Shown here piece after piece: positions 1 to 64,000 of a stretch of DNA of 64,000 nt. The DNA comes from Paenibacillus rhizosphaerae. GTDB lineage: Bacteria; Bacillota; Bacilli; Paenibacillales; Paenibacillaceae. Numbering within the stretch: position 1 is the first letter of the stretch; each line of letters starts with the position of its first letter. The notes below the pieces were generated by a model. That model was not told the DNA's origin. It saw only the letters and a list, made by a program, of their open reading frames with translations, and did no database searches. A program made the position numbers and the translations under genes. The stretch covers positions 1,178,001 to 1,242,000 of the forward strand of contig NZ_JACHXJ010000002.1 of the NCBI RefSeq assembly GCF_014192015.1, read 5' to 3'.

Positions 1-129
1 CCCAATAAGCAAACCTTTTGCAGGGCGAACCTGATACGCGTTATAAGCAGCTGCAGTCGGCGGGGCAGAGTTCATGATAGATCCATCGACAAATATATGT
101 TCATGTCCGGTAGCGCTGGGCATGAACAT
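1..129 (-). CDS. possible partial CDS running off the left edge
   Basis: After the stop of the ROK gene the same minus-strand frame stays open to the window edge, and the translation (for example VDGSIMNSAPPTAAAYNAYQ) looks protein-like. ATG codons in this frame lie at 129, 123 and 75, but none has a convincing Shine-Dalgarno sequence. No family is recognised. The complementary plus frame is also open for part of this stretch, so the strand is not certain. Downstream co-transcription with the ROK gene would fit the spacing. Confidence 0.28.
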   Translation of the reverse strand, partial: MFMPSATGHEHIFVDGSIMNSAPPTAAAYNAYQVRPAKGLLIG

Positions 130-134
130 ATATT
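92..134. repeat. perfect 14-bp inverted repeat
   Basis: AATATATGTTCATG at 92-105 is repeated in inverted form at 121-134 with a 15-nt spacer. No T-run follows on either strand, so this is not a standard terminator. It lies just beyond the ROK gene stop and could be an operator or an mRNA hairpin. Confidence 0.6.
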
Positions 135-159
135 GCTGTAAAGGAGCGCCAGCATAAAG

Positions 160-1287
160 TTATTGTACCGTTTTCTTCTTGAAGATTTCATGCAGTCCAA
201 GCATCGCCGCCCCCAAGGCAGACCCGTACTTTTTCCAGTGGAATACGACGATCGGTGTGTCCCCATAGGGGGAGTGATCGGCTTCGTGAATCGCATCTAC
301 GAGACGGTTGAAAAATGCGGAATTGTCGGTAATCCAGCCGCCCAGGATCATTTTTTGCGGGTTGAGCATTTCCAGCATTTTTCCGCAATAATCGGCAATA
401 TCACGGATAATGAGCTCCCCTTGGTCACTGAAAGGCTGCACGCCGGCGAGAACCAGGTCCATAAAGGCTTGAACCGTTGCTTCCGGCGACATGGATCCGA
501 ACTCTTCCGGATGGTTCCTGCGAAGTCTCTCCGCAAGGATGGGCGTGCAATACGGAGAGAGGTGAGTGGTTCGTCCGGCCGCTCCGCTGGAGCCGTGATA
601 AATCTCCCCGTTCAGGACAAGCCCAGCTCCTGTACCTTGACCGATCAACAGAAAAATAATGGTATGATCATTTTTGGCGGCTCCGCTAAATCGTTCGGCA
701 AATCCGGCGGCGTCCAAATCATTCGTCAGCAGTACCGGAATCGAGAGTTCTTGCTCCAACACTTGACGCATAGGGAACTGTTCCAGCTGCAAATATTTAG
801 ATGAAATGACGATGCTTTGCGTCTCATCGAGTCTCCCTGGCAGGGAGATGCCGATGCGTCTGATGAGCTCGTGGGGAATCCGCTGCTCATGGATGAATTG
901 CTGCAGCTGTTTAACCAGCGAAGTTCGAATTTGGTCCTGGCCGCGCACCGATTCCAGGCTTTGGCTGGCAACCAGCTGACCGTTTAAGTCGAGCAGCACG
1001 CCATGCGCCGGCGAACTCGAAATATCGACGCCAATGACATACCCGCCGTCAGCGCGAATATTCAGCAGGGTCATTTTTCGCCCGACCCCTTTACCGGCCA
1101 TACCGGTCTCGTGCACGAGCTGTTCACGGATGAGCTCCTCGATCAACACGGATACGGTCGTCGGGCTCAGCTTAGTTTTGCGCGATAATTCGACACGGGA
1201 TATCGGTCCATGCTCAAAAATCATATGCAGCAGTGTCGAAACGTTGATCTCCCGCAGCATTTGCTGGTTTCCTACTTTATTCGTCAT
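160..1287 (-). CDS. ROK-family transcriptional repressor
   Basis: 375 aa, the usual size of NagC/XylR-type ROK regulators. An N-terminal winged helix-turn-helix (about residues 10-65) is followed by a ROK sugar-kinase-like domain beginning near VIGVDISSS. The sequence lacks the usual CxCGxxGC zinc motif: the equivalent region reads GAAGRTTHLSPYC with a single cysteine, so the effector domain is degenerate compared with glucokinases. The start has AGGAG nine bases upstream and a consensus promoter at 1441-1413. It is divergent from the sugar operon starting at 1681 and is inferred to repress it until a sugar ligand binds. Confidence 0.9.
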   Translation of the reverse strand: MTNKVGNQQMLREINVSTLLHMIFEHGPISRVELSRKTKLSPTTVSVLIEELIREQLVHETGMAGKGVGRKMTLLNIRADGGYVIGVDISSSPAHGVLLDLNGQLVASQSLESVRGQDQIRTSLVKQLQQFIHEQRIPHELIRRIGISLPGRLDETQSIVISSKYLQLEQFPMRQVLEQELSIPVLLTNDLDAAGFAERFSGAAKNDHTIIFLLIGQGTGAGLVLNGEIYHGSSGAAGRTTHLSPYCTPILAERLRRNHPEEFGSMSPEATVQAFMDLVLAGVQPFSDQGELIIRDIADYCGKMLEMLNPQKMILGGWITDNSAFFNRLVDAIHEADHSPYGDTPIVVFHWKKYGSALGAAMLGLHEIFKKKTVQ

Positions 1288-1412
1288 CGCATTCTCCTAC
1301 TTTCGGAAGTTATGATTGGCCGAGTCCTCGTCGGGACAGGCGTGCTGATCCCTGGCGGTTGGGCTGAAAGAGGCATAGGAACGGGAGTGTAGCCTATTCT
1401 TGTGTCAATGCG

Positions 1413-1441
1413 ATTATAGAAAATGCCCATGGTGCTGTCAA
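1413..1441 (-). promoter_or_regulatory. consensus sigma-A promoter for the ROK gene
   Basis: On the minus strand TTGACA (1441-1436) and TATAAT (1418-1413) are separated by exactly 17 bases. Both hexamers match consensus perfectly. The predicted leader to the ROK start is about 120 nt. Confidence 0.85.
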
Positions 1442-1498
1442 CGAGTCCCAGTCAAAGCAGGGCGGCGGAAGGAATAGAAAATAAATTAAAAATACACA

Positions 1499-1528
1499 TT
1501 GACAGGGCCGTAAAAGCGTCCCTATAAT
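1499..1528 (+). promoter_or_regulatory. consensus sigma-A promoter for the sugar transport operon
   Basis: TTGACA at 1499-1504 and TATAAT at 1523-1528 with an 18-base spacer, both perfect matches. It fires away from the ROK promoter; the two -35 boxes are only about 57 bp apart. A promoter this strong needs repression, which fits the adjacent repressor gene. Confidence 0.88.
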
Positions 1529-1570
1529 GATCACAAACGTGCCCCTAAGGGACCAGAATTTTTTTCGTTA

Positions 1571-1597
1571 ATTAATTTGTCCGGTGGAAAAATTAAT
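1571..1597. promoter_or_regulatory. candidate ROK operator
   Basis: ATTAATTT (1571-1578) and AAATTAAT (1590-1597) form an inverted repeat with an 11-nt spacer about 35 bases downstream of the predicted transcription start. A/T-rich arms split by a short spacer resemble the architecture of Bacillus XylR-type operators. Assignment to the neighbouring ROK protein is inference. Confidence 0.5.
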
Positions 1598-1680
1598 CGA
1601 AAAGGGAGATGATGGAGTTCGATCTTTGAGGAATCCCGCTAGGCATGCAGCAGTCATTTATTCCGAGGAGGGGAATTACT

Positions 1681-2613
1681 ATGACATCCTGGTTGGACCG
1701 AGCAGCACTCAAAAAGGCCAAAAAATATAAAATCCTGTACCTGATGATTCTCCCCGGCATCGTCTACTTGCTCATCAACAACTACATTCCCATGTTTGGC
1801 ATCGTCATCGCCTTTAAGGAAATCGACTTCTCCAAAGGGGTCTTCGGCGGGGATTGGATTGGTCTTCGAAACTTCGAGTATCTCTTCAAGACGTCCGAGG
1901 CCTACATCATCACCCGGAATACCATCCTCTACAACGTTGTATTCATCATCCTCAATCTTGTCTTCGCCGTTGCGCTGGCCATTTTGCTGGCTGAAGTCAA
2001 ACATCGTTTTTTAAAGCGCTTTTACCAAAGTGCAATTCTGCTGCCCTATCTCATCTCTACGGTCATTGTCGGTTACCTGGTTTTTTCATTATTGAGCATG
2101 GAAACGGGCTTCATGAACAAATCGGTCCTGCCTCTTCTCGGCCTGGATCCCGTCATGTGGTATACGGAACCGAAATATTGGCCGGTCATCCTCACCATCG
2201 TCAAGCTGTGGCACAGCATCGGCTATTTGTGCATCATTTACTTTGCCGCCATTGTCGGCATCGACCAAGAGTATTACGAAGCCGCCACATTGGATGGGGC
2301 AGGGAAGTTCAAGCAAATTTTTCACATCACCCTGCCGTCTCTTACTCCCGTCATCACCATCATGACCCTGATGCAGATCGGGCGGATATTCTACGCAGAC
2401 TTCGGTCTGTTCTACCAAGTGACGCTTGACTCCGGGCCGCTGCTTCCAACAACCAATGTGCTGGATACATACGTATATCGGGCGCTGCTCAAAAGCGGGG
2501 ACATCGGAATGGCTTCCGCCGCAGGTTTCTACCAATCCGTGATTGGCTTCGCGCTGATCCTCATTTCCAATTTTGTTGTAAAGAAGATCAACCCCGACAA
2601 CTCATTGTTCTAA
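1681..2613 (+). CDS. sugar ABC transporter permease, LplB type
   Basis: 310 aa from the ATG preceded by GAGGAGGGG nine bases upstream. An earlier in-frame ATG at 1645 has no good ribosome site, so the later start is preferred. Six hydrophobic segments are visible, and the cytoplasmic EAA loop reads YYEAATLDGAGKFKQIF, the contact site for the transporter ATPase. The protein would sit in the cytoplasmic membrane with the permease at 2630 as heteromeric partner and receive substrate from the lipoprotein encoded at 6887. No ATPase gene is in the locus. Confidence 0.93.
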   Translation: MTSWLDRAALKKAKKYKILYLMILPGIVYLLINNYIPMFGIVIAFKEIDFSKGVFGGDWIGLRNFEYLFKTSEAYIITRNTILYNVVFIILNLVFAVALAILLAEVKHRFLKRFYQSAILLPYLISTVIVGYLVFSLLSMETGFMNKSVLPLLGLDPVMWYTEPKYWPVILTIVKLWHSIGYLCIIYFAAIVGIDQEYYEAATLDGAGKFKQIFHITLPSLTPVITIMTLMQIGRIFYADFGLFYQVTLDSGPLLPTTNVLDTYVYRALLKSGDIGMASAAGFYQSVIGFALILISNFVVKKINPDNSLF

Positions 2614-2629
2614 TAAGGAGGCGGAGTCC

Positions 2630-3511
2630 TTGAGAAGAACACGGATTGAACAAGTCATCATCCATTTTATTTTTTGGTTGATTGTCGCGTTTTGCCTGGT
2701 TCCGTTTCTGCTGCTGATCCTGGCCTCGTTCACCGATGAGGATGCGATCATCCGGGAAGGTTACTCGTTTTTTCCTAGTGAATGGAGTCTGGATAGCTAT
2801 CTGTTCATTTTTCAAAAATCGGGGGAGATCCTTAATTCTTATGGCATTTCCATCGCTGTGACTATTTTAGGGACACTGGCCAGTCTGGTCCTGATGACAT
2901 TGCTCGCTTATCCGCTATCGAAGAGGGATTTACCGCTGCGCAATTTCTTATCATTTATCGTCTTCTTCACGATGCTCTTCAACGGGGGACTTGTTCCGAC
3001 CTATTTAATTTACTCGAATGTTTTCCATATCACCAATACCCTGCTTGCGCTGATCGTTCCGGGGCTTCTGGTCAGTGCCTTCTATGTAATTTTGCTGCGG
3101 ACGTTTTTTACCGTATCGGTTCCGGAAGCGGTACTCGAGTCGGCGAACATGGATGGAGCGGGTGAATTTCGAATATTTGTGCAGATGGCACTGCCGCTGT
3201 CTCTTCCCGTGCTGGCAACGGTCGGATTATTTCAGGTGATTAACTACTGGAACGATTGGTTTAACGGACTCATTTACATTTCGGACTCCAGGCTGTACAG
3301 CATACAGGTGCTTCTGAATACCATTTTGCTGAACGTACAATATTTGCTTGATAACGTAGACTATTCTTCAAGGGTGGACGGCAGTTCCATCCCGACCCAG
3401 GGCGTCCGCCTGGCTATTGCCGTCATCGGCGCGCTGCCGATTGTGTTAACGTATCCGTTCTTTCAGAGATTTTTCGTTAAAGGGCTGACCGTCGGGGCGG
3501 TCAAAGGATGA
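2630..3511 (+). CDS. carbohydrate ABC transporter permease, YtcP/LplC (MalG) type
   Basis: 293 aa with a TTG start set by AAGGAGG seven to eight bases upstream; no better ATG is near. Membrane segments and an EAA loop (LESANMDGAGEFRIF) place it in the MalG-like half of the CUT1 transporters. The C-terminal PFFQRFFVKGLTVGAVKG ending is typical of this subfamily. It follows the first permease by 16 bases and is surely co-transcribed. Together they form the membrane channel of an oligosaccharide importer. Confidence 0.94.
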   Translation: MRRTRIEQVIIHFIFWLIVAFCLVPFLLLILASFTDEDAIIREGYSFFPSEWSLDSYLFIFQKSGEILNSYGISIAVTILGTLASLVLMTLLAYPLSKRDLPLRNFLSFIVFFTMLFNGGLVPTYLIYSNVFHITNTLLALIVPGLLVSAFYVILLRTFFTVSVPEAVLESANMDGAGEFRIFVQMALPLSLPVLATVGLFQVINYWNDWFNGLIYISDSRLYSIQVLLNTILLNVQYLLDNVDYSSRVDGSSIPTQGVRLAIAVIGALPIVLTYPFFQRFFVKGLTVGAVKG

Positions 3512-3612
3512 TGTCCCTGCAGCATGTTAAGGAGGTGATGAATGAAGGGCTGCCAGAGGTTGCAGGGCGTGGTAATAAATAAACAAGAAACCAAATCAGG
3601 GAGGCTAATCCA

Positions 3613-4404
3613 TTGAAAATCAGTATTGGCGGTTTTTCTTTCTTCAATATGATCCGGGAAGGGAAGATGGATACGTTCGGATACCTGGAATCTTCCAAGT
3701 ACAGATACCATCTCGATACCGTTGATTTGTGGAACGGAACCTTTGAAGGGGTTAAGGACGACATTTTTTCCTTGCCTGATGAAGCTTACATTCAACGTCT
3801 GGCCGAAGCGATACGGGAGAAAGAAATGACGGTTATCAACATCGCGGTGGATGGGGCGCATTTATGGGATGAGGATCGCGACAAGCGCAACAGGCTTTAT
3901 GAAAACGCTGTCGCCTATCTATCCATTGCGGAGAAGCTTGGCGCGCGGACCATTCGCATCGATGCTGGAGATCAAAGCTCGGCGCCCGGGTCGGAAGAGC
4001 AGTTCGAATATGTTGTGAACAAGTTTGAAGCGTTGAGCCGGAGAGCGGCTGACCTTGGACTCATCGTCGGACCTGAAAATCATATGGGAACCTCCAAAGA
4101 TCCAAAGTACTTAAAAAGAGTGGCCGAGGCGGTCAATCACCCGAACTTTGGCATATTGCTCCATATGGGCCGCTGGGATACGGATGAAGACATTGGCGAC
4201 ACGTTGGTGGCGCCGTGGGTTTATCATACGCATTTTGACGGCAAAACGACAGGATCACCAAAGGGCGAACAAATGGTGAAGGCACTGATGGATGCCGGAT
4301 ATGACGGATACTGGGGCATCGAGTACAACGCGCCGGACAATCAATACGCAGAGATGGAATGGGCGATCGCTTCCGTGAAGCGGATGTTGAGCCGTTTAAA
4401 TTAA
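3613..4404 (+). CDS. sugar phosphate isomerase/epimerase (TIM barrel)
   Basis: 263 aa, TTG start after GGGAGG. The sequence has the xylose-isomerase-like TIM-barrel pattern with likely metal ligands: Glu in VGPENHMG, His in LLHMGRW, His in VYHTHFDG and Glu in WGIEYN. This fold covers inosose isomerases, dehydratases and sugar epimerases, so the exact reaction cannot be read from sequence. Its position between ABC permeases and a Gfo/Idh dehydrogenase suggests the two enzymes act in succession on an imported sugar or cyclitol in the cytoplasm. Confidence 0.85.
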   Translation: MKISIGGFSFFNMIREGKMDTFGYLESSKYRYHLDTVDLWNGTFEGVKDDIFSLPDEAYIQRLAEAIREKEMTVINIAVDGAHLWDEDRDKRNRLYENAVAYLSIAEKLGARTIRIDAGDQSSAPGSEEQFEYVVNKFEALSRRAADLGLIVGPENHMGTSKDPKYLKRVAEAVNHPNFGILLHMGRWDTDEDIGDTLVAPWVYHTHFDGKTTGSPKGEQMVKALMDAGYDGYWGIEYNAPDNQYAEMEWAIASVKRMLSRLN

Positions 4405-4426
4405 AAAAACCGAAGGGATGATCCAA

Positions 4427-5557
4427 ATGGGAAGAACCGTCCGCATTGGCTTAATTGGAGCAGGTTTGATCGGCAAAGCTCACCTGAGAAATTACGCGAA
4501 TATGGAGGATGTGCAGATCGTGTCCATTTGCGACATTAATGAACAGGAAGCCCTCAAGGTCGCGCATGAGTTCCAGATTCCTCACGTATATACCGATTTC
4601 AGAGAAATGCTGAAGCGCGACGACATCGAAGCCGTTGATGTCTGCCTGCACAACAATTTGCATGCCCCCGTGACGATTGCCGCTTTTGAGGCAGGCAAGG
4701 ACGTATACTGCGAGAAACCGATCGCCGGGACTTACCGGGACGGAGTGTCCATGCTCGAAGCGTCAGAAGATTACGGCAAGAAACTGCATATTCAGCTGGG
4801 CACCTTGTATCGAAAAGAAACCAAGGCTGCAAAAGCGCTGATCGACGGGGGCATGCTCGGCAAGCTGTATCATGCCAGGGCTACCGGCCATCGTCGGAGA
4901 GGACGCCCTTACATCGACGGATACGGCACACCGGCTTTTCTGAACAAACAAATCGCTGCCGGCGGAGCCCTGATTGACATGGGGGTCTACCATATCGCGC
5001 AAATGCTGTACCTGCTTGGCACACCGAAAGTGGAGCGGATTTCGGGCAAAGGCTACCGGGAAATGGATGTGGATGCCGGGCGTTCCGGGCAGGCGGTTTT
5101 TGACGTGGAGGAGCTGGGGCTGGGTTTCATTAAATTCGAAGGCGGCGCTACGCTCGATATTATTGAAGCGTGGAGCATTCACCTTGGAAGCATCGAAGGC
5201 TGCTCTGTGGTTGGGGATAAAGGGGGCATCAAGCTGCCGGCCTATTCAGATCAGCAAATTTTGGCTCCGTTCAGTTTTCACACGACGATTTGCGATATGG
5301 ACGTTAACGGCAGCGTCAACCTGGATGAGATGGACGGCCGCTGGAATCATTTGAAGCCGAATTATGACGCATACCAATCCTCACAGCATCACTGGGTCGC
5401 CGCGCTGCAGGGAAGAGTGGAGCTGCTTCCAACGGCTCACATCGCTTCGCAGACGATGCTGATTAGCGAAGGCATTTATTTATCCGACCGGCTTGGGCGG
5501 GAAGTAAGTAGCGACGAGATCATCGAACAATCCCTGTCGAAAGCGATCCAGCTCTAA
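4427..5557 (+). CDS. Gfo/Idh/MocA-family NAD(P)-dependent dehydrogenase
   Basis: 376 aa. The ATG at 4427 is preferred over 4418 because GAAGGG lies ten bases before it but abuts the earlier codon. A Rossmann fold opens with RIGLIGAGLIGKAH. The signature YCEKPIAG carries the lysine conserved in the family, and the C-terminal half is the usual mixed alpha/beta substrate domain with AGGALIDMGVYHI. Likely oxidises or reduces a ring carbon of the sugar handled by the neighbouring isomerase. Substrate unknown. Confidence 0.88.
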   Translation: MGRTVRIGLIGAGLIGKAHLRNYANMEDVQIVSICDINEQEALKVAHEFQIPHVYTDFREMLKRDDIEAVDVCLHNNLHAPVTIAAFEAGKDVYCEKPIAGTYRDGVSMLEASEDYGKKLHIQLGTLYRKETKAAKALIDGGMLGKLYHARATGHRRRGRPYIDGYGTPAFLNKQIAAGGALIDMGVYHIAQMLYLLGTPKVERISGKGYREMDVDAGRSGQAVFDVEELGLGFIKFEGGATLDIIEAWSIHLGSIEGCSVVGDKGGIKLPAYSDQQILAPFSFHTTICDMDVNGSVNLDEMDGRWNHLKPNYDAYQSSQHHWVAALQGRVELLPTAHIASQTMLISEGIYLSDRLGREVSSDEIIEQSLSKAIQL

Positions 5558-6774
5558 TGCTGCCCTTAAAGAAGAGGGAGGTCCATCCGGCGGCCGGCCA
5601 TTCCTCCGGTTCGTTGTCGGCACTGAAACGTTTCAACTTTTTCCTGTATGGCACGATTGCGATTTTGACTTCATTCTTTCCCTTGTATTTTCAAAACATT
5701 GGACTCAGCAAAGTGGAAATAGGCATGGTGATGGCCGGTGGACCCTTCATTTCCATCTTCGCCAATCCATTCTGGGGTTATTGGAGCGACCGGCTGCAGA
5801 ATGTGAAACGCATTCTCATTTTTCTTCTGACCGGGAATTTGCTATCGACGATCGTGGTGTTTCAGCTACGTGAATATGCCATCATTTTCGCCTTCATGCT
5901 GATCTTCTTTTTCTTCAACAGTCCCACGTTCTCACAGAGCAACAGTCTGATTCTGAATGCCATTGAGAACACGAACTACAAGTTTGGCGCATTTCGCCTA
6001 TGGGGATCGCTGGGATGGGCGATCATCGCCGCGTTGGCCGGTCCGGTTCTCAGCTGGATGGGGCTGGTGAATCTTTGGATGTTGTACGGGATCATGATGC
6101 TGATCTCACTCGCATTTACCATTGGATTACCTCAGGGCAGAGTGACTTCCAAGCCGAAGACCGAAAGACAAAGCTATTGGAAAGTCATGCTGTCGAGCAA
6201 GCTGTTCTTTGTATTCGTTATCCTGGGCATCCTCATTTCGGTTCCCAACTCGATCAACCAAACGTTCGTCACGCTGTACATTTCCAACCTGGGAGGCTCC
6301 AACGAATTGATCGGCTGGTCGGTGTTTCTGTCGGCAATCTTTGAAATTCCAGTGTTTCTGCTGTTTGACCGATTCCTGAAAAAGTCGGCAAGGATGATGC
6401 TGGGAGGGCTTGTCATCGTAAGTTTCCTGTTCGTCATCCGCTGGTTGTTGATGTCGGTTGCCGGCGGCCCGCTCCAGGTCATCTTTATCCAAGTGCTGCA
6501 CTGTATTACGTTCGGTGGCTACTATTATATCGGAACCAGTCTGACCGCACTTTTAATACCCGCTGAGTACAGAGCGACCGGGCAGGCCATTTATGCCCTA
6601 ACGTGGGGTGGCATTTCCGGCATTATCGCAGGTCTGTTCGGCGGCTGGATGTTCGATTATTTGGGTCCCCAAACGATGTATTCGATTTGCGCGATCATAT
6701 CTGTGGCAGGGGTCGTCGGTTTTACGTTCATGTGGATGAAATACCGCAAGCAGTCCGAGTTGGCGGCATCATGA
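5557..6774 (+). CDS. MFS transporter of the LacY/PPP-like group
   Basis: 405 aa with about twelve membrane segments; start overlaps the preceding stop by one base (TAATG), indicating translational coupling. The pattern of an N-terminal FPLYFQNIGLSKVEIGMV segment and WGYWSDR between helices 2 and 3 matches the MFS_1-like sugar/aromatic acid group. Having both an ABC importer and an MFS carrier in one operon suggests one takes up the oligomer and the other moves a monomer or exports a product. Direction of transport is not visible. Confidence 0.82.
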   Translation: MLPLKKREVHPAAGHSSGSLSALKRFNFFLYGTIAILTSFFPLYFQNIGLSKVEIGMVMAGGPFISIFANPFWGYWSDRLQNVKRILIFLLTGNLLSTIVVFQLREYAIIFAFMLIFFFFNSPTFSQSNSLILNAIENTNYKFGAFRLWGSLGWAIIAALAGPVLSWMGLVNLWMLYGIMMLISLAFTIGLPQGRVTSKPKTERQSYWKVMLSSKLFFVFVILGILISVPNSINQTFVTLYISNLGGSNELIGWSVFLSAIFEIPVFLLFDRFLKKSARMMLGGLVIVSFLFVIRWLLMSVAGGPLQVIFIQVLHCITFGGYYYIGTSLTALLIPAEYRATGQAIYALTWGGISGIIAGLFGGWMFDYLGPQTMYSICAIISVAGVVGFTFMWMKYRKQSELAAS

Positions 6775-6788
6775 AGATCGGGATCGGA

Positions 6789-6814
6789 CGAATGCCGCTG
6801 TACAGCGGCATTCG
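6789..6814 (+). repeat. perfect 26-bp intercistronic palindrome (stem-loop)
   Basis: CGAATGCCGCTG and its exact complement CAGCGGCATTCG flank the two-base centre TA, giving a GC-rich hairpin between the MFS and binding-protein genes. No T-run follows, so read-through is expected. Such hairpins often mark processing or 3' protection points that raise the level of binding-protein mRNA. Confidence 0.75.
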
Positions 6815-6886
6815 TTACCCTTTCTGCTGCACTTCAGCTACAAGCGTCGAGATTCCATATTGAAGATCCTGGGAGGTCTGGTGCGT

Positions 6887-8407
6887 ATGTGGAGAAAGTC
6901 GGTTCATTCCTTGTTGTTCTTCGTGCTGGCTGTTACCGTCGTTTTAAGCGGATGTTCAAGCTCCTCTTCAAACGGTGACAAGGAGCCGTCGGCGTCAACG
7001 CAGGAAGGGTCTGGTGACGGTAAGCTTGCCCCTTACGAGATCACCATCGCTTTTTGGGGACCGGATCAGCGTGATCTTGGTCTTGTAGAGCAGGAAATCA
7101 GCAAGATCACGAAAGAAAAAATCAATGCAACCGTCAAGCTGAAACGCATCGAGGCAGCTGCGTGGACGCAGCAAAAAGTGTTGATGTTCTCCGGCAATGA
7201 GAAAATCGATCTGGTGTTTACAGGGGAGGACCAGTATATTTCGGAAGTCGCGCAAAAGAAGCTGCTGCCCATCGACGACCTGCTTCAGTCCCACGGCCAG
7301 GATATTCTGGCAGCCTTCGATCCGGACGTACTGGCTGCGGCAAAAATTGACGGCAAAATATATGGCGTTCCAACGATCCGGGATTTTGCAGCTTATCCGA
7401 CTATTCTGATGCGAACGGATTGGTTAAAAGAAAGCAATATTGACGTCAGCCAAGTGAAGACGGTAGAGGATTTGGAGCCGATTTTTGCAAGCGTTAAAAA
7501 GAAGCATCCGGAAGCCAATATGCTGGGTAAAGCGTCGGGCGGAGGTTCCATTGCCTATCCACTGCTGCAAACGACGATTGATCCATTGGGTGACATGATC
7601 GGTGTGCTTACAGATCCGAATCAGCTGAAGGTCGTCAATTTGTATGAGAGCGAGGAATATGCGAAGTTCATCGGGTTGATTCACAAATGGTTTCTAGCTG
7701 GATACATCCCCAAGGACATAGCAACGACCTCGCAAACCGGCCGGGATTATATCAAGGCAAACATCGGGTTCGCGACACCGAATAAGGGCAAACCGGGGAT
7801 TACGACGCAAACGGGAGCATGGGCTGGCAAAGAGCTGACGGAAGTCGCACTCGCGCCGCCCAAAATGAATACGCTGACGATTATGAACGCGATGCTTGCC
7901 ATTGCGGCCAAATCCAAAAATCCCGAGCGGTCGATGATGTTTCTGAATTTGCTCTACTCGGACAAACAAATCATCAATTTGCTGGATTGGGGGATCGAAG
8001 GCAAACATTATCAGGTGAAGGAAGACGGGACGATTGACTTTCCGGAAGGTGTGGATGCAACGAACAGCGGCTACAACATGAGACAAGGCTGGATGTTCGG
8101 AAATCAGCTGCTGTCTTATCCGTGGTCGACGGACAGTCCCGATATATGGAAGCAAATGGAGGCGTTTAACCAAAGCGCGGAGAAGTCTGCAGCGCTCGGA
8201 TTCACCTATAACTCGGAGCCGGTCAAAACCGAATTGGCCGCGATCCAGAATGTCGTTCAGCAATATTCCAAGGCGCTTGAGACAGGGACTCTGGATCCGG
8301 ATGTCAACTTGCCGAAATTCAATGCAGCATTAAAATCAGCCGGAATCGATAAAGTGATCGCTGAAAAACAAAGGCAGCTGGACGCATGGGCTGCAAGCAA
8401 CAAGTGA
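6887..8407 (+). CDS. ABC transporter solute-binding lipoprotein (DUF3502 C-terminus)
   Basis: 506 aa from the ATG (MWRKSVHS) with GGGAGG ten bases upstream; the TTG at 6860 is a weaker choice. A signal peptide with lipobox VLSGC puts the lipidated cysteine at residue 23, followed by a Ser-rich linker. The body is a family 1 extracellular solute-binding fold, and the last 130 residues look like DUF3502, common in Paenibacillus binding proteins. It should hand substrate to the permeases at 1681 and 2630. It is last in the operon, behind the stem-loop at 6789. Confidence 0.9.
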   Translation: MWRKSVHSLLFFVLAVTVVLSGCSSSSSNGDKEPSASTQEGSGDGKLAPYEITIAFWGPDQRDLGLVEQEISKITKEKINATVKLKRIEAAAWTQQKVLMFSGNEKIDLVFTGEDQYISEVAQKKLLPIDDLLQSHGQDILAAFDPDVLAAAKIDGKIYGVPTIRDFAAYPTILMRTDWLKESNIDVSQVKTVEDLEPIFASVKKKHPEANMLGKASGGGSIAYPLLQTTIDPLGDMIGVLTDPNQLKVVNLYESEEYAKFIGLIHKWFLAGYIPKDIATTSQTGRDYIKANIGFATPNKGKPGITTQTGAWAGKELTEVALAPPKMNTLTIMNAMLAIAAKSKNPERSMMFLNLLYSDKQIINLLDWGIEGKHYQVKEDGTIDFPEGVDATNSGYNMRQGWMFGNQLLSYPWSTDSPDIWKQMEAFNQSAEKSAALGFTYNSEPVKTELAAIQNVVQQYSKALETGTLDPDVNLPKFNAALKSAGIDKVIAEKQRQLDAWAASNK

Positions 8408-8445
8408 AGGACCTCTCTGTACCAAGAAAATAGAAGTCAATACGA

Positions 8446-9186
8446 TCAAACCTCGAAATCATCGTGCAGTCTGCGCAGACGGTAAGCGTTCATGGCGGAT
8501 TCGCGCAGCTCCTCAAGAATGGTGTAATTCGCCCAGGCCCCTGCGATCGCGCCGATCCCTGGCATCATTTGCAGCATTTTCCGGAAATCGATCGCATCGC
8601 GATACTCGATCTGAAAAGTCTCCCAGTCCATATTACGGGAGTGCTCGGCGTCGGATAGCCATTGTTCCTTTTCCATATGCCAATGTTTGACGGATTCGAG
8701 CAGCCTGGCGCGGTTATCCACCCCTGAAAATGTCATTTGAAATATCTTGAGAATAAATACCCGCTCGGAGAAGTGCTTCGTGTCATAACCGTAAACATGC
8801 GCCAGCTCGAACAAAAATTTCATCTTGATCGCAATAAGAGCCGGAAAATCTACCATGCCAAGGATGATGCCGCCAGCTCCCGTTCCAGCACCTTCGGCAA
8901 CCGCAATTTTTTGGTACAGGGCAAACAATTCTTTTGCCTCTTGATCGGCAGATTCCAGAGTTAGAGTGCTTTGCACCGGACGGCTAGGCGTATATTCCGC
9001 ACCGAACAAAGCCGTGCGCACGATCGATCGTATGGTGGTCGTTATGACACTTTGCACCTTCGCGGGAATGAAATGGTTGATACGATTGCTGATGGTTTTC
9101 GATGTTTTTTCCATCCATCCCGGCGGTTTGAACATTTTATGTTCCCAATCGGCCACTTCCCTTTGTACTTTATGCTCGTAATTCAT
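8446..9186 (-). CDS. EcsC-family protein
   Basis: 246 aa from the ATG preceded by GGAAGGAG nine bases upstream; the open frame extends 46 codons further without a ribosome site. The core has the EcsC pattern (AVAEGAGTGAGGIILGMVDFPALIAIKMKFLFELAHVYG in pieces), an amphipathic glycine-rich segment followed by helices. EcsC proteins accompany an ABC exporter in Bacillus subtilis but are often solitary and of unknown function, as here. Convergent with the transport operon; no terminator is obvious in the 38-bp gap. Confidence 0.8.
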   Translation of the reverse strand: MNYEHKVQREVADWEHKMFKPPGWMEKTSKTISNRINHFIPAKVQSVITTTIRSIVRTALFGAEYTPSRPVQSTLTLESADQEAKELFALYQKIAVAEGAGTGAGGIILGMVDFPALIAIKMKFLFELAHVYGYDTKHFSERVFILKIFQMTFSGVDNRARLLESVKHWHMEKEQWLSDAEHSRNMDWETFQIEYRDAIDFRKMLQMMPGIGAIAGAWANYTILEELRESAMNAYRLRRLHDDFEV

Positions 9187-9411
9187 GATCCATCGCTCCT
9201 TCCAAGTACTTGCTTTATTATATTGTAACGGATAACGCTGTGATTCGGACCCGACCGCAGCACGTATCTGACCTCGACTAAAGTCCAGCATCGCAAAGAG
9301 GTTCGTCAGGCCCCCGACAGTCACGATTTCCGCAATCCTGAAGAAACCTTCCCACGCATGGCGTTATAGGATGAAGGTGATAAATGGCGTTGGCCAGAGG
9401 AGGAGATCACC

Positions 9412-9900
9412 GTGAACATGATTGAAGATTGGATCCGAGAATTAAAAAGGGAAGCCGAATCGACACGCTTGCTTCTTGAAAGGTTGCCTGAGGACAAACT
9501 TTCTTGGCGGCCGCACCCCAGGTCGATGTCTCTAGGACAGCTCGCTCTGCATGCTGCGGGAGTTCAAGGGGGGCTGGCTCTATTGCTGAACGAGGCGGTC
9601 AGCGAAGTTCCGGTCGTTCCGCTGCCGGAGCCGACCACCCGGCAAGAATTGCTCGAAGTACTGGAATGGAGCGTGTCTCTTGCCGAGAGCAAGCTTCGGG
9701 AATGGGGAGAAGTCGGGCTAAGGAATACCTGGAAGCTCGTCAGCAAAGGAGAAACCATCTTGGAAGCGCCACGGATCGACATGGCCCGCACGCTGATGTT
9801 CAATCATGTGTATCATCATCGGGGACAGTTGACGGTCTATCTGCGACTGCTCGAAATATCCGTTCCTGGGATGTACGGACCCAGCGCGGACGAACAATAA
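9412..9900 (+). CDS. DinB-superfamily protein
   Basis: 162 aa, GTG start with GGAGGAG seven bases upstream. Four-helix DinB/YfiT fold with three likely metal-binding histidines: one in QLALHAAG and two in FNHVYHHRGQL. Family members are metal-dependent thiol S-transferases or damage-inducible proteins of unclear role. Stands alone, divergent from the EcsC gene, and is followed by a terminator at 10003. Confidence 0.88.
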   Translation: MNMIEDWIRELKREAESTRLLLERLPEDKLSWRPHPRSMSLGQLALHAAGVQGGLALLLNEAVSEVPVVPLPEPTTRQELLEVLEWSVSLAESKLREWGEVGLRNTWKLVSKGETILEAPRIDMARTLMFNHVYHHRGQLTVYLRLLEISVPGMYGPSADEQ

Positions 9901-10002
9901 CGGAAATTCAGAGACGAGTCCGAGTGAACGAAAGGCAATGGAACGCGGTGGAACGCCTTGAATGACGATATCAACCCTCAGATTGGAATGTTGAAATCAA
10001 AA

Positions 10003-10036
10003 AAAGAACCTGGACAGATTCCCAGGTTCTTTCTTA
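10003..10036 (+). terminator. Rho-independent terminator after the DinB gene
   Basis: AAAGAACCTGG (10003-10013) pairs with CCAGGTTCTTT (10022-10032). A short T-rich tail follows, and an A-run precedes it, so it may act in both directions. Confidence 0.7.
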
Positions 10037-10051
10037 TTGCACAAAAAAAGA

Positions 10052-10101
10052 CGTGATGATATAATCAGATCACGACTGACTTATGTTATAAAGTCATAAG
10101 T
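10052..10101. promoter_or_regulatory. two palindromes upstream of the rph-like gene
   Basis: CGTGAT/ATCACG (10052-10057 and 10069-10074) and ACTTATG/CATAAGT (10079-10085 and 10095-10101, nine-base spacer) lie in the 150 bp before the rph-like gene. They look like operator sites. No regulator is encoded next to them, and the -35/-10 elements are not clear. Confidence 0.4.
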
Positions 10102-10176
10102 ATCTTATCTTGCATTTTAAATATAACATGCCAGTTGAGCTCTTGTCAAAGGTTTTTTTATCAATCTGATGGGTAG

Positions 10177-12786
<2,610 letters not shown>

Positions 12787-12800
12787 CTGGCGTTGTCGAG

Positions 12801-14069
12801 TTATTCTGTTGCTGTTAACGGCTTGTTTTTAAAGGAACGAATCCAGGGCACTGCACGTAACATGGCCCAGCTCATGAATGAATTATGAATGGAGAAGCGC
12901 TTCAGCATCCCCTTGGCGGCTTCAACCTCACGAAATGCATACTGGCTCATCTCCGCTTGATAAGATGCAATGGCTTCCTCTAAAGATTCACCTCGGGATA
13001 CTGCCGCTTTAAGTTTTTCAGCGAGAAGAGCTGCATCTCGTAGGGCTGTGTTGCCTCCATGAGATCCAGTGGGTGGCATGGCATGTACCGCATCGCCCAT
13101 TAAAGTGATTGGGGATACCGGCCAGGAAGACGGCTTCCTGGCCGCTTTTAATTTGACCAGCATGGTGTAATCTGCGTCGGCTTGGTTCACGAACCGCCGC
13201 AGCAAGGGATGAAAGTCCAGGGCAGACTCTAGCGCAAAGCGATGCAGTATCTCGGTATCAAGTTTCTCTTGAGATACCGGAAACCGTTCTTTTGGCAGGA
13301 GAAGAGCCCACATGACATAATCGTCAGAAATAGGAGGTAATTGCTCTGCTCCAAATCGAGAAAAAGCCGCTTGCGGGGCTTCACGGAAGTTCATCGTCGT
13401 AAAGAAAAAGCCGTTACCCGCTTTTCCAATGGCGTATACGCCGCTCGTTTTCAGTGGAGCAGGAACGATGGACTGCCCGTTATGGAGAAGAGGCGTGCGG
13501 CCATAAATTCCCCAGCTGTTCGCATCCTCCGGGTCACAGTCGGGCAGCAGCTGTTTCCGTAATGCCGAATTTACACCATCGGCACCAATGACGAGTGAAG
13601 CCTGTGTATAACTACCGTCAGAAAAGTGAAGGGTGGCGCCATCCGCCGCCGCATCGGCTCGAACGGCCTTTTTTCCATAATGAATCCGATCCTGCAGCCC
13701 TTCGAGCATAATCGTACGCAGGGTTTGGCGATCGGTTTGACGCGGCGTTCGTAAATCGGTACCGCTCCGATCCCCTTTGAATGTGAGCTTGAAGACCTCT
13801 CCAAGGTCCTGATTTGTAACTCGAAAGTAAGAATCTTCATCAGTGGGCGATGTGGTGGCCAAAAACAAATCGAATAAACGCGGCGGAAGACACTTTTGAA
13901 GACCTGTTATCCCGTACTCGTCTAGCGTGACCCGATATCCTTGGCGGCGGGCAAACGGTTCCGGATCACTTTCGTACACATAGACATCGAACCCGGCGCG
14001 AAGTAACGAATGGGCCAAACACAATCCGCTTAACCCGGCGCCAGCAATCGCTACTGAAATTCGGGACAT
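12801..14069 (-). CDS. FAD-dependent monooxygenase
   Basis: 422 aa from the second ATG, which has AGAGG eight bases upstream (a first ATG is two codons earlier). Group A flavin hydroxylase features: GAGLSG dinucleotide motif near the N-terminus, the DG motif in VIGADGVNSALRK, and the GD motif LMGDAVHAMPPTGSHGGN. Similar in size to aromatic hydroxylases and TetX-like antibiotic oxidases. Divergent from a MarR regulator with a palindrome between them, so it probably responds to a small aromatic or drug-like compound. Convergent with the rph-like gene. Confidence 0.88.
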   Translation of the reverse strand: MSRISVAIAGAGLSGLCLAHSLLRAGFDVYVYESDPEPFARRQGYRVTLDEYGITGLQKCLPPRLFDLFLATTSPTDEDSYFRVTNQDLGEVFKLTFKGDRSGTDLRTPRQTDRQTLRTIMLEGLQDRIHYGKKAVRADAAADGATLHFSDGSYTQASLVIGADGVNSALRKQLLPDCDPEDANSWGIYGRTPLLHNGQSIVPAPLKTSGVYAIGKAGNGFFFTTMNFREAPQAAFSRFGAEQLPPISDDYVMWALLLPKERFPVSQEKLDTEILHRFALESALDFHPLLRRFVNQADADYTMLVKLKAARKPSSWPVSPITLMGDAVHAMPPTGSHGGNTALRDAALLAEKLKAAVSRGESLEEAIASYQAEMSQYAFREVEAAKGMLKRFSIHNSFMSWAMLRAVPWIRSFKNKPLTATE

Positions 14070-14136
14070 ATTCATCAGCCTCTTTTCATTTGCTTATCAG
14101 CAATTTTATTGATACAATGTAAGCAGCAAAAACATT

Positions 14137-14152
14137 TTATCTCACGAGATAA
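14137..14152. promoter_or_regulatory. MarR operator candidate
   Basis: TTATCTCACGAGATAA is a palindrome with 7-bp arms and a 2-bp centre, placed in the 109-bp gap between the divergent monooxygenase and MarR genes. MarR dimers bind 16-20 bp palindromes of this form. Confidence 0.65.
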
Positions 14153-14178
14153 GATAAATATAAAAGAGGATGATTTTT

Positions 14179-14628
14179 ATGTCAACAAGCAAAAACATCA
14201 ATATTCTTACTGAAGAATTAAGGAATAACAGTACGGCAACGATCCTGTTTCACCAAGCCATTGCTGCAAAGTTAGGAATCAATTCCACGGATCACAAATG
14301 CTTGGATGTCATTATGAAGAACCAACCCCTTACGGCCGGTCAGCTTGCTACATTGACTGGATTGACAACGGGGGCGGTTACGGGCGTTTTGGACAGGCTG
14401 GAAAAGGTAGGCTACATTTTTCGTGAACAAGATCCGGAAGACAAGAGAAGGGTCAACATTTGCATGAACCAAGAAAATGCGGAAAAGAACATCATCCCGC
14501 TCTTCAGTTCATTTGCAGCGGAAATGAATCAACTGCTATCTAATTATGATGATAAGGAACTTGAGTTCATCATTGAGTTTATTAGACAGTGCAATCGTGT
14601 GTTAAAGAAATTTACTGAAAAACGATAA
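14179..14628 (+). CDS. MarR-family transcriptional regulator
   Basis: 149 aa. The ATG at 14179 is chosen because AAAGAGG abuts the earlier ATG at 14170 but is correctly spaced from this one. The winged helix region reads QLATLTGLTTGAVTGVLDRLEKVGYIFREQDPEDKRR in pieces, with the wing DPEDKRR typical of MarR proteins. It should bind the palindrome at 14137 and repress the divergent monooxygenase and itself until a ligand releases it. Confidence 0.92.
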   Translation: MSTSKNINILTEELRNNSTATILFHQAIAAKLGINSTDHKCLDVIMKNQPLTAGQLATLTGLTTGAVTGVLDRLEKVGYIFREQDPEDKRRVNICMNQENAEKNIIPLFSSFAAEMNQLLSNYDDKELEFIIEFIRQCNRVLKKFTEKR

Positions 14629-14672
14629 TTCTTCATGCCAGACTGAAAAGATTTGGGTTTTACCAGGTCAGT

Positions 14673-15635
14673 TTACGGAAGGTACAAGCCCATTCTTTCC
14701 TGGATCACCTCCAAGACTTCTCTTGGCATCTCCCTGACCTTGACATCTCCCCCCAGGAACAACAGCCAATTGGTTAATTCGGTTATTTCTTCGGATTTAT
14801 CAACATGAATATAGGTCCTTAATATAGCTGTCGTTTGGTAAGGATTCGTATAGGAAAGGGACACTTTGATAGGATGGTATTTCCTGAACTGCGCAATTGC
14901 TTTTGGCCCCAGTTCTAGCACCAGGTTGATGACCTCATCTTGCTTACGCAGCTGTTCCTGGATCTTTTTTTTACTTATTCTTTTTTTCAAAGGGTATGGC
15001 TCTACATTGGTCAGATCATCAACAGGAATAATCCTCCTCTTTTCTGCCTTCAAATCAAATCCTTCGATCAGCCACACGCTTTTCTCCCGATAGAGGTGCA
15101 GGAGATAAATGGGACAGGATTTGTTTTCCTTCCCTTCTTGGAAGCTGACCAATAAATAGCTGTTCATGAGAAGGATTTGGATGAGCTTTTCCAGCATCGG
15201 ATGGGGGAGGTCCGACAGGTCGAGCAGGTCGGGGTTGTTGGGGTTGGTCCCTTCAAACAGTAAGATTTGATTCAAAAGGACAAGGTCATCCTGCTGGTTT
15301 GTCGAAATCAGACCAAGCAATTTTTCGGCCAGCGACTGGCGGCTCTTCAAATAAGGGAGTTGCTGATTTCTGGTGGCCATGAAGGCGATGAACAAGGCTT
15401 TAATTTCGGTATCGGTAAAGCGGACCGTGGGCAGGATCGAGTTGTTCATGACGAAATACCCTCCGTCCCTGCCTACTTCAGCAACAAGCGGCATCCCCAT
15501 GGCTTCAATTTCCCGGATATCCCGGATCGCCGTCGATCGGGAGATGTTAAATTCCTGCATGATTTCAGAAATGGTAAAGTGGGCGCGGTTGTTGATGTAC
15601 CGCATGATGATATTAATCCGTTCAACTTTTTTCAT
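14673..15635 (-). CDS. YafY-like HTH/WYL-domain transcriptional regulator
   Basis: 320 aa, RBS AGGAGA. An N-terminal HTH_11 segment (FTISEIMQEFNISRSTAIRDIREIEAMG region) is followed by a WYL ligand-binding domain containing YREKSVWLIEGFDLKAEKRR and a C-terminal extension. Proteins of this architecture usually control the divergent neighbour, here the GyrI-like protein at 15747, in response to small ligands. Confidence 0.9.
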   Translation of the reverse strand: MKKVERINIIMRYINNRAHFTISEIMQEFNISRSTAIRDIREIEAMGMPLVAEVGRDGGYFVMNNSILPTVRFTDTEIKALFIAFMATRNQQLPYLKSRQSLAEKLLGLISTNQQDDLVLLNQILLFEGTNPNNPDLLDLSDLPHPMLEKLIQILLMNSYLLVSFQEGKENKSCPIYLLHLYREKSVWLIEGFDLKAEKRRIIPVDDLTNVEPYPLKKRISKKKIQEQLRKQDEVINLVLELGPKAIAQFRKYHPIKVSLSYTNPYQTTAILRTYIHVDKSEEITELTNWLLFLGGDVKVREMPREVLEVIQERMGLYLP

Positions 15636-15746
15636 CGGAGTCTCCTAAACAGTATCACTTTTTGACATGATTTAAAGTTATTATAAACCCATCAAGTGAA
15701 AACACAAATCATTTGAACAAATTTTAAAAAAGGAAGGTAATCCAAT

Positions 15747-16226
15747 ATGACACAATTTACGTTGGAAGAAAAGGACAGCTTTATCGTTTTGGGGATTGGA
15801 ACGGAACTGAAGAGCGATTACACAGACTTCGCCGGCATCAACAAGGAAAAGGCGGACTTCTGGTCGGCCGTCGAAGAAGACGGAAGGCTGGACACGTTAA
15901 AATCCATCGCCGCAAATGATTACATTTTTGCCGTGAACGAAGCGGTGAACAACAAGATGATGTACTATGCCGGCGTTATGACGGATGCATCGCTGCCAGA
16001 GGCGACAAGAATGATTCAATTCCCTCAGGGGGAATACCTCGTAGTTAAAGGGGAAGCGGCGACGTCCGATGAACTGAGCAATCAGCTTGCTGGCGTTGCC
16101 TTTGGTCAAGTGCTGCCGGCTGCGAAAGATTTTGCTTATGTTGGAGGACCGAATGCATCGGTTGAGATGGGGCAGCGAGACGGCGTCGTATTCGGCGAAA
16201 TGTGGATTCCTGTTGTTAAGAAGTAA
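15747..16226 (+). CDS. GyrI-like small-molecule-binding domain protein
   Basis: 159 aa, RBS AGGAAGG. A stand-alone AraC effector-binding (GyrI/SbmC-like) fold: VLGIGTELKSDY near the start, an acidic strand EYLVVKGEA in the middle and VVFGEMWIPV at the end. Such proteins bind hydrophobic or drug-like compounds; some hydrolyse them or protect gyrase. Divergent from the WYL regulator at 14673, with which it very probably forms a sensing pair. Confidence 0.85.
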   Translation: MTQFTLEEKDSFIVLGIGTELKSDYTDFAGINKEKADFWSAVEEDGRLDTLKSIAANDYIFAVNEAVNNKMMYYAGVMTDASLPEATRMIQFPQGEYLVVKGEAATSDELSNQLAGVAFGQVLPAAKDFAYVGGPNASVEMGQRDGVVFGEMWIPVVKK

Positions 16227-16244
16227 GTAGATCGTGACGTAACC

Positions 16245-16293
16245 GAGGCGAGTTTTGCCCGTAGCTTAGGTGTAACGCCTCGCAAAACTTTTT
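16245..16293 (+). other. crossed inverted repeats before a T-run (possible attenuator)
   Basis: GAGGC (16245-16249) can pair with GCCTC (16277-16281), and AGTTTTGC (16251-16258) with GCAAAACT (16282-16289). The two pairings cross rather than nest. The second runs into TTTTT and just precedes the ribosome site of the next gene, so it could work as a terminator or anti-terminator switch. Confidence 0.4.
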
Positions 16294-16305
16294 GGAGGGA
16301 TGGAA

Positions 16306-16770
16306 ATGTCGTATATCGTTGATTTTAAAGACGTGTCTACCGTTGGTGTTGAGTCTTCTCCCGTAGCGGAGGCGCTTGCTGGGCTGCGTGCGAATGAGGC
16401 CCGTTACTTCATGAACAAGTATAAGCACGAATTTACGGTCGTACCTGCCAGCGAAAGTCAGGAGACCCTTGATTATGTGAACCGGATTTTGAAAGAAGAA
16501 CGTGATCTCGAGTTTGCAGCCAAGCCTTTGGAAACATCACGTTTTCAAGTCGAAAACATTCAATTCACCTACGTCTTTTATGAAGATGGTCTGGGGCTCA
16601 ATGTGATGTATACGGTGGATGACCCGAAGAAGCGGGCCGTTGGTTTTAAGCTTTCGGACGGGATGGAGGAACCGAAGGAGCTGGAAGGGAAATTTAAGTT
16701 TGCCCGGCAGAAGTCTAAATTGGCCGGAACGATCCGGGGCTCGTTTTTTGTCATAAAGAAGGAGTATTAA
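16306..16770 (+). CDS. conserved hypothetical protein
   Basis: 154 aa starting at the second ATG; GGAGGG lies six bases before it and abuts the earlier one at 16300. No signal peptide or membrane segment. Mixed alpha/beta content with a charged middle (VNRILKEERDLEFAAKPLE) and a basic C-terminus. I do not recognise the family. It follows the GyrI-like gene by about 80 bp that hold crossed inverted repeats, and ends at a strong terminator, so it may belong to the same WYL-regulated unit. Confidence 0.75.
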   Translation: MSYIVDFKDVSTVGVESSPVAEALAGLRANEARYFMNKYKHEFTVVPASESQETLDYVNRILKEERDLEFAAKPLETSRFQVENIQFTYVFYEDGLGLNVMYTVDDPKKRAVGFKLSDGMEEPKELEGKFKFARQKSKLAGTIRGSFFVIKKEY

Positions 16771-16780
16771 ACTACTTATG

Positions 16781-16807
16781 AAAAAGCCGCAAAGCTGCGG
16801 CTTTTTT
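16781..16807 (+). terminator. terminator of the AGCCGCA/TGCGGCT family
   Basis: AAAAAGCCGCA (16781-16791), loop AAGC, then TGCGGCTTTTT (16796-16806). This stem type recurs at least seven times in the window. Confidence 0.92.
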
Positions 16808-16868
16808 GTATTTTAATTTACATGAACATCGGATGAAATAGATACCGGATTGGTCAAGCGGAGGCGAT

Positions 16869-16991
16869 TTACATAACATGGTATGAACGAAATTTTTGAA
16901 TAAAGCCCTCCAGCCAATCTTCCGAAAAGTCCAGGGCGCCAGAATCGTTATAAATGAATGCCACATCAAGAAAAGCCACCTGGTTAATCAA
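16869..16991 (-). pseudogene. C-terminal gene remnant, possibly zeta-toxin-like ATPase
   Basis: Directly after the DinB stop a minus-strand frame reads about 40 codons of protein-like sequence containing VAFLDVAFIYNDSGALDFSE and ending at a TAA at 16869. It has no plausible start or ribosome site of its own. The VAF-IYDNSG-like pattern resembles the tail of zeta-toxin-like P-loop ATPases, which is a weak call. It looks like the 3' remnant of a deleted gene. Confidence 0.35.
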
Positions 16992-17461
16992 GATCCTTGG
17001 CTCTCGCGATAGGCCTTCTTTACCCTTTCAATTTGAGCAAGGTGACCACGGACATGTTCGACTCGAAATACCAATAATTGCTTAAAGTTGAATCGCGCCT
17101 GGTCGACATATACTCCAACTCGCTCGGTTTGTTCACTGGTCAGATTGTCTAGAATGGTCTGCATACTGAGGCGCAGCAGCTTGAACAGTAGCAGATACTG
17201 CTCGCGGTCCAATAAATCATAACCTAAGTTATTCGCCCATGCGTCCTGGTCAAATGAAATCAGGGTCGGCTCATCCTCCGCCAACACTTTTTTAAGTCGA
17301 GATGTAGAAGACATCTCTGAATCTGCCACGTGTATGAGAATTTGATGAATGCTCCATTTGTCCGGTGCAGGCTTGTAACGAAGCCCCTCCTCCGTTAATC
17401 CTTCGATGGCCTCACGCAGCATTTCGTATCCTGAGGCATATTCCTTAATGATGTCCTCCAA
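16988..17461 (-). CDS. DinB-superfamily protein
   Basis: 157 aa from a TTG with TTGGAGGAA six bases upstream; the longer open frame upstream lacks a ribosome site. DinB fold with the usual triad: His in QILIHVADSE and two His in FRVEHVRGHLAQIE. The YKPAPDKWSIHQIL segment is typical of DinB_2 proteins. Probable metal-dependent transferase or stress protein. Followed by a gene remnant at 16869. Confidence 0.85.
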   Translation of the reverse strand: MEDIIKEYASGYEMLREAIEGLTEEGLRYKPAPDKWSIHQILIHVADSEMSSTSRLKKVLAEDEPTLISFDQDAWANNLGYDLLDREQYLLLFKLLRLSMQTILDNLTSEQTERVGVYVDQARFNFKQLLVFRVEHVRGHLAQIERVKKAYRESQGS

Positions 17462-17580
17462 TTGAATTCCTCCAATCTTTAAGTAAACTTCATATATTAT
17501 AAACAACTAATAGGTTAAGATGTTCTTGGTTTTAGGTAAATACCATTGGAACGATTAAGAACATTGTATAACTTACAATT

Positions 17581-18174
17581 TCAACCGTTGTTATCAAGAC
17601 ATGGTATATTTCGTATATATCTGGTCAACATTCTCGCTATATCTTCGGGAGGAATGGAACGATCCGTCGTAAACCAATGTTGTATCATTCCAAATTGTGC
17701 ATTTCCCAAATAAGCAATGGCATAATCAGTAAATAGGCTTTCGGAATTATCAGCTTGATCTCGTTTCAGATTTTCATACAAACGTGTGCCTACTAAATAC
17801 TGAAGCCGTTCTTTTAATTCTGCTGGAGCTGCCGAATGGAATAGTGCTTTAAAAAAGCTGGCATGCTTATGCATGTATTGAAAGGCTTTGGTAATAGGCG
17901 GATAAGCTTCTTCATGATCAGGAAAGTGCCTCAACTCCTGAAGGTTGAGAGGTTCGAATACACTCAATAATTCTTGAATAAACGCTGTTTCCTCAATCAG
18001 ATGAAAAATATCTTTATAGTGCAAATAAAAAGTGCCTCGATTAATTCCTGCTGTTTCACAAAGGCTTTTAACGGTCAGCGCTTTAATACCTTTGTTCTCT
18101 AAAATATACAACAATGCATCCTCCATTAACATGCGACTGCGGGTCACTCTCAAATCCGTACTATTTGCGATCAA
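17581..18174 (-). CDS. TetR/AcrR-family transcriptional regulator
   Basis: 197 aa, TTG start behind GGTGGGGGA. Helix-turn-helix at about residues 28-60 (LTVKSLCETAGINRGTFYLH) with the C-terminal TetR_C-like domain of the YxaF/DhaS group. Divergent from the aldo/keto reductase at 18351. The shared 176-bp gap holds a consensus promoter and a long palindrome, so it is the likely repressor of that gene. Confidence 0.9.
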   Translation of the reverse strand: MIANSTDLRVTRSRMLMEDALLYILENKGIKALTVKSLCETAGINRGTFYLHYKDIFHLIEETAFIQELLSVFEPLNLQELRHFPDHEEAYPPITKAFQYMHKHASFFKALFHSAAPAELKERLQYLVGTRLYENLKRDQADNSESLFTDYAIAYLGNAQFGMIQHWFTTDRSIPPEDIARMLTRYIRNIPCLDNNG

Positions 18175-18256
18175 TGGTATCCCCCACCTATTATGAAATG
18201 TTTATCAACACTTTTGACGTTGTATCTATTAATCAACACTTGGCCTTTTATGTGCA

Positions 18257-18319
18257 TTGATCCCCTCGTTATGCTTGATTATAATTGCTTCCATAGCCTT
18301 AATCAACACGTGTTCATTA
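18257..18319 (+). promoter_or_regulatory. aldo/keto reductase promoter with downstream palindrome operator
   Basis: TTGATC (18257-18262), 17-base spacer, TATAAT (18280-18285). The palindrome TAATCAACACGTGTTCATTA (18300-18319, one mismatched pair) starts about 8 bases after the expected transcription start, suited to a TetR roadblock. The motif TCAACAC also occurs twice upstream near 18208 and 18232. Confidence 0.75.
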
Positions 18320-18350
18320 GCTTTGGGCTTTACATTAAAGGAGGAAAACC

Positions 18351-19382
18351 ATGGAATATAGATATCTTGGAAAGACGGGTACAAAAGTCAGCGCGTTTGC
18401 ATTAGGCGGATCCAGTTTTGGAGCAAGGGCAAGCGAAGAAGAGAGCATAAAAATGATTGATGAAGCCTTGGACTTTGGCATCAATCTGATTGATACATCT
18501 AACAGATACGGAAATGGGGAATCAGAACGCATTATCGGAAAAGCACTTCAGAACAGGCGGCATAATGTCATATTAGCTTCTAAATTTGGTGCGGAGGCTG
18601 CTCAAGAATTAAATCATAGTGGTGCATCTCGTCGTTGGATACGAACTGCTGTTGAACAAAGTCTATTACGTTTGCAGACCGAATACATAGACCTTTATCA
18701 ACTTCATCTTCCTTTTGAATTTGTTGCTTATGAGGAGATTCTATTAACGTTGAACGATTTAGTTAAAGAAGGGAAAATTCATCATATCGGCACTTCAAAC
18801 CACTTGGGTTGGCAAATGGTTCAGGCCCAAGCCATTAGTGATCGATATCATATTCAGCGATTTGTAAGTGAGCAAACCCCATATTCTCTGATCAATCGGC
18901 GAATGGAATTTGAACTTGCTGAAGTCGCACAACAATATGACCTTTCTCTATTTGTGTACAGTCCCTTATCTGGTGGCTTACTAACTGGAAAATACAAGGC
19001 TGGTCAAGCTGCACAAAACGATTCGCGCGCCGCCGCATTAAAAGGATATGCAGATACGCTAGATCCTGAGCTAGCTGAAAATGAATATAAGTTTATGATT
19101 ATTGAAAAGCTGCAGCAGCTGGCAAATGAAGCGGGGATTTTGCTAGCGGATATGGCAATAGCTTTTACCCAAAGTCATCCATCCGTCACATCAACTCTAT
19201 GGGGACCACGCACTTCAGAGCAATTAAAAGCCTATATTTCCGGTGCAGAGTTGAGGCTCGGTCCGGATGTGCTGGATGCGATTGATGCCATTGTTCCGCC
19301 GGGCAAACGGATCGATGACAAAGAGCAAACCTGGACTCCAGAGTGGATGAGTGCCGAACGGCGCAGACGACACATGCCCTGA
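18351..19382 (+). CDS. aldo/keto reductase
   Basis: 343 aa, RBS AAAGGAGG. An NADPH-dependent (beta/alpha)8 reductase with the catalytic tetrad visible: Asp in LIDTSNRYGNGE, the Tyr of that segment, Lys in LASKFG and His in LYQLHLP. Length and the long C-terminal part fit the potassium-channel-beta/YghZ-like subgroup. Probably reduces aldehydes or ketones in the cytoplasm under control of the divergent TetR protein. Confidence 0.92.
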   Translation: MEYRYLGKTGTKVSAFALGGSSFGARASEEESIKMIDEALDFGINLIDTSNRYGNGESERIIGKALQNRRHNVILASKFGAEAAQELNHSGASRRWIRTAVEQSLLRLQTEYIDLYQLHLPFEFVAYEEILLTLNDLVKEGKIHHIGTSNHLGWQMVQAQAISDRYHIQRFVSEQTPYSLINRRMEFELAEVAQQYDLSLFVYSPLSGGLLTGKYKAGQAAQNDSRAAALKGYADTLDPELAENEYKFMIIEKLQQLANEAGILLADMAIAFTQSHPSVTSTLWGPRTSEQLKAYISGAELRLGPDVLDAIDAIVPPGKRIDDKEQTWTPEWMSAERRRRHMP

Positions 19383-19432
19383 AGAGTCATTGGAGAAGAA
19401 GATTGTATGCACGTATTGGGTCTAAATGAATA

Positions 19433-19822
19433 TTAATGATTCGTTTTTACTCTAAAAGGATTGTAGAAGGCACGAATATCCTGTGCCAAGAGCTCGGGCT
19501 CTTCCAATGCGGTAAAATGTCCGCCACGGGGCAGCGAAGTCCAGCGGGTTATATTTAAGTTGCGGCAGCCCACTCTTGGGGGGGTGACAAGATGTCTGCC
19601 TCGTGAGCGATCCATTCCAACGCGTTGTTCTTATATTTCAGTTCTTCCTCGGACAGCTTTGCCTGATCCGTTCACATCAAATGAGTCCTCAGGGTTACCG
19701 TCGCGGCTGGCTGGATCCGTAAGCAGAGGAATGATCTTTTCGTAACGAAGGTAACTGTCGGGCCAACCGAGAGTAAGAATGATGGGCAGAGGGTCAGGCC
19801 CTTTACCTCGCTCCCATCCCAC
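19433..19822 (-). pseudogene. decayed epoxide hydrolase
   Basis: Pieces of an alpha/beta epoxide hydrolase are scattered over different minus-strand frames. An N-terminal piece around GPDPLPIILTLGWPDSYLRY corresponds to the family's GPxPLPLLLTHGWPGS stretch, with Asp in place of the oxyanion-area Gly. A middle fragment reads EEELKYKNNALEWIAHEAD. A C-terminal piece has LPRGGHFTALEEPELLAQDI with the catalytic His. The catalytic Asp region and most of the cap domain are missing and at least one frameshift is present. Under 400 bp remain of about 1.15 kb. Confidence 0.8.
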
Positions 19823-20069
19823 GTTTCCTACTATACTCTAATTCTCATGACGTCAGGGAGGATGAGCGGGATTTGAGTATGACACTTACTTGATCAAGCA
19901 ATTTACGGCTAAAAAAGGCATCTCACCTACGAAATACAGGAACATCTCCCGCAGGTTCTCCGCGGTTCAATAGAAGGCGGATAGCCTTCGAACCTCCATT
20001 GACAGTGATCCGCTTAACCATTAAGGTAGGGGAGGATACAAGAAGGTCATTTACTTTTGGAGGATATTT

Positions 20070-20378
20070 ATGAATCAACGCTTTCGAATTACGAGATCGA
20101 TGCAGCCGGATTCCAGTGATCAAGACATTTCAGTGGAAGAGTGCCGGGCATACTTTGCATCCAAGGCTGATTTTACTTATCAGACGGTGCTGACTGTCAA
20201 AGGCGAGGAGAGCAACATGTCGATCGAAGGGGATTTTTTTATGTGGGAACATGGAGATGCCCTCATTCCTTTTAGGCACTATATGGGGGAATTGTATGTA
20301 GCCGTCTCTCATCAAGACGTCGTGCCCCTTATGATCGAAATTGCAGGTGATTTGCGGGCGGATATTGTGGAAGGCTAA
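20070..20378 (+). CDS. small conserved hypothetical protein
   Basis: 102 aa, RBS TTGGAGGA. No signal peptide or membrane helix; acidic, with alternating strand-like segments (TVLTVKGEESNMSIEGDFFMWEHG). Not recognised. A weak promoter (TTGACA at 19999-20004, 17-base spacer, TAAGGT) lies upstream and a terminator immediately downstream, so it is a monocistronic gene. Confidence 0.7.
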   Translation: MNQRFRITRSMQPDSSDQDISVEECRAYFASKADFTYQTVLTVKGEESNMSIEGDFFMWEHGDALIPFRHYMGELYVAVSHQDVVPLMIEIAGDLRADIVEG

Positions 20379-20407
20379 TGGACAGCTGAAGGAAAATATA
20401 CAAACTT

Positions 20408-20430
20408 AAAGCCGCATGCCGCGGCTTTTT
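20408..20430 (+). terminator. terminator of the AGCCGC/GCGGCT family
   Basis: AAAGCCGC (20408-20415), loop ATGCC, GCGGCTTT (20421-20428) and a T-run. Confidence 0.9.
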
Positions 20431-20576
20431 CCGTTCGTACAGAAGATGATCAAACACGAACCCGTTCCAGATTTCCAGCGAGGCGTTTGCGTCTAGGCGG
20501 AAATTTGCAGTGAAGGACTACTCGTGAACGTAGACAGCTCAACGGTATCTACACCGTAAATATAGGAGGGGACTGT

Positions 20577-20948
20577 ATGGAAGTTTTCAGGGAATATTTA
20601 ACTCGGATGGATACCCCCGAGCATCGTGCCCGATTGGAAGAAATACTGGATTGGATCACGAAGACGTTCCCAAATTTAATGCCAAAGATTGCGTGGAATC
20701 AGCCCATGTTTACCGATCACGGCACATTTATTATTGGCTTCAGTGTTGCCAAACATCATTTGGCTGTTGCACCTGAAAGGGCGGGGATTCTCCATTTTTC
20801 AAATGAAATTGGACAAGCTGGCTATGATCACACCAAGGAGTTGGTACGGATCCGGTGGGATCGTCCTGTTGATTATTCCTTACTTGAGAAAATGATCAAA
20901 TTTAACATTTTGGATAAGGCAGACTGCACAACGTTTTGGCGGGCATAG
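20577..20948 (+). CDS. DUF1801 / YdhG-type iron chaperone-like protein
   Basis: 123 aa, RBS AGGAGGGG. The FPNLMPKIAWNQPMFTDHGTFIIGFSVAKHH stretch is characteristic of the YdhG (Fra) family, the frataxin-like iron chaperone described in Bacillus subtilis. Full length for the family, soluble. Single gene with its own terminator at 20997. Confidence 0.85.
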   Translation: MEVFREYLTRMDTPEHRARLEEILDWITKTFPNLMPKIAWNQPMFTDHGTFIIGFSVAKHHLAVAPERAGILHFSNEIGQAGYDHTKELVRIRWDRPVDYSLLEKMIKFNILDKADCTTFWRA

Positions 20949-20996
20949 CCTATTCATAAGGTGCAAACCGCAAGATTACAAGAACATACTTTAGTT

Positions 20997-21026
20997 AAAA
21001 AAGCCGCAGCAATGCGGCTTTTTTAT
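20997..21026 (+). terminator. terminator of the AGCCGCA/TGCGGCT family
   Basis: AAAAAAGCCGCA (20997-21008), loop GCAA, TGCGGCTTTTTT (21013-21024). A-runs and T-runs on both sides allow bidirectional use, although the Rrf2 gene stop is another 48 bases away. Confidence 0.92.
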
Positions 21027-21071
21027 TTTTAATCCATCTGCAGAAACCGGGCTGATTCATTCGCTGCCTAC

Positions 21072-21581
21072 TTAATCTTTATTTTTCTTAAAATAGGCAC
21101 GGGCATCTTCCCGGGTTTCCTTGGGCAAGGTTCGCTCCAGTTCCTCGTTCATCCACTGCAGTGTCCGGCTTCGCAAAGAATCCCGCATTTTCTCCTCCGC
21201 ATCCAGCATGACGTTATTGATCAAGCAATCCGAAGGGATACAGGAAGCGCATGTATCGTTATCTTTCTTGCTCCGGTAAAAATAATTTTTATCCTTAATG
21301 TTCTGGCATTGAAAAATGGGCTGATCTCCTTCGACGGCCGACACGACGTCCCAGAAAGTTATTGCATCCGGGGTTTTGGCCAATTTGTAGCCGCCCTTGA
21401 CTCCTGGTACCGAGTCCACAATGCCCGCCTTGGACAGCTTTCCGAAAATTTTGGACAGATACGTCTCCGACAGCCCCTGGTAGGCGGAAAGTTCCTTGAT
21501 CCCGATCGGACTGTCGACGGGGAGATCAATCAAATATACGAGGCAATGCAAAGCATATTCGACCCCGATACTATACTGCAT
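21072..21581 (-). CDS. Rrf2-family transcriptional regulator with cysteine cluster
   Basis: 169 aa from the ATG (MQYSIGVEY) with AGGTGG upstream; the frame is open 22 codons further but without support. The winged helix SPIGIKELSAYQGLSETYLSKIF-type motif and GIVDSVPGVKGGYKLAK wing define Rrf2. Four cysteines (FQCQ, DTCASC, SDC) sit in the region that ligates Fe-S clusters in IscR and NsrR, but with different spacing (a long gap, then CxxCx4C). This suggests redox sensing. It is divergent from the azoreductase remnant at 21739. Confidence 0.87.
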   Translation of the reverse strand: MQYSIGVEYALHCLVYLIDLPVDSPIGIKELSAYQGLSETYLSKIFGKLSKAGIVDSVPGVKGGYKLAKTPDAITFWDVVSAVEGDQPIFQCQNIKDKNYFYRSKKDNDTCASCIPSDCLINNVMLDAEEKMRDSLRSRTLQWMNEELERTLPKETREDARAYFKKNKD

Positions 21582-21673
21582 ACAAGCCACCTGCCTCCCG
21601 AAAATTTCACTAACCACTATGTTAAAAGCAAATATTTTTGATGTCAAACGCTAGGCGATTGACAACGGTATAA

Positions 21674-21710
21674 TGTCGACATGATTAATCGATGATTATT
21701 GTTATCGACA
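21674..21710. promoter_or_regulatory. two-layered palindrome, candidate Rrf2 operator
   Basis: TGTCGA (21674-21679) and TCGACA (21705-21710) enclose, with equal 6-bp steps, the inner palindrome TAATC-GAT-GATTA (21686-21698). The whole 37-bp element is centred between the divergent Rrf2 and azoreductase genes. Confidence 0.6.
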
Positions 21711-21738
21711 ATTATAAATGAGTAGGAGAGGATACATC

Positions 21739-22107
21739 ATGATGAATAAAATGCTGGTTCTGAATGCCCATCCGGATGTGGAATCCACCTCCTCGGTGAC
21801 CTTGAAGGTGCTCGACACGTATACCCATTCGGGATCCGTAGGCTTGCTCAAGGACGGGCGGAACGTCCTCGTTATTCAGGGAAGCGGATCGAAATACACC
21901 AATAACAACTGGTACACGGAAGTGGAGTATTCCCATCAATATCTTCGGTCGATGTTTACTTTTATGGGATTTGACAGCTACGAGATCATTCGGGCGCAGG
22001 GGAACGCTGTTTTACCGAAAGAGACAGTTCTGGAGCAGGCCCGACAGGAAGCCGTTCAGGCGGCCGAACGTTTCGTACGCCGTATACCTGACCGCATGAC
22101 TCGATAA
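21739..22107 (+). pseudogene. internally deleted FMN-dependent NADH-azoreductase
   Basis: 122 codons from the ATG behind AGGAGAGG. The first about 27 residues (MLVLNAHPDVESTSSVTLKV) match the AzoR N-terminus. The rest, from VGLLKDGRNVLVIQGSGSKY to the C-terminal helix, matches the family from about residue 115 onward. Around 80 residues, including much of the flavodoxin core, are missing in frame (typical length is about 205). The reading frame, start and likely operator are intact, so a short protein may still be made, but enzyme function is doubtful. Typical target of redox-sensing Rrf2 or MarR regulators. Confidence 0.78.
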
Positions 22108-22201
22108 GGGACTCGTATTAAGGTTCGTGAAAAGGGATACGATATAGATCAAGTTGGATCTGACCTACGACTAACCATCATTAGCCAGGAAGGAAAACGT
22201 C

Positions 22202-22642
22202 ATGGAATGCGTCATTTTTATTGGGATCCAGGCTTCCGGAAAATCGACATTTTACAAGGAAAAGTTCTTTGCAACTCATATGAGAATCAACCTTGATATG
22301 TTAAGAACAAGACACCGGGAGAACGTTTTTCTAGAAGCATCCGTCCGAACCATGCAATCTTTTGTAGTAGACAATACGAATCCTACAGTGGAGGATCGAA
22401 AAAAATACATCGATTTCGTGAAAAGACATCATTATCAGGTCATTGGTTACTATTTCGAACCCGATTACGAGTTGTCCCATGAGCGTAACAACAAGAGGGA
22501 AGGGAAACAAAAGGTGCCTGAGATCGGAATAAAAAGTACTTTGAAGAAACTGCAGGTGCCGTCTTATCATGAGGGGTTTAATGAGCTGTATATAGTCAAG
22601 TCACGGAACGATCGGTTTGAGATCCGAAAATTATCTTTGTGA
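22202..22642 (+). CDS. P-loop kinase/ATPase of the polynucleotide-kinase-like (AAA_33) group
   Basis: 146 aa, RBS AGGAAGG. Walker A is GIQASGKST at residues 8-16. A second motif, FVVDNTNPTVEDRKKYI, is the PNKP-like nucleotide kinase signature, and an arginine-rich lid follows (HERNNKREGK). These small cytoplasmic proteins phosphorylate nucleic acid ends or small molecules; the substrate here is unknown. Single gene with a terminator at 22652. Confidence 0.85.
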   Translation: MECVIFIGIQASGKSTFYKEKFFATHMRINLDMLRTRHRENVFLEASVRTMQSFVVDNTNPTVEDRKKYIDFVKRHHYQVIGYYFEPDYELSHERNNKREGKQKVPEIGIKSTLKKLQVPSYHEGFNELYIVKSRNDRFEIRKLSL

Positions 22643-22651
22643 GACAACCTT

Positions 22652-22682
22652 ACCGTGCGCCGTTAGCAGCACGGTTTTTTAT
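22652..22682 (+). terminator. Rho-independent terminator
   Basis: ACCGTGC (22652-22658) pairs with GCACGGT (22669-22675), followed by a T-run. Confidence 0.85.
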
Positions 22683-22824
22683 TTGTGAAAAACTGTTTTG
22701 AAAGGTATCGGCTAAGCCCTCACCGGCAGGTTGTATCCAGGCTGATTTTACTAGCCGATAACCATGCGGCTTGATGGCGGGGAGTGAACGCAGTAAGCAC
22801 TTTTGTGGTGCTGTGCTGTGGTTT

Positions 22825-23028
22825 CTAATCCTTTCCGGTCAACAGTCGTCTTCCGAGCTGCAGCCTCGCTTCGAGCTCGATCCGGCTTTTGCAATCCTCG
22901 CAGTAATCCATTCCATTTCGGTTTCGTTTCGCGCGGTCATAAGCTGGAGTGCCCTCGAAGACATTAAATGCCCTTTTGCAGCTATAACAGATCAATTGAA
23001 AACGAAATCCATTAGGTTGGTCTTGCAT
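22825..23028 (-). CDS. small zinc-ribbon protein, YlaI/DUF2197-like
   Basis: 67 aa from the ATG (MQDQPNGF) with GGGAGGGG six bases upstream. Two CxxC knuckles, LICYSCKRAF and DYCEDCKSRI, separated by KRNRN-containing sequence match the spacing of the YlaI (DUF2197) family. Function unknown. The plus-strand ORF over the same bases has no ribosome site and is discarded. Confidence 0.78.
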   Translation of the reverse strand: MQDQPNGFRFQLICYSCKRAFNVFEGTPAYDRAKRNRNGMDYCEDCKSRIELEARLQLGRRLLTGKD

Positions 23029-23059
23029 CGAAATCCCCTCCCGCAAATGTCCAGCTTCC

Positions 23060-23139
23060 TTGACTTGGTAACTACGAACGCGGTATAACTAAAAAAACTA
23101 AATAACACACTGTGCTTTTTATAATAATACAGTGTGTTA
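23060..23139 (+). promoter_or_regulatory. promoter and operator of the TetR gene at 23164
   Basis: TTGACT (23060-23065), 18-base spacer, TATAAC (23084-23089). Downstream, TAACACACTG (23103-23112) and CAGTGTGTTA (23130-23139) form a perfect inverted repeat with a 17-base spacer. It is probably bound by the TetR protein encoded just after it. Confidence 0.7.
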
Positions 23140-23163
23140 AAATAAATCAAGGGGCGTTGATCC

Positions 23164-23769
23164 GTGCCGAAAATTGTGGACCATGACCAAAAAAGAAAAC
23201 GGATTGCCGAATCGGCATGGAGAATTATTGAAACAGAAGGGATCGAGCATGCGTCAATCCGCGCCGTCGCCGCTGCGGCAGGGGTGTCGCCTGGGGCCTT
23301 GCGGCATTATTTTTCAACGCAGGATGAGCTGCTTCTATTTATCGTGGATTATTATTTGACGAGAGGAGCCGACAGAGCAAAAGGGATAGAGATAAGCCGT
23401 ATTCCGATGAAAGCTGCACTGGAAGTGCTTTTAGAACTCCTCCCTATGGATTCGGACAAACGAACGGCAGCCAGCGTCTGGTGGGTATTCGCCATCCGTT
23501 CCCTCACGAGCCCGGCGTTACAAAATAAAAAGGACGAGCTCACGGACGGGCTACACCACCTGGCGAAAACCGTTCTCGATCTTCTGGCTAAGGCAGAACT
23601 TCTTCCCTCATCGATGGACATGGAGCTCGAAACCTTTAGATTGGCCTCGGTCATCGAAGGCTTAACAATCCTCGCATTGCTTCGGCCGGAGATCTACGCC
23701 CCGGAAACCGTTGAACGAATCATCGTCCGCCATCTTCAGGAGCTGTGCGCACACGATATCAATAAATGA
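23164..23769 (+). CDS. TetR/AcrR-family regulator (BetI/PksA-like)
   Basis: 201 aa, GTG start. N-terminal HTH at about residues 25-48 (SIRAVAAAAGVSPGALRHYF) and a TetR_C_6-type ligand domain. Autoregulation is likely from the 10-bp inverted repeat in its leader. The same half-site CAGTGTGTT overlaps the promoter of the VOC gene at 23911, making that gene the probable second target. Confidence 0.9.
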   Translation: MPKIVDHDQKRKRIAESAWRIIETEGIEHASIRAVAAAAGVSPGALRHYFSTQDELLLFIVDYYLTRGADRAKGIEISRIPMKAALEVLLELLPMDSDKRTAASVWWVFAIRSLTSPALQNKKDELTDGLHHLAKTVLDLLAKAELLPSSMDMELETFRLASVIEGLTILALLRPEIYAPETVERIIVRHLQELCAHDINK

Positions 23770-23814
23770 ACAACAAGATAGTTCATCAAACTCAACATAG
23801 CAAAGGAAAAGAAA

Positions 23815-23843
23815 TTGCAGTGTGTTCTATATGGTAATATAGG
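23815..23843 (+). promoter_or_regulatory. VOC gene promoter overlapping a TetR half-site
   Basis: TTGCAG (23815-23820), 17-base spacer, TATAGG (23838-23843). CAGTGTGTT (23818-23826) overlaps the -35 box and is identical to one arm of the operator at 23130. Confidence 0.55.
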
Positions 23844-23910
23844 TTGAGCTGATTAGAGTCTTTCAAGTGCGATCCGCAGCATTATTCATGGGAATAAGGA
23901 GTGGTGTGGA

Positions 23911-24348
23911 ATGAAAGTCCAAAAGATAGATCATGTGGGTATAAACGTAAATGATCTCTCTGCTGCCAAAGCGTTTTTTCTCGATATAGGCTTTGAGGTG
24001 CGGGCCGAATGGGAGATGGAAGGCGAGCTGTTGGATCGGGTTGTCGGGCTTCGTGGCGCAAAAACAGCCTGCATAGCTTTGGGAGCGTCAGACAGCCAAG
24101 CCTGGATCGAGCTGGTCAAATATGATCATCCGTCAGATGAAAATGAAATTCAGCAGACTCATGCCAACACGCCCGGTATCCGGCATATCGCCATTGAGGT
24201 TGAAGACATTGAAGCCATCGTAGCCAAATTGAAGCAGAAGGGCATGGAAACCTTTAGTGAGATTCAGCAATATGAACAAAGTTACAAGTTGTGCTATGTT
24301 CGTGGGCCGGAAGGAATCATTTTGGAGTTGGCAGAGAAGGTTAAATGA
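23911..24348 (+). CDS. VOC-family protein (glyoxalase / methylmalonyl-CoA-epimerase-like)
   Basis: 145 aa, RBS AAGGAGTGG. Two beta-alpha-beta-beta-beta modules with the expected metal ligands: His in KIDHVGINV, Glu in WIELVKY, His in IRHIAIEV and Glu in IILELAE. Family members isomerise, cleave or sequester small molecules; the substrate cannot be told. Likely regulated by the preceding TetR gene through the shared CAGTGTGTT motif. Confidence 0.88.
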   Translation: MKVQKIDHVGINVNDLSAAKAFFLDIGFEVRAEWEMEGELLDRVVGLRGAKTACIALGASDSQAWIELVKYDHPSDENEIQQTHANTPGIRHIAIEVEDIEAIVAKLKQKGMETFSEIQQYEQSYKLCYVRGPEGIILELAEKVK

Positions 24349-24368
24349 ATATATGGGGAACAGATCTT

Positions 24369-24392
24369 AAAGCCGCAACGAAGCGGCTTTTT
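24369..24392 (+). terminator. terminator of the AGCCGC/GCGGCT family
   Basis: AAAGCCGC (24369-24376), loop AACGAA, GCGGCTTT (24383-24390) with T-run. The remaining 110 bp to the AraC gene stop show nothing further. Confidence 0.9.
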
Positions 24393-24503
24393 GTATGGGA
24401 TCGATACATGAATCCATCTAATCGAATGAATCAGGCACCAACGAACCAAGGAGGGAAATCGCGTCTCAGGCGTATGGAAGGTTGAACGCGCAGAGAACCA
24501 GGG

Positions 24504-25346
24504 TTACTCGAATTTTGAAGGAGGCACATTGTAATATTTTTTGAAGGCCTTTGAAAAGGTAAACGGATCCGGATACCCGAGGAAGCCTGCGATCTGTTGG
24601 ATCGTGTATTTTTTGGCGTAGAGATAATCTCTTGCCCGGTTCATTTTGATTTGGGAAATGTACTGTCCCGGCGTGATGCCTACAGTTTTCTTGAAATAGG
24701 AGATAAAGTACTTTTCGGAGACGCCAACAAGCGCAGCGAGCTCAGTCATCCGAATAGAACGGTGCAGATTTGCATCCACATACTGGAACACGTCCTGCAG
24801 TACATTTAGGCTTCCTTCGGTCTTTCCCGGTTTCCCGCCGTTCAGGAACGTGCCGGCATAGACGCCTTGCCCGTGAAGCTCAAGGATCTTGGCGATGACG
24901 GCGAGGAGGCAGGCTTTTAAGTAAAGCTGGTTCCCCGGTGTGCCGTTGCCCTGTTTCAACCGTCGATAGGCATGGGTGAACAACGCCGCTTCCTCCCGGA
25001 TCAGTCCGCTTGGAACGATACCTGGGAGTTGGAACTCGCCTAGTATTCGCTGTTGTTCACGGATCCCGAAATTGAAGTGTACATAGATGAATCGGCAGCC
25101 GTCCCCGGTCGTCGAAGCGATATAGGGCATATCGGGATAAAAAAATACCGCATCTCCCGGACCTGCCGTATGTTCGGAACCGCCGATCGTCACCTTGACG
25201 GAGCCCGATTGAATGAACCACAGATCGTAATCGGGATGAGACTTGTGTTCGGTCCAATCCTTATCGTGAGCTTGTTCTAAATAGGAGCTTATGCCCAGCG
25301 TGACATACTCCGAAAGTTCATTGAGTATACTCATGTTTGCATTCAT
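24504..25346 (-). CDS. AraC-family transcriptional regulator
   Basis: 280 aa. N-terminal cupin-type sugar-binding domain (DYDLWFIQSGSVKVTIGG, GPGDAVFFYPDMPY) and C-terminal double HTH (MTELAALVGVSEKYFISYFK and IQQIAGFLGYPDPFTFSKAF). Divergent from the GH4 glycosidase at 25520, whose promoter has a good -10 but poor -35. It is therefore inferred to activate that gene on binding a sugar. Confidence 0.92.
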   Translation of the reverse strand: MNANMSILNELSEYVTLGISSYLEQAHDKDWTEHKSHPDYDLWFIQSGSVKVTIGGSEHTAGPGDAVFFYPDMPYIASTTGDGCRFIYVHFNFGIREQQRILGEFQLPGIVPSGLIREEAALFTHAYRRLKQGNGTPGNQLYLKACLLAVIAKILELHGQGVYAGTFLNGGKPGKTEGSLNVLQDVFQYVDANLHRSIRMTELAALVGVSEKYFISYFKKTVGITPGQYISQIKMNRARDYLYAKKYTIQQIAGFLGYPDPFTFSKAFKKYYNVPPSKFE

Positions 25347-25494
25347 CAGGTGGCTCGGACTCCTTTACCGTATGACATTCCTGGGATATAACTTAGTATA
25401 TCAAAGGATTAAAGAGTTGTTAATAATAATACTTTATGACATGCACTTGAAACTATCTCACATTCCGTTTTCCGGCCATCCTCCTATAATGGAC

Positions 25495-25500
25495 TTATAT
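25495..25500 (+). promoter_or_regulatory. -10 element of the GH4 gene
   Basis: TATAAT with no recognisable -35 box 17 bases upstream (ATTCCG), as in promoters that depend on an AraC-type activator. Confidence 0.5.
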
Positions 25501-25519
25501 CATAGGAGGAGGGTTATTT

Positions 25520-26911
25520 GTGAACGGTGTGAATATGCAGCAGCCTAAGGTTGTCGTCATCGGGGCCGGCAGTCTATTTTTCGGTCGCCAGTCGATTTGG
25601 CAGATGGTCCATTCCCCATACTTGAATCAGGGAACGCTTGCTTTGGTGGATACGGACGAGGAACGACTCTCGAAAATGGTAAAACTTGCGGAGATGGTGG
25701 CCCAGGAGAACAACGTATCTTTGAAGGTGGAGGGCTCGACGGACCGAAGACAGGTGCTTCCGGGGGCTGACTTTGTCGTACTCAGCTTTGCAGAGCAATC
25801 GGTCAAATATCGGGGCATCGACTGCCAAGTATCATTAAAATACGGCATTCGCATGTGCTCTGGGGATACGATCGGACCCGGCGGGATATTTCGGGCGATG
25901 CGGGAGCTGCCGGTTATTATGGAATGTGCCAGAGACATTGAAGAGCTGTGCCCCGACGCTTGGGTGATCAACTATATCAACCCGTCTACCGTGCATGGTA
26001 TCGCGTTACACCGCTATGCGCCGAATCTCAAATCGTTCGCGCTGTGCGACAGCCACCATATGCCGCATAAAAAGGCCTATTATGCAGTACGGGCGGGAAT
26101 TATCGGGGGCAGAAGCGAGTACAGCGAGGAGATCGACCGGAAATTCGACTTCCGCGTTGCCGGCGTCAATCATTTCACGTGGCTGCTGAAAGCGGAATTC
26201 GAAGGGAAAAATGTCATGCCCACGATCGCGGAGGCGATGCGCAAAGCGGCTGGCGAGGAGAACAACGGCGGAGACCGTGGGGCAAAGGCGCTACATAACG
26301 ACGCTATTACGTATGAGCTGTACGATATTTTCGGATATATTCCTACCTGCACAGCCCATACCAAGGAATACGTCCGTTATTGGCAAGGTCACGGCAAGAC
26401 GCCGGATGCCATTCCGCCGTTATCTATTTGGGAGACGGAGGATCGGTATCAGCGTCATGACGAGATGTGGCGGCAGGTAGACGACTTCCTTGCAGGGAAT
26501 GTTCCGATTGCCGATTACATGAGTACCTTCGGCCCGGATCACGCGACGGATATTATCGAAAATATGGTGGGCAACTTGGGGAAACGGTTCTTCATCAATA
26601 CGCTTAATGGCGGCGCGGTCACGAATATGAGCGACGACTCCTTCCTGGAGCTGCTGTGCGACGTGAGCATGGACGGGGCGAAGCCGGTCCATGTAGGCGA
26701 GATGCCGCGGGGAATTCGGGGCATGCAGGAGCTTGTGCTGGATACGCATGAGCTCACGGCGGAAGCCGTCGTGGAGCAGAGCTATGAGAAGCTGAGAAGA
26801 GCGATGCTGACGGATCCGCTCGTGAACTCGATCAGCGATGCAGACCGGATCATCAAAGAACTGCTGGCACTTGAGCGAGAGATGATCCCTGATGCTTGGT
26901 ACCAAGATTAA
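25520..26911 (+). CDS. glycoside hydrolase family 4 (NAD-dependent alpha-glycosidase)
   Basis: 463 aa, GTG start six bases after AGGAGGAGG. N-terminal Rossmann fold (VVVIGAGSLFFG), the GH4 signature SGDTIGPGGIFRAMRELPVI, the NP pair in YINPSTV and the metal-binding Cys-His stretch ALCDSHHMPHK. GH4 enzymes need NAD+, Mn2+ and reducing conditions and cut alpha-glucosides, galactosides or galacturonides by an oxidation-elimination route. The exact sugar is unknown; LplD-like alpha-galacturonidase is one candidate. Cytoplasmic. Regulated by the divergent AraC protein. Confidence 0.92.
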   Translation: MNGVNMQQPKVVVIGAGSLFFGRQSIWQMVHSPYLNQGTLALVDTDEERLSKMVKLAEMVAQENNVSLKVEGSTDRRQVLPGADFVVLSFAEQSVKYRGIDCQVSLKYGIRMCSGDTIGPGGIFRAMRELPVIMECARDIEELCPDAWVINYINPSTVHGIALHRYAPNLKSFALCDSHHMPHKKAYYAVRAGIIGGRSEYSEEIDRKFDFRVAGVNHFTWLLKAEFEGKNVMPTIAEAMRKAAGEENNGGDRGAKALHNDAITYELYDIFGYIPTCTAHTKEYVRYWQGHGKTPDAIPPLSIWETEDRYQRHDEMWRQVDDFLAGNVPIADYMSTFGPDHATDIIENMVGNLGKRFFINTLNGGAVTNMSDDSFLELLCDVSMDGAKPVHVGEMPRGIRGMQELVLDTHELTAEAVVEQSYEKLRRAMLTDPLVNSISDADRIIKELLALEREMIPDAWYQD

Positions 26912-26958
26912 ACGAGTCTTGACCAGATTCGGAGTCATGAAGCGTCGGTATATAAGCG

Positions 26959-26986
26959 AAAAAAGCCGCATCGTTGCGGCTTTTTT
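26959..26986 (+). terminator. terminator of the AGCCGCA/TGCGGCT family
   Basis: AAAAAAGCCGCA (26959-26970), loop TCGT, TGCGGC (26975-26980), T6. It also serves the convergent gene ending at 26995 only if read in reverse, where an A/T tail is present. Confidence 0.92.
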
Positions 26987-26994
26987 GTATTTTC

Positions 26995-27456
26995 TTAAAC
27001 GATCCGTGCTGTTCCGAACGCATAATGATGCCATAAAATATCTTCCACCGTATCAGCTTGCTCTTCCTCGCACTCAATTAAGAGGATGACTTCCGAATTT
27101 TTCCCCCGTAACAGACGCTGCTGCTTTTTAATGACTTTGTAATAGAACAAGTCGATGCACACCCCAAGGATAAAACCAACTGACGTGCCGATCAAGCCGC
27201 AGAATATCGGCCCCCAAGCCAGCTTAAAACCGACACTGGCTCCAACGACGGCAAACGCCGTTCCAAGCGCTGCTCCTGTGCTGATCAATGAAATGCCGTC
27301 CGCGTTGTGAATGCTGTCAAACAATCGCCGCTCCGTTTTGCGGTTCGTTAACGGTACAGCGAAGATGTTCTCTTTATGTATTCCGTTTTTTTCCAAGACC
27401 GTTAGCGCTAACTCTAAATTGGTGGAATGCTCAAACGTCGAAAAGATCTGTACCAC
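26995..27456 (-). CDS. membrane protein with an N-terminal YflT-like domain
   Basis: 153 aa from a GTG set by GGAGGT eight bases upstream; that ribosome site lies inside the last codons of the preceding gene. The N-terminus (QIFSTFEHSTNLELALTVLEKNGI) resembles the general stress protein 17M/YflT fold. A glycine-rich pair of membrane helices follows (GAALGTAFAVVGASVGF; GPIFCGLIGTSVGFILGV), and a soluble tail ends the protein. Function unknown. In an operon with the membrane proteins upstream on the same strand. Confidence 0.75.
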   Translation of the reverse strand: MVQIFSTFEHSTNLELALTVLEKNGIHKENIFAVPLTNRKTERRLFDSIHNADGISLISTGAALGTAFAVVGASVGFKLAWGPIFCGLIGTSVGFILGVCIDLFYYKVIKKQQRLLRGKNSEVILLIECEEEQADTVEDILWHHYAFGTARIV

Positions 27457-27460
27457 CGGC

Positions 27461-28252
27461 TTACACCTCCACTTTTCCCTTTTTGACATGAAAAGAGCGG
27501 TCTTGGTAATGATTGATTAGGAATTCCTTTTGCTCGTTGTTAAAAAGCTTGTTGTTTTCCACGGTATTGATATACGAATCATACGCTGCAAATCCCCACA
27601 TGGAGGGCATAAACAGCAGCCATTGGATGTCAAGCACGGCCGTTGATTCGGTGATTTGACCGAGAAACAGGTAATGGACAGACAAAAGAAGCTTGGAGAA
27701 ATATATAAATAGGATCGTCCAAGTAAGTGCGAAAAACGCAGTGAGCAGGCGATGGATGTGCAGCTGCCCAAGTCCTGGCATAAATAAGGACCAGATGACC
27801 GACATGGCGGGTTGTCGTTTGTCCAAATAATTGATCTCCATCGCTCCGATAGCAAACGAGTTAAAAGGCGCACCTTCTTTTTCGGCGAGCAAATAAACTT
27901 TGTTCATATCGACCGATGTCCGGTAGCTGTCCCAAATGCCGAACAGATAGACCGGAATATACATGAGCATCCACCTGGGTTCGAGTACCTCTTTTGCTGC
28001 CTCAATATTTCCGCAAAACGAATGTACCATGGCCAGGTTGATTTTTGCGTTGGAATTGACAATCACTTCCCAGATAAACAAGGAGAGCCCACGTAAATAT
28101 TTGCTTAACAGGAGGTGCCCAAAACCCGGAAAAGCCGCAGACCACCAAGCAATGACATACGGATTGCGGATATGAAACTGGGTGGTGCCGGCAATGGAAA
28201 TATGGGCTTTGTAGCGGCGGAAGCCGTTTTCGACATTTCTGTAATTATCCAC
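27461..28252 (-). CDS. multi-pass membrane protein with internal duplication
   Basis: 263 aa. Two homologous halves are visible. The first contains WWSAAFPGFGHLLLSKYLRG and ends YLFGIWDSYRTSVDMNKVYL. The second contains IWSLFMPGLGQLHIHRLLTA and ends WGFAAYDSYINTVENNKLF. Each begins with a TM2-like PGxGxL motif and ends in a conserved WDSY/YDSY segment. Four or more membrane helices are expected. Not a recognised transporter. Overlaps the ribosome site of the next gene, so the two are coupled. Confidence 0.75.
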   Translation of the reverse strand: MDNYRNVENGFRRYKAHISIAGTTQFHIRNPYVIAWWSAAFPGFGHLLLSKYLRGLSLFIWEVIVNSNAKINLAMVHSFCGNIEAAKEVLEPRWMLMYIPVYLFGIWDSYRTSVDMNKVYLLAEKEGAPFNSFAIGAMEINYLDKRQPAMSVIWSLFMPGLGQLHIHRLLTAFFALTWTILFIYFSKLLLSVHYLFLGQITESTAVLDIQWLLFMPSMWGFAAYDSYINTVENNKLFNNEQKEFLINHYQDRSFHVKKGKVEV

Positions 28253-28274
28253 GAACGATCCTCCATAAACACAC

Positions 28275-28817
28275 TTAACGATTTGCTGATTGCTTCCTCA
28301 CGAGTTTCAGATTACAAACAAGAATTAAGAATATAAAGGGATATAACACAGCTGAATACCACAGCTTCCAACCGTTGTAATAAAAAAAGTCAGTCTGCAA
28401 GGTTAGCCATTCAAAGCTGACAGAAAATACTGACCATACAAAAATGTATATCATTTTGAACCGCATTCTCTTATGAAAAGGGAAAAAATTCAAGAACAGA
28501 AAGCTGACGGATGGGAAATACATGATAATCGCCAGCATTGACGGCCACTGGAAGCCAGGAGAAAGATAACCATAGAGATTATAATGCAGGTCGAATACCA
28601 CATCCGTTGTAAGACCGAATGCGTAGGCAAAAAAGGAAGTAGCGTAAATCTCGATCCTGCTTAAGTTTTTTGGGACGAAAAAAGATACAATGTCCAGGAT
28701 TAAAAAAAATACAAATACATAGACCATGTTTATTGACCACTTCCCATTTTGATGCGGCGCCGTTATGTGCCTGATTAGCATTATGGGATGATTAAGACGA
28801 TAATAAACCCCATTCAC
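28275..28817 (-). CDS. CBO0543-like integral membrane protein
   Basis: Up to 180 aa; the start is uncertain. The ATG at 28727 (MVYVFVFF) has a GGAAGTGG-like site and gives 150 aa. The first ATG at 28817 has none. About five membrane helices with the pattern FGLTTDVVFDLHYNLYGYL and a C-terminal WKLWYSAVLYPFIF typical of the sporeformer CBO0543 family, of unknown function. Lies 22 bases upstream of the duplicated membrane protein gene. Confidence 0.72.
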   Translation of the reverse strand: MNGVYYRLNHPIMLIRHITAPHQNGKWSINMVYVFVFFLILDIVSFFVPKNLSRIEIYATSFFAYAFGLTTDVVFDLHYNLYGYLSPGFQWPSMLAIIMYFPSVSFLFLNFFPFHKRMRFKMIYIFVWSVFSVSFEWLTLQTDFFYYNGWKLWYSAVLYPFIFLILVCNLKLVRKQSANR

Positions 28818-28827
28818 TGAAGAGATA

Positions 28828-28855
28828 AAAAAGCCCTTGGCGATGGTGCCAAGGA
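28828..28855 (-). terminator. terminator of the MFS gene at 28985
   Basis: On the minus strand CCTTGGC (28855-28849) pairs with GCCAAGG (28842-28836), then GC and a T6 run. The 130 bp between this and the MFS stop hold no other gene. Confidence 0.85.
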
Positions 28856-28984
28856 CTTATCCGATTTATCAACGGTGAAACCATTGGGATCCATTTCTGT
28901 TAGACAAACGAATGGGGGGTTAGATCTAGTGAGATGGGATGAAGCAAGCATGAATAACGTTCGCTCCCCAAAGAACTCCAGTTC

Positions 28985-30211
28985 CTACCCTTCTTCCGTC
29001 GAGTACGTCTTCAGGTTCCGAAGAACAGGGAAAAGCCAATACATCCAGATTACGGCAACGGCTAGGGTGCCAACGCCGCCGATGATGGTCGCCGGCACGG
29101 CTCCGACTAACCCGGCCATCGTACCGGATTCAAATTCGCCGAGCTGATTGGAAGTGCCGATGAACAGTGAGTTCACGGCATTGACCCGGCCCTGCATGTC
29201 TTGCGGCGTGTTCACCTGTACAAGCGTCGAACGGATCACGACGCTGACGACGTCGGCAGCGCCAGTGAGAAACAACGCAAAGAGCGAAAGCCAGATGTTG
29301 CGGGAGATACCAAACAGGATGGTCGCCAAGGCAAACACCACGAGTGAGGCAAACAGCGTTTTGCCAATGGCTTTCTCAATCGAAATACGCGTAAGAATCA
29401 GCGAAACGACGATCGCCCCGACGGCTGGTGCGGAGCGAAGCAGGCCGAGTCCGGTCGAACCGGTCTTCAGGATTTCGTCGGCAAAGATCGGCAGCAATGC
29501 CGTCGCGCCGCCGAGCAGAACGGCGAACAGATCGAGCGAGATGGTGCCCAGGATGATTTTACGGGCGAATACGAACCGGAGACCGCTGAAGAAGGTTTCG
29601 ATGCCGACGGAATCCAGCTTTTTCACGAAATGAACGGTCTTAACGAAGAAAATCAGTACGACGGATATAAGGAGCGCGACCAGCGTTGTTATGTAGGCGG
29701 TAGAGATGCCCCAGATCACGAGTAGGCCCCCGAGCGAAGGCCCGACGATCATCGCCGTTTGCATCCCCGAGGCGGACCAGGCGGCTGCCTGCGGCAGCTG
29801 CTCACGGTCAACGATATCCGGCACAAGGGCGGCGGAAGCCGGGCCTTCGAAGGTACGACAGGCGCCGAGAATGGCAGCGGCGATCAACAAATGGATGGAG
29901 GTGATCCAGCCCTCCAAGCTGCTGATGACGAGTAAGACGACGACAGCGCACTCCATGAGTTGGCAAAGATAGACGATGGTACGGCGATCATAGCGATCCG
30001 CCGTCTGCCCGGCCGGCAGCGTCAGCAGCAGCATAGGCACGAACTGGGCCAGGCCGACAAAGCCGAGCTGAAAGGCGCTGTCCGTCAGTGCGTACATCTG
30101 CCAGCCAATGACGACGGACAGAATTTGAAACGCGCTGGCCGAGAAAATCCGTGCGATCCATAAGCGCAAAAACGAGCGGTTATGGAGCACGGACGAAGTG
30201 TTTACATTCAA
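28985..30211 (-). CDS. MFS exporter of the MFS_3 (EntS/drug efflux) group
   Basis: 408 aa, TTG start behind AAAGGATG. Twelve membrane segments; motif A-like TADRYDRRTIVYLCQ between helices 2 and 3, and the sequence LAFPLAGxx-like opening of the MFS_3 group (FSASAFQILSVVIGWQMYALT). Likely exports a siderophore, macrolide-like drug or peptide. Its leader contains overlapping inverted repeats at 30251-30292 that suggest inducible control. Confidence 0.87.
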   Translation of the reverse strand: MNVNTSSVLHNRSFLRLWIARIFSASAFQILSVVIGWQMYALTDSAFQLGFVGLAQFVPMLLLTLPAGQTADRYDRRTIVYLCQLMECAVVVLLVISSLEGWITSIHLLIAAAILGACRTFEGPASAALVPDIVDREQLPQAAAWSASGMQTAMIVGPSLGGLLVIWGISTAYITTLVALLISVVLIFFVKTVHFVKKLDSVGIETFFSGLRFVFARKIILGTISLDLFAVLLGGATALLPIFADEILKTGSTGLGLLRSAPAVGAIVVSLILTRISIEKAIGKTLFASLVVFALATILFGISRNIWLSLFALFLTGAADVVSVVIRSTLVQVNTPQDMQGRVNAVNSLFIGTSNQLGEFESGTMAGLVGAVPATIIGGVGTLAVAVIWMYWLFPVLRNLKTYSTEEG

Positions 30212-30250
30212 TGCAAGTCATCCTTTCTTGGTGTAAAAAAATGCCGAACG

Positions 30251-30292
30251 CATAGTTTCGGTGAAGCGAAACTATGTATTTGTTTACATAGT
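30251..30292 (-). promoter_or_regulatory. overlapping alternative hairpins in the MFS leader
   Basis: CATAGTTTCG (30251-30260) pairs with CGAAACTATG (30267-30276). The same middle arm, read as ACTATGTA (30271-30278), also pairs with TACATAGT (30285-30292). The two structures exclude each other. On the minus strand a T7 run follows the first hairpin after ten bases. Either an attenuator or a double repressor operator. Confidence 0.6.
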
Positions 30293-30515
30293 GCTAATTC
30301 ATTTTATATGAAATGAAAAAAAGAAGGAAGGGAGGAGCAAAAAATCATCGTCTGAAATAGGAGATTACATAAGTGATCTTGTAGCGAAATTTTTGCGTTC
30401 TACGAAGCAGGACGTTTACATGAATTACCAAGTCTGCTCGGATTTCGCACGTGCTAAAATGGCGCTACAGTGATTCCTTTTCCTGTCACTTACACCTCAT
30501 CACACCTAAATAAAG

Positions 30516-30569
30516 TTTACAACTTGTTTACAACTTGGAGATAGGTTCGTGTGCCATTTCATCTATCAT
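30516..30569 (+). promoter_or_regulatory. tandem response-regulator boxes and -10 of the first two-component operon
   Basis: TTTACAACTTG occurs twice head-to-tail (30516-30526 and 30527-30537), one helical turn apart, with TATCAT (30564-30569) starting 27 bases after the second copy. No -35 hexamer is present, as in activator-dependent OmpR-type promoters. Confidence 0.75.
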
Positions 30570-30605
30570 CAAGGAGGAAGGAAATCATATCTGAGAGGTA
30601 TTGAA

Positions 30606-31265
30606 ATGGAAAAAATAATCATCATTGAAGATGACCCGGCGATTTCCGATCTGATCAAACTGAATCTTGAATTGGCAGGATACGATTGCCGGCAGGCTTA
30701 CAGCGGTCAAGAAGCGCAATGCATTCTCACAGATTTTTCGCCCGATTTGGTGCTGCTGGATATCTCTCTACCCGACATGGAGGGGTACGAGCTATTGGAC
30801 CGCTTCAAGAACAGCGAAGTGCCGGTGATTTTCCTGACGGCCCGAAGCGCCCTTATCGATAAGGTAAAAGGATTGAAGATGGGGGCCGATGACTATATCG
30901 TCAAGCCTTTTGAAGCAATGGAGCTGCTGGCCAGAATCGAAGCGGTGCTTCGCCGTTACGGCAGGAAAAGCGATCGCATGGATTTCGGGGGGCTCGAGAT
31001 TGATCTGGAGGAACGCACGGTCAAGCGAGATGGCTTCATCGTCGATCTTACGTTGAAAGAATACGAGCTGCTCCTGCTTCTCATCCACAACCGAAACAAA
31101 GCCCTGTCCAGGGAAAAAATTCTTGAACATGTCTGGGACTACGAGTATATCGGCGAGACGAGAACCGTCGATATTCATATCCAAAAAATACGCAAAAAGC
31201 TGGGGTGGGAAGACCGGATTAAGACCGTCTATAAATTCGGTTACCGGCTCGAGGTTCTCTCATGA
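30606..31265 (+). CDS. OmpR-family response regulator
   Basis: 219 aa from the ATG (MEKIIIIEDD) seven bases after GAGAGG; the open frame continues upstream without support. Receiver domain with acidic pair D9-D10, phosphoacceptor D52 in LLDISLPDM and Lys in IVKPFE, then a winged-helix C-terminal domain ending YKFGYRLEVLS. It should bind the TTTACAACTTG repeats in front of its own gene and before 32805. Overlaps the kinase gene by 4 bp (ATGA). Confidence 0.93.
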   Translation: MEKIIIIEDDPAISDLIKLNLELAGYDCRQAYSGQEAQCILTDFSPDLVLLDISLPDMEGYELLDRFKNSEVPVIFLTARSALIDKVKGLKMGADDYIVKPFEAMELLARIEAVLRRYGRKSDRMDFGGLEIDLEERTVKRDGFIVDLTLKEYELLLLLIHNRNKALSREKILEHVWDYEYIGETRTVDIHIQKIRKKLGWEDRIKTVYKFGYRLEVLS

Positions 31266-32701
31266 AGCTGTGGCTGAAAGTGTTCTGGTGCACCTTCCTT
31301 CTCTTTGAAGTGCTGTTTAATGCAGCTTCCTTTTACCTGATCCAGCATAATTTCAATCACAATCAGGTAAGGGAAGTCGATAGAGGTTTATCGGAGCAGC
31401 ATATAATAACCGCTCAAATCGAAACAGACTGGTCGTATATCAACAATTTGAACCAGCTGCTGAATACCACAAAAGAAGGTGTAGACGAGTTTTTGCAGCA
31501 TAACGCATCCAAGTACCTGAAATCCTTTGATCCGGGCAATGCATCTATTGAAATTAAGAACAATCGGAATCAAACGGTATTCACCAATTTATCCGAAACG
31601 GTTGCCGGCCCGAGACCTGAGCTTGAAGTAGAAGAGCCCGGGGACAGAAAATATATCATTCGCAGCTTCGGCCATAAGAGCGTTTTGTTTGTCGCCGGCG
31701 TGCTCACTCTGAGCGGGAGCGATTTTAAGCTCACATACAGCCTGGATTTGACCGGCATTTATGAGGATAAGAACGCGCAGATCCGAAATTTTATCAGAAT
31801 CAATATTGTCATTACCGTCGTCCTGGCTGCCGGCCTGTACGGATTGATTTGGTTTCTCACACGCTCCATCCGCATGCTCACCAGATCCGCACAGACGATA
31901 GCTTCGGGCCGGTATACGCATCGCGTTAACGTGATCTCGAGGGACGAGATTGGCCTGCTTGCGGAGCAGTTCAACAAAATGGCAGAGGCGATCGAGGAAA
32001 AAGTCAATGCGTTGGAGACGACCGACAGGAACAAGCAGCGGTTTATTCATTACTTGACGCATGAGTTAAAGACGCCGCTTACTTCCATTATCGGATACGC
32101 CGACTTGCTCAGAACGGCGACATTTAATGAAGAAGTGTTCTACAAGTCCCTCCATTATATATACAGCGAAGGAAAACGGCTGGAGAGCCTCGCTTTTAAA
32201 CTCATGGACCTCATTCTGTTCGAAAATAACGAACCCCGGATGACCGTCTGGGAGATGGAAACGGTACTTGAAGAGTCCGTGCAAACGATGAGACCGCAGC
32301 TGGAAAAGGCGCAGGTGGGTTTGTCCATGACCGTAGAAGCCATAAGACTGCCGATGGAAAAAGATTTGATCCAAATTCTATGCACCAATCTGATCGACAA
32401 TTCCATTAAAGCTTCGAATGCCGGAGACCGCATCCGTATCCGCGGGTACAAGACAAACGACCACCAATATGTCATCGAAGTGCAGGACGAAGGTATCGGG
32501 ATACCCGAACAGGATATCCCGAACGTGTTTGAGCCGTTTTTCAAGGTGGATCAAGCTCGCTCGCAGACGAACCGCGGCGCCGGATTGGGACTTGCTATTT
32601 GTGCCGAAATCGTCAGGCTGCATAAGGGTGAGCTCGACATTCAAAACCGCTTGAACGAAGGAACCGTCGTTCGGATCATCCTTCCCGGATCATACAACTA
32701 A
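31262..32701 (+). CDS. sensor histidine kinase with extracytoplasmic domain
   Basis: 479 aa. Membrane helices at about 6-26 and 178-200 enclose a sensor of about 150 residues outside the cell, followed by HAMP (about 200-252), HisKA with the phosphorylated His267 in LTHELKTPLTS, and an HATPase domain (LIDNSIKAS, DEGIGIPE, GAGLGLAI). The sensor has no family I can name. Partner of the regulator at 30606. Its last codons overlap the first copy of the regulator box that serves 32805. Confidence 0.93.
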   Translation: MKLWLKVFWCTFLLFEVLFNAASFYLIQHNFNHNQVREVDRGLSEQHIITAQIETDWSYINNLNQLLNTTKEGVDEFLQHNASKYLKSFDPGNASIEIKNNRNQTVFTNLSETVAGPRPELEVEEPGDRKYIIRSFGHKSVLFVAGVLTLSGSDFKLTYSLDLTGIYEDKNAQIRNFIRINIVITVVLAAGLYGLIWFLTRSIRMLTRSAQTIASGRYTHRVNVISRDEIGLLAEQFNKMAEAIEEKVNALETTDRNKQRFIHYLTHELKTPLTSIIGYADLLRTATFNEEVFYKSLHYIYSEGKRLESLAFKLMDLILFENNEPRMTVWEMETVLEESVQTMRPQLEKAQVGLSMTVEAIRLPMEKDLIQILCTNLIDNSIKASNAGDRIRIRGYKTNDHQYVIEVQDEGIGIPEQDIPNVFEPFFKVDQARSQTNRGAGLGLAICAEIVRLHKGELDIQNRLNEGTVVRIILPGSYN

Positions 32702-32744
32702 TTTACAACTTGCCGATAGTTATGAAATAAGGCGCTTTTATAAT
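32691..32744 (+). promoter_or_regulatory. response-regulator boxes and -10 before the secreted protein gene
   Basis: TTTACAACTTG (32702-32712) is identical to the boxes at 30516, and a degenerate copy sharing TACAACT lies exactly 11 bp upstream inside the kinase stop region. TATAAT (32739-32744) starts 27 bases after the box, the same geometry as at 30537/30564. Confidence 0.75.
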
Positions 32745-32804
32745 GAAAGTGCAAGTTGGAAATGCGCATCCCAACTGCAAATCTCAAATCCGGAGGCATA
32801 GAAC

Positions 32805-33617
32805 ATGAAACTTTTCGAAGCAGTCACAAGCAAAAAAATAACCGGTACCGTCCTGGCGTCGGCGCTCGTCATCGCCAGCTTCGGCACCATGACCGCATTT
32901 GCGGCAAAGGGAAGCGACGCCATTCCGAAAAATACGGTCATGACGGCGCCTGCACTGACTGACACGTCGGTTACATCATCGGACAAAGCCCAGGGAACGA
33001 TTGAATACGGTAAGACCACTTATTCGAGAACCGACGGCAGTCAGAACGTTACAATGGAACATTGGTATAATCCGCAAACGAAGGATTTCAGATCGGATGT
33101 AAGGGATTATTCAGCCGATCATCAGCTGCTGAGCTATAAAAGCACTTACTTTCTCAACGGCAACAACGTCATGGTCGTGATTCAGCGGGACCCAAACGGC
33201 GATCCCGTCAGCGGGAAAATGCTCAAGAGATCCGATGATCCAAAGCCTTTCGAACCGTCGGACAAAAAAAATCTCGGTTTTAGCGGCGTAAAGAACAATT
33301 ATAAAGCCAGCTATTGGACATCCGTCGGAACCGAGCAAACGCCCGGCGGGAAAACTCTGAATAAGCTTATGAGAGACAGCTATCAGTCCTATATTGACGA
33401 CAACACGCTGGCCAATATGCAGTACATTGTGTATGTAGATCAGAAATCCGGCTTTCCGGTCAAGGAAGAGCTTTATGAGGATTCCACCGGAACATTCAAG
33501 CTCTTCAGCAGCGATACAGAAGAATATCAATACGTATCGGATGACGGATCCATCTTCAATACAAGCGGGGTAACGCTTACCCCGGTCAAAACTTCCGCCG
33601 AAGTTGCAGCAAAATAA
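32805..33617 (+). CDS. secreted protein, target of the first two-component system
   Basis: 270 aa, RBS CGGAGG. A Sec signal peptide (KK then a hydrophobic run, cleavage near AFA-AKG at about residue 34) precedes a soluble domain rich in strands, with YVDQKSGFPVKEELYEDS near the end. That pattern recalls LolA-like folds but is not proof. No cysteines and no sortase signal, so it is probably released or loosely wall-bound. Its promoter carries the same tandem boxes as the regulator gene. Function unknown. Confidence 0.82.
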   Translation: MKLFEAVTSKKITGTVLASALVIASFGTMTAFAAKGSDAIPKNTVMTAPALTDTSVTSSDKAQGTIEYGKTTYSRTDGSQNVTMEHWYNPQTKDFRSDVRDYSADHQLLSYKSTYFLNGNNVMVVIQRDPNGDPVSGKMLKRSDDPKPFEPSDKKNLGFSGVKNNYKASYWTSVGTEQTPGGKTLNKLMRDSYQSYIDDNTLANMQYIVYVDQKSGFPVKEELYEDSTGTFKLFSSDTEEYQYVSDDGSIFNTSGVTLTPVKTSAEVAAK

Positions 33618-33654
33618 TCGGCTTACGGATTAGGCGCAAATTCTGTGTGACACT

Positions 33655-33686
33655 AAACAGCCCTCACCTAAAGGTGGGGGCTGTTT
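33655..33686 (+). terminator. long-stem terminator
   Basis: AAACAGCCCTCACC pairs with GGTGGGGGCTGTTT (one G-U pair) around a TAAA loop. The T tail is short (TTT). Confidence 0.75.
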
Positions 33687-33769
33687 ACGTGCTCTGGGAG
33701 GTGCTTAGTCCGGCGGATCAATGTACGTACAATTAGTTAAATGAAATCACGTGTTTGTTCGATCTGCCT

Positions 33770-33845
33770 GTAAGACTTTCTTAATCTTTTGTTAAGGGAA
33801 TCGCAAGGGGTTCGTTCTTGTATGGTTAGCATTATCCATTAAGAT
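33770..33845 (+). promoter_or_regulatory. possible OmpR-type repeats and promoter of the Met-rich lipoprotein
   Basis: Three elements spaced 11 bp apart, beginning GTAAG (33770), TTAAT (33781) and TTAAG (33792), with CTTT/TTTT centres, resemble PhoB/PhoP-type tandem sites. A promoter TTGTAT (33818-33823), 16-base spacer, TAAGAT (33840-33845) follows. They may be bound by the regulator encoded at 34306. Confidence 0.45.
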
Positions 33846-33888
33846 GATTGCATGCGGCGGAATATAAAACAAATCAGGAGGTAACAGG

Positions 33889-34185
33889 ATGAAGAAATTA
33901 TTTTGGTCCATAATGCTCATTGGAAGCGTCCTCTCTTTAAGTGCCTGCAGTTCTGGGGATAAGGATATGGGTAATCAGATGACGAGTGAAGGCAACCATG
34001 TTCAAAACGAAATGGGCGGAACCGACACAAAGGATATGATGGGCAGCCAGGATATGAAAGAAGAAAACATGAACAGTGAAGACACAAACATGATGGAACC
34101 ATCGCAAAAAGGGATGGGCACGGATCATAGTGACATGCCGGAGAAAGATGCGACGACAAACGGCATGGGCAAAGGCGGCATGTAG
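33889..34185 (+). CDS. methionine-rich lipoprotein
   Basis: 98 aa, RBS AGGAGG. Signal peptide with lipobox LSAC (lipidated Cys20). The mature part of 79 residues has 13 methionines and many Asp, Asn, Gly and Lys, with no further cysteine; motifs such as DMMGSQDM and TNMMEP recur. It is predicted to be disordered at the outer face of the membrane. Met-rich periplasmic peptides bind Cu/Ag or act as sacrificial oxidant sinks. Followed by a two-component system and a molybdo-oxidoreductase, which favours the oxidant idea. Confidence 0.82.
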   Translation: MKKLFWSIMLIGSVLSLSACSSGDKDMGNQMTSEGNHVQNEMGGTDTKDMMGSQDMKEENMNSEDTNMMEPSQKGMGTDHSDMPEKDATTNGMGKGGM

Positions 34186-34305
34186 AAAACCTATGAAAAA
34201 GTCGAAACGGGCGCAAGCGCAGGATAACCTTGTGCCTGTCCAAACGGCTGCGAATCACTTATAATCGAGCACAAATAAGGATGCAGCTTAATTGGAGGAA
34301 CCGAC

Positions 34306-35040
34306 ATGAGCGTGAACATTGTAGTAGCGGATGATGAACGTAATATTACCGATGTGTGTCAGCGGTATTTGGAGCGCGAGGGCTGGACCGTTTGGGTAGC
34401 GGAGGACGGCGAGGAGGCTATCAGGCTGTGGGAGGAACATCGTCCGGATTTGCTGGTGCTTGATCTGATGATGCCCAAGCTTGGCGGACTAGACATCTGC
34501 GACCGGGTACGTCAAACCGATGAAACCCCGATCATCATGCTCACGGCACGGGGTGAAGAGGCCGACCGGCTGCTGGGTCTTACGATGGGTGCCGATGACT
34601 ATATGACGAAACCGTTTAGTCCCAGAGAGCTGGTACTTCGTGTCAAAAATATTTTAAGAAGGGCGGGTATACACTCGGGAACCGCCACAAAGGGAATGCA
34701 ATCAAACAACGGCAACGGGCCTGATTTGACGATCGAGTTTGAAGGGCTTGCGATTTTCCCGCAAGAAAGACGGGTGACCGTCTGGGGGGAAGAAGTAGAG
34801 CTGACCGCCAAGGAATTCGATCTCCTTCATTTACTTGCCGAATACCCCGGCAAAGTGTTCTCACGAAGCCAGGTCCTTAGTCAACTATGGGATGTTGCTT
34901 ATGATGGGGACACGACTACCGTGACGGTTCATATTCGCCGTCTTCGGGAAAAGATTGAAGCAAACCCCTCTGACCCTGTATGGATCAAGACAGTATGGGG
35001 AATTGGATATAAGCTGGAAGGCAAGGGATCGGACCGATGA
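34306..35040 (+). CDS. OmpR-family response regulator
   Basis: 244 aa, RBS GGAGG. Receiver with D9-D10, phosphoacceptor D53 in VLDLMMPKLGG and K in MTKPFS; a longer than usual linker (residues about 120-140, Asn/Gly-rich) leads to a winged helix with VTVHIRRLREKIE and WGIGYKLEG. Overlaps the kinase gene by 4 bp. Possible targets are the lipoprotein gene upstream and the oxidoreductase downstream. Confidence 0.93.
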   Translation: MSVNIVVADDERNITDVCQRYLEREGWTVWVAEDGEEAIRLWEEHRPDLLVLDLMMPKLGGLDICDRVRQTDETPIIMLTARGEEADRLLGLTMGADDYMTKPFSPRELVLRVKNILRRAGIHSGTATKGMQSNNGNGPDLTIEFEGLAIFPQERRVTVWGEEVELTAKEFDLLHLLAEYPGKVFSRSQVLSQLWDVAYDGDTTTVTVHIRRLREKIEANPSDPVWIKTVWGIGYKLEGKGSDR

Positions 35041-36107
35041 AGCTGCGCACCTGGTTATGGCTTGCGAATGCAATCAGCATCGCCTGCATAATTTTTTTAC
35101 TGACGGCGTTCTACCGTTACATGCTGCTGAGTATGGAGCAGTTTCTGTGGCTGACGGCGGCTACGATCGGAGCCGGAGCCGCATCCGCACTGCTGCATTT
35201 CGTACTGGTCCGCCCCCTGGAAGCTTCGGTAAAGCGGCTCGGCGAAGGTGCGGGGAGGATTGCCGCCGGCGACCTGAAGGCCCGGGTTCCCCAAACGGGA
35301 TTGAAGGAATTTAAGCAACTTGCAGAGCAGTTTAATCATATGGGAAGCAGTCTTGAGGAGAGCTTCCGCCAGATAAGGGCGGCCGAATCAGCGCAGCGGG
35401 AGCTTGTGGCGAACATGGCGCATGATTTAAGAACCCCGCTCGCCTCCGTCCAGTCTTATGCGGAGGCACTGGAGGATGGCGTTATCCAAGACGAGGAGAC
35501 CTTCCGCAACTACCTTTCCACCATTCGCTCGGAGACCGTAAGGCTTGGGGAGTTGATCCAGGATATATTTGAATTGTCAACGCTTGACGCGGGGAGGCGC
35601 GGAACGGGTGCAGAGCGGTTGTCGATTGCCGAGGACGTCCTCGTGGAGCTTCTGGTGAGATTCACCATGCCGATGGAAGCGAAATCGCTTCAGCTTAAGG
35701 TGAAGCTCCCCGAGCAGCCGCTCCGTATTCGGATCGCACCGCAGCATCTAGAACGAATATTGCAGAACCTGCTTGAAAATGCCGTCAGGCACTCCCCCCG
35801 TCACGGTCTGATTATGATTGAAGCCGAGCAAACAGGGGAACTAGACGGATACATGGTCAAGTTTACCGTGTCGGATGAGGGTGAAGGAATTGCGGATGAA
35901 GAGAAGGAACGGGTTTTTGACCGGTTCTATCGTTCGGACCGCTCACGAAGCAGGGAAGGTGGAGGAGCGGGACTCGGCTTGTCGATTGCCAAACGCATGG
36001 TTGAGCAGTACGGAGGTCAAATCGGCGTTAGAGATAACGGGCTTCAGGGAAGCGCGTTCTGGTTTACCGTGTGTCCGGATTCTGATCGATTAACGGCATG
36101 TGAATGA
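35037..36107 (+). CDS. short-loop sensor histidine kinase
   Basis: 356 aa. Two membrane helices (about 6-24 and 36-58) are joined by only some ten extracellular residues, so the protein has no periplasmic-type sensor domain. It resembles intramembrane-sensing kinases that read the state of the membrane or of a partner protein. HAMP follows, then HisKA with His129 in MAHDLRTPLAS, and HATPase motifs (LLENAVRHS, DEGEGIAD, GGAGLGLSI). Translationally coupled to the regulator and 30 bp ahead of the oxidoreductase. Confidence 0.92.
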   Translation: MKLRTWLWLANAISIACIIFLLTAFYRYMLLSMEQFLWLTAATIGAGAASALLHFVLVRPLEASVKRLGEGAGRIAAGDLKARVPQTGLKEFKQLAEQFNHMGSSLEESFRQIRAAESAQRELVANMAHDLRTPLASVQSYAEALEDGVIQDEETFRNYLSTIRSETVRLGELIQDIFELSTLDAGRRGTGAERLSIAEDVLVELLVRFTMPMEAKSLQLKVKLPEQPLRIRIAPQHLERILQNLLENAVRHSPRHGLIMIEAEQTGELDGYMVKFTVSDEGEGIADEEKERVFDRFYRSDRSRSREGGGAGLGLSIAKRMVEQYGGQIGVRDNGLQGSAFWFTVCPDSDRLTACE

Positions 36108-36137
36108 AACCCGCGATGCGGAAAGGCGGAAGCAAGC

Positions 36138-37376
36138 ATGAGAGGAATAATGGAGCGTATTCGCCGTGATTACGGCAAGAAGCTAGTCTCGCTTCATGCC
36201 TGGAACGGCTGGATCGTCGCCATCTTAGCGCTGACAGGACTTGTTCTTATCAGCGGATTCTGGCGAGGATTCCTGGGCGAAGGCAGAGTTTGGATCAAAT
36301 GGGGCCATGTTACTGTCGGTATCCTGTCGATCCTGCCGGTCATTTATTATCTGTTCCTGGCGGGGAAGCACTGGAAGAAGCTGAAGAAGAGACCTTGGCA
36401 GCGGTTTAACGTGCTGGTCGTCCTAGGACTGCTCTTGGGCTGGTTTGCTTCAGGCATCCTATTGTGGCAGTTCCGGATGGCCGGGCCAAGAGCAACGAAC
36501 ATGGCGCTGGTCCTGCATGACGTATTGACCTGGATAGGTCTTCCATACATCATTTATCATTCGGTAACAAGATTGAAGTGGCTCAAGGCAGCTGAACGTC
36601 GAAGCATAGTTAAACGCACAGACATTGAAAAGAAGGTGGAAGGCGTATCCCAGCCGCCATTTTATACACGGAGGGCATTTATTCGCGGAGCAATCGGAGC
36701 CGGGCTGGCGGTAACCCTGGGCCCGTCTTTTATGAAATGGCTGGTTTACTCGCTCGGCAGCGCGGGTGGGAGTAACTCCATCGACCAGCTAATCAAGGAC
36801 AACGCCAACTCACTGATGCCTGACCCCATTCCGCTGCCAGCGTCCATGCCGCCTGCTGGAGGCGGGGCGCAAGGCCATTTTCGAGTCTACACGGTTGCGC
36901 CGATTCCGATGTTTACGAATAAGAACTGGTCTTTTACGATCAACGGGCTTGTCGAGAAAAGCATGAAATGGGATTGGGAACAGTTCGTCAATTTAAAGCG
37001 GTCCGTGCAGGTCAGCGATTTTCACTGCGTCACAGGGTGGTCGGTCTATAAGAACACCTGGGAGGGAATCCCGCTCGCACAACTGCTTCAATTAGCCGGA
37101 GTTAAACCAGGGGCAAAAAACGTCAAATTCTACTCAGGTGACGGTGTCTACACGGACACGCTGACACTGGAGCAAGCGTCTATGGATGACGTTATGGTCG
37201 CTGTTATGCATGACGGCAAGCCGATTCCTAGCGACCTGGGCGGGCCCGTACGCCTGATCGTCCCCAGGATGTATGCCTACAAATCCGTCAAATGGCTGAA
37301 CAGAATCGAGCTGATATCAGAAAATCATATCGGCTATTGGGAAGAGCGCGGATATTCGAATGACGCCTGGGTATAG
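36138..37376 (+). CDS. cytochrome b membrane domain fused to a molybdopterin oxidoreductase (MsrQ/MsrP-like fusion)
   Basis: 412 aa, RBS AAGGCGG. Residues about 15-150 hold four membrane helices with candidate haem-ligand histidines H20, H57, H127 and H141. A twin-arginine-like motif TRRAFIR (177-183) precedes another hydrophobic stretch. From about 245 on comes a sulfite-oxidase-fold molybdopterin domain (PF00174 type) with the Mo-ligating Cys297 in SDFHCVTGWS. In proteobacteria the equivalent parts are separate proteins, MsrP and MsrQ, which repair methionine sulfoxide in periplasmic proteins. Catalysis on methionine sulfoxide is inferred, not shown. Confidence 0.85.
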   Translation: MRGIMERIRRDYGKKLVSLHAWNGWIVAILALTGLVLISGFWRGFLGEGRVWIKWGHVTVGILSILPVIYYLFLAGKHWKKLKKRPWQRFNVLVVLGLLLGWFASGILLWQFRMAGPRATNMALVLHDVLTWIGLPYIIYHSVTRLKWLKAAERRSIVKRTDIEKKVEGVSQPPFYTRRAFIRGAIGAGLAVTLGPSFMKWLVYSLGSAGGSNSIDQLIKDNANSLMPDPIPLPASMPPAGGGAQGHFRVYTVAPIPMFTNKNWSFTINGLVEKSMKWDWEQFVNLKRSVQVSDFHCVTGWSVYKNTWEGIPLAQLLQLAGVKPGAKNVKFYSGDGVYTDTLTLEQASMDDVMVAVMHDGKPIPSDLGGPVRLIVPRMYAYKSVKWLNRIELISENHIGYWEERGYSNDAWV

Positions 37377-37491
37377 ATGAATAATTTACACGCTTAGAAG
37401 CCGTTTTGGAGAGATTGTCTGCTTGGGAAACACCAAAAGAACTCGCTTATCCCACAGATGCAGATGATGTGGTAGAGCAGGTATAAAAGTC

Positions 37492-37520
37492 AAAGCCACT
37501 CCTAACCTAGGAGTGGCTTT
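37492..37520 (+). terminator. terminator after the oxidoreductase operon
   Basis: AAAGCCACTCCTA (37492-37504), loop ACC, TAGGAGTGGCTTT (37508-37520). The flanking gap 37377-37598 holds no other recognisable element. Confidence 0.85.
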
Positions 37521-37598
37521 CATTGTTATTGGTGAAGGACGACAGGAACAACGATTGTTACGATTTCCCGGCGAAAAGCCGCGATGGCTTTGGCGGGT

Positions 37599-40500
37599 TC
37601 ATTTAAGGATTGTCGATCTTCCTATACGGGTTTCTGAAAGAAGCCGTACCGGACCGAAAAGCCCCGACCGCAGCTGGCCTTCCACGATGTAGTGGGTCGG
37701 ACTCGCTCCATGCAAATAGTTGGCGATCGTGTTGAACACGGTGATTTCGATCCGGTTGTTCCCGACTGTCAGCAGCTCGGTCACGTCGAGCCGGTAAGGG
37801 GACCAGATACAGATCCCGGCCTGACGCTCGTTAACGCGTACCTCAGCTGTGCCTCTGACTTCGCCAAGGTCGAGAATAACCCTGCCTTTCGGCGTACGGT
37901 CCAGGTTGACAGCCGATTCATAATGAACACCGCCGGAATAGGTTTCGAGGCCCTGAGCCGTCCAGTCGCCCGGCTCCATGCGGCCGGTTCCGACACGATA
38001 GGTGACAGGACCTCGGAGTATACCGCCTCCGGTTTTGCCGCGATTCGGAATGATGCGAAGCACGGCGGTCCTCCGGACGCCCTCTGGATTCGGCAGCTTC
38101 GTGCTCTCTTCGACGATAGGGATTTCCTTCCCGTCCACCCACAGCCGGGCTTCCCCGTCCGCCGGAATGATGGCGTGCGTCGCGCCTGGCGGGAGAGTCC
38201 AGCGAAGCCATTCCACCGAACCGCTCGCTAAGCCGGCGTCTACGTCGAGCGTGACGACGGTTCCGTCCGCCGTCCGGTCTTCAATCCATTCGGCCCCCGG
38301 AAGCGGATGCGGCCTGCGCCAAAGCTCGTGGTAGGCCGGTTCCTGGATAGACAGGTCATTGATTTTCCAATCCAGCCAGAGGTCCGCTTGCTGTGGGCTA
38401 TGAGCCTCTCGGCACACGGTCCAATCGGTTCCCGATGGGAAGGTGACCGTTCGCCCGTCCTCCGCTTCGGCGATGCCGTCGATCAGGATGCCGGCGGCCT
38501 TGCCGATGTCCTCCATGACCACCTCGATTGTATTCTCACCTTGCCGGAAGCATGACACCGGATAAGGCAGAACCCGTCTGCCCTTAGCGTACGGATCGAA
38601 GCCGCCCTGCCTTCCGACGGTCGTTCCGTTGACTCTTATGCTTGCGGTGCCGTCCGCCGCCATCTGGATCGTCCCCCTCACCGGAGGGAAAGGAAGATGA
38701 ACCTTGCCGGTGAAAGTGACCCGATCGTCCTTGACATAAGGGGCAGGCACTTGCAGCCATTCCGGCCGCGCGAAATTGTCCCTGCTGCGAACGAATGACC
38801 AATAGGCGCGCAGCTCCTGCTTGGTTCTCGCGGTCAGCCTGAATTCGAGCGCGTTGAGCCCTTCGCGAAGACGGACAGGGAAATAGGCAAGATAACCCCG
38901 GTCAGTTGACTCGGCCTCCTGGCCGTTCACCCAGATCCGCTTGTCAGCGCCGGCACCAACCGCCAGAAGGAGCGTCTGCTCTTCATCGGACCAGGCGGCG
39001 GTCCGCACCTGCACCGCCTCGCCGGCCTCGACGGTACCGAAAGCGAGAAATTCGCTTGGTACGTGCGCCTTCGGACCTAGCGTGCGAACGTGAATGCGAT
39101 CATGGGCAATGCCCCGCGTAAGGGAATATTCCGCAGCCTTCCACTTCACTTCGCGGCTTGCCGGAGCACTCATGTCCGAATGGGGCGCAGGTAATTCATG
39201 CTCAGCCGCGGGACCCGTCCACTGTCCGTAAACGCCGAACGTTGCCTGAACCCCTGTCCAGCCGTTGTCACCGTTTTCACACTGCCAACCGGCCGTAATG
39301 CCGTCGATTCCGGGCGATTCCTTGCGATGCCCGAAATACCAGGTGGACACGGGAGGAGACCCTGGAGAATTCGGCTTGTCAAAATCTCCGAACCGGTTAT
39401 CCAGCGTCGGTACGAGCTTGGTCTTCCATCGACCGCTGATTTCCGCGAGAACGCCTTGGTGAAGGGGTGACGAGTCAGCCGGTTTCTCTTCCGATCTCAA
39501 GGGTTTCGAACGTTCATCCGTCCTTTTCCATACCAGTACGGAAGCGGGTCCCTGATCGAACGGCACGGTGATCACACTGCGGCCTTCGGCGTCCTGCGAT
39601 ACGGCGGCGGGACGACGCTCACCGGAGAGGGGATCCCAAAGCTCGGCATCCCGCACTTTTTCCCGTACAGTAATCGAGGTTTCACGAACGTAACGGTCTG
39701 GAGAAAAGCTGTAATCGGGATGCTGCCATACGGTAAACGGACCATGTTCCGTCGCCATCGGAAATAGCGAAGGCACGAACAAGAGATCATAATCGTCTAC
39801 GCGCCGGTGAAGGGTCGGCACGGCCGCTTCGATTTCTTTCGGCAACCCCGACAGCGCGTCCGGCAGCGCTTCGGCGGAAGCGATGAAACGCGCTTGCCCG
39901 CGATCGAATAAACCCTTAAGCTTAACCGTCCATTCGCCTCCGGTAGACGGTGGCCCGGGAATCGTTCCTACCGCGATCAGCAGGCCGCCGTTTTCAGCGA
40001 AACGGACCAGAATCTCCGCTGTCCGTTCCCGGACGACGGAGCAGGCCGGAAGCACGACGGCTCGATAGCTCTCGTCTCGGATCAGCAGTCTGCCGTCCCT
40101 GACGACCGCCTCGGTGACCGCTTCGTCACTGAGCACGTCGAAATCCCTGCCATCTCCGTCAAGAACGCCGGTCTTGGGCATGTTCCAATACATTTTGCCG
40201 ACCAGGGCGCGGTAGCAATCTCTAGCGAGCAAAGTCGGCTCGAGCGGCCCCTGCAGGGTGTGATGCGCCTGAACCGTCGCCGTCGGGAACAAGACGCCGA
40301 TATCGCATACGTGGCTGCCTCGGGTCAGCAAGTAGCAGAGCCGGCTCACAGCGTCAGCGAACCGGGAATAATGCCGCCAATAGGGCTGCCGCCAGCAGGT
40401 CGACGGCGGAGCCCATTCATACCAGCCTCCCCGCGTGCTGTAATAAGCAGCATGCGGGTTATACAGGTTGCCGCCTGCGCGGATCCACGGAATCAGCCAA

Positions 40501-41624
40501 TCGTAGGTTTCCTCCAAGGTTCCGCCCCATCCGCTGCTGTGGAACACTTCGATCCATACCCGTTCGCGGCCATTCAGATGTGCGAGCGAGCTGTGGATTT
40601 TGGTTTCGCCGTGATGGTCGCTGCCCGGGGCGCCGTACCAACGGTGCGTCCGCAAGTAATCGGCATAGCTGCGTACACCTCCCGGAGCGTCTCCTTCCCT
40701 TGCAGGACCCTGCTGGTCAAATCCACAGATGAGTCCGTTTCGCACGTGCCATTCGTAGAAAGGAATAAAAAATGCTTCTTCAGCCAGCTCCGCGCGCACT
40801 TCCTGATAGTCCATGCGGACCTGCTGCGCCTCGCTATGCTCGCCCTCCCACAAATAAGAGGCGTACTCGAGTAAGTCGTAACCCTTCCGCGCGGCAAAAG
40901 CTTCGGCGAATTCCGCACTCCAGGCGGGCACATTCGGCAGCTCATCCTGGAACGAGCCGACGATCACGCGGCCGAACCACTTGCCAAGGCGCCGCTCGAA
41001 TTCTTTGTGCACCATGCCGAGCAATCGGTCGCAAGCCTCGGCTGAAAAATAATCGAAATTGCGCTGGACCGTATAGATCAACCGCAGCCGATGCGGTGTG
41101 GAACATTCGATGGAGGCACGCCGATCTTCGACGGGGACAGACTCGAACGGTCCCGTCGTCCGGCCATCCTCATCGATTGCTGCGGCCGTTGCCGTCAGCG
41201 GTGTGCCGCCTGAAGGGCAATGCGCTTCCAGCAGGCCCGTTCCTTCCGTTACGAGGCACTCGAGATGCTGCCCGGCATAACCGGCGTTTTCCCGTACCAG
41301 TTCACCCTGAAGATTGGCGCCGGAGAAACCGATTTGGTCGTAAAACCAGATCCGCATACCGATCTCGTCGGCATACGCGCAGACGCCATCGAAGATATCC
41401 CACCATTCCTCCGATAGAAATCGGGGCCGGTCGGCATCCGAGCCATACATCGGGCCGGTCGGCGCCAGATTCAGGACGACCAGATTGTAGACGCCGCCCT
41501 CCTTGAACAGGTCCATCTGCCAGCGCAGTCTGTCCAATTCCAGCCGATCGCCGCTCCACCACCATATCGGCGCGGGGGAATAGTCTTTGGGCGGGGTCCG
41601 GAACTGTTCTGCGATTTTGTCCAT
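37599..41624 (-). CDS. very large glycoside hydrolase, GH106-like (alpha-L-rhamnosidase type)
   Basis: 1341 aa, RBS AAGGAGG. The N-terminus (PAPIWWWSGDRLELDRLRWQ) and the barrel with an acidic VGSFQDELP (Glu228) and RVWIEVFHSSGWGGTLEE resemble GH106 alpha-L-rhamnosidases and related uncharacterised hydrolases. The C-terminal half contains two or more beta-sandwich modules, the last with LDLGEVRGTAEVRVNERQAG and WSPYRLDVTELL, as in GH2/GH106. There is no signal peptide, so the substrate must be imported. Divergent from the AraC gene and part of the second carbohydrate locus. Codon use is GC-rich, which creates many false ORFs on the opposite strand. Confidence 0.75.
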   Translation of the reverse strand: MDKIAEQFRTPPKDYSPAPIWWWSGDRLELDRLRWQMDLFKEGGVYNLVVLNLAPTGPMYGSDADRPRFLSEEWWDIFDGVCAYADEIGMRIWFYDQIGFSGANLQGELVRENAGYAGQHLECLVTEGTGLLEAHCPSGGTPLTATAAAIDEDGRTTGPFESVPVEDRRASIECSTPHRLRLIYTVQRNFDYFSAEACDRLLGMVHKEFERRLGKWFGRVIVGSFQDELPNVPAWSAEFAEAFAARKGYDLLEYASYLWEGEHSEAQQVRMDYQEVRAELAEEAFFIPFYEWHVRNGLICGFDQQGPAREGDAPGGVRSYADYLRTHRWYGAPGSDHHGETKIHSSLAHLNGRERVWIEVFHSSGWGGTLEETYDWLIPWIRAGGNLYNPHAAYYSTRGGWYEWAPPSTCWRQPYWRHYSRFADAVSRLCYLLTRGSHVCDIGVLFPTATVQAHHTLQGPLEPTLLARDCYRALVGKMYWNMPKTGVLDGDGRDFDVLSDEAVTEAVVRDGRLLIRDESYRAVVLPACSVVRERTAEILVRFAENGGLLIAVGTIPGPPSTGGEWTVKLKGLFDRGQARFIASAEALPDALSGLPKEIEAAVPTLHRRVDDYDLLFVPSLFPMATEHGPFTVWQHPDYSFSPDRYVRETSITVREKVRDAELWDPLSGERRPAAVSQDAEGRSVITVPFDQGPASVLVWKRTDERSKPLRSEEKPADSSPLHQGVLAEISGRWKTKLVPTLDNRFGDFDKPNSPGSPPVSTWYFGHRKESPGIDGITAGWQCENGDNGWTGVQATFGVYGQWTGPAAEHELPAPHSDMSAPASREVKWKAAEYSLTRGIAHDRIHVRTLGPKAHVPSEFLAFGTVEAGEAVQVRTAAWSDEEQTLLLAVGAGADKRIWVNGQEAESTDRGYLAYFPVRLREGLNALEFRLTARTKQELRAYWSFVRSRDNFARPEWLQVPAPYVKDDRVTFTGKVHLPFPPVRGTIQMAADGTASIRVNGTTVGRQGGFDPYAKGRRVLPYPVSCFRQGENTIEVVMEDIGKAAGILIDGIAEAEDGRTVTFPSGTDWTVCREAHSPQQADLWLDWKINDLSIQEPAYHELWRRPHPLPGAEWIEDRTADGTVVTLDVDAGLASGSVEWLRWTLPPGATHAIIPADGEARLWVDGKEIPIVEESTKLPNPEGVRRTAVLRIIPNRGKTGGGILRGPVTYRVGTGRMEPGDWTAQGLETYSGGVHYESAVNLDRTPKGRVILDLGEVRGTAEVRVNERQAGICIWSPYRLDVTELLTVGNNRIEITVFNTIANYLHGASPTHYIVEGQLRSGLFGPVRLLSETRIGRSTILK

Positions 41625-41722
41625 GCTTCTTCAAGCCTCCTTCGATCATTCGGTTGCAGGAACCATTTTACAGACAAAGACCGGCCTGAAAAATGGAGAA
41701 GGGGAGGTTTTTTTGTAATCCC

Positions 41723-41748
41723 GTCGAATGGATACGTCGAATGATACG
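41723..41748. repeat. 13-bp spaced direct repeat upstream of the AraC gene
   Basis: GTCGAATG occurs at 41723-41730 and 41736-41743, each followed by (G)ATACG. It sits in the 142-bp gap between divergent genes and could be an AraC-type half-site pair. Confidence 0.35.
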
Positions 41749-41766
41749 CAGGTGGGAGGAGTTTAT

Positions 41767-42678
41767 ATGTATTCGGTACTATCCGTACACGATCGGAATT
41801 TATCTCCGTATATCCGGTATGCACACGAACTGGACTTATACAAAGGGTATTTGCTGCTCGACCGAATCATTTACGATCATGAATTCGTTTTTGGCATTTC
41901 CGGTCAGGCTTTCGTAACGATGGGAGGCAGGACGCACGTCATCCGGCCAGGCGATCTGCTCCTCATCAAGCCGCATGTTCCTCATACGATGAAGGTGGTT
42001 GATGAAAAGCCATTCCGCAGCGTCTGTGTGCATTTTGATTGGACGGATTTGGGGCCGACTTCGGACTTTTCCCCGATCGGGGTGTATCTCAATGTCAAAC
42101 AAGCATCTGTAAGCAAGGCAGCGGCCAAGAAGCTCGAAGACCGGCCGGCGGATGAGTTCGCCGAATTCGCTTGGCCGGCGCTCCTCACGGTGAGCGAGTC
42201 TTCGTCGTTCCTGGTTTCCTTTCGCGAGGTCGTCAAGCATTTCCGCGATGCCCGGCTCGGCTCGAAGCTTCACATGAAGGCGGCCTTCCTGAGAATCGTC
42301 GCCATGGCTGCCGAAGAATTAACGACCGACGAGGGAATTCCAAAGGGTTATCCACACGCGGATCTCATCCGGGAGGCGATGCAGACGATCCGGCAGCGAT
42401 ATCGCGAGCCGATTGCCTATGATGAATTGGCAGCCCCGCGCGGACTGTCGCCGAAGTACTTCGGCAAGCTGTTCAAGGGGGCGACCGGCCGCACGATCAC
42501 GGAGTATTTGCTCGACGTCCGCATGGAACGGGCCAAAGAGATGCTTACCACGACGACCTCTCCACTTAAGGAGATTGCCGCCGCGGTGGGCATTGACGAC
42601 GTGTACTATTTCAGCAAGCTGTTTAAGCGGATGGAAGGTATGCCGCCAGGCCAATATCGGAATTCGATGCGCCGTTAG
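41767..42678 (+). CDS. AraC-family transcriptional regulator
   Basis: 303 aa from the ATG (MYSVLSVHD) behind GGGAGGAG; the ATG at 41728 has no ribosome site. N-terminal cupin domain (FGISGQAFVTMGGRTHVIRPGD) and C-terminal AraC HTH pair (YDELAAPRGLSPKYFGKLFK and LKEIAAAVGIDDVYYFSKLF). Expected to control the divergent GH106-like gene and possibly the operon downstream. Confidence 0.92.
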   Translation: MYSVLSVHDRNLSPYIRYAHELDLYKGYLLLDRIIYDHEFVFGISGQAFVTMGGRTHVIRPGDLLLIKPHVPHTMKVVDEKPFRSVCVHFDWTDLGPTSDFSPIGVYLNVKQASVSKAAAKKLEDRPADEFAEFAWPALLTVSESSSFLVSFREVVKHFRDARLGSKLHMKAAFLRIVAMAAEELTTDEGIPKGYPHADLIREAMQTIRQRYREPIAYDELAAPRGLSPKYFGKLFKGATGRTITEYLLDVRMERAKEMLTTTTSPLKEIAAAVGIDDVYYFSKLFKRMEGMPPGQYRNSMRR

Positions 42679-42893
42679 CGGCATAAAAGCGGCTTGCCGG
42701 GAGTGATCAGAACGAAAAGATGTTTTCAGTGTGGCAGTGGATGTGTTACCATGCAATAACCAAATAACTACGCTTGACAACCGAATGGGAGAAAGTGGCG
42801 GGACCGTCCATACATGGCGGTAACGGCCGGGACGGGCCGTCAGAATAATCTCTACATACCGCCTGCGAAACAACGATACGAGGTGAGTGGAGT

Positions 42894-44567
42894 ATGTATA
42901 ATCTTCTGATCGTTGACGACGAGCCGAGGATCGTCAATGGCCTCTATGAGCAATTCTTGGATTGGAAACAGGAGGAACTGAGCGTTTATCGGGCGCTCTC
43001 CGCGGTGGAAGCGATGCGGATCTTGAGCGTAACGAAGATCGACATCGTTCTCAGCGACATCCATATGCCGGGAATGAACGGCATTGAGCTGCAGAAGCAA
43101 ATTCTCCGTCTCTGGCCCCGGTGCAAGGTGATTTTCCTGTCCGGCTTCAGCGATTTCGAATACGTCCAGTCCGCTTTGCGCGACGGCGGGCTGGATTACA
43201 TTCTCAAACTCGAAGGTGACGATCAGATATTCGCCGCTGTCGGCAAGGCCATCGGACGTCTGAGGGAAGAGAGGATGTCCGAGCAGCTGCTTCAAAAAGC
43301 GAAGCAGCAGTACGAGGCGGCGATACCTATGCTGCAAAAGGATTTCTTAATCTCCCTGCTGCAAGGAGAGCTCTCGGGATGCTCCGTCAGGCAGGATCGG
43401 TTGGACGAGCTGCGCATCCCGCTATCGGCGCAGCAGAGTGTGCTGTTGTCAATTTGCCGGGTCGATCGCTGGCCCGAAAACATACGACCGACGGACCGTT
43501 CGCTTCTGATGTATGCGATCGGCAATATCGCAAGCGAATATTTCAGCCAAGTAACGGTTGTGTCGTGTTCGATGTCGGCCTCCCACCTCGCGATTCTTGT
43601 TCAGCCTGCCGAAAACGGCAGCGACGGGAAGTCAGACGCCGATTGGGGGACCTGCTTGTCTTTCGTGCATGGGACATCTTCCGACATTCAGGATACCTGC
43701 AAAACGATGCTGAAGCTCCCGGTGTCGATCGCCCTGAGCGGCGTGCCATGCGCCTGGACATCAGCGGCAGTTCAGTATTTGCGCTTGGAGCAGCTGCTCC
43801 ACAACGGATTCGGACACGGTCACGAGATGCTGTTGTCCGACCGGAACCTGAGGGAGGCGACCGATCCTTCGTCCGTGCCTGCCAAACAGTATTTGGCGCT
43901 TCGCTTGAAGGCGGTCAATCAGCTGGAGCCGCTTTTAATGGGGGGGCGGAGTAAGGAATTTTTCGTATTGTTCGACGAGATCGAGAAGACCGCGCGCATG
44001 CTCCAGAATGAGCCTTCGATGCGCCTTTTTCTCATTCAGCTCGAATACTCCCTCGCCTCACTGTTCGTATCCTATTTGAATCAATGGGGGCTCCTCGAGA
44101 CCTTCTCGTCCACTATCGATTTAGGCCCGCTTCTGCATCATACCGAATTTCCTTCATGGATAGAGGCGTTTGCCTACTACCGCAAACTGTCCGAACTTTT
44201 GTTTGCTCATCGGACGGACGAGCAGATCGACCGGACTGAGAAAATGCTGGCTTCGCTCAATCATTATATCGAGCAGCATCTCGCGGAGGATCTCTCGCTG
44301 GAGAAGCTCGCCGACCGCGTTTACTTGCACCCGACTTATTTATCCCGCCTCTACAAACAGATTTCAGGCATCCGTCTCTCCGATTACATCAAAGAAGCAC
44401 GTCTTAAAAAAGCGGCGGAACTGCTTGCGATTCCAACCCTGAAAATTCAGGAAGTCGCAACCCGCGTCGGCTTCGAATCAGCGCATTATTTCGCCAAAGT
44501 GTTCAAAAAAAATATGCATATGACGCCGCAGGAATATAGGTCCAGCTGCTTAAACGGCAATGACTGA
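42894..44567 (+). CDS. YesN-type response regulator with AraC HTH
   Basis: 557 aa. N-terminal receiver with acidic residues D8-D9 and phosphoacceptor D55 in VLSDIHMPGM. A central region of about 300 residues of the kind found in YesN regulators is followed by a C-terminal AraC double HTH (LSLEKLADRVYLHPTYLSRLYK; IQEVATRVGFESAHYFAKVF). It should activate the binding-protein and permease genes downstream when phosphorylated by the kinase at 44579. The 215-bp gap before it shows no clear promoter. Confidence 0.93.
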   Translation: MYNLLIVDDEPRIVNGLYEQFLDWKQEELSVYRALSAVEAMRILSVTKIDIVLSDIHMPGMNGIELQKQILRLWPRCKVIFLSGFSDFEYVQSALRDGGLDYILKLEGDDQIFAAVGKAIGRLREERMSEQLLQKAKQQYEAAIPMLQKDFLISLLQGELSGCSVRQDRLDELRIPLSAQQSVLLSICRVDRWPENIRPTDRSLLMYAIGNIASEYFSQVTVVSCSMSASHLAILVQPAENGSDGKSDADWGTCLSFVHGTSSDIQDTCKTMLKLPVSIALSGVPCAWTSAAVQYLRLEQLLHNGFGHGHEMLLSDRNLREATDPSSVPAKQYLALRLKAVNQLEPLLMGGRSKEFFVLFDEIEKTARMLQNEPSMRLFLIQLEYSLASLFVSYLNQWGLLETFSSTIDLGPLLHHTEFPSWIEAFAYYRKLSELLFAHRTDEQIDRTEKMLASLNHYIEQHLAEDLSLEKLADRVYLHPTYLSRLYKQISGIRLSDYIKEARLKKAAELLAIPTLKIQEVATRVGFESAHYFAKVFKKNMHMTPQEYRSSCLNGND

Positions 44568-44578
44568 GGGGGATGCTT

Positions 44579-46381
44579 ATGCACTGGTGGAACCGACTGA
44601 ACCGCATTTATCCGAAATTGCTTGTCTCGTTCATCATCATCGTCGCGCCGATGTACTATCTCAGCCTGAAAATGAATGAATACGGCGAGAAAAATGTGCG
44701 GAAAAAAACAGAACATTCCATTTCCTCCCGCGTTAACTTCTACATCCGCTTGCTGGAAAACGACTTTACCCGGTACATCGCCATGCAAGAGGAATACGTG
44801 AACGACCGTACACTGCGGAAGCTGATCTACACGGAACCGATCATGAGTGAGGTCGAACGTTACGAAGTGATTGACGAGATTCACAATCAGCTCAGCAGGA
44901 CGGTCCACACGAGCCCTTATATCCGCGGCGCGGGTATTTATTTGCCCTCCACAAATAAGTGGATCTCTGATTCGGAAGCGGCCATCTATGCCGACATCCC
45001 GAAGGAGCAGTATAACGCGATGAAGTCGATTAAGGATCGCTTCGAGAATCCGTTCGTCTACTGGCAGAACCGCTTGTTCCTCAGCTTCGTGTATACGAAA
45101 ATGGTGCCGGTAGATCATCGGGAACCGATCTTCGTGGTCGGTGTGGAACTCGATCTGCCGCAATTGAAGCGGGTGCTCGACAGCTTTACCATTGGCGGAA
45201 GCGGAGGGTCGATGATTATCGACCCGTACGGCAACTGGGCGATTTCTGGGGATACGAGCAAGGTCTCCTGGCCGGAGATCAAAGAAGCGATTGGAGGTAT
45301 CCCTCCGGATACCGATGAGTTCCTGAAAGAATTCCGGATCGGTGGAGAGACTTATTGGATTTCGGCCCAGAAGTCCCGGTCTCTAGGGATCACGCTGCTG
45401 TCGTACATGCCCGAAACGGAAATCATCGGTTCCCTATCGCTCTACCGCGTCTGGTATTGGGTGCTGTCCAGCCTCTCGCTGCTGCTGGTCGCATTATTCG
45501 CGTACTGGATATACCTGCAAATCCATAAGCCGATGCGGTCGCTGCTGCGTGCCTTCCATAAATTGGAGCACGGCAATTGGAGGGTCGCGCTCGCTCCCAA
45601 ACGTCAGGATGAATTTGGCTATTTGTTCATTCAATTCAATACCATGGTCGTGAAGATCAACGAACTGATTCAGGAAGTCTACGAGCAGCAATATCGAACC
45701 AACTTGTCCGAATTGCGGCAGCTTCAATCGCAGATCAACCCGCATTTCCTGTATAACAGTTTTTTTATCCTGTACCGGATGGCCAAAGACGAAGAGAACG
45801 AAAGCATCGCCAGGTTTACGTCGTACCTCGGACGATATTTTCAGTTCATTACACGGAGCCACAAGAACACGGTCCGGCTAGCGGAAGAGGTGGACTTTTC
45901 GCGTGCGTACGTCGAAATCCAATCGTTCCGGTTTGAGGAACGGATCGCGGTCCGATTCGAGGAATTGCCGGTCGCCTATGCCGACCTGGAAGTGCCGAAG
46001 CTGATCTTGCAGCCTCTGATCGAGAATGCATATCAGCATGGGCTGCGCGATACGATCGAAGGCGGTCTGCTTGAGGTACGCTTCGAGGTCTGCGGCGATT
46101 CGCTAGTCATTGCGGTAGAAGACAATGGCGAAACCATCTCAGCGGACAATTACGATGAGTTGAGCCGCAAGCTGCAAACGACCGGATGGGTGGATGGCGA
46201 AACGACCGGCCTGGTCAATGTTCACCGCAGAATGAGACTGGAGTTCGGAGATCACGGCTGGGTGACGTTCCTCCGCATCCCCGGGGGAGGCAATCGGGTT
46301 TTGCTGCATATCCCGATCAATGCGAATACCGTATCTTATGTCTCCGACGAAAGCGCCCGCTCGGAAAAAGCAACAAGTTGA
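44579..46381 (+). CDS. YesM-type sensor histidine kinase
   Basis: 600 aa; the second ATG is taken because GAGGGGG abuts the first (44573). Membrane helices near residues 12-30 and 290-312 enclose a large Cache-type extracellular sensor. HAMP follows, then the His_kinase domain with phospho-His in QLQSQINPHFLYNSFFIL (about residue 389) and an HATPase domain (LILQPLIENAYQHGL, VEDNGETI). Typical carbohydrate-sensing partner of YesN regulators. Overall the pair probably senses the same sugar, perhaps through the binding protein. Confidence 0.93.
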   Translation: MHWWNRLNRIYPKLLVSFIIIVAPMYYLSLKMNEYGEKNVRKKTEHSISSRVNFYIRLLENDFTRYIAMQEEYVNDRTLRKLIYTEPIMSEVERYEVIDEIHNQLSRTVHTSPYIRGAGIYLPSTNKWISDSEAAIYADIPKEQYNAMKSIKDRFENPFVYWQNRLFLSFVYTKMVPVDHREPIFVVGVELDLPQLKRVLDSFTIGGSGGSMIIDPYGNWAISGDTSKVSWPEIKEAIGGIPPDTDEFLKEFRIGGETYWISAQKSRSLGITLLSYMPETEIIGSLSLYRVWYWVLSSLSLLLVALFAYWIYLQIHKPMRSLLRAFHKLEHGNWRVALAPKRQDEFGYLFIQFNTMVVKINELIQEVYEQQYRTNLSELRQLQSQINPHFLYNSFFILYRMAKDEENESIARFTSYLGRYFQFITRSHKNTVRLAEEVDFSRAYVEIQSFRFEERIAVRFEELPVAYADLEVPKLILQPLIENAYQHGLRDTIEGGLLEVRFEVCGDSLVIAVEDNGETISADNYDELSRKLQTTGWVDGETTGLVNVHRRMRLEFGDHGWVTFLRIPGGGNRVLLHIPINANTVSYVSDESARSEKATS

Positions 46382-46488
46382 CAGATTGCCACATATCGCA
46401 AAATCTTCCCCTAGATGCTGCGGTCGTGGTCGGCTACGCTTAAATCGAGTGTAAAACGCTTTCAAAATGCGGAGAGGATGATGGTTTT

Positions 46489-48153
46489 TTGAAACGTCGG
46501 AATATGAGAACTTTGCTGATGGCAAGTGCTTGTGTCATTCTAGCCTTGACCTCTGCCTGCTCGGGTAATTCCGGGGAAGCAGGCAGCCCGTCCGATCGTA
46601 CAGGTGCGTCTAACGAAACGAAGGTGCCGAACAACGTCGATCCTGCAGGAAAATATGAGCCCCCGATCACCGTTACGATGGCCCGAGACATGCCGGACAA
46701 TTTGACCTTCCCGAGCGGGGATTCCATTGAGAACAATATCTTTACCCGCTCTTACCGGGATGAGCTGGGGATTAACCTCAAGTACGACTGGATCACGGAT
46801 TCGACGCAATATAACGAGAAGCTGAATATCGCTATTACCTCAGGCGAGCTCCCGGATATTTTCAACGTTTCGCCTGTTCAGCTGAAGGAGCTGGCGGAAG
46901 CCGACCAGTTGGCGGACTTAACGGAGGTTTACGAGAAATACGCATCGCCCTTGGCAGCGGAAAAATTCAAGGAAGATGGCGGCATCGGCTTGAAATCCGC
47001 GACCTTTGACGGCAAATTGATGGCTTTGCCTTATGTTACGGCGGCGATCGACGGGGCTACGATGCTGTGGGTCCGCAAAGACTGGCTCGACAATCTGAAG
47101 CTGCCGGAGCCGAAAACGATCGACGACGTGGTTGAGATTGCAAGAGCGTTTGCAACGAAGGATCCGGATGGCAACAACAAGAACGATACGATCGGACTGG
47201 CGACCGGGCAAAAGATATTCGGCGGCGGGGGCGGCTTGCTCGGATTTTTCAACGGGTTCCATGTCTACCCTAATGCGTGGATTCCGGAAGGAGAGGGCGG
47301 ACCATTGGTTAACGGCCTGATCCAGCCGGAAACGAAACAGGCGCTGGCCAAGCTGCAGGAGATGTACAAAGAAGGGCTGATCGACAGTGAGTTTACGACC
47401 AAAACGGGAGTCGGTCCGGACGTCATCGCGGGCAAAGTCGGCATGTTCTACGGTACGATGTCGAATCCGCTGAACCCGCTGCTGCAAAGCAAGGAGAAGA
47501 ACCCGAAGGCCGAATGGCAGTACTATCCGATCGCGTCTGTCGATGACAAGCCGGCCAAGCCGCAAATTTCCTACACACCTCCGACCTACTATGTCGTAAA
47601 TAAAAATGCAGAGAACCCCGAGGCGCTCATGAAGCTGATGAACTTCTTCATCGAGAAAAATTTTGGTGAAACCGCCGACTACACCTATATGTACGACGGG
47701 CCACACCGTACGCACCAATATGCCCCCGTGCGAAACTTCGGGGTCACGAAGAACGTGGACAACTGGAGGCTTATCAAAGAAGTAACCGCGTCTGGTGACG
47801 TCAGCAAGCTGAACCCGGAGCAGAAAGGGTACTATGACGATATTAAAAAATTTGAGGGCGGAGATCTGTCGAAGTGGAGCATTGCCGACATTTTCGGTCA
47901 GGAAGGGTCCTTGTCGCTCATAGACAAGTACGTATCCAATGACATGATGCTCGTTGACGGCTTCTACGGTTTACCGACGGCCAACATGGTGGAGAAGAAC
48001 GGGCCGCTGAACGACATGGCACTCGAGACGTTCACCAAAATCATTCTCGGCGATTCGCTCGACAACTTCGATAAATTTGTAGCCAACTGGAACAAGCTCG
48101 GAGGAGAAGCGATCACCAAAGATGTCAACGAGTGGGCCGCGACACAGAAATAA
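46489..48153 (+). CDS. ABC transporter solute-binding lipoprotein
   Basis: 554 aa, TTG start after GGAGAGG (an ATG five codons in is an alternative). Signal peptide with lipobox LTSAC, lipidated Cys24. LplA/YtcQ-type extracellular binding protein for oligosaccharides: long N-lobe with FNVSPVQLKELAEADQLADL and a C-terminal DEWAATQK-like helix. First structural gene of the importer made with 48175 and 49132. Confidence 0.92.
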   Translation: MKRRNMRTLLMASACVILALTSACSGNSGEAGSPSDRTGASNETKVPNNVDPAGKYEPPITVTMARDMPDNLTFPSGDSIENNIFTRSYRDELGINLKYDWITDSTQYNEKLNIAITSGELPDIFNVSPVQLKELAEADQLADLTEVYEKYASPLAAEKFKEDGGIGLKSATFDGKLMALPYVTAAIDGATMLWVRKDWLDNLKLPEPKTIDDVVEIARAFATKDPDGNNKNDTIGLATGQKIFGGGGGLLGFFNGFHVYPNAWIPEGEGGPLVNGLIQPETKQALAKLQEMYKEGLIDSEFTTKTGVGPDVIAGKVGMFYGTMSNPLNPLLQSKEKNPKAEWQYYPIASVDDKPAKPQISYTPPTYYVVNKNAENPEALMKLMNFFIEKNFGETADYTYMYDGPHRTHQYAPVRNFGVTKNVDNWRLIKEVTASGDVSKLNPEQKGYYDDIKKFEGGDLSKWSIADIFGQEGSLSLIDKYVSNDMMLVDGFYGLPTANMVEKNGPLNDMALETFTKIILGDSLDNFDKFVANWNKLGGEAITKDVNEWAATQK

Positions 48154-48174
48154 GTCCGATGGGAGCGATGAAGC

Positions 48175-49116
48175 TTGAAACCTGCATCCGGTGCAAGTCG
48201 AATGACCCTGCGGCCTTCTTCGGCAAGATCTATGTATGCACAATGGCCTTTATACGCGATGATCGTTCCTGGAGCCATCCTGCTGATCATTTATCATTAC
48301 TTGCCGATGCTGGGTTTTGTGATGGCCTTTCAAAATTTTAAACCGACCTTGGGATTTTTCGATTCGAAATGGGTGGGGCTTGATAATTTCGTCTACATCA
48401 TGAATCTGCCGAATATCTACCAGGTTATCTGGAATACCTTTTATATTTCCATCATGAAGGTGGTTGCCGGGCAGGTATTTCCGATCCTTGTCGCGCTGCT
48501 GCTGAACGAGATCCGGATCAATATCGTCAAACGAAGCATTCAGACACTTATTTATTTACCGCATTTCTTATCCTGGATCATTCTGGGGGGGATATTGATT
48601 GAAATTCTGTCCCCTTCCAGAGGGATTGTCAATCAAATCATTCAAGCGTTCGGATACAATCCGGTGTTCTTCTTAGGAAATGCGGACATCTTCCCATACG
48701 TTCTCGTCGTTTCCGACCTATGGAAGGAATTCGGCTTCAGCACAATCGTCTATTTGGCGGCGCTTACAAGCATCAATCCGCACTTGTACGAAGCTGCGGT
48801 CGTTGACGGTGCGTCCCGGATGCGCCAGATCTGGCATATCACGCTGCCCGGCATGACGCCCGTGATTGTGCTCGTGGCTACACTGAGCCTGGGGAACATT
48901 TTGAGCGCAGGTTTCGATCAGGTGTTCAACTTGTACAACTCGTCCGTCTATGAGACCGGGGATATTATCGATACGCTCGTATACCGGATGGGGATTGAGC
49001 AAGTGAAGTATTCGCTCGCTACGGCAATCGGGTTGTTCAAATCGGTGATCGGATTCCTCCTCATTGCCATCTCTTATTCTCTGGCTTATCGGTTCGCTAA
49101 CTACAGAATATTCTAG
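48175..49116 (+). CDS. sugar ABC transporter permease, LplB type
   Basis: 313 aa, TTG start behind GGGAGCG; a later ATG is possible. Six membrane helices; EAA loop LYEAAVVDGASRMRQIWHI near the C-terminal third. Paralogous in type to the permease at 1681. Twenty-two bases after the binding-protein gene. Forms the membrane pore with 49132. Confidence 0.92.
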   Translation: MKPASGASRMTLRPSSARSMYAQWPLYAMIVPGAILLIIYHYLPMLGFVMAFQNFKPTLGFFDSKWVGLDNFVYIMNLPNIYQVIWNTFYISIMKVVAGQVFPILVALLLNEIRINIVKRSIQTLIYLPHFLSWIILGGILIEILSPSRGIVNQIIQAFGYNPVFFLGNADIFPYVLVVSDLWKEFGFSTIVYLAALTSINPHLYEAAVVDGASRMRQIWHITLPGMTPVIVLVATLSLGNILSAGFDQVFNLYNSSVYETGDIIDTLVYRMGIEQVKYSLATAIGLFKSVIGFLLIAISYSLAYRFANYRIF

Positions 49117-49131
49117 GAGGGAGGAATCCAC

Positions 49132-50019
49132 TTGGTCCATGACTCCTCATGGTCGAATAAGCTTTTCCAAGTCTGCAATTACTCGTTCCTAATTCTGCTG
49201 TCGCTGCTTTGCGTCGTTCCACTCGTTCATGTGCTGGCAATGTCCTTCAGCTCGAGCACGGAGGTCGAGGCCGGGCTTGTCGGGCTGTGGCCGGTGGATT
49301 TTACGACGGATGCCTATGCATTCGTATTACGGAAATCGGAATTTTTGGATTCCATCCTGGTTACGCTGGAGCGTCTCGCGATCGGGGTTCCGCTAAATCT
49401 CCTGCTGGTCACACTGCTCGCTTATCCGCTTTCCAAAGAGGTTAAGGTATTTCCGCTTCGCACCTATTTCGCCTGGTTCGTTGTGTTTACGATGCTGTTC
49501 AATGGCGGCTTGATCCCGACCTATATGGTGGTCAAGGAAACGAAACTTCTGGATTCGATCTGGTCGCTCATCCTTCCAGGAGCGATTCCGGTGTTCCATG
49601 TCGTGCTGCTGCTCAATTTTTTCCGCGGCATACCGAAAGAGCTGGAAGAAGCGGCCCACATGGATGGAGCCGGTCATTGGGTGACGCTGTTCCGAATTTA
49701 TCTTCCACTGTCCGCACCCGTCTTTGCAACAATTGGGCTTTTCGCGATGGTCGGTCACTGGAATGCCTGGTTCGACGGGATGATATATATGAATCATCCG
49801 GATCACTATCCGCTGCAAACGTACCTGCGGACCATTATCATCGATCAGGATCTTACCGTACTGGGGGCGGAAGACGCCATCCGGCAGTTCGAAAACATCA
49901 ATCCGCGCACGACCCGGGCCGCCCAAGTGTTTCTAGGCTCTCTCCCGGTTCTGCTGGCGTACCCGTTCCTGCAAAAGTATTTTATGAAGGGCATCGTGCT
50001 CGGCAGCGTCAAAGGGTAA
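49132..50019 (+). CDS. carbohydrate ABC transporter permease, YtcP/LplC type
   Basis: 295 aa, TTG start behind AGGAGGGAGG. MalG-like with EAA loop LEEAAHMDGAGHWVTLFRI and the ending YPFLQKYFMKGIVLGSVKG, very like the 2630 product. An ATPase subunit is missing from the operon, as in locus one. Confidence 0.93.
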   Translation: MVHDSSWSNKLFQVCNYSFLILLSLLCVVPLVHVLAMSFSSSTEVEAGLVGLWPVDFTTDAYAFVLRKSEFLDSILVTLERLAIGVPLNLLLVTLLAYPLSKEVKVFPLRTYFAWFVVFTMLFNGGLIPTYMVVKETKLLDSIWSLILPGAIPVFHVVLLLNFFRGIPKELEEAAHMDGAGHWVTLFRIYLPLSAPVFATIGLFAMVGHWNAWFDGMIYMNHPDHYPLQTYLRTIIIDQDLTVLGAEDAIRQFENINPRTTRAAQVFLGSLPVLLAYPFLQKYFMKGIVLGSVKG

Positions 50020-50023
50020 TCCC

Positions 50024-50051
50024 GAACGATTCTCATTAAAAATGATCGTTC
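50024..50051 (+). repeat. intercistronic stem-loop
   Basis: GAACGAT (50024-50030) and CATT pair with AATG and ATCGTTC (50041-50051), with a 3-nt bulge and an AAA loop. There is no T-run. It lies between the permease and isomerase genes and probably modulates relative expression. Confidence 0.55.
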
Positions 50052-50075
50052 TATGTAGAAAGGAGAAGTAGCCAT

Positions 50076-51578
50076 ATGTCCTTGCTGCCGCCTGTCAAAC
50101 CGTCCCGCAAAGCTCGTATCGGTTTGTATTCCGTGGGGCTAGCCGCATACTGGGAGCAATTCCCCGGACTTCGCGAGAGGCTTACAGATTACGGCCGTTT
50201 CATTGAAAACAAGATTACCGCTTGGGCGGACGTGTTCAACTACGGCTTGGTTGATACGGAAGACGAAGGCCGCCGGGCAGGCGATTGGCTGAACCGCCAG
50301 GACGTCGATCTTGTCTTTTGTCATGCGGCGACGTATTCGACCAGCTCGACGGTGCTCCCCGTCCATCAAATCAACAAAGCTCCTGTCGTCTTTCTGAACC
50401 TGCAGCCGACCGACCGCATCAACTATGAGAAAACGACAACTGGGGAATGGCTTGCGCACTGTGGAGCATGTCCGATCCCCGAATTTGCGAACGCGTTCAA
50501 TCGTGCAGGTATCCCGTTTCGAGTCGTTAACGGTTTGCTCGGGCTCGATAAGACACCCGCGATTTCCTTGACGAACGAGGTAACGTATGAGCGCGAGGAA
50601 GCGAAACGAGCTTGGGAGGAAATCCGGGAATGGTCGCGGGCTGCCTCAGTCCCGAGGACACTGAGATACAGCCGTTTCGGATTCCTCGGCAATACGTACA
50701 GCGGCATGCTCGATATGTATAGCGACTTCACCATGATCCAGGCCCAGACGGGGCTGCATGTGGAAGTGCTCGAGATGTGCGATCTCGACAGCAGGCTTCG
50801 TGAGGTAACGCCTGCAGAGGTGAGGCGTAAGCTGGAGGAAGTTAAGGAAGTATTCGAGATCAGCGGCGATTCGCCCTCCGATCCGATTGCGCGCAGGCCT
50901 TCCGACGAGCAGCTTGATTGGTCCTGCCGCGTAGCTGTTGCCCAAGAGAAGCTTGCCTTGGATTACGACCTGGATGCCTTGTCCTATTACTATCACGGGT
51001 CGCCGGGCGGCGATTATGAGAAACTTCAAGGCGGATTCATCGTCGGCCATTCCCTGCTCACGGCCCGCGGCATTCCTTGTTCGGGAGAAGGGGATCTGAA
51101 GACGGCGGTCGCCATGAAAATCTGCGATATATTAGGGACCGGCGGGAGCTTCTCCGAGATCGTTGTAACCGACTATGTCGATGGAACAATCCTGCTCGGC
51201 CACGACGGCCCGTTCCACATCGCGATTGCCGAAGGAAAACCGGTGTTGAGAGGGATGGGTCTATACCACGGCAAGCAGGGAACGGGCGTCTCGGTCGAAG
51301 CCAAAGTCGCTGCTGGTCCCGTCACCACTTTAAACGTCACCCAGACGGGCGACGGCAAGCTCAAGCTGATCAGCAGCGAAGGCGAGTCCACGAACGGTCC
51401 GATCATGAGGATCGGCAACACCCAGACCCCCGTTCGTTTTCATGAGCGACCCGATGCCTACATGACGAGATGGTTCGCGGAAGCGCCCACGCATCATTGT
51501 GCGCTTTCCGTCGGTCACCATGCGAAGCTTTTCGAGAAGGTAGGGCAGCTGCTGGGCGTGAAGCATGTCACTTTGTGA
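50076..51578 (+). CDS. L-arabinose/L-fucose isomerase-family protein
   Basis: 500 aa, RBS AAAGGAG. Two Rossmann-like lobes and a C-terminal barrel as in AraA/FucI. Likely metal ligands are Glu in SGEGDLKTAV, Asp/His around ILLGHDGPFHI and His in THHCALSVGHH. The sequence is far from canonical AraA, so the sugar (rhamnose, fucose, arabinose or other) is open. Together with the GH106-like hydrolase and importer it suggests cleavage of imported oligosaccharide and isomerisation of the freed sugar. Confidence 0.85.
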   Translation: MSLLPPVKPSRKARIGLYSVGLAAYWEQFPGLRERLTDYGRFIENKITAWADVFNYGLVDTEDEGRRAGDWLNRQDVDLVFCHAATYSTSSTVLPVHQINKAPVVFLNLQPTDRINYEKTTTGEWLAHCGACPIPEFANAFNRAGIPFRVVNGLLGLDKTPAISLTNEVTYEREEAKRAWEEIREWSRAASVPRTLRYSRFGFLGNTYSGMLDMYSDFTMIQAQTGLHVEVLEMCDLDSRLREVTPAEVRRKLEEVKEVFEISGDSPSDPIARRPSDEQLDWSCRVAVAQEKLALDYDLDALSYYYHGSPGGDYEKLQGGFIVGHSLLTARGIPCSGEGDLKTAVAMKICDILGTGGSFSEIVVTDYVDGTILLGHDGPFHIAIAEGKPVLRGMGLYHGKQGTGVSVEAKVAAGPVTTLNVTQTGDGKLKLISSEGESTNGPIMRIGNTQTPVRFHERPDAYMTRWFAEAPTHHCALSVGHHAKLFEKVGQLLGVKHVTL

Positions 51579-51617
51579 CCTGCCAAATGAAGCAGCAATG
51601 CCCCATACACACTTCAT

Positions 51618-51640
51618 AGCCGCATTGTTGCGGCTTTTTT
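51618..51640 (+). terminator. terminator of the AGCCGCA/TGCGGCT family
   Basis: AGCCGCA (51618-51624), loop TTGT, TGCGGCT (51629-51635), T-run. Ends the second carbohydrate operon. Confidence 0.92.
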
Positions 51641-51748
51641 GTTTTAACAAATACATCCTTGACCTGGCGTAGAACAAGTACAAATATCGTTCGCCGAAAT
51701 TGTCTAAGCGTGTACAATCACAAAATAATGAGGCCGACCAGACATCTA

Positions 51749-52771
51749 TTATTCATTTGTACGAATCGCCAACAGGCGTTTCAGGTTGTCATCAATAAAT
51801 TGATTATCGGCAGGGTTGATACCGCGGCCGGCAAAATGTCCCCAGATCGACTCGATCGGATGAAATACAGCATGTGGCATAAGTTTAGCCTCATATTCAC
51901 TATCGTCCGCCGGGCAGAAGAGATCCGTGCTCCCTGGCATGACGCAGGCCTGCGCGTTAATGCTGCCCAGCGCCTTCTCGAAATCCCCGTTATAGGTGGG
52001 GTTTGCGCTGATATCTGCATGTTGGCCAGTCCATAGCATAGCCAGGACGTTGTGCGGATCCATCTTCATAAAGCTATCTTCCCAGACGCCGGTCATAAAA
52101 TCTGCCAATGAGCCAAATCCCATCTCACGATAGATTTCCTCTCGGTAAAAGGCCTGAGATACGCCCCATCCCGCATAGACACGGCCAACGGCGCGCATGT
52201 CAGCAGAAGTCAACCGGTCAAGTTTACTGGAATCGAATCGGACTGCAGCCAGGAGCGCAGCTTTCATTCCATCCAGGACGACGTAGGTTTGGGGCCATGT
52301 CTTGGCAACTCCGGCGAAAGGCGCGATTCGTTCCACCATGTCGGGGTAGCTTGCCCCCCATTGGAAGGCTTGAATGCCTCCCATGGACCAACCGACGACG
52401 AGGGCGATCTTCTGAATGCCGAATTTTTCGGTCACCAGCCGATGCTGGAATTTAACGTTGTCATGGATAGTGACCTGCGGAAAATTCGCCCGGTCGAAAG
52501 GAGGAGGCGTATTACTGGGAGAAGAAGATAATCCGTTGCCCAGCAAATTGGGAACGATAATGAAATATTTTCGCGGATCCAGTGCCATGCCGCTACCGAT
52601 CAGCCATTCATTTTGAACATGCTGGTCTCCAAACGCCGTTGGATAGACGATGACATTATCTTTCTTTTCATTCAATTTTCCATAAGTCTTATAAGCAAGA
52701 AAAGCGCCCGGTAACGTCACTCCCGATTGCAAGGCTGCGTCACCCAAATCAAAAATCTCATAATCCAACAT
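51749..52771 (-). CDS. MetX-like alpha/beta hydrolase (homoserine acetyltransferase family)
   Basis: 340 aa, RBS AAAGGAG. Nucleophile elbow GWSMGGIQAF, then the acid in PGSTDLFCPADD and the His in IWGHFAGRG. The opening GVTLPGAFLAYKTYGKLNEKKDNVIVYPTAF is typical of MetX-related proteins, many of which are not true homoserine acetyltransferases. Divergent from a LysR regulator with a palindromic box between them. Either an acyltransferase or a hydrolase. Confidence 0.83.
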   Translation of the reverse strand: MLDYEIFDLGDAALQSGVTLPGAFLAYKTYGKLNEKKDNVIVYPTAFGDQHVQNEWLIGSGMALDPRKYFIIVPNLLGNGLSSSPSNTPPPFDRANFPQVTIHDNVKFQHRLVTEKFGIQKIALVVGWSMGGIQAFQWGASYPDMVERIAPFAGVAKTWPQTYVVLDGMKAALLAAVRFDSSKLDRLTSADMRAVGRVYAGWGVSQAFYREEIYREMGFGSLADFMTGVWEDSFMKMDPHNVLAMLWTGQHADISANPTYNGDFEKALGSINAQACVMPGSTDLFCPADDSEYEAKLMPHAVFHPIESIWGHFAGRGINPADNQFIDDNLKRLLAIRTNE

Positions 52772-52874
52772 ATATCGTTTGCTCCTTTCAAAATGAAACC
52801 AATAGATTGTAGTTCTTGTTGTCAGTATAGTTCTGTGTTACTCTCAATAAAAGTGAATAGAATTCAAAGCTGCA

Positions 52875-52889
52875 TTCAATATTATTGAA
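52875..52889. promoter_or_regulatory. LysR-type box
   Basis: TTCAATATTATTGAA is a perfect 6-bp inverted repeat with 3-base centre and contains T-N11-A, the LysR core motif. It lies 20 bases before the LysR start, in the gap shared with the MetX-like gene. Confidence 0.6.
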
Positions 52890-52908
52890 AATGAAAGGGG
52901 AGCGTGTG

Positions 52909-53814
52909 ATGGAATTGCGCCAGTTGAATACGTTCCGTACGGTTGCATCCACATTAAATTTCAGCCGGGCTGCGGAAGTGCTAAACTACGTCCCCTCCAA
53001 CGTCACGATGCAAATGAAAGCATTGGAGGATGAGCTCGGGGTTCGTCTCTTTGACCGCTTGGGCAAGCAGCTTGTTCTCACGACTGCGGGAAAACGCTTT
53101 TTAACTCATATCCAAGACGTACTGGACAAATTGGACGAAGCTCGCAGCGTGGTTTATGACAATGATGATCTTACCGGCACCCTAACGATCAGTGCCAATG
53201 AGGTGATTTGCGTCTATCGGCTCCCGGCTGTCTTTCAACGTTTTCGCTCGCAGCACCCGGGAGTCCGTCTGATCTTCCGCTCCGTTCCCAATCTAGAGCT
53301 CAAGCAAGCACTATTTGAGGGAACTGCCGACGTCGTCTTTATGTTGGACGAGCCCATCCGCTCGAGCGGACTTGCCGTGGAACCGTTGGTGGAAGAGACT
53401 TTCCGCCTTTTCGCTGCTCCCGACCATCCCCTCGCTAATAGAAACCTGCTGCAGCTGGAAGATTTTCACGGAGAAGTGTTCCTGACGAATGAAAAGGGTT
53501 GTCCCTATCGAACCATGTTTGACCGGTCATTTGAGAGAGAGGGTATAGATAGTATTACGTATTTAGAGTTTCAAAGTGCTGAAGCCATTAAACAATGCGC
53601 CATTTCGGGAATCGGTATTGCCTTCCTTCCTGAAATCGTAACGGAAGCTGAAGTTGAACGGGGCGAACTTGTTGCTCTTCCATGGCAAATCCCGGATCTG
53701 TACGTGTATACCCAGATGTCATGGCATAAAGACAAGTGGCTTTCACCAATCATAGACTCTTTTATAGGAACAGCACGGGAAATACTTGCGAATTCTCCCG
53801 TTCATGCCGTGTAG
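52909..53814 (+). CDS. LysR-family transcriptional regulator
   Basis: 301 aa from the ATG (MELRQLN) behind GGGGAG. N-terminal winged HTH (LNFSRAAEVLNYVPSNVTMQMKALEDELG region) and C-terminal periplasmic-binding-like effector domain. Probable activator or repressor of the divergent MetX-like gene through the box at 52875. Confidence 0.93.
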   Translation: MELRQLNTFRTVASTLNFSRAAEVLNYVPSNVTMQMKALEDELGVRLFDRLGKQLVLTTAGKRFLTHIQDVLDKLDEARSVVYDNDDLTGTLTISANEVICVYRLPAVFQRFRSQHPGVRLIFRSVPNLELKQALFEGTADVVFMLDEPIRSSGLAVEPLVEETFRLFAAPDHPLANRNLLQLEDFHGEVFLTNEKGCPYRTMFDRSFEREGIDSITYLEFQSAEAIKQCAISGIGIAFLPEIVTEAEVERGELVALPWQIPDLYVYTQMSWHKDKWLSPIIDSFIGTAREILANSPVHAV

Positions 53815-53834
53815 TTCGCGGAACCATTTATTTA

Positions 53835-53876
53835 ACAAAAAACAAGTTCTCGTCTTTTTCGAAAGACAAGAACTTG
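53835..53876 (-). terminator. terminator of the APH gene, possibly bidirectional
   Basis: A 15-bp stem (CAAGTTCTNGTCTTT against its complement, one mismatch, 53843-53857 and 53862-53876) has a TTCG/CGAA loop. On the minus strand it is followed by a T6 run, so it terminates the gene at 53950; it may also end the LysR transcript. Confidence 0.82.
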
Positions 53877-53949
53877 TATGGTTAAGATTCATCGTGGGGG
53901 GTAACATGTGGATAGAAGGGGTATGGCTTAAGACATAAAGGTTTAATCC

Positions 53950-54825
53950 CTATGGCCGCTTGTAGTCTTGGATAATGGTATCCACCACATGCTGTCCCCA
54001 GTCCGAAGCTTCCGAGCCCTTTACATTCCATTCATAGGTGATGAGCCCTTTCCATAGAGCCCAGCCGCGAGCGCGGTGAATGGTGTCCTCATCAAAATCC
54101 ATCCGTTTCAGGAATATGTCGCGGCTGGCGTCGTCAAAAAAGTTCCAGGCCATCACAAGGTCACTCGAAGGATCGCCTACGCCCATCGTACCGAAGTCAA
54201 TGACGCCGCACAGTCGTCCATCCCTCACGAGCAAATTGCCTACGGCAACGTCACCATGCAGCCATAGCGGCTCTGATTGGTATCTTGACGCAAGGGCAAG
54301 CTCCCATATTTCCGTCAGCAGCTTGTGATCGTATTGGCCGGATAGCTTGTCGATGATCGTTCTTGTATCATCATCATAAACCGCAAGATTTCCCCCTCGA
54401 TGAAAGTTCTGGACCCCTGCCGGGACGCCGCGGCTTGCGTCGATCGCCTCCAGCTCTTGTAAAAAACGGGCGAGGTCTTCGGCAAATTGGTTATGATCGG
54501 AGATGTTGTTATGCGTGACCGTGTCGCCGTCAATCCAGCGGTTAACGGACCAGGGAAGAGGATATTCGTCTGTGGGCGCTCCTTTTGCAACCGGAACCGG
54601 AATGGGGACGGAAAGAAGTGGTTTGAAAATGGGAAGCCAGGTCAGTTCTTTTTCAACAGCCGAGGCGTATCGTTCATGACTTGGTAAACGAACGGTCATT
54701 TCACTGCCCAGCTGGTAGGTACGGTTATCGTGGCCGCTTTTTTCCACAGGCTTTATCTCTAGATTCATCCATTCTGGAAATTGGCTATCGACTAATCGGC
54801 GCACCAGTTCACTATTAATCTCCAT
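53950..54825 (-). CDS. aminoglycoside phosphotransferase (APH)-fold kinase
   Basis: 291 aa. Kinase-like fold with catalytic loop LHGDVAVGNLL and metal site VIDFGTMGVGDPSSDLVMAW. N-lobe carries GHDNRTYQLG and the ATP-holding hinge VNRWIDGD. Family members phosphorylate aminoglycosides, macrolides or other metabolites; no substrate can be assigned. Weak ribosome site (GGTGA). Monocistronic. Confidence 0.87.
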   Translation of the reverse strand: MEINSELVRRLVDSQFPEWMNLEIKPVEKSGHDNRTYQLGSEMTVRLPSHERYASAVEKELTWLPIFKPLLSVPIPVPVAKGAPTDEYPLPWSVNRWIDGDTVTHNNISDHNQFAEDLARFLQELEAIDASRGVPAGVQNFHRGGNLAVYDDDTRTIIDKLSGQYDHKLLTEIWELALASRYQSEPLWLHGDVAVGNLLVRDGRLCGVIDFGTMGVGDPSSDLVMAWNFFDDASRDIFLKRMDFDEDTIHRARGWALWKGLITYEWNVKGSEASDWGQHVVDTIIQDYKRP

Positions 54826-54914
54826 CTGCTCACCGCTTTCTAAAAAATGGTACTCAAATTATAAACCGTCCACCGACATCACCTCAAGTGTTAAGAGGCA
54901 GAGGAATATGATCG

Positions 54915-54942
54915 TAAAAAAACCGGGATATCCATACCCCGG
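54915..54942 (-). terminator. terminator of the AlkP-superfamily gene
   Basis: On the minus strand CCGGGGTA pairs with TATCCCGG (one weak pair) around TGGA, followed by a T7-8 run (54922-54915). Confidence 0.85.
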
Positions 54943-55015
54943 CTATCGTTATTTTATATCATGTCTTGATGAAATCAATCCAATCACCTGGGGCAGAGCT
55001 CATGTTATTATCAGC

Positions 55016-56488
55016 TCAATCCTTTAAAAGTTGAAGAAAATAAGATTTTAAATCAACGACCCGCAGTGACTCTGGTTTATGGTCTGTACCGGCAATAATT
55101 AGAGGAACGAGCGACTCCGTCTGACTGATACCACCGTGCCCTGCGCCTCCTATATGGGTAGGTGAACTGCCGTACTTCAATTCATATCCCGGCTTTGCCG
55201 TGACGACCATGTAATCACCATGATGTGAATGTAAGGCTGCGGACAATCGGCGGAGAACATCGGGATAATGTCCATAGTCCACCGTTTGCTTTTCGTTATT
55301 GATTTGTAAATCAAGCACTTCGGGATCTTCGGTCAATGTCCATGATTGATGATAGGGATCAACCATGCCTCCTTGCGATCGATAGGCGAATTCCTTGGAT
55401 GATCCTGATCGGGCGACGCGAATCCATTCATGATCTTTCCACGCCAAAATATCGATTCTCGGGTCATCCTTCAAAACGTCCGATATTTGTTCAAAAGAAT
55501 ATTGTGAGGTTAGCTTGTACAGATAAGCCATTCTATCATTGATAGCAAGTATAATCTCGGTTTCGTCCGTGACGACGCCTCCCTGCCGTAAAATGCGATA
55601 TCCCTTCAAGGCTTGTCCTAAATCAATCACCGGTTGACGATGTTTCGGGTGGACGTGAGCCATTCCGTTATCCCCCATAATGATGATCACGGCTTTTTTC
55701 AGAGCCTCCTCCCGTGAACCAAATGCCTGCAGCAAAGTCTGCAATTGGTGATCGGTGCGGATCACGCCATCCAAATCCGACGGCCCCTTTTTATGTATTC
55801 TGGGGTCCAGATCGGGGAAATAGACATATAGAAAATGAGGCAATTTCTCGTTTTGAATGAGATGCGTCACGATTCCAAGGGAATATTCATTGTTAAAACC
55901 GAACTTTCCGATGGGGCTCACCGGCAATTTTTTCACATTTTTCAGCGGATTTGAAAAAGCTCCATAGGCCAGCATATCCGGGCCTTTGACGATGGTATTT
56001 TTAGGTAACGAGGTTGGCTTATGAAGCCAAAAAGGAAAATTCAGCTGGTGATCTGCGCTTCCCCGATAAATGAGTCCATTAACAGTCCCCGATTGTAATC
56101 CCATACGGGTTAATTCTTCAAAAATGGTCGGGACTTGCGGATTCAAGTGATCCCCGTTCATACGGATTAATGCATCCTTCAGATATTGGTTGATTCCGTT
56201 TCTGTATATTTCCCAAAATCCGCTGCCATAATTAATGATTTTCTTGTCCTGTGTAGAGTACCAGACCAGTCCCGGTACACGATGTTCATCCGGATACGTT
56301 CCCGTCAGCAAAGTGCAGTCAATCGACACGGACATCGTCGGAAATGAGGTAACGACATTCTTATAGTATTGACCGTGTTCAATCAAAAACTGAAAAGTGG
56401 GAAGTTTGTTTTGTTCGATTCCCTTATCAATCGATTGACTCATTAACGTATCGATACAAATGAAGATAATTTGCTGCAACCTATTCAC
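55016..56488 (-). CDS. alkaline-phosphatase-superfamily phosphodiesterase/pyrophosphatase-like protein
   Basis: 490 aa, GTG start with only a poor ribosome site. AlkP fold with the metal and nucleophile pattern of NPP-like enzymes: Asp13 in FICIDTLMS, Thr in TSFPTMSVS, DLDPRIHKKG, GDNGMAHVHP and a C-terminal THIGGAGHGG. It has no signal peptide, unlike most nucleotide pyrophosphatases, so it probably works on a cytoplasmic phosphodiester or phosphonate. Monocistronic. Confidence 0.84.
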   Translation of the reverse strand: MNRLQQIIFICIDTLMSQSIDKGIEQNKLPTFQFLIEHGQYYKNVVTSFPTMSVSIDCTLLTGTYPDEHRVPGLVWYSTQDKKIINYGSGFWEIYRNGINQYLKDALIRMNGDHLNPQVPTIFEELTRMGLQSGTVNGLIYRGSADHQLNFPFWLHKPTSLPKNTIVKGPDMLAYGAFSNPLKNVKKLPVSPIGKFGFNNEYSLGIVTHLIQNEKLPHFLYVYFPDLDPRIHKKGPSDLDGVIRTDHQLQTLLQAFGSREEALKKAVIIIMGDNGMAHVHPKHRQPVIDLGQALKGYRILRQGGVVTDETEIILAINDRMAYLYKLTSQYSFEQISDVLKDDPRIDILAWKDHEWIRVARSGSSKEFAYRSQGGMVDPYHQSWTLTEDPEVLDLQINNEKQTVDYGHYPDVLRRLSAALHSHHGDYMVVTAKPGYELKYGSSPTHIGGAGHGGISQTESLVPLIIAGTDHKPESLRVVDLKSYFLQLLKD

Positions 56489-56603
56489 CTGCCAATTTTT
56501 TCTGCAAGCCTGTTCTTAAGCCACATTATTTGCTTACCGTATTCAAAATATTCGGCAAGCTAAATGTCATGTATGATGACATCTGGTAGAAGGGGGATTG
56601 GAA

Positions 56604-57497
56604 GTGAGCAATAATTCGGATTCGGTGCTGCCAGTGGATAAGCTTTTTGAACAGTTTCATATCAAAGTAGCCTCTCCATTGGGAGGGAGACTCAACCAGC
56701 ACTGGCTGGTGAATTATAAGAACGAGCGCCTAGTATTACGCCGCTGGCACCAAGACACTCATGTGGATGAGATCGATTATGAGGTGGATTTGCTGAAATC
56801 CATTTCTGAGCTTGGATGGCCTGTTGCAGCTGTCATTGAAGGTCCATTCGAGTTGGAGGGGCGAATCTGGGGTTTGTTCCCTTATCTATACGGTGAACCG
56901 CCATCTGTCGACAATCGGGCCGCCGAACAGCGTGCAAGGGGGCGGCTTATGGCTCAGTTTCACGCTGACCTTCGGAAGCTTAGTGGAATTGGACAGCGCA
57001 AGGATTGGCGGAGGTGTGAAGAGATTCTTTTTGACTCCGAGTTAGATCAATTGCTCTCACGAAATGAAAAGCAGCAACCTGAGGAAATATGTATTCTGCG
57101 TTGGCATTTGGAGCGTGCCCGCAAGCGGGTGGAGAAGCTGCAGCTTCATACCAGGCCGGGGATCGTCGTCCACGGAGATTTTACACCTTGGAACTTACGA
57201 TTCCAGGATGGAAAGCTCTCCGGCATACTCGATTTTGAGCTTGCTCATTGGGATCATAGAGTAGGCGACTTTGCTCTCTCGTGGCGGGGAAAGTACGACG
57301 AAGTCATTTATGGTTATGATGAAGTATCCCCTCTTGAGCTTGAGGAGTGGGAGCTGATCACGCCCATGTGGTGGGCGGGGCTGATTGAGAATGCATGTAA
57401 GCACCTGAAGGCAGGCACTCGGGACGACGGCTGGATTATCAAGAAATTGCTAGAGCGTTCACCGCTAATGGGACCGGACGCCGTCCCGTTCCGTTAA
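56604..57497 (+). CDS. APH-fold kinase (homoserine-kinase-like group)
   Basis: 297 aa; GTG at 56604 is preferred over the TTG at 56598 because GGGGG is seven bases upstream. Catalytic loop VVHGDFTPWNLR and metal site GILDFELAHWDHRVGDFAL. The RLNQHWLV and PLFPYLYGE-like hinge places it near the fructosamine/homoserine-kinase-like APH proteins. Substrate unknown. It is not related closely to the APH protein at 53950. Confidence 0.86.
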   Translation: MSNNSDSVLPVDKLFEQFHIKVASPLGGRLNQHWLVNYKNERLVLRRWHQDTHVDEIDYEVDLLKSISELGWPVAAVIEGPFELEGRIWGLFPYLYGEPPSVDNRAAEQRARGRLMAQFHADLRKLSGIGQRKDWRRCEEILFDSELDQLLSRNEKQQPEEICILRWHLERARKRVEKLQLHTRPGIVVHGDFTPWNLRFQDGKLSGILDFELAHWDHRVGDFALSWRGKYDEVIYGYDEVSPLELEEWELITPMWWAGLIENACKHLKAGTRDDGWIIKKLLERSPLMGPDAVPFR

Positions 57498-57528
57498 ATG
57501 CAGCTGTTAGACATCAAGAACATAAACT

Positions 57529-58425
57529 TTAACTTGTTAGGTTGGTTTGAAAAAGCACTTCGAACATCGCTTTCCCTTTCTTCTCCAGCCAAGTGTCGAA
57601 ATCCATCAGACCAGGGTGAAGGCTGCGCAATGTTGGAAAATCGACTTCGTAGCCGTCCCCGTTCAACCATTCATAGATCCGGGCTAAGGTCTCGTTATGC
57701 TGACGTACCGTTTCTATAGGAATCTGGACGTAGCTAATCGGGCGACCCGTTGCACGAGTGATGGCTGCGGCAATGCTAGGCGGAGTCAGTGCGTCACCGG
57801 CGATTTCGATCGTCTTGCCCAGAAATTTGCCGGGATGTTTGAAGGCCAGCTTGACGAATGCACCAATGTCATCCACAGCAATGCAATGTACAGGCACGTC
57901 CGGGTTGGTGGCTTCTGCCAATGTCCCATGCTGAATACCATATAACGGGCTGACGTAACTTTCCATATATCCCGAAGGGCGCAAGATCGTTGCTTGAAGG
58001 CCAACCGTCTTCATGTATTGTTCAATTTCCCACTTGGCAAAATAACGAAAGCGGGACTGTACGTCAGCACCGCTATTCGATGAATAAACGAAATGCTGAA
58101 TCCCGGCATCTTTCGCCGCATCGGCAGCATTTTTACCCCAACGAATTTCTTCGGCCGTTCTTGCATCGCTTGGCTCCCACGCAGGTGGTTGAACACTGAA
58201 GACCCCGTACACTCCTTGCATGGCAGCATCCAGCGATGCGCGATCTCCCATATCCCCCTGGAACAATTGAGCACCCGCCTGTGCAAGGGTATGGGCTGCC
58301 TTACTTGAAGGATCGCGGGTGAAAGCACGAACCTGCCAGCCATCCGCAAGCAGATGTGCCGCTACCGCACCCCCTTGCTGGCCTGTAGCTCCTAAAACCA
58401 AAACCGTTTTATTAAGTGTAGTCAT
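57529..58425 (-). CDS. NmrA-family NAD(P)-binding oxidoreductase
   Basis: 298 aa, RBS AAGGAGGAAG. Atypical short-chain dehydrogenase with GATGQQGGAV near the N-terminus and YSSNSGAD in place of the usual catalytic Tyr-Lys area, as in NmrA/YtfG quinone oxidoreductases and redox sensors. Divergent from an HxlR regulator with a conserved N-terminal Cys, so induction by quinones or electrophiles is likely. Confidence 0.88.
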   Translation of the reverse strand: MTTLNKTVLVLGATGQQGGAVAAHLLADGWQVRAFTRDPSSKAAHTLAQAGAQLFQGDMGDRASLDAAMQGVYGVFSVQPPAWEPSDARTAEEIRWGKNAADAAKDAGIQHFVYSSNSGADVQSRFRYFAKWEIEQYMKTVGLQATILRPSGYMESYVSPLYGIQHGTLAEATNPDVPVHCIAVDDIGAFVKLAFKHPGKFLGKTIEIAGDALTPPSIAAAITRATGRPISYVQIPIETVRQHNETLARIYEWLNGDGYEVDFPTLRSLHPGLMDFDTWLEKKGKAMFEVLFQTNLTS

Positions 58426-58512
58426 ATGCTTCCTCCTTCAAGGTAATGGAATAACTAATTAAAAGTGTAAACCATATATGATTTCTTTGTAAGGAGACAC
58501 TTTGTTGAGTTA

Positions 58513-58531
58513 TACTTACGAATAGTAAGTA
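58513..58531. promoter_or_regulatory. HxlR operator
   Basis: TACTTAC-GAATA-GTAAGTA is a perfect palindrome with 5-bp centre between the divergent NmrA and HxlR genes. TACT/GTAA elements match the known sites of YodB-type HxlR repressors in Bacillus. Confidence 0.78.
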
Positions 58532-58551
58532 CATTGTGAGGAAGTGATTGC

Positions 58552-58884
58552 TTGAACCCAAATGATGAACAAAAATGCCTATCCGCGGTTAACGAAGCGT
58601 TACAAGTGATAGGCAGCAAATGGGCGTTCTTGGTAATCTCTCAATTGTATTATGGTCCTCAGCGCTTTAATCAGCTGCGCCGAAATTTGAGCACCATCAG
58701 CATCAAATCTTTAACCGGTATCCTGCGGCATTTAGAACATTATAAAATCGTAAATCGTCAGGTTTACCCAACAAATCCTATTAGCGTCGAGTACTCTTTA
58801 ACGGAAAAAGGCAGAGAGTACAGGGCAATACTTCTTGAAATGCGCCATTGGGGAGAAAAATGGAGCTCCACCCCAAATGAATAA
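58552..58884 (+). CDS. HxlR-family redox-type transcriptional regulator
   Basis: 110 aa, TTG start behind GAGGAAGTG. Winged helix with FNQLRRNLSTISIKSLTGILRHLE. Cys9 (DEQKCLSAVNEALQVIGSKW) corresponds to the conserved redox-active Cys of YodB, HypR and QorR. Expected to repress itself and the NmrA gene via the palindrome at 58513 until oxidised or alkylated. Confidence 0.9.
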   Translation: MNPNDEQKCLSAVNEALQVIGSKWAFLVISQLYYGPQRFNQLRRNLSTISIKSLTGILRHLEHYKIVNRQVYPTNPISVEYSLTEKGREYRAILLEMRHWGEKWSSTPNE

Positions 58885-58935
58885 AAAGGTTGTCAACCAT
58901 AGGTGCCTTGAAGAAGCAGGGGAGGACAGTAAAAC

Positions 58936-58970
58936 AAAAGCCCGACCAACATGAAGTTAATCGGGCTTTT
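58936..58970. terminator. bidirectional terminator
   Basis: AAAAGCCCGA (58936-58945) pairs with TCGGGCTTTT (58961-58970). It lies between the convergent HxlR gene and the VOC pseudogene and has A and T tails for both. Confidence 0.88.
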
Positions 58971-58984
58971 GTGCGCGGCCGGCT

Positions 58985-59362
58985 TTAATGATTAACTCTC
59001 AGGACAGAGTACATATGTCCATCAGGGTCAATAAACCCAAAAAAGCGGCCAATGTCTTCATTGCGGATGGGTGTAACCGGAACGCCTTTTGCACGCAGAA
59101 AGCGATAGAGCTTATCGATTTGATGAGTCTCAAGTCCGATCATAGGAACAGCTTTTCCTTCCATTCCTATTTTTCCATTGGATGACCTGTTATCAGATCG
59201 GGTAAGAATTAATCCTGGGCCGCACTCCAAAGGCAATATTCCGATTTCGTCATTCTTATATTGAATATCAAATCCGAGGAATGATTGTTACCATTCAAGC
59301 GAATACTCCAGATTTGTTACCGGGATATTTGTGAAACATATATGATTCAGCCAGCTGGCCAT
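58985..59362 (-). pseudogene. VOC/glyoxalase gene interrupted by one stop codon
   Basis: A 125-codon gene reads from ATG at 59362 (MASWLNHICFTNIPV) to 58985 in one frame, broken only by TAA at codon 25 (59290-59288), within LEYSLEW-stop-QSFLGFDIQY. VOC proteins have Tyr there (WYxxFLGF), so a single-base change of TAT or TAC is enough. The remainder, ending GFIDPDGHMYSVLRV with the metal Asp/His region, is intact. It begins six bases after the MFS stop and was surely part of that operon. Confidence 0.85.
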
Positions 59363-59368
59363 ATGGAT

Positions 59369-60841
59369 TCAACCCCTTTGTTCCGAAGCGCTGACAGCTT
59401 TTTTTGGTTGCCGATGCTGTCCCGCTTTCATTAAGAAGATGAGCAGGAACGCATAGATTACGGACAAGATCAGAACAAATTCCAGCGCGATGGTAAAGGC
59501 TTGTGCGTAACGGGCGTGTGCGTCAGGCAAAGCTGAAATATCTAAAGCACGATAGAAAAAGATTCCGACAAAACATACGCCGAGCGCGGTGCTGAGCTGG
59601 GTCGCCGTCGTCAAAACTCCGGAAGCCGCCCCAATATTCACCTGACGGACCTTGGACAGAATGGTTCCGATAAGCGGCGCCGCACAGGTGCCCTGCCCAA
59701 CGCCAATGACGAACAAGCTCGGCCAAAGCGCATACCAAACCAAATGACCACCGTCATGATGGACAACTTCCAATGTATAACCGATGCCGCAGGCCGTAAT
59801 TACGGCTCCGACTAATAGAACAGCCGGCCCGAACTTGCTCACGAGCTTTGGCGATGCCAGTGAGGCAAGGAAAAACCCGATGCCCAGCGGCAAATAGGTT
59901 AACCCCGACGTTAAAGCAGAGTAGCCGAAGCCCTGCTGCAGCATAACGGCCAACGTGAAGAACAGCGCCGATGCGATCGCATAAAAAACGAGTATAAGCG
60001 ATATGCCGAGACTAAAGGAACGATCACGGAAAAGTGAAGGGGAGAGGAGCGGCGACTTTCCATTTTCAAGCATTTTGCGCTCATATATAATAAACAATGT
60101 CAAACCAACCGGGAAGCAGGCAAGCAAGATGAACGACCATACGGGCCATCCCGCCTCACGGCCTTGAACAAGAGGAAATGCGAGTGCCAGCAGGCTTGCC
60201 GTTAAAATGATGGCGCCGGCCAGATCAAGCTGTTTGGCTGAAGGGTTGCGCGACTCTTGAAGCAGCGGAAATCCGGCCAGTAACGCAGCCGCACCAATCG
60301 GGACGTTCACAAGAAACACGGAACGCCATCCCAGGCCGAACAGATTTTGGCTGATAAGATAACCTCCGAGCAGTTGCCCGGATACGGTGGCGATGCCGAT
60401 GGTCGCACCATACAAACCGATAGCTTTCGCTTTTTCATTCACGGGAAAACTCACTTGGATCATGGCGAGCACTTGCGGCATCATAGCCGCCGCCGTTATA
60501 CCCTGGAGCACACGAAACAGGATCAGGTACAGCGCGGAAGGAGCCGCGCCGCATAGCGCCGAAGCGACCACGAATCCTAACATCCCGGTAAGAAACAGAC
60601 GCTTTCGTCCAAACATATCGCCAAGCCGGCTCCCGGTAATGAGCAGAACGGCATAAGCCAGCGTATAGCCCGCTAAAATAAACTGAATGTCCGAGGCGCT
60701 TGCCCGTAAATCGGATTGGATGGAGGGAATCGCAACGTTAACGATAAAAGAATCAAGCAATGCCATAAATGTCGCTGCTAACACCACCGCCAAAGCCCAC
60801 CATCTGCGAGGATCAATGCCCTCTCCATTTGTTTTGATCAT
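59369..60841 (-). CDS. MFS multidrug exporter, DHA2 (EmrB/QacA) family
   Basis: 490 aa from the ATG (MIKTNGEG) behind AAAGGTG; a GTG three codons earlier is also possible. About fourteen membrane helices. Motifs: LDSFIVNVAIPSIQ in helix 1, GSRLGDMFGRKRLF (motif A) and the proline/glycine-rich motif C region GLYGATIGIATVSGQLLGG. Exports drugs or toxic metabolites by proton antiport. Divergent from the XRE/MmyB-type regulator at 61002. Confidence 0.92.
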   Translation of the reverse strand: MIKTNGEGIDPRRWWALAVVLAATFMALLDSFIVNVAIPSIQSDLRASASDIQFILAGYTLAYAVLLITGSRLGDMFGRKRLFLTGMLGFVVASALCGAAPSALYLILFRVLQGITAAAMMPQVLAMIQVSFPVNEKAKAIGLYGATIGIATVSGQLLGGYLISQNLFGLGWRSVFLVNVPIGAAALLAGFPLLQESRNPSAKQLDLAGAIILTASLLALAFPLVQGREAGWPVWSFILLACFPVGLTLFIIYERKMLENGKSPLLSPSLFRDRSFSLGISLILVFYAIASALFFTLAVMLQQGFGYSALTSGLTYLPLGIGFFLASLASPKLVSKFGPAVLLVGAVITACGIGYTLEVVHHDGGHLVWYALWPSLFVIGVGQGTCAAPLIGTILSKVRQVNIGAASGVLTTATQLSTALGVCFVGIFFYRALDISALPDAHARYAQAFTIALEFVLILSVIYAFLLIFLMKAGQHRQPKKAVSASEQRG

Positions 60842-61001
60842 TTCAATCACCTTTCTCCATCACGTTATATCCTTATCCTAGATGAAAAAGGTTTTTTCGT
60901 AAGAATACCGTTTATACGATTATAAATAGTAATACCTCGTTTAAAATGAACGAACAAACTCATATCTTATAGTCCAATCCAGATAGATCGGAGGCAATCC
61001 A

Positions 61002-61832
61002 GTGGAAGCAGATGTGAAACGCCGCAAAGAGCTGGGGGCTTTCCTGAAATCGCGTCGAACGCGCATCTCCCCATCCGACCTTGGTATTCAAAGCGCGCCG
61101 CATCGCCGCGCCAAAGGGCTTCGCCGTGAAGAAGTGGCCGACATCGCCGGGGTCAGCAACATATGGTATACGTGGCTGGAGCAGGGGCGGGATGTCCGTC
61201 CTTCTGCCCAAGTGCTGGACAGTTTGGGCAAAGCTCTCCAATTGAACCGGTACGAGCTGCTGCATTTATACACACTTGCGGAGCACCGTCCGCCCGCCAA
61301 GGATTTGATGTCCGACATTCACGTTGATCGGTCTCTGCAGCGCATGCTGGATCAATTAGAACCTTTCCCCGCTTACATCAGAGGACCCCGGTGGGACACG
61401 CTCGCTTGGAACCATGCGGCTTGCGAGCTGTTTGGCGATTTTAACCGGATGAACATCCTGGAAAGAAACAGTTTGTGGCGAATGTTCGCCCGTTCCGATT
61501 ACCCCGATTTGCTTCCGGATTGGCCGCATGTTGCCCAGGGCCTCTTGGCCCAATTCCGGACCAGCTACGGTCAGCACATTGGCGATCCTTCGTTCGAAGA
61601 GTTGGTGGACCTGCTTAAGAAGACGAGCGAAATGTTCAATCAATGGTGGGAAAATCATGAAGTGCTCGGTATCCCGCTGGGACTGAAAAGGTTCAATCAC
61701 CCAAGGCTCGGTGAACTTGCGTTCGAACACCAGTCGCTTACGGTCGCCGATGCCCCCGACTTAAAGATGACGGTATATATCCCGGTTAAAGCGGATACTT
61801 CTTGGGATGAGGAAGGACCAGGGGAAAACTGA
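61002..61832 (+). CDS. XRE-type regulator with MmyB-like ligand domain
   Basis: 276 aa, GTG start behind CGGAGG. N-terminal HTH_3 (KGLRREEVADIAGVSNIWYTWLEQGRD in pieces) with the RGLRREEVA signature of the MmyB/helix-turn-helix group, then the PAS-like MmyB domain (DTLAWNHAACELFGDF). Such proteins bind fatty-acid-like ligands and control a neighbouring efflux or oxidoreductase gene. The divergent DHA2 pump is the likely target. Confidence 0.9.
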   Translation: MEADVKRRKELGAFLKSRRTRISPSDLGIQSAPHRRAKGLRREEVADIAGVSNIWYTWLEQGRDVRPSAQVLDSLGKALQLNRYELLHLYTLAEHRPPAKDLMSDIHVDRSLQRMLDQLEPFPAYIRGPRWDTLAWNHAACELFGDFNRMNILERNSLWRMFARSDYPDLLPDWPHVAQGLLAQFRTSYGQHIGDPSFEELVDLLKKTSEMFNQWWENHEVLGIPLGLKRFNHPRLGELAFEHQSLTVADAPDLKMTVYIPVKADTSWDEEGPGEN

Positions 61833-61958
61833 ACGATCGTCCCTTTGGATTCGTGAAGTTTTCGGTTATAATCGATTATTGATTTTGGAATATTTATAAT
61901 AATCACAAGAAAAATTAACAATATTGATTCAAATATTAAAAAAATTAATTTTTGGGAT

Positions 61959-61987
61959 TCACAAATGGAATATGTTGTTTTATAATT
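61959..61987 (+). promoter_or_regulatory. promoter of the DUF2089 operon
   Basis: TTCACA (61959-61964), 17-base spacer, TATAAT (61982-61987). The surrounding 61833-62009 gap is strongly AT-rich and holds no gene. Confidence 0.7.
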
Positions 61988-62009
61988 CAAAAAAAGAAAG
62001 GAGTAGAGT

Positions 62010-62375
62010 ATGAAGTATCCCATCATCACACAGTGTCCTGTATGCAACCATCCGCTTCACGCAGTCAAGCTGGAATGTGGACATTGCCGGACGACGATTG
62101 AGAATACGTTTGAATTATCAAAATTGGCTCTACTCTCACCTGAACAGCTCCATTTTGTGATCACCTTTCTAGTGAACAGGGGCAACATCAAGGAAGTAGA
62201 GAAAGAGCTCGGCATATCTTACCCGACGGTGCGCGGGAAGCTCAATGATATCATCACGGCGCTCGGATACGATACGCGAAAGAAGCAGGAAGTCGATGAG
62301 AAGAAGATCATTTCCATGCTGGAGAATGGCGAAATCACCGCGGATGAAGCGGTCAGAATGTTGAAGGATGACTAA
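62010..62375 (+). CDS. DUF2089-family zinc-ribbon/HTH protein
   Basis: 121 aa, RBS AAAGGAG. N-terminal zinc ribbon with CPVCNHPL and CGHCRT, a central HTH (NIKEVEKELGISYPTVRGKL) and a C-terminal short helical motif ISMLENGEITADEAVRML. The architecture is that of DUF2089 transcription regulators. It overlaps the next open frame and shares its C-terminal motif type with it, so it probably regulates this three-gene operon. Confidence 0.88.
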   Translation: MKYPIITQCPVCNHPLHAVKLECGHCRTTIENTFELSKLALLSPEQLHFVITFLVNRGNIKEVEKELGISYPTVRGKLNDIITALGYDTRKKQEVDEKKIISMLENGEITADEAVRMLKDD

Positions 62376-62388
62376 GGAGGAAGAAACG

Positions 62389-62823
62389 ATGAGAGAAGAA
62401 ATCGGCAAAGTGCTGTCCATGATGCAGGCAGGCAAAATTGATTCTGACAAGGCATCGGAGTTGATTAATGCACTGCAGGAGAAGCAAATGGCTCATCCAT
62501 CGCAAGCCGTGCAGGTACTGGGGAAACCCGCCGACTATTCGAAGAAATTGCCGTCGGGTTCCGGCCGTTATTTAGACAAAACGTTGAAAATTCAAGTAAC
62601 TACAGAAGAAAACGATAATGTCCGCATCAATTTACCGATTAAACTGGTGAAGGCGGTTCTCGGAGCGGGGCACAGCATCGCATCTAATATCCCACAAGCC
62701 GCGGAATATGTGAAGAATATCGATATCAATCTGCTGATCGATGCAATCGAGAACGAGCTTGACGGGCAAATCGTTGATGTCCGTACTGGTGATGGGAATA
62801 CCGTCGCGGTAGTGATTGAGTAA
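62389..62823 (+). CDS. hypothetical protein with SHOCT-like N-terminal motif
   Basis: 144 aa from the ATG eight bases after AAGGAGG; an upstream ATG at 62368 overlaps the previous gene. The N-terminus (VLSMMQAGKIDSDKASELINAL) is a YvlB/SHOCT-like helical motif matching the C-terminus of the preceding DUF2089 protein. The body carries a strand-helix-strand domain ending DGQIVDVRTGDGNTVAVVIE, also seen in the next gene. No membrane segment. Function unknown. Confidence 0.78.
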   Translation: MREEIGKVLSMMQAGKIDSDKASELINALQEKQMAHPSQAVQVLGKPADYSKKLPSGSGRYLDKTLKIQVTTEENDNVRINLPIKLVKAVLGAGHSIASNIPQAAEYVKNIDINLLIDAIENELDGQIVDVRTGDGNTVAVVIE

Positions 62824-62829
62824 TTGGCC

Positions 62830-63174
62830 ATGATGACTGTAAAAGTTAAGAGCAAAGGGCACGCTTTTACGATTCCAGTCCCTTATGTCATATTGCGCAT
62901 AGGAAGCGGTATTCTGACTTCCAGTTTAGTTCAGCGCAAAATGAAGGATTGGATGAACAAGTCTGACGTACATGCAGGTGGGCACTCGAGCTGGAAACAT
63001 GATTTCGATTCGGACGGCAGACGATTCGAGACTGAATTGCTGTTTTCGATTCTTGAGAACGCAAACACGCAGCAAGCGATCAGGAAGCTTATCAACGAGC
63101 TGCAACGGTGCAAAGGGACAGTACTGGTCGATGTCCAGGTTCAGGACGGTACGGAAGTGTTGATTAAATTGTAG
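62830..63174 (+). CDS. hypothetical protein, paralogue of the upstream domain
   Basis: About 114 aa; start uncertain among TTG 62824, ATG 62830 and ATG 62833. The pattern VKVKSKGHAFTIPVPYVIL at the start and GTVLVDVQVQDGTEVLIKL at the end parallels the domain of the 62389 product, so the two look like duplicated relatives. Soluble. Last gene before the terminator at 63272. Confidence 0.72.
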   Translation: MMTVKVKSKGHAFTIPVPYVILRIGSGILTSSLVQRKMKDWMNKSDVHAGGHSSWKHDFDSDGRRFETELLFSILENANTQQAIRKLINELQRCKGTVLVDVQVQDGTEVLIKL

Positions 63175-63271
63175 GCGAAGCTTTTAATTACAGCATCTTA
63201 GGGATGTTATAGAGAGAATAGGCCTATGCCGAATCAAAGCACGTACGAAGACAAAAGCATATATGCGTAAT

Positions 63272-63294
63272 AGCCGCAAAGCTGCGGCTTTTTA
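63272..63294 (+). terminator. terminator of the AGCCGCA/TGCGGCT family
   Basis: AGCCGCA (63272-63278), loop AAGC, TGCGGCT (63283-63289), T-run. Downstream, 63295-63460 is AT-rich with two GTTAAC palindromes 20 bp apart (63379 and 63399) and no gene. Confidence 0.9.
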
Positions 63295-63460
63295 TGTTTT
63301 TCATCAATGCATATTTTTTAAAAATTGGAAAATAAAGAACATGTATTTGTTGACGAAAATAGACATGGAGCCTAATCGGTTAACCGTAATTAAATTATGT
63401 TAACTAATTACTTATTGCGCAAAAGGGATTTTAGCAAAGTATTTTAATTCATAAACTACC

Positions 63461-63489
63461 TTGACAGTCACAGTAGTATGTCGTATTAT
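63461..63489 (+). promoter_or_regulatory. promoter of the PadR gene
   Basis: TTGACA (63461-63466), 17-base spacer, TATTAT (63484-63489), 20 bases before the PadR start, so the leader is very short. Confidence 0.8.
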
Positions 63490-63509
63490 GCAGATATGGA
63501 GGTGATTGT

Positions 63510-63839
63510 ATGAGTGACAACAAAATCACATCCGACCTGCTGCGAGGCCATACCGACACGATGATTTTACGACTTTTATCCGAAGCGGACCGCTACGGTT
63601 ATGAAATTGTCAAACTGATTGCCGAACGTTCGGGAGGTGAGTACGAACTAAAGGAAGCCACAATGTATTCGAGCGTCCGGCGGCTTGAAGGGGACGGAGA
63701 TATCGAGTGGTATTGGGGTGATGAATCGCAGGGCGGACGGCGCAAATATTTCCGAATTACCGAGAAGGGCAAGGAAACCTATGAGCGCAACAAAAGCAAC
63801 TGGGAGTACGCCAAACGCGTGCTTGAAAATTTATTATAA
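63510..63839 (+). CDS. PadR-family transcriptional regulator
   Basis: 109 aa, RBS GGAGGTGA. PadR winged helix: RGHTDTMILRLLSEADRYGYEIVK and the wing GGRRKYFRITEKGKE. Small subgroup-2 PadR without a long C-terminal domain. Followed 14 bases later by a permease-prefix protein, the standard partner of such regulators. Confidence 0.93.
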   Translation: MSDNKITSDLLRGHTDTMILRLLSEADRYGYEIVKLIAERSGGEYELKEATMYSSVRRLEGDGDIEWYWGDESQGGRRKYFRITEKGKETYERNKSNWEYAKRVLENLL

Positions 63840-63853
63840 GGAGAGTCGATGGG

Positions 63854-64000
63854 ATGAATGAGAAATTGACGAACTATCTGAACGGGGTTTTTGCGCCTTA
63901 CGACGGGGTGAAGAGTGTAAGCGACTTAAAGGCGGACCTGCACTCCGATCTGCAGGAACGGTTCCGTGAGCTGAAAGCCGAGGGCAAGGACGATGAAACG
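63854..64000 (+). CDS. permease-prefix-domain protein, partial (runs off the right edge)
   Basis: The first 49 residues are visible, from an ATG behind AAGGAGAG. The stretch LTNYLNGVFAPYDGVKSVSD followed by a charged helix (LHSDLQERFRELKAEGKDDE) is the permease prefix domain 1 / DUF1700-like N-terminus usually encoded after PadR regulators and followed by membrane helices. Probably a membrane protein of unknown substrate. Confidence 0.8.
   Translation, partial: MNEKLTNYLNGVFAPYDGVKSVSDLKADLHSDLQERFRELKAEGKDDET

Follow-up and report, generated by a model that had tools for sequence, protein, structure and literature searches.

The analysed stretch of DNA, hereafter the window (64,000 nucleotides of the Paenibacillus rhizosphaerae genome), contains at positions 33770–37520 what appears to be a single unit comprising genes for a methionine-rich (Met-rich) lipoprotein, an OmpR-type regulator, a kinase, and a cytochrome b/molybdopterin fusion enzyme (Table 1). 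The unit is quite probably an operon for defence of the cell envelope against methionine oxidation. This reading is based on gene content, conservation, exchange of the enzyme with MsrAB, invariant residues, and a repeat array. That the repair module has been exchanged while the sensor stayed the same is the strongest evidence that methionine oxidation is involved.

Table 1. Features of the Met-rich lipoprotein unit and its borders (positions in the window)
Feature	Position	Strand	Basis
Inverted repeat, arms 16 nt, 94% complementary, 2-nt gap	33654..33687	+	Repeat search; 3' of upstream gene
Six 11-bp direct-repeat units: GTAAG, TTAAT, TTAAG, GCAAG, GTTCT, GTTAG at 11-bp period	33770..33835	+	Precedes Met-rich gene
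TAAGAT, putative -10 element	33840..33845	+	Sequence; immediately 3' of repeat array
Met-rich lipoprotein, 98 aa, mature 79 residues	33889..34185	+	Sequence, relatives
OmpR/PhoB-type response regulator	34306..35040	+	Pfam Response_reg 1.6e-30, Trans_reg_C 7.1e-30; adjoins kinase in relatives
Sensor histidine kinase	35037..36107	+	Pfam HAMP, HisKA, HATPase_c
Membrane fusion enzyme, cytochrome b561-type 4-TM part + molybdopterin domain	36138..37376	+	Pfam, alignments, structure comparison
Terminator-like hairpin, 13 pairs	37492..37520	+ (reported on both strands)	3' of enzyme gene; terminator scan

An earlier note on this DNA had described four adjacent genes of these kinds, and the Pfam matches, lipobox, Met count, and helix reading agree that they are real. 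The start that it gave, at the repeat array, was retained; the end was moved from 37376 to the terminator-like hairpin. The inverted repeat before the array possibly ends the upstream transcription unit; no T run follows it, and it is absent from the output of the terminator scan. Another two-component system (RR1, HK1) and a gene for a secreted protein adjoin the unit (30549–33617) but were not counted in it: in the named loci, RR1 and HK1 had matches of only 22–42% identity, cross-matches to two-component genes of other kinds, and no match was obtained for the secreted protein.

The lipoprotein carries the lipobox LSAC, and its mature part (anchor Cys included) contains 13 Met, as the earlier note had counted, and 2 His. 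In the pooled lipoproteins (3450 residues), Met makes up 19.3% and His 0.17%, and W, Y, F, and Cys beyond the anchor are absent. The number of Met per lipoprotein ranges from 6 to 30, and the length also varies widely. The protein is predicted to act, most likely, as an oxidant sink and/or a redox bait. In a scan with the model of the pentapeptide MXKDX family (TIGR02953, cut-off 41 bits), the window lipoprotein was not listed at E ≤ 0.1; among four relatives scanned, L065 and L035 scored below the cut-off (39.5 and 37.9 bits, respectively), and L069 and L033 were not listed at E ≤ 0.001. The enzyme occurs with both Met-rich types, namely lipoproteins and, in locus L138, a stalk-domain protein (PF07833, 1.4e-10). 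The Met-rich detector missed the LNAC lipobox in L075 and L086, both of which were therefore counted as 'sec'. Elsewhere in the window, a second Met-rich ORF was flagged at 15373–15648.

The earlier note had proposed a search for a conserved neighbourhood. The kinase was searched in 394 genomes of the family Paenibacillaceae and had a match in 93; all 93 loci and one more were examined (94 in total), and the genes were found to stay together across the family. The fusion enzyme is present in 48 of the 94 loci, 42 of these with a Met-rich exported gene. MsrAB, a well-established methionine sulfoxide reductase assigned here by similarity, is present in 33 loci (31 with a Met-rich exported gene), and neither enzyme lies within 5 kb in the remaining 13, all of which have the Met-rich gene; altogether, 86 of the 94 loci encode a Met-rich exported protein. 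Both modules together within 5 kb, on either strand, were found in none of 104 loci. According to a strict threshold (exported, ≥12% Met, ≥6 Met), such genes occur at 87 of 104 kinase loci (searched on the kinase strand only, from -3.5 to +5 kb) vs 0 of 42 control loci (searched on both strands over the whole locus, 1.03 Mb of strand). The controls were kinase-free loci, retrieved because they carry the enzyme or a paralog of it, and are not a random genome sample. Seventeen loci with kinase DNA identical to that of another locus were dropped, L248 (3.5 kb) was too short, and L244 begins at the kinase with nothing readable upstream. The gene grouping goes beyond chance neighbourhood.

Since the loci of the MsrAB group carry a thioredoxin-like gene (33/33) and CcdA (32/33), the sensor and the Met-rich protein appear to belong with methionine sulfoxide repair. 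MsrA and MsrB domains were tested in two of these 33 loci, L148 and L152; locus L148 encodes DsbD_TM (4.8e-22), Redoxin (1.9e-18), and a lipoprotein with both MsrA and MsrB (PMSR 3.2e-62, SelR 2.1e-47). Pfam analysis found no exported MsrA/MsrB protein in the window operon. In other families of Bacilli, the parts recur in other orders, including an unfused molybdopterin protein with a separate cytochrome b561 (L245–L247; in L246, PF00174 8.4e-44 and PF01292 9.7e-22). The same sensor and Met-rich partner are thus found with repair enzymes of unrelated families, and methionine oxidation is therefore the likely common signal. The proposal of a sink, a sensor, and a repair enzyme gains from the conserved neighbourhood and the MsrAB pairing in the sister group, whereas its 'MsrQ-like' label and the novelty of the fusion were not upheld, as described below.

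The enzyme consists of four long helices, a twin-Arg motif, a fifth helix, and an Oxidored_molyb domain (PF00174, 9.6e-39, residues 255–401) that was matched in 48/48 members, so that a membrane cytochrome b and a molybdopterin domain are indeed fused in one chain. In these 48 members, His 20, 57, 78, 127, and 141 are invariant, as is the first residue of the twin Arg (Arg178); the second, Arg179, is found in at least 90%. Cys297 (codon 37026–37028) is also invariant (48/48) and occupies what we take to be the position of the Mo-ligand Cys; its motif CVTGWS aligns with CVEAWS of MsrP. The molybdopterin part shows 33% identity with E. coli MsrP over 140 columns (hhalign E 1.3e-12), and the score with the MsrP model NF003767 (75.8 bits) is below the curated cut-off of 207. 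The membrane half corresponds to cytochrome b561, with an hhalign probability of 1.1% to E. coli MsrQ; at E ≤ 0.1, it matched Ni_hydr_CYTB in 43/48 and Ferric_reduct in 3/48 members. Structure comparison indicated superoxide oxidase 5oc0 (Z 12.2) and FdnI (Z 11.1), Z values of 9–12 being reachable by helical bundles by chance. The fold search in the PDB gave 46 matches at E ≤ 0.001, by name to the molybdopterin part. Among the plasmid matches listed (15 of 18, mostly Streptomyces), 40–45% of the query was covered, corresponding to the molybdopterin part. The enzyme tree was built without L005, L006, L007, L014, L016, L020, L023, L025, L028, and L029, since sequences were extracted from the + strand only, and no conclusion draws on its T/N labels.

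The kinase has two hydrophobic (TM) helices joined by an outer loop that, as read from the sequence, has about 10 residues, in agreement with the earlier description of almost no extracellular loop. In the alignment of 104 kinases, Met29 (codon 35121–35123) is invariant (103/103) and, given the usual topology, would lie near the outer face of the membrane. The kinase tree was a quick build with no bootstrap.

The repeat array is likely to contain the binding sites of the response regulator. At least three units precede 80 of 91 Met-rich genes vs 3 of 1820 shuffles (Markov chains built from the same upstream sequences), and these counts are descriptive, since the repeat expression was derived from those sequences as well. 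In the same loci, RR, HK, ENZ, or CCDA are preceded by at most two units, one RR with three excepted; in enzyme loci without the kinase, at least three units were found upstream in 2 of 39 (L087 and L224 of these 39 are the same gene). TAAGAT or a similar string occupies the same position in several relatives; in the window, it was not picked up by a generic sigma-70 scan. A search of the host genome with a three-unit pattern gave three sites vs one for the reversed pattern. According to the ORF reading, one of the two other sites follows a two-component system and precedes a gene for an ABC transporter, and the second is flanked by glycosyltransferase-like genes, so only the window site is claimed.

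In the proposed mechanism, oxidants, for example HOCl or peroxide, would oxidise methionines of the lipid-anchored Met-rich protein acting as a sink; in analogous systems, HOCl or H2O2 acts as the inducer (PMC8315932, PMC8550376, PMC9239216). The kinase, which is devoid of a sensor domain, may read envelope methionine oxidation at or near Met29, directly or via the Met-rich protein, and the phosphorylated regulator would then bind the 11-bp repeat array and switch the operon on. The fusion enzyme could draw electrons from the quinol pool via its b561-type heme part and reduce methionine sulfoxide at the extracytoplasmic molybdenum site, which would recycle the sink and repair other surface proteins.

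The Met-rich protein may instead be mainly a signal and not a bulk sink, a redox fuse whose oxidation state the kinase reads and the enzyme resets, general protection being left to the enzyme. We regard this version as possible but somewhat doubtful. The Met-rich gene is kept with the sensor in the 13/13 family loci that have no repair enzyme within 5 kb, and in L038 and L047, where the enzyme is kept, all three partners are absent, the Met-rich gene and the sensor together, with no kinase match elsewhere in these genomes; the invariant Met29 fits as well. However, the variable length and Met number suit a bulk scavenger better than a specific ligand, and the sensor occurs without a detected Met-rich gene in 8 of the 94 family loci (6 enzyme and 2 MsrAB loci). 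A broader proposal, equally tentative, is that an almost loop-free kinase with one invariant outer-face Met reads the oxidation of a low-complexity, exported Met-rich protein serving as a renewable fuse, that differing repair enzymes have been plugged into this core of sensor and fuse in evolution (the Mo fusion, the unfused Mo pair, or MsrAB with thioredoxin and CcdA), and that the Sco3746-type orphans are quinol-driven protein-methionine sulfoxide reductases.

Some findings weigh against the preferred reading, among them the 13 family kinase loci with neither enzyme, the 8 without a detected Met-rich gene, the low MsrP model score, and the repeats upstream of 2 of 39 enzymes in kinase-free loci. 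The use of the enzyme also extends beyond recycling of the window lipoprotein, since it often stands without the sensor or the Met-rich gene: an adjacent regulator and kinase were found in 17 of the 42 named enzyme loci, to which the count was limited because L001–L032 have short flanks. A further counterpoint is that the host genome has six other MsrA-domain genes. It is improbable that the enzyme is an oxidoreductase of sulfite (or another small S- or N-oxide), with the operon acting in sulfur metabolism or respiration. The best PDB matches by both sequence and fold include sulfite dehydrogenases, and 17/62 enzyme loci have a rhodanese gene (PF00581, 1.3e-39) close by, but it is found there with and without the sensor, and the motif around Cys297 resembles that of MsrP. 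A C-terminal dimerisation domain is typical of the sulfite oxidase/dehydrogenase family; Pfam found no such Mo-co domain in the window enzyme or the 48 members, and the chain ends at residue 412, right after the Mo domain. Sulfur metabolism would also leave the Met-rich partner and the MsrAB exchange without a role. Cu(I) and Ag(I) are ligands that clustered Met residues are able to hold, and the lipoprotein could in principle serve a copper/silver response. As the main reading this was rejected and is considered very improbable: mature lipoproteins have almost no His and no Cys beyond the anchor, the sister group has MsrAB, and genes for a P-type ATPase, an HMA-like protein, or a multicopper-oxidase-like protein were all absent within 5 kb of the 104 kinase loci in a scan with simple motifs.

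Defence against methionine oxidation, the preferred reading, has counterparts in known systems. In its architecture, the enzyme resembles the Sco3746 family of 5-TM heme-molybdopterin proteins, integrated into the membrane by Sec and Tat and reported in actinobacteria, firmicutes, chloroflexi, and euryarchaeota (PMC5449189). It shares the five TM helices, conserved TM His, twin Arg before TM5, and C-terminal molybdopterin domain of the description, so the fusion architecture, which the earlier note implied to be new, had been described before. The available account of the family assigns it neither an enzymatic role nor a sensor or a Met-rich partner, and the neighbourhood found here is evidence that such enzymes may repair oxidised methionine outside the cell. 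The cassette of the sister group resembles those of Streptococcus gordonii (PMC7034828) and Fusobacterium nucleatum (ModRS, PMC9239216), where CcdA, thioredoxin, and MsrAB lie beside a two-component system; the window unit has the molybdenum fusion in place of MsrAB-type enzymes, and the term 'methionine-rich' is absent from the texts of both papers. In E. coli, HprS senses HOCl via two periplasmic methionines and drives the molybdenum methionine sulfoxide reductase MsrPQ (PMC10151825). Sequence comparison shows a longer periplasmic part in HprS than in the window kinase, and the K-12 HprSR-MsrPQ locus has no annotated Met-rich protein, whereas the window unit has one. With one kinase Met, one repeat array, and one low-complexity protein, the unit is compact and suits direct tests of protein-oxidation sensing.

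A Met-rich protein with an MsrPQ-type enzyme is also known from Azospira (MrpX-YedYZ, via citing papers) and from Brucella, where BcrXQP, with its MXKDX protein, is induced by HOCl and confers resistance to it; BcrXQP differs in its ECF sigma/anti-sigma control and separate MsrQ and MsrP (PMC8315932). No report of such a system in Gram-positives was found in searches of an open-access library. The layout, of which the earlier note knew no Gram-positive example, has a Gram-negative counterpart; what is new on this basis is the Gram-positive form, its fused enzyme, the replacement by MsrAB in the sister group, and a likely function for an orphan enzyme family. The counterpart is OrhRK/C3566–C3568 of uropathogenic E. 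coli (UPEC), an H2O2-responsive system that protects from peroxide, in which the two-component system OrhK/OrhR lies beside the MsrQP-like pair C3566/C3567 and the exported Met-rich peptide C3568 (PMC8550376). The UPEC system uses a free periplasmic peptide and separate subunits, whereas the window unit has a lipid-anchored protein and a fused b561-type enzyme.

The gene order noticed earlier from the sequence, namely a lipoprotein, a regulator, a kinase and an enzyme, proved real, and the linkage recurs in relatives. The host genome has a size of 7.55 Mb, and its named relatives mostly belong to Paenibacillus. The four genes are located between an inverted repeat and a terminator-like hairpin. 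The first reading of the unit as a sink, a sensor and a repair enzyme was mostly correct in kind. All NCBIfam matches of the Met-rich lipoprotein were far below the cut-offs. The genes immediately 5' of the unit were not found to be conserved together with it among the named loci.

Features of the four-gene unit and its 5' neighbors (positions in the window)
Feature	Position	Strand	Remark
Second two-component system and secreted protein gene	30549-33617		immediately 5' of the unit
Inverted repeat	33654-33687		5' of the four genes
Array	33770-33835		six units, 11-bp period, 5' of the Met-rich gene
Met-rich lipoprotein	33889-34185	+	no Pfam match (E ≤ 0.1)
OmpR-type regulator	34306-35040	+	Pfam
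Histidine kinase	35037-36107	+	Pfam; overlaps the regulator gene
Fusion enzyme	36138-37376	+	Pfam: molybdopterin domain
Terminator-like hairpin	37492-37520		3' border of the unit

The enzyme or a relative was matched in 94 of 100 genomes of the genus sample and the kinase in 19 of 100 (E ≤ 1e-60). In the family sample, where five candidates were scored per genome, a kinase match was found in 93 of 394 genomes, exactly one apiece (E ≤ 1e-70). All 93 loci and L149, a locus from a genome outside the sample, were examined (94 distinct loci). ORFs on the kinase strand that looked exported counted as Met-rich if the mature part contained at least 9% Met and at least 5 Met. Such a gene is present at 86 of the 94 loci, together with the fusion enzyme at 42, with the methionine sulfoxide reductase MsrAB at 31 and with neither at 13. 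Six further loci contain the enzyme and two contain MsrAB, in both cases with no Met-rich gene detected. A sensor pair and a Met-rich stalk-type protein, with neither repair enzyme within 5 kb, were observed at L147, L149, L153, L186, L192, L193, L202, L204, L206, L214, L216, L219 and L222. In the class sample, the kinase was matched in 21 of 398 genomes (E ≤ 1e-60). Eleven of these loci came from other families, and one was too short; the ten that were read comprised five with the enzyme and a Met-rich gene, three with the enzyme alone (one truncated at the contig end), one with MsrAB alone and one with nothing. In the phylum sample, the enzyme was found in 6 of 348 genomes, all of the window's own family (E ≤ 1e-40).

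The identical Met-rich detector, applied to 42 kinase-less control loci (1.03 Mb of strand), found three weak ORFs in total. At a strict threshold (at least 12% Met and at least 6 Met), 87 of 104 kinase loci were positive versus 0 of 42 control loci. At least three array units lie upstream of the Met-rich gene in 41/47 enzyme loci, 31/31 MsrAB loci and 8/13 others, and as many units occurred in 3 of 1820 shuffles and at 2 of 39 sensor-less enzyme loci. In the alignment of 104 kinases, Met29, which should be located at the outer end of TM1 judging by the usual topology, occurs in all 103 kinases with a letter there; among residues 1–62, only Ser50 is equally constant (104/104). The second Met of the window kinase loop (Met33) is not conserved. 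In the same genome, the next most similar kinase (32% identity) aligns only from residue 34 onward, so this kinase group has an N-terminal part of its own.

In the alignment of the window enzyme with 47 others (each 51–77% identical to it), no variation is seen at five membrane-part histidines, at the leading Arg of the twin-Arg pair before TM5, or at Cys297. The AlphaFold2 model of the enzyme had a mean pLDDT of 77.8 and pTM of 0.57. Its molybdopterin part matched the structures of sulfite dehydrogenase and E. coli YedY/MsrP (2blf, 9.2e-14; 1xdy, 9.7e-14), with Z of 18.5–19.7 in the first five rows of the fold comparison. The earlier note considered the protein an MsrQ/MsrP-like fusion. By hhalign, the MsrP half of this assignment is supported (E 1.3e-12, 33% identity over 140 columns, Cys297 paired with the MsrP Cys), but the MsrQ half is not (probability 1.1%): in single scans (E ≤ 0.1), Ni_hydr_CYTB (cytochrome b561) was matched in 43 of the 48 sequences, the window's own not among them, and Ferric_reduct in 3 of 48. 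Sco3746 has the same architecture; the authors who described it mention distant homologs made as separate polypeptides, for example E. coli MsrP/MsrQ (PMC5449189). A paralog in the window's own genome (64% identity) adjoins a penicillin-binding-protein gene and showed no sensor match; a second relative is short and 35% identical. This genome also has four TatC and six MsrA matches, the latter including L267, with an apparent N-terminal membrane anchor. In one genome, a fusion enzyme of the paralogous kind has one in-frame TGA (G093:C1:5665590-5666834).

In the 33 MsrAB loci of the family, the kinase is 44–49% identical to that of the window; a thioredoxin-like gene is present in 33/33 and CcdA in 32/33. 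At L148, one of these loci, the domains DsbD_TM (4.8e-22), Redoxin (1.9e-18) and, in the MsrA-MsrB lipoprotein, PMSR (3.2e-62) and SelR (2.1e-47) were detected. The upstream gene is also Met-rich but of another kind: its product has a stalk domain (PF07833) and contains runs like MMDDDK. The order stalk-domain protein, regulator, kinase, CcdA, thioredoxin-like lipoprotein, MsrAB lipoprotein was observed at L145, L146, L148, L150–L152 and further loci. By its predicted products, this sister cassette combines a Met-rich partner with an extracytoplasmic Msr operon of Gram-positive bacteria.

The two repair modules co-occurred within 5 kb, on either strand, at none of 104 kinase loci. A quick tree of the kinases placed all 48 enzyme loci of the family in a single clade (SH-aLRT 99) and 32 of 34 MsrAB loci in one other clade (SH-aLRT 100); both module types recur on the outer branches, requiring at least nine label changes. 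At L138, the stalk-type protein is combined with the fusion enzyme. Three loci from other families (L245–L247) encode an unfused molybdopterin protein and 4-TM cytochrome b adjoining the regulator and kinase (L246: PF00174, 8.4e-44; Ni_hydr_CYTB, 9.7e-22). A twin-Arg signal is visible in the molybdopterin protein of L246 and L247; the Met-rich lipoprotein is present in L245 and L246 and was not found in L247. At L242 and L243, the enzyme immediately precedes the kinase, and the Met-rich gene follows it. The principal argument for methionine oxidation as the shared theme is that a single sensor and a single type of exported Met-rich protein are accompanied by different repair enzymes.

The enzyme also occurs without the sensor. 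Among 25 genomes whose named loci have the enzyme without an adjacent kinase, a kinase match anywhere was found in four (45–48% identity). Loci L036 and L038 share 94% identity across 3 kb of upstream sequence and 93% beyond the kinase end; L038 is without lipoprotein, regulator and kinase and retains before the enzyme a 37-bp stretch from before the regulator. L073 and L047 show the same pattern with a 40-bp remnant; L073 has the sensor genes, and no Met-rich gene was found there. These natural losses (L038, L047) keep the enzyme, which is therefore useful alone, and the retained stretches may now be promoters driving it. A rhodanese gene lies 3' of the enzyme in 17 of 62 loci, sensor genes being present or absent (L033, L035, L038, L041, L045, L046, L049, L051, L073 and others), often accompanied by an alpha/beta-hydrolase gene (11/62). 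In another enzyme lineage (L078–L085, L071), a LysR-type regulator gene, with domains confirmed in one representative, is immediately upstream, and an apparent adenylosuccinate synthetase gene lies beyond it.

Linkage, module exchange, constant residues and the array have been demonstrated at the level of genome sequences. In the most likely mechanism, an oxidant would be the trigger, Met29 or the Met-rich protein would serve as the redox element, and the fusion enzyme would reduce methionine sulfoxide with electrons drawn from quinol.

No published description of this Gram-positive system was found in searches of an open-access library, in agreement with the earlier note, which knew of none with this layout. 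In E. coli, msrPQ is under the control of HprS, which senses HOCl via two methionines in the periplasm (PMC10151825), Brucella has a Met-rich MXKDX protein that, with MsrQP, is induced by HOCl (PMC8315932), and in uropathogenic E. coli an MsrQP-like pair, located next to a Met-rich peptide, is controlled by a two-component system (PMC8550376). CcdA, a thioredoxin-like protein and MsrAB adjoin two-component systems in S. gordonii and F. nucleatum (PMC7034828, PMC9239216), and in Bacillus cereus exoprotein Met was proposed as an antioxidant recycled by cytoplasmic MsrAB (PMC5526929). Within a known type of system, the new features of the unit are the Gram-positive setting, the lipid-anchored Met-rich protein, the fused b561-type enzyme and its substitution by MsrAB in relatives.
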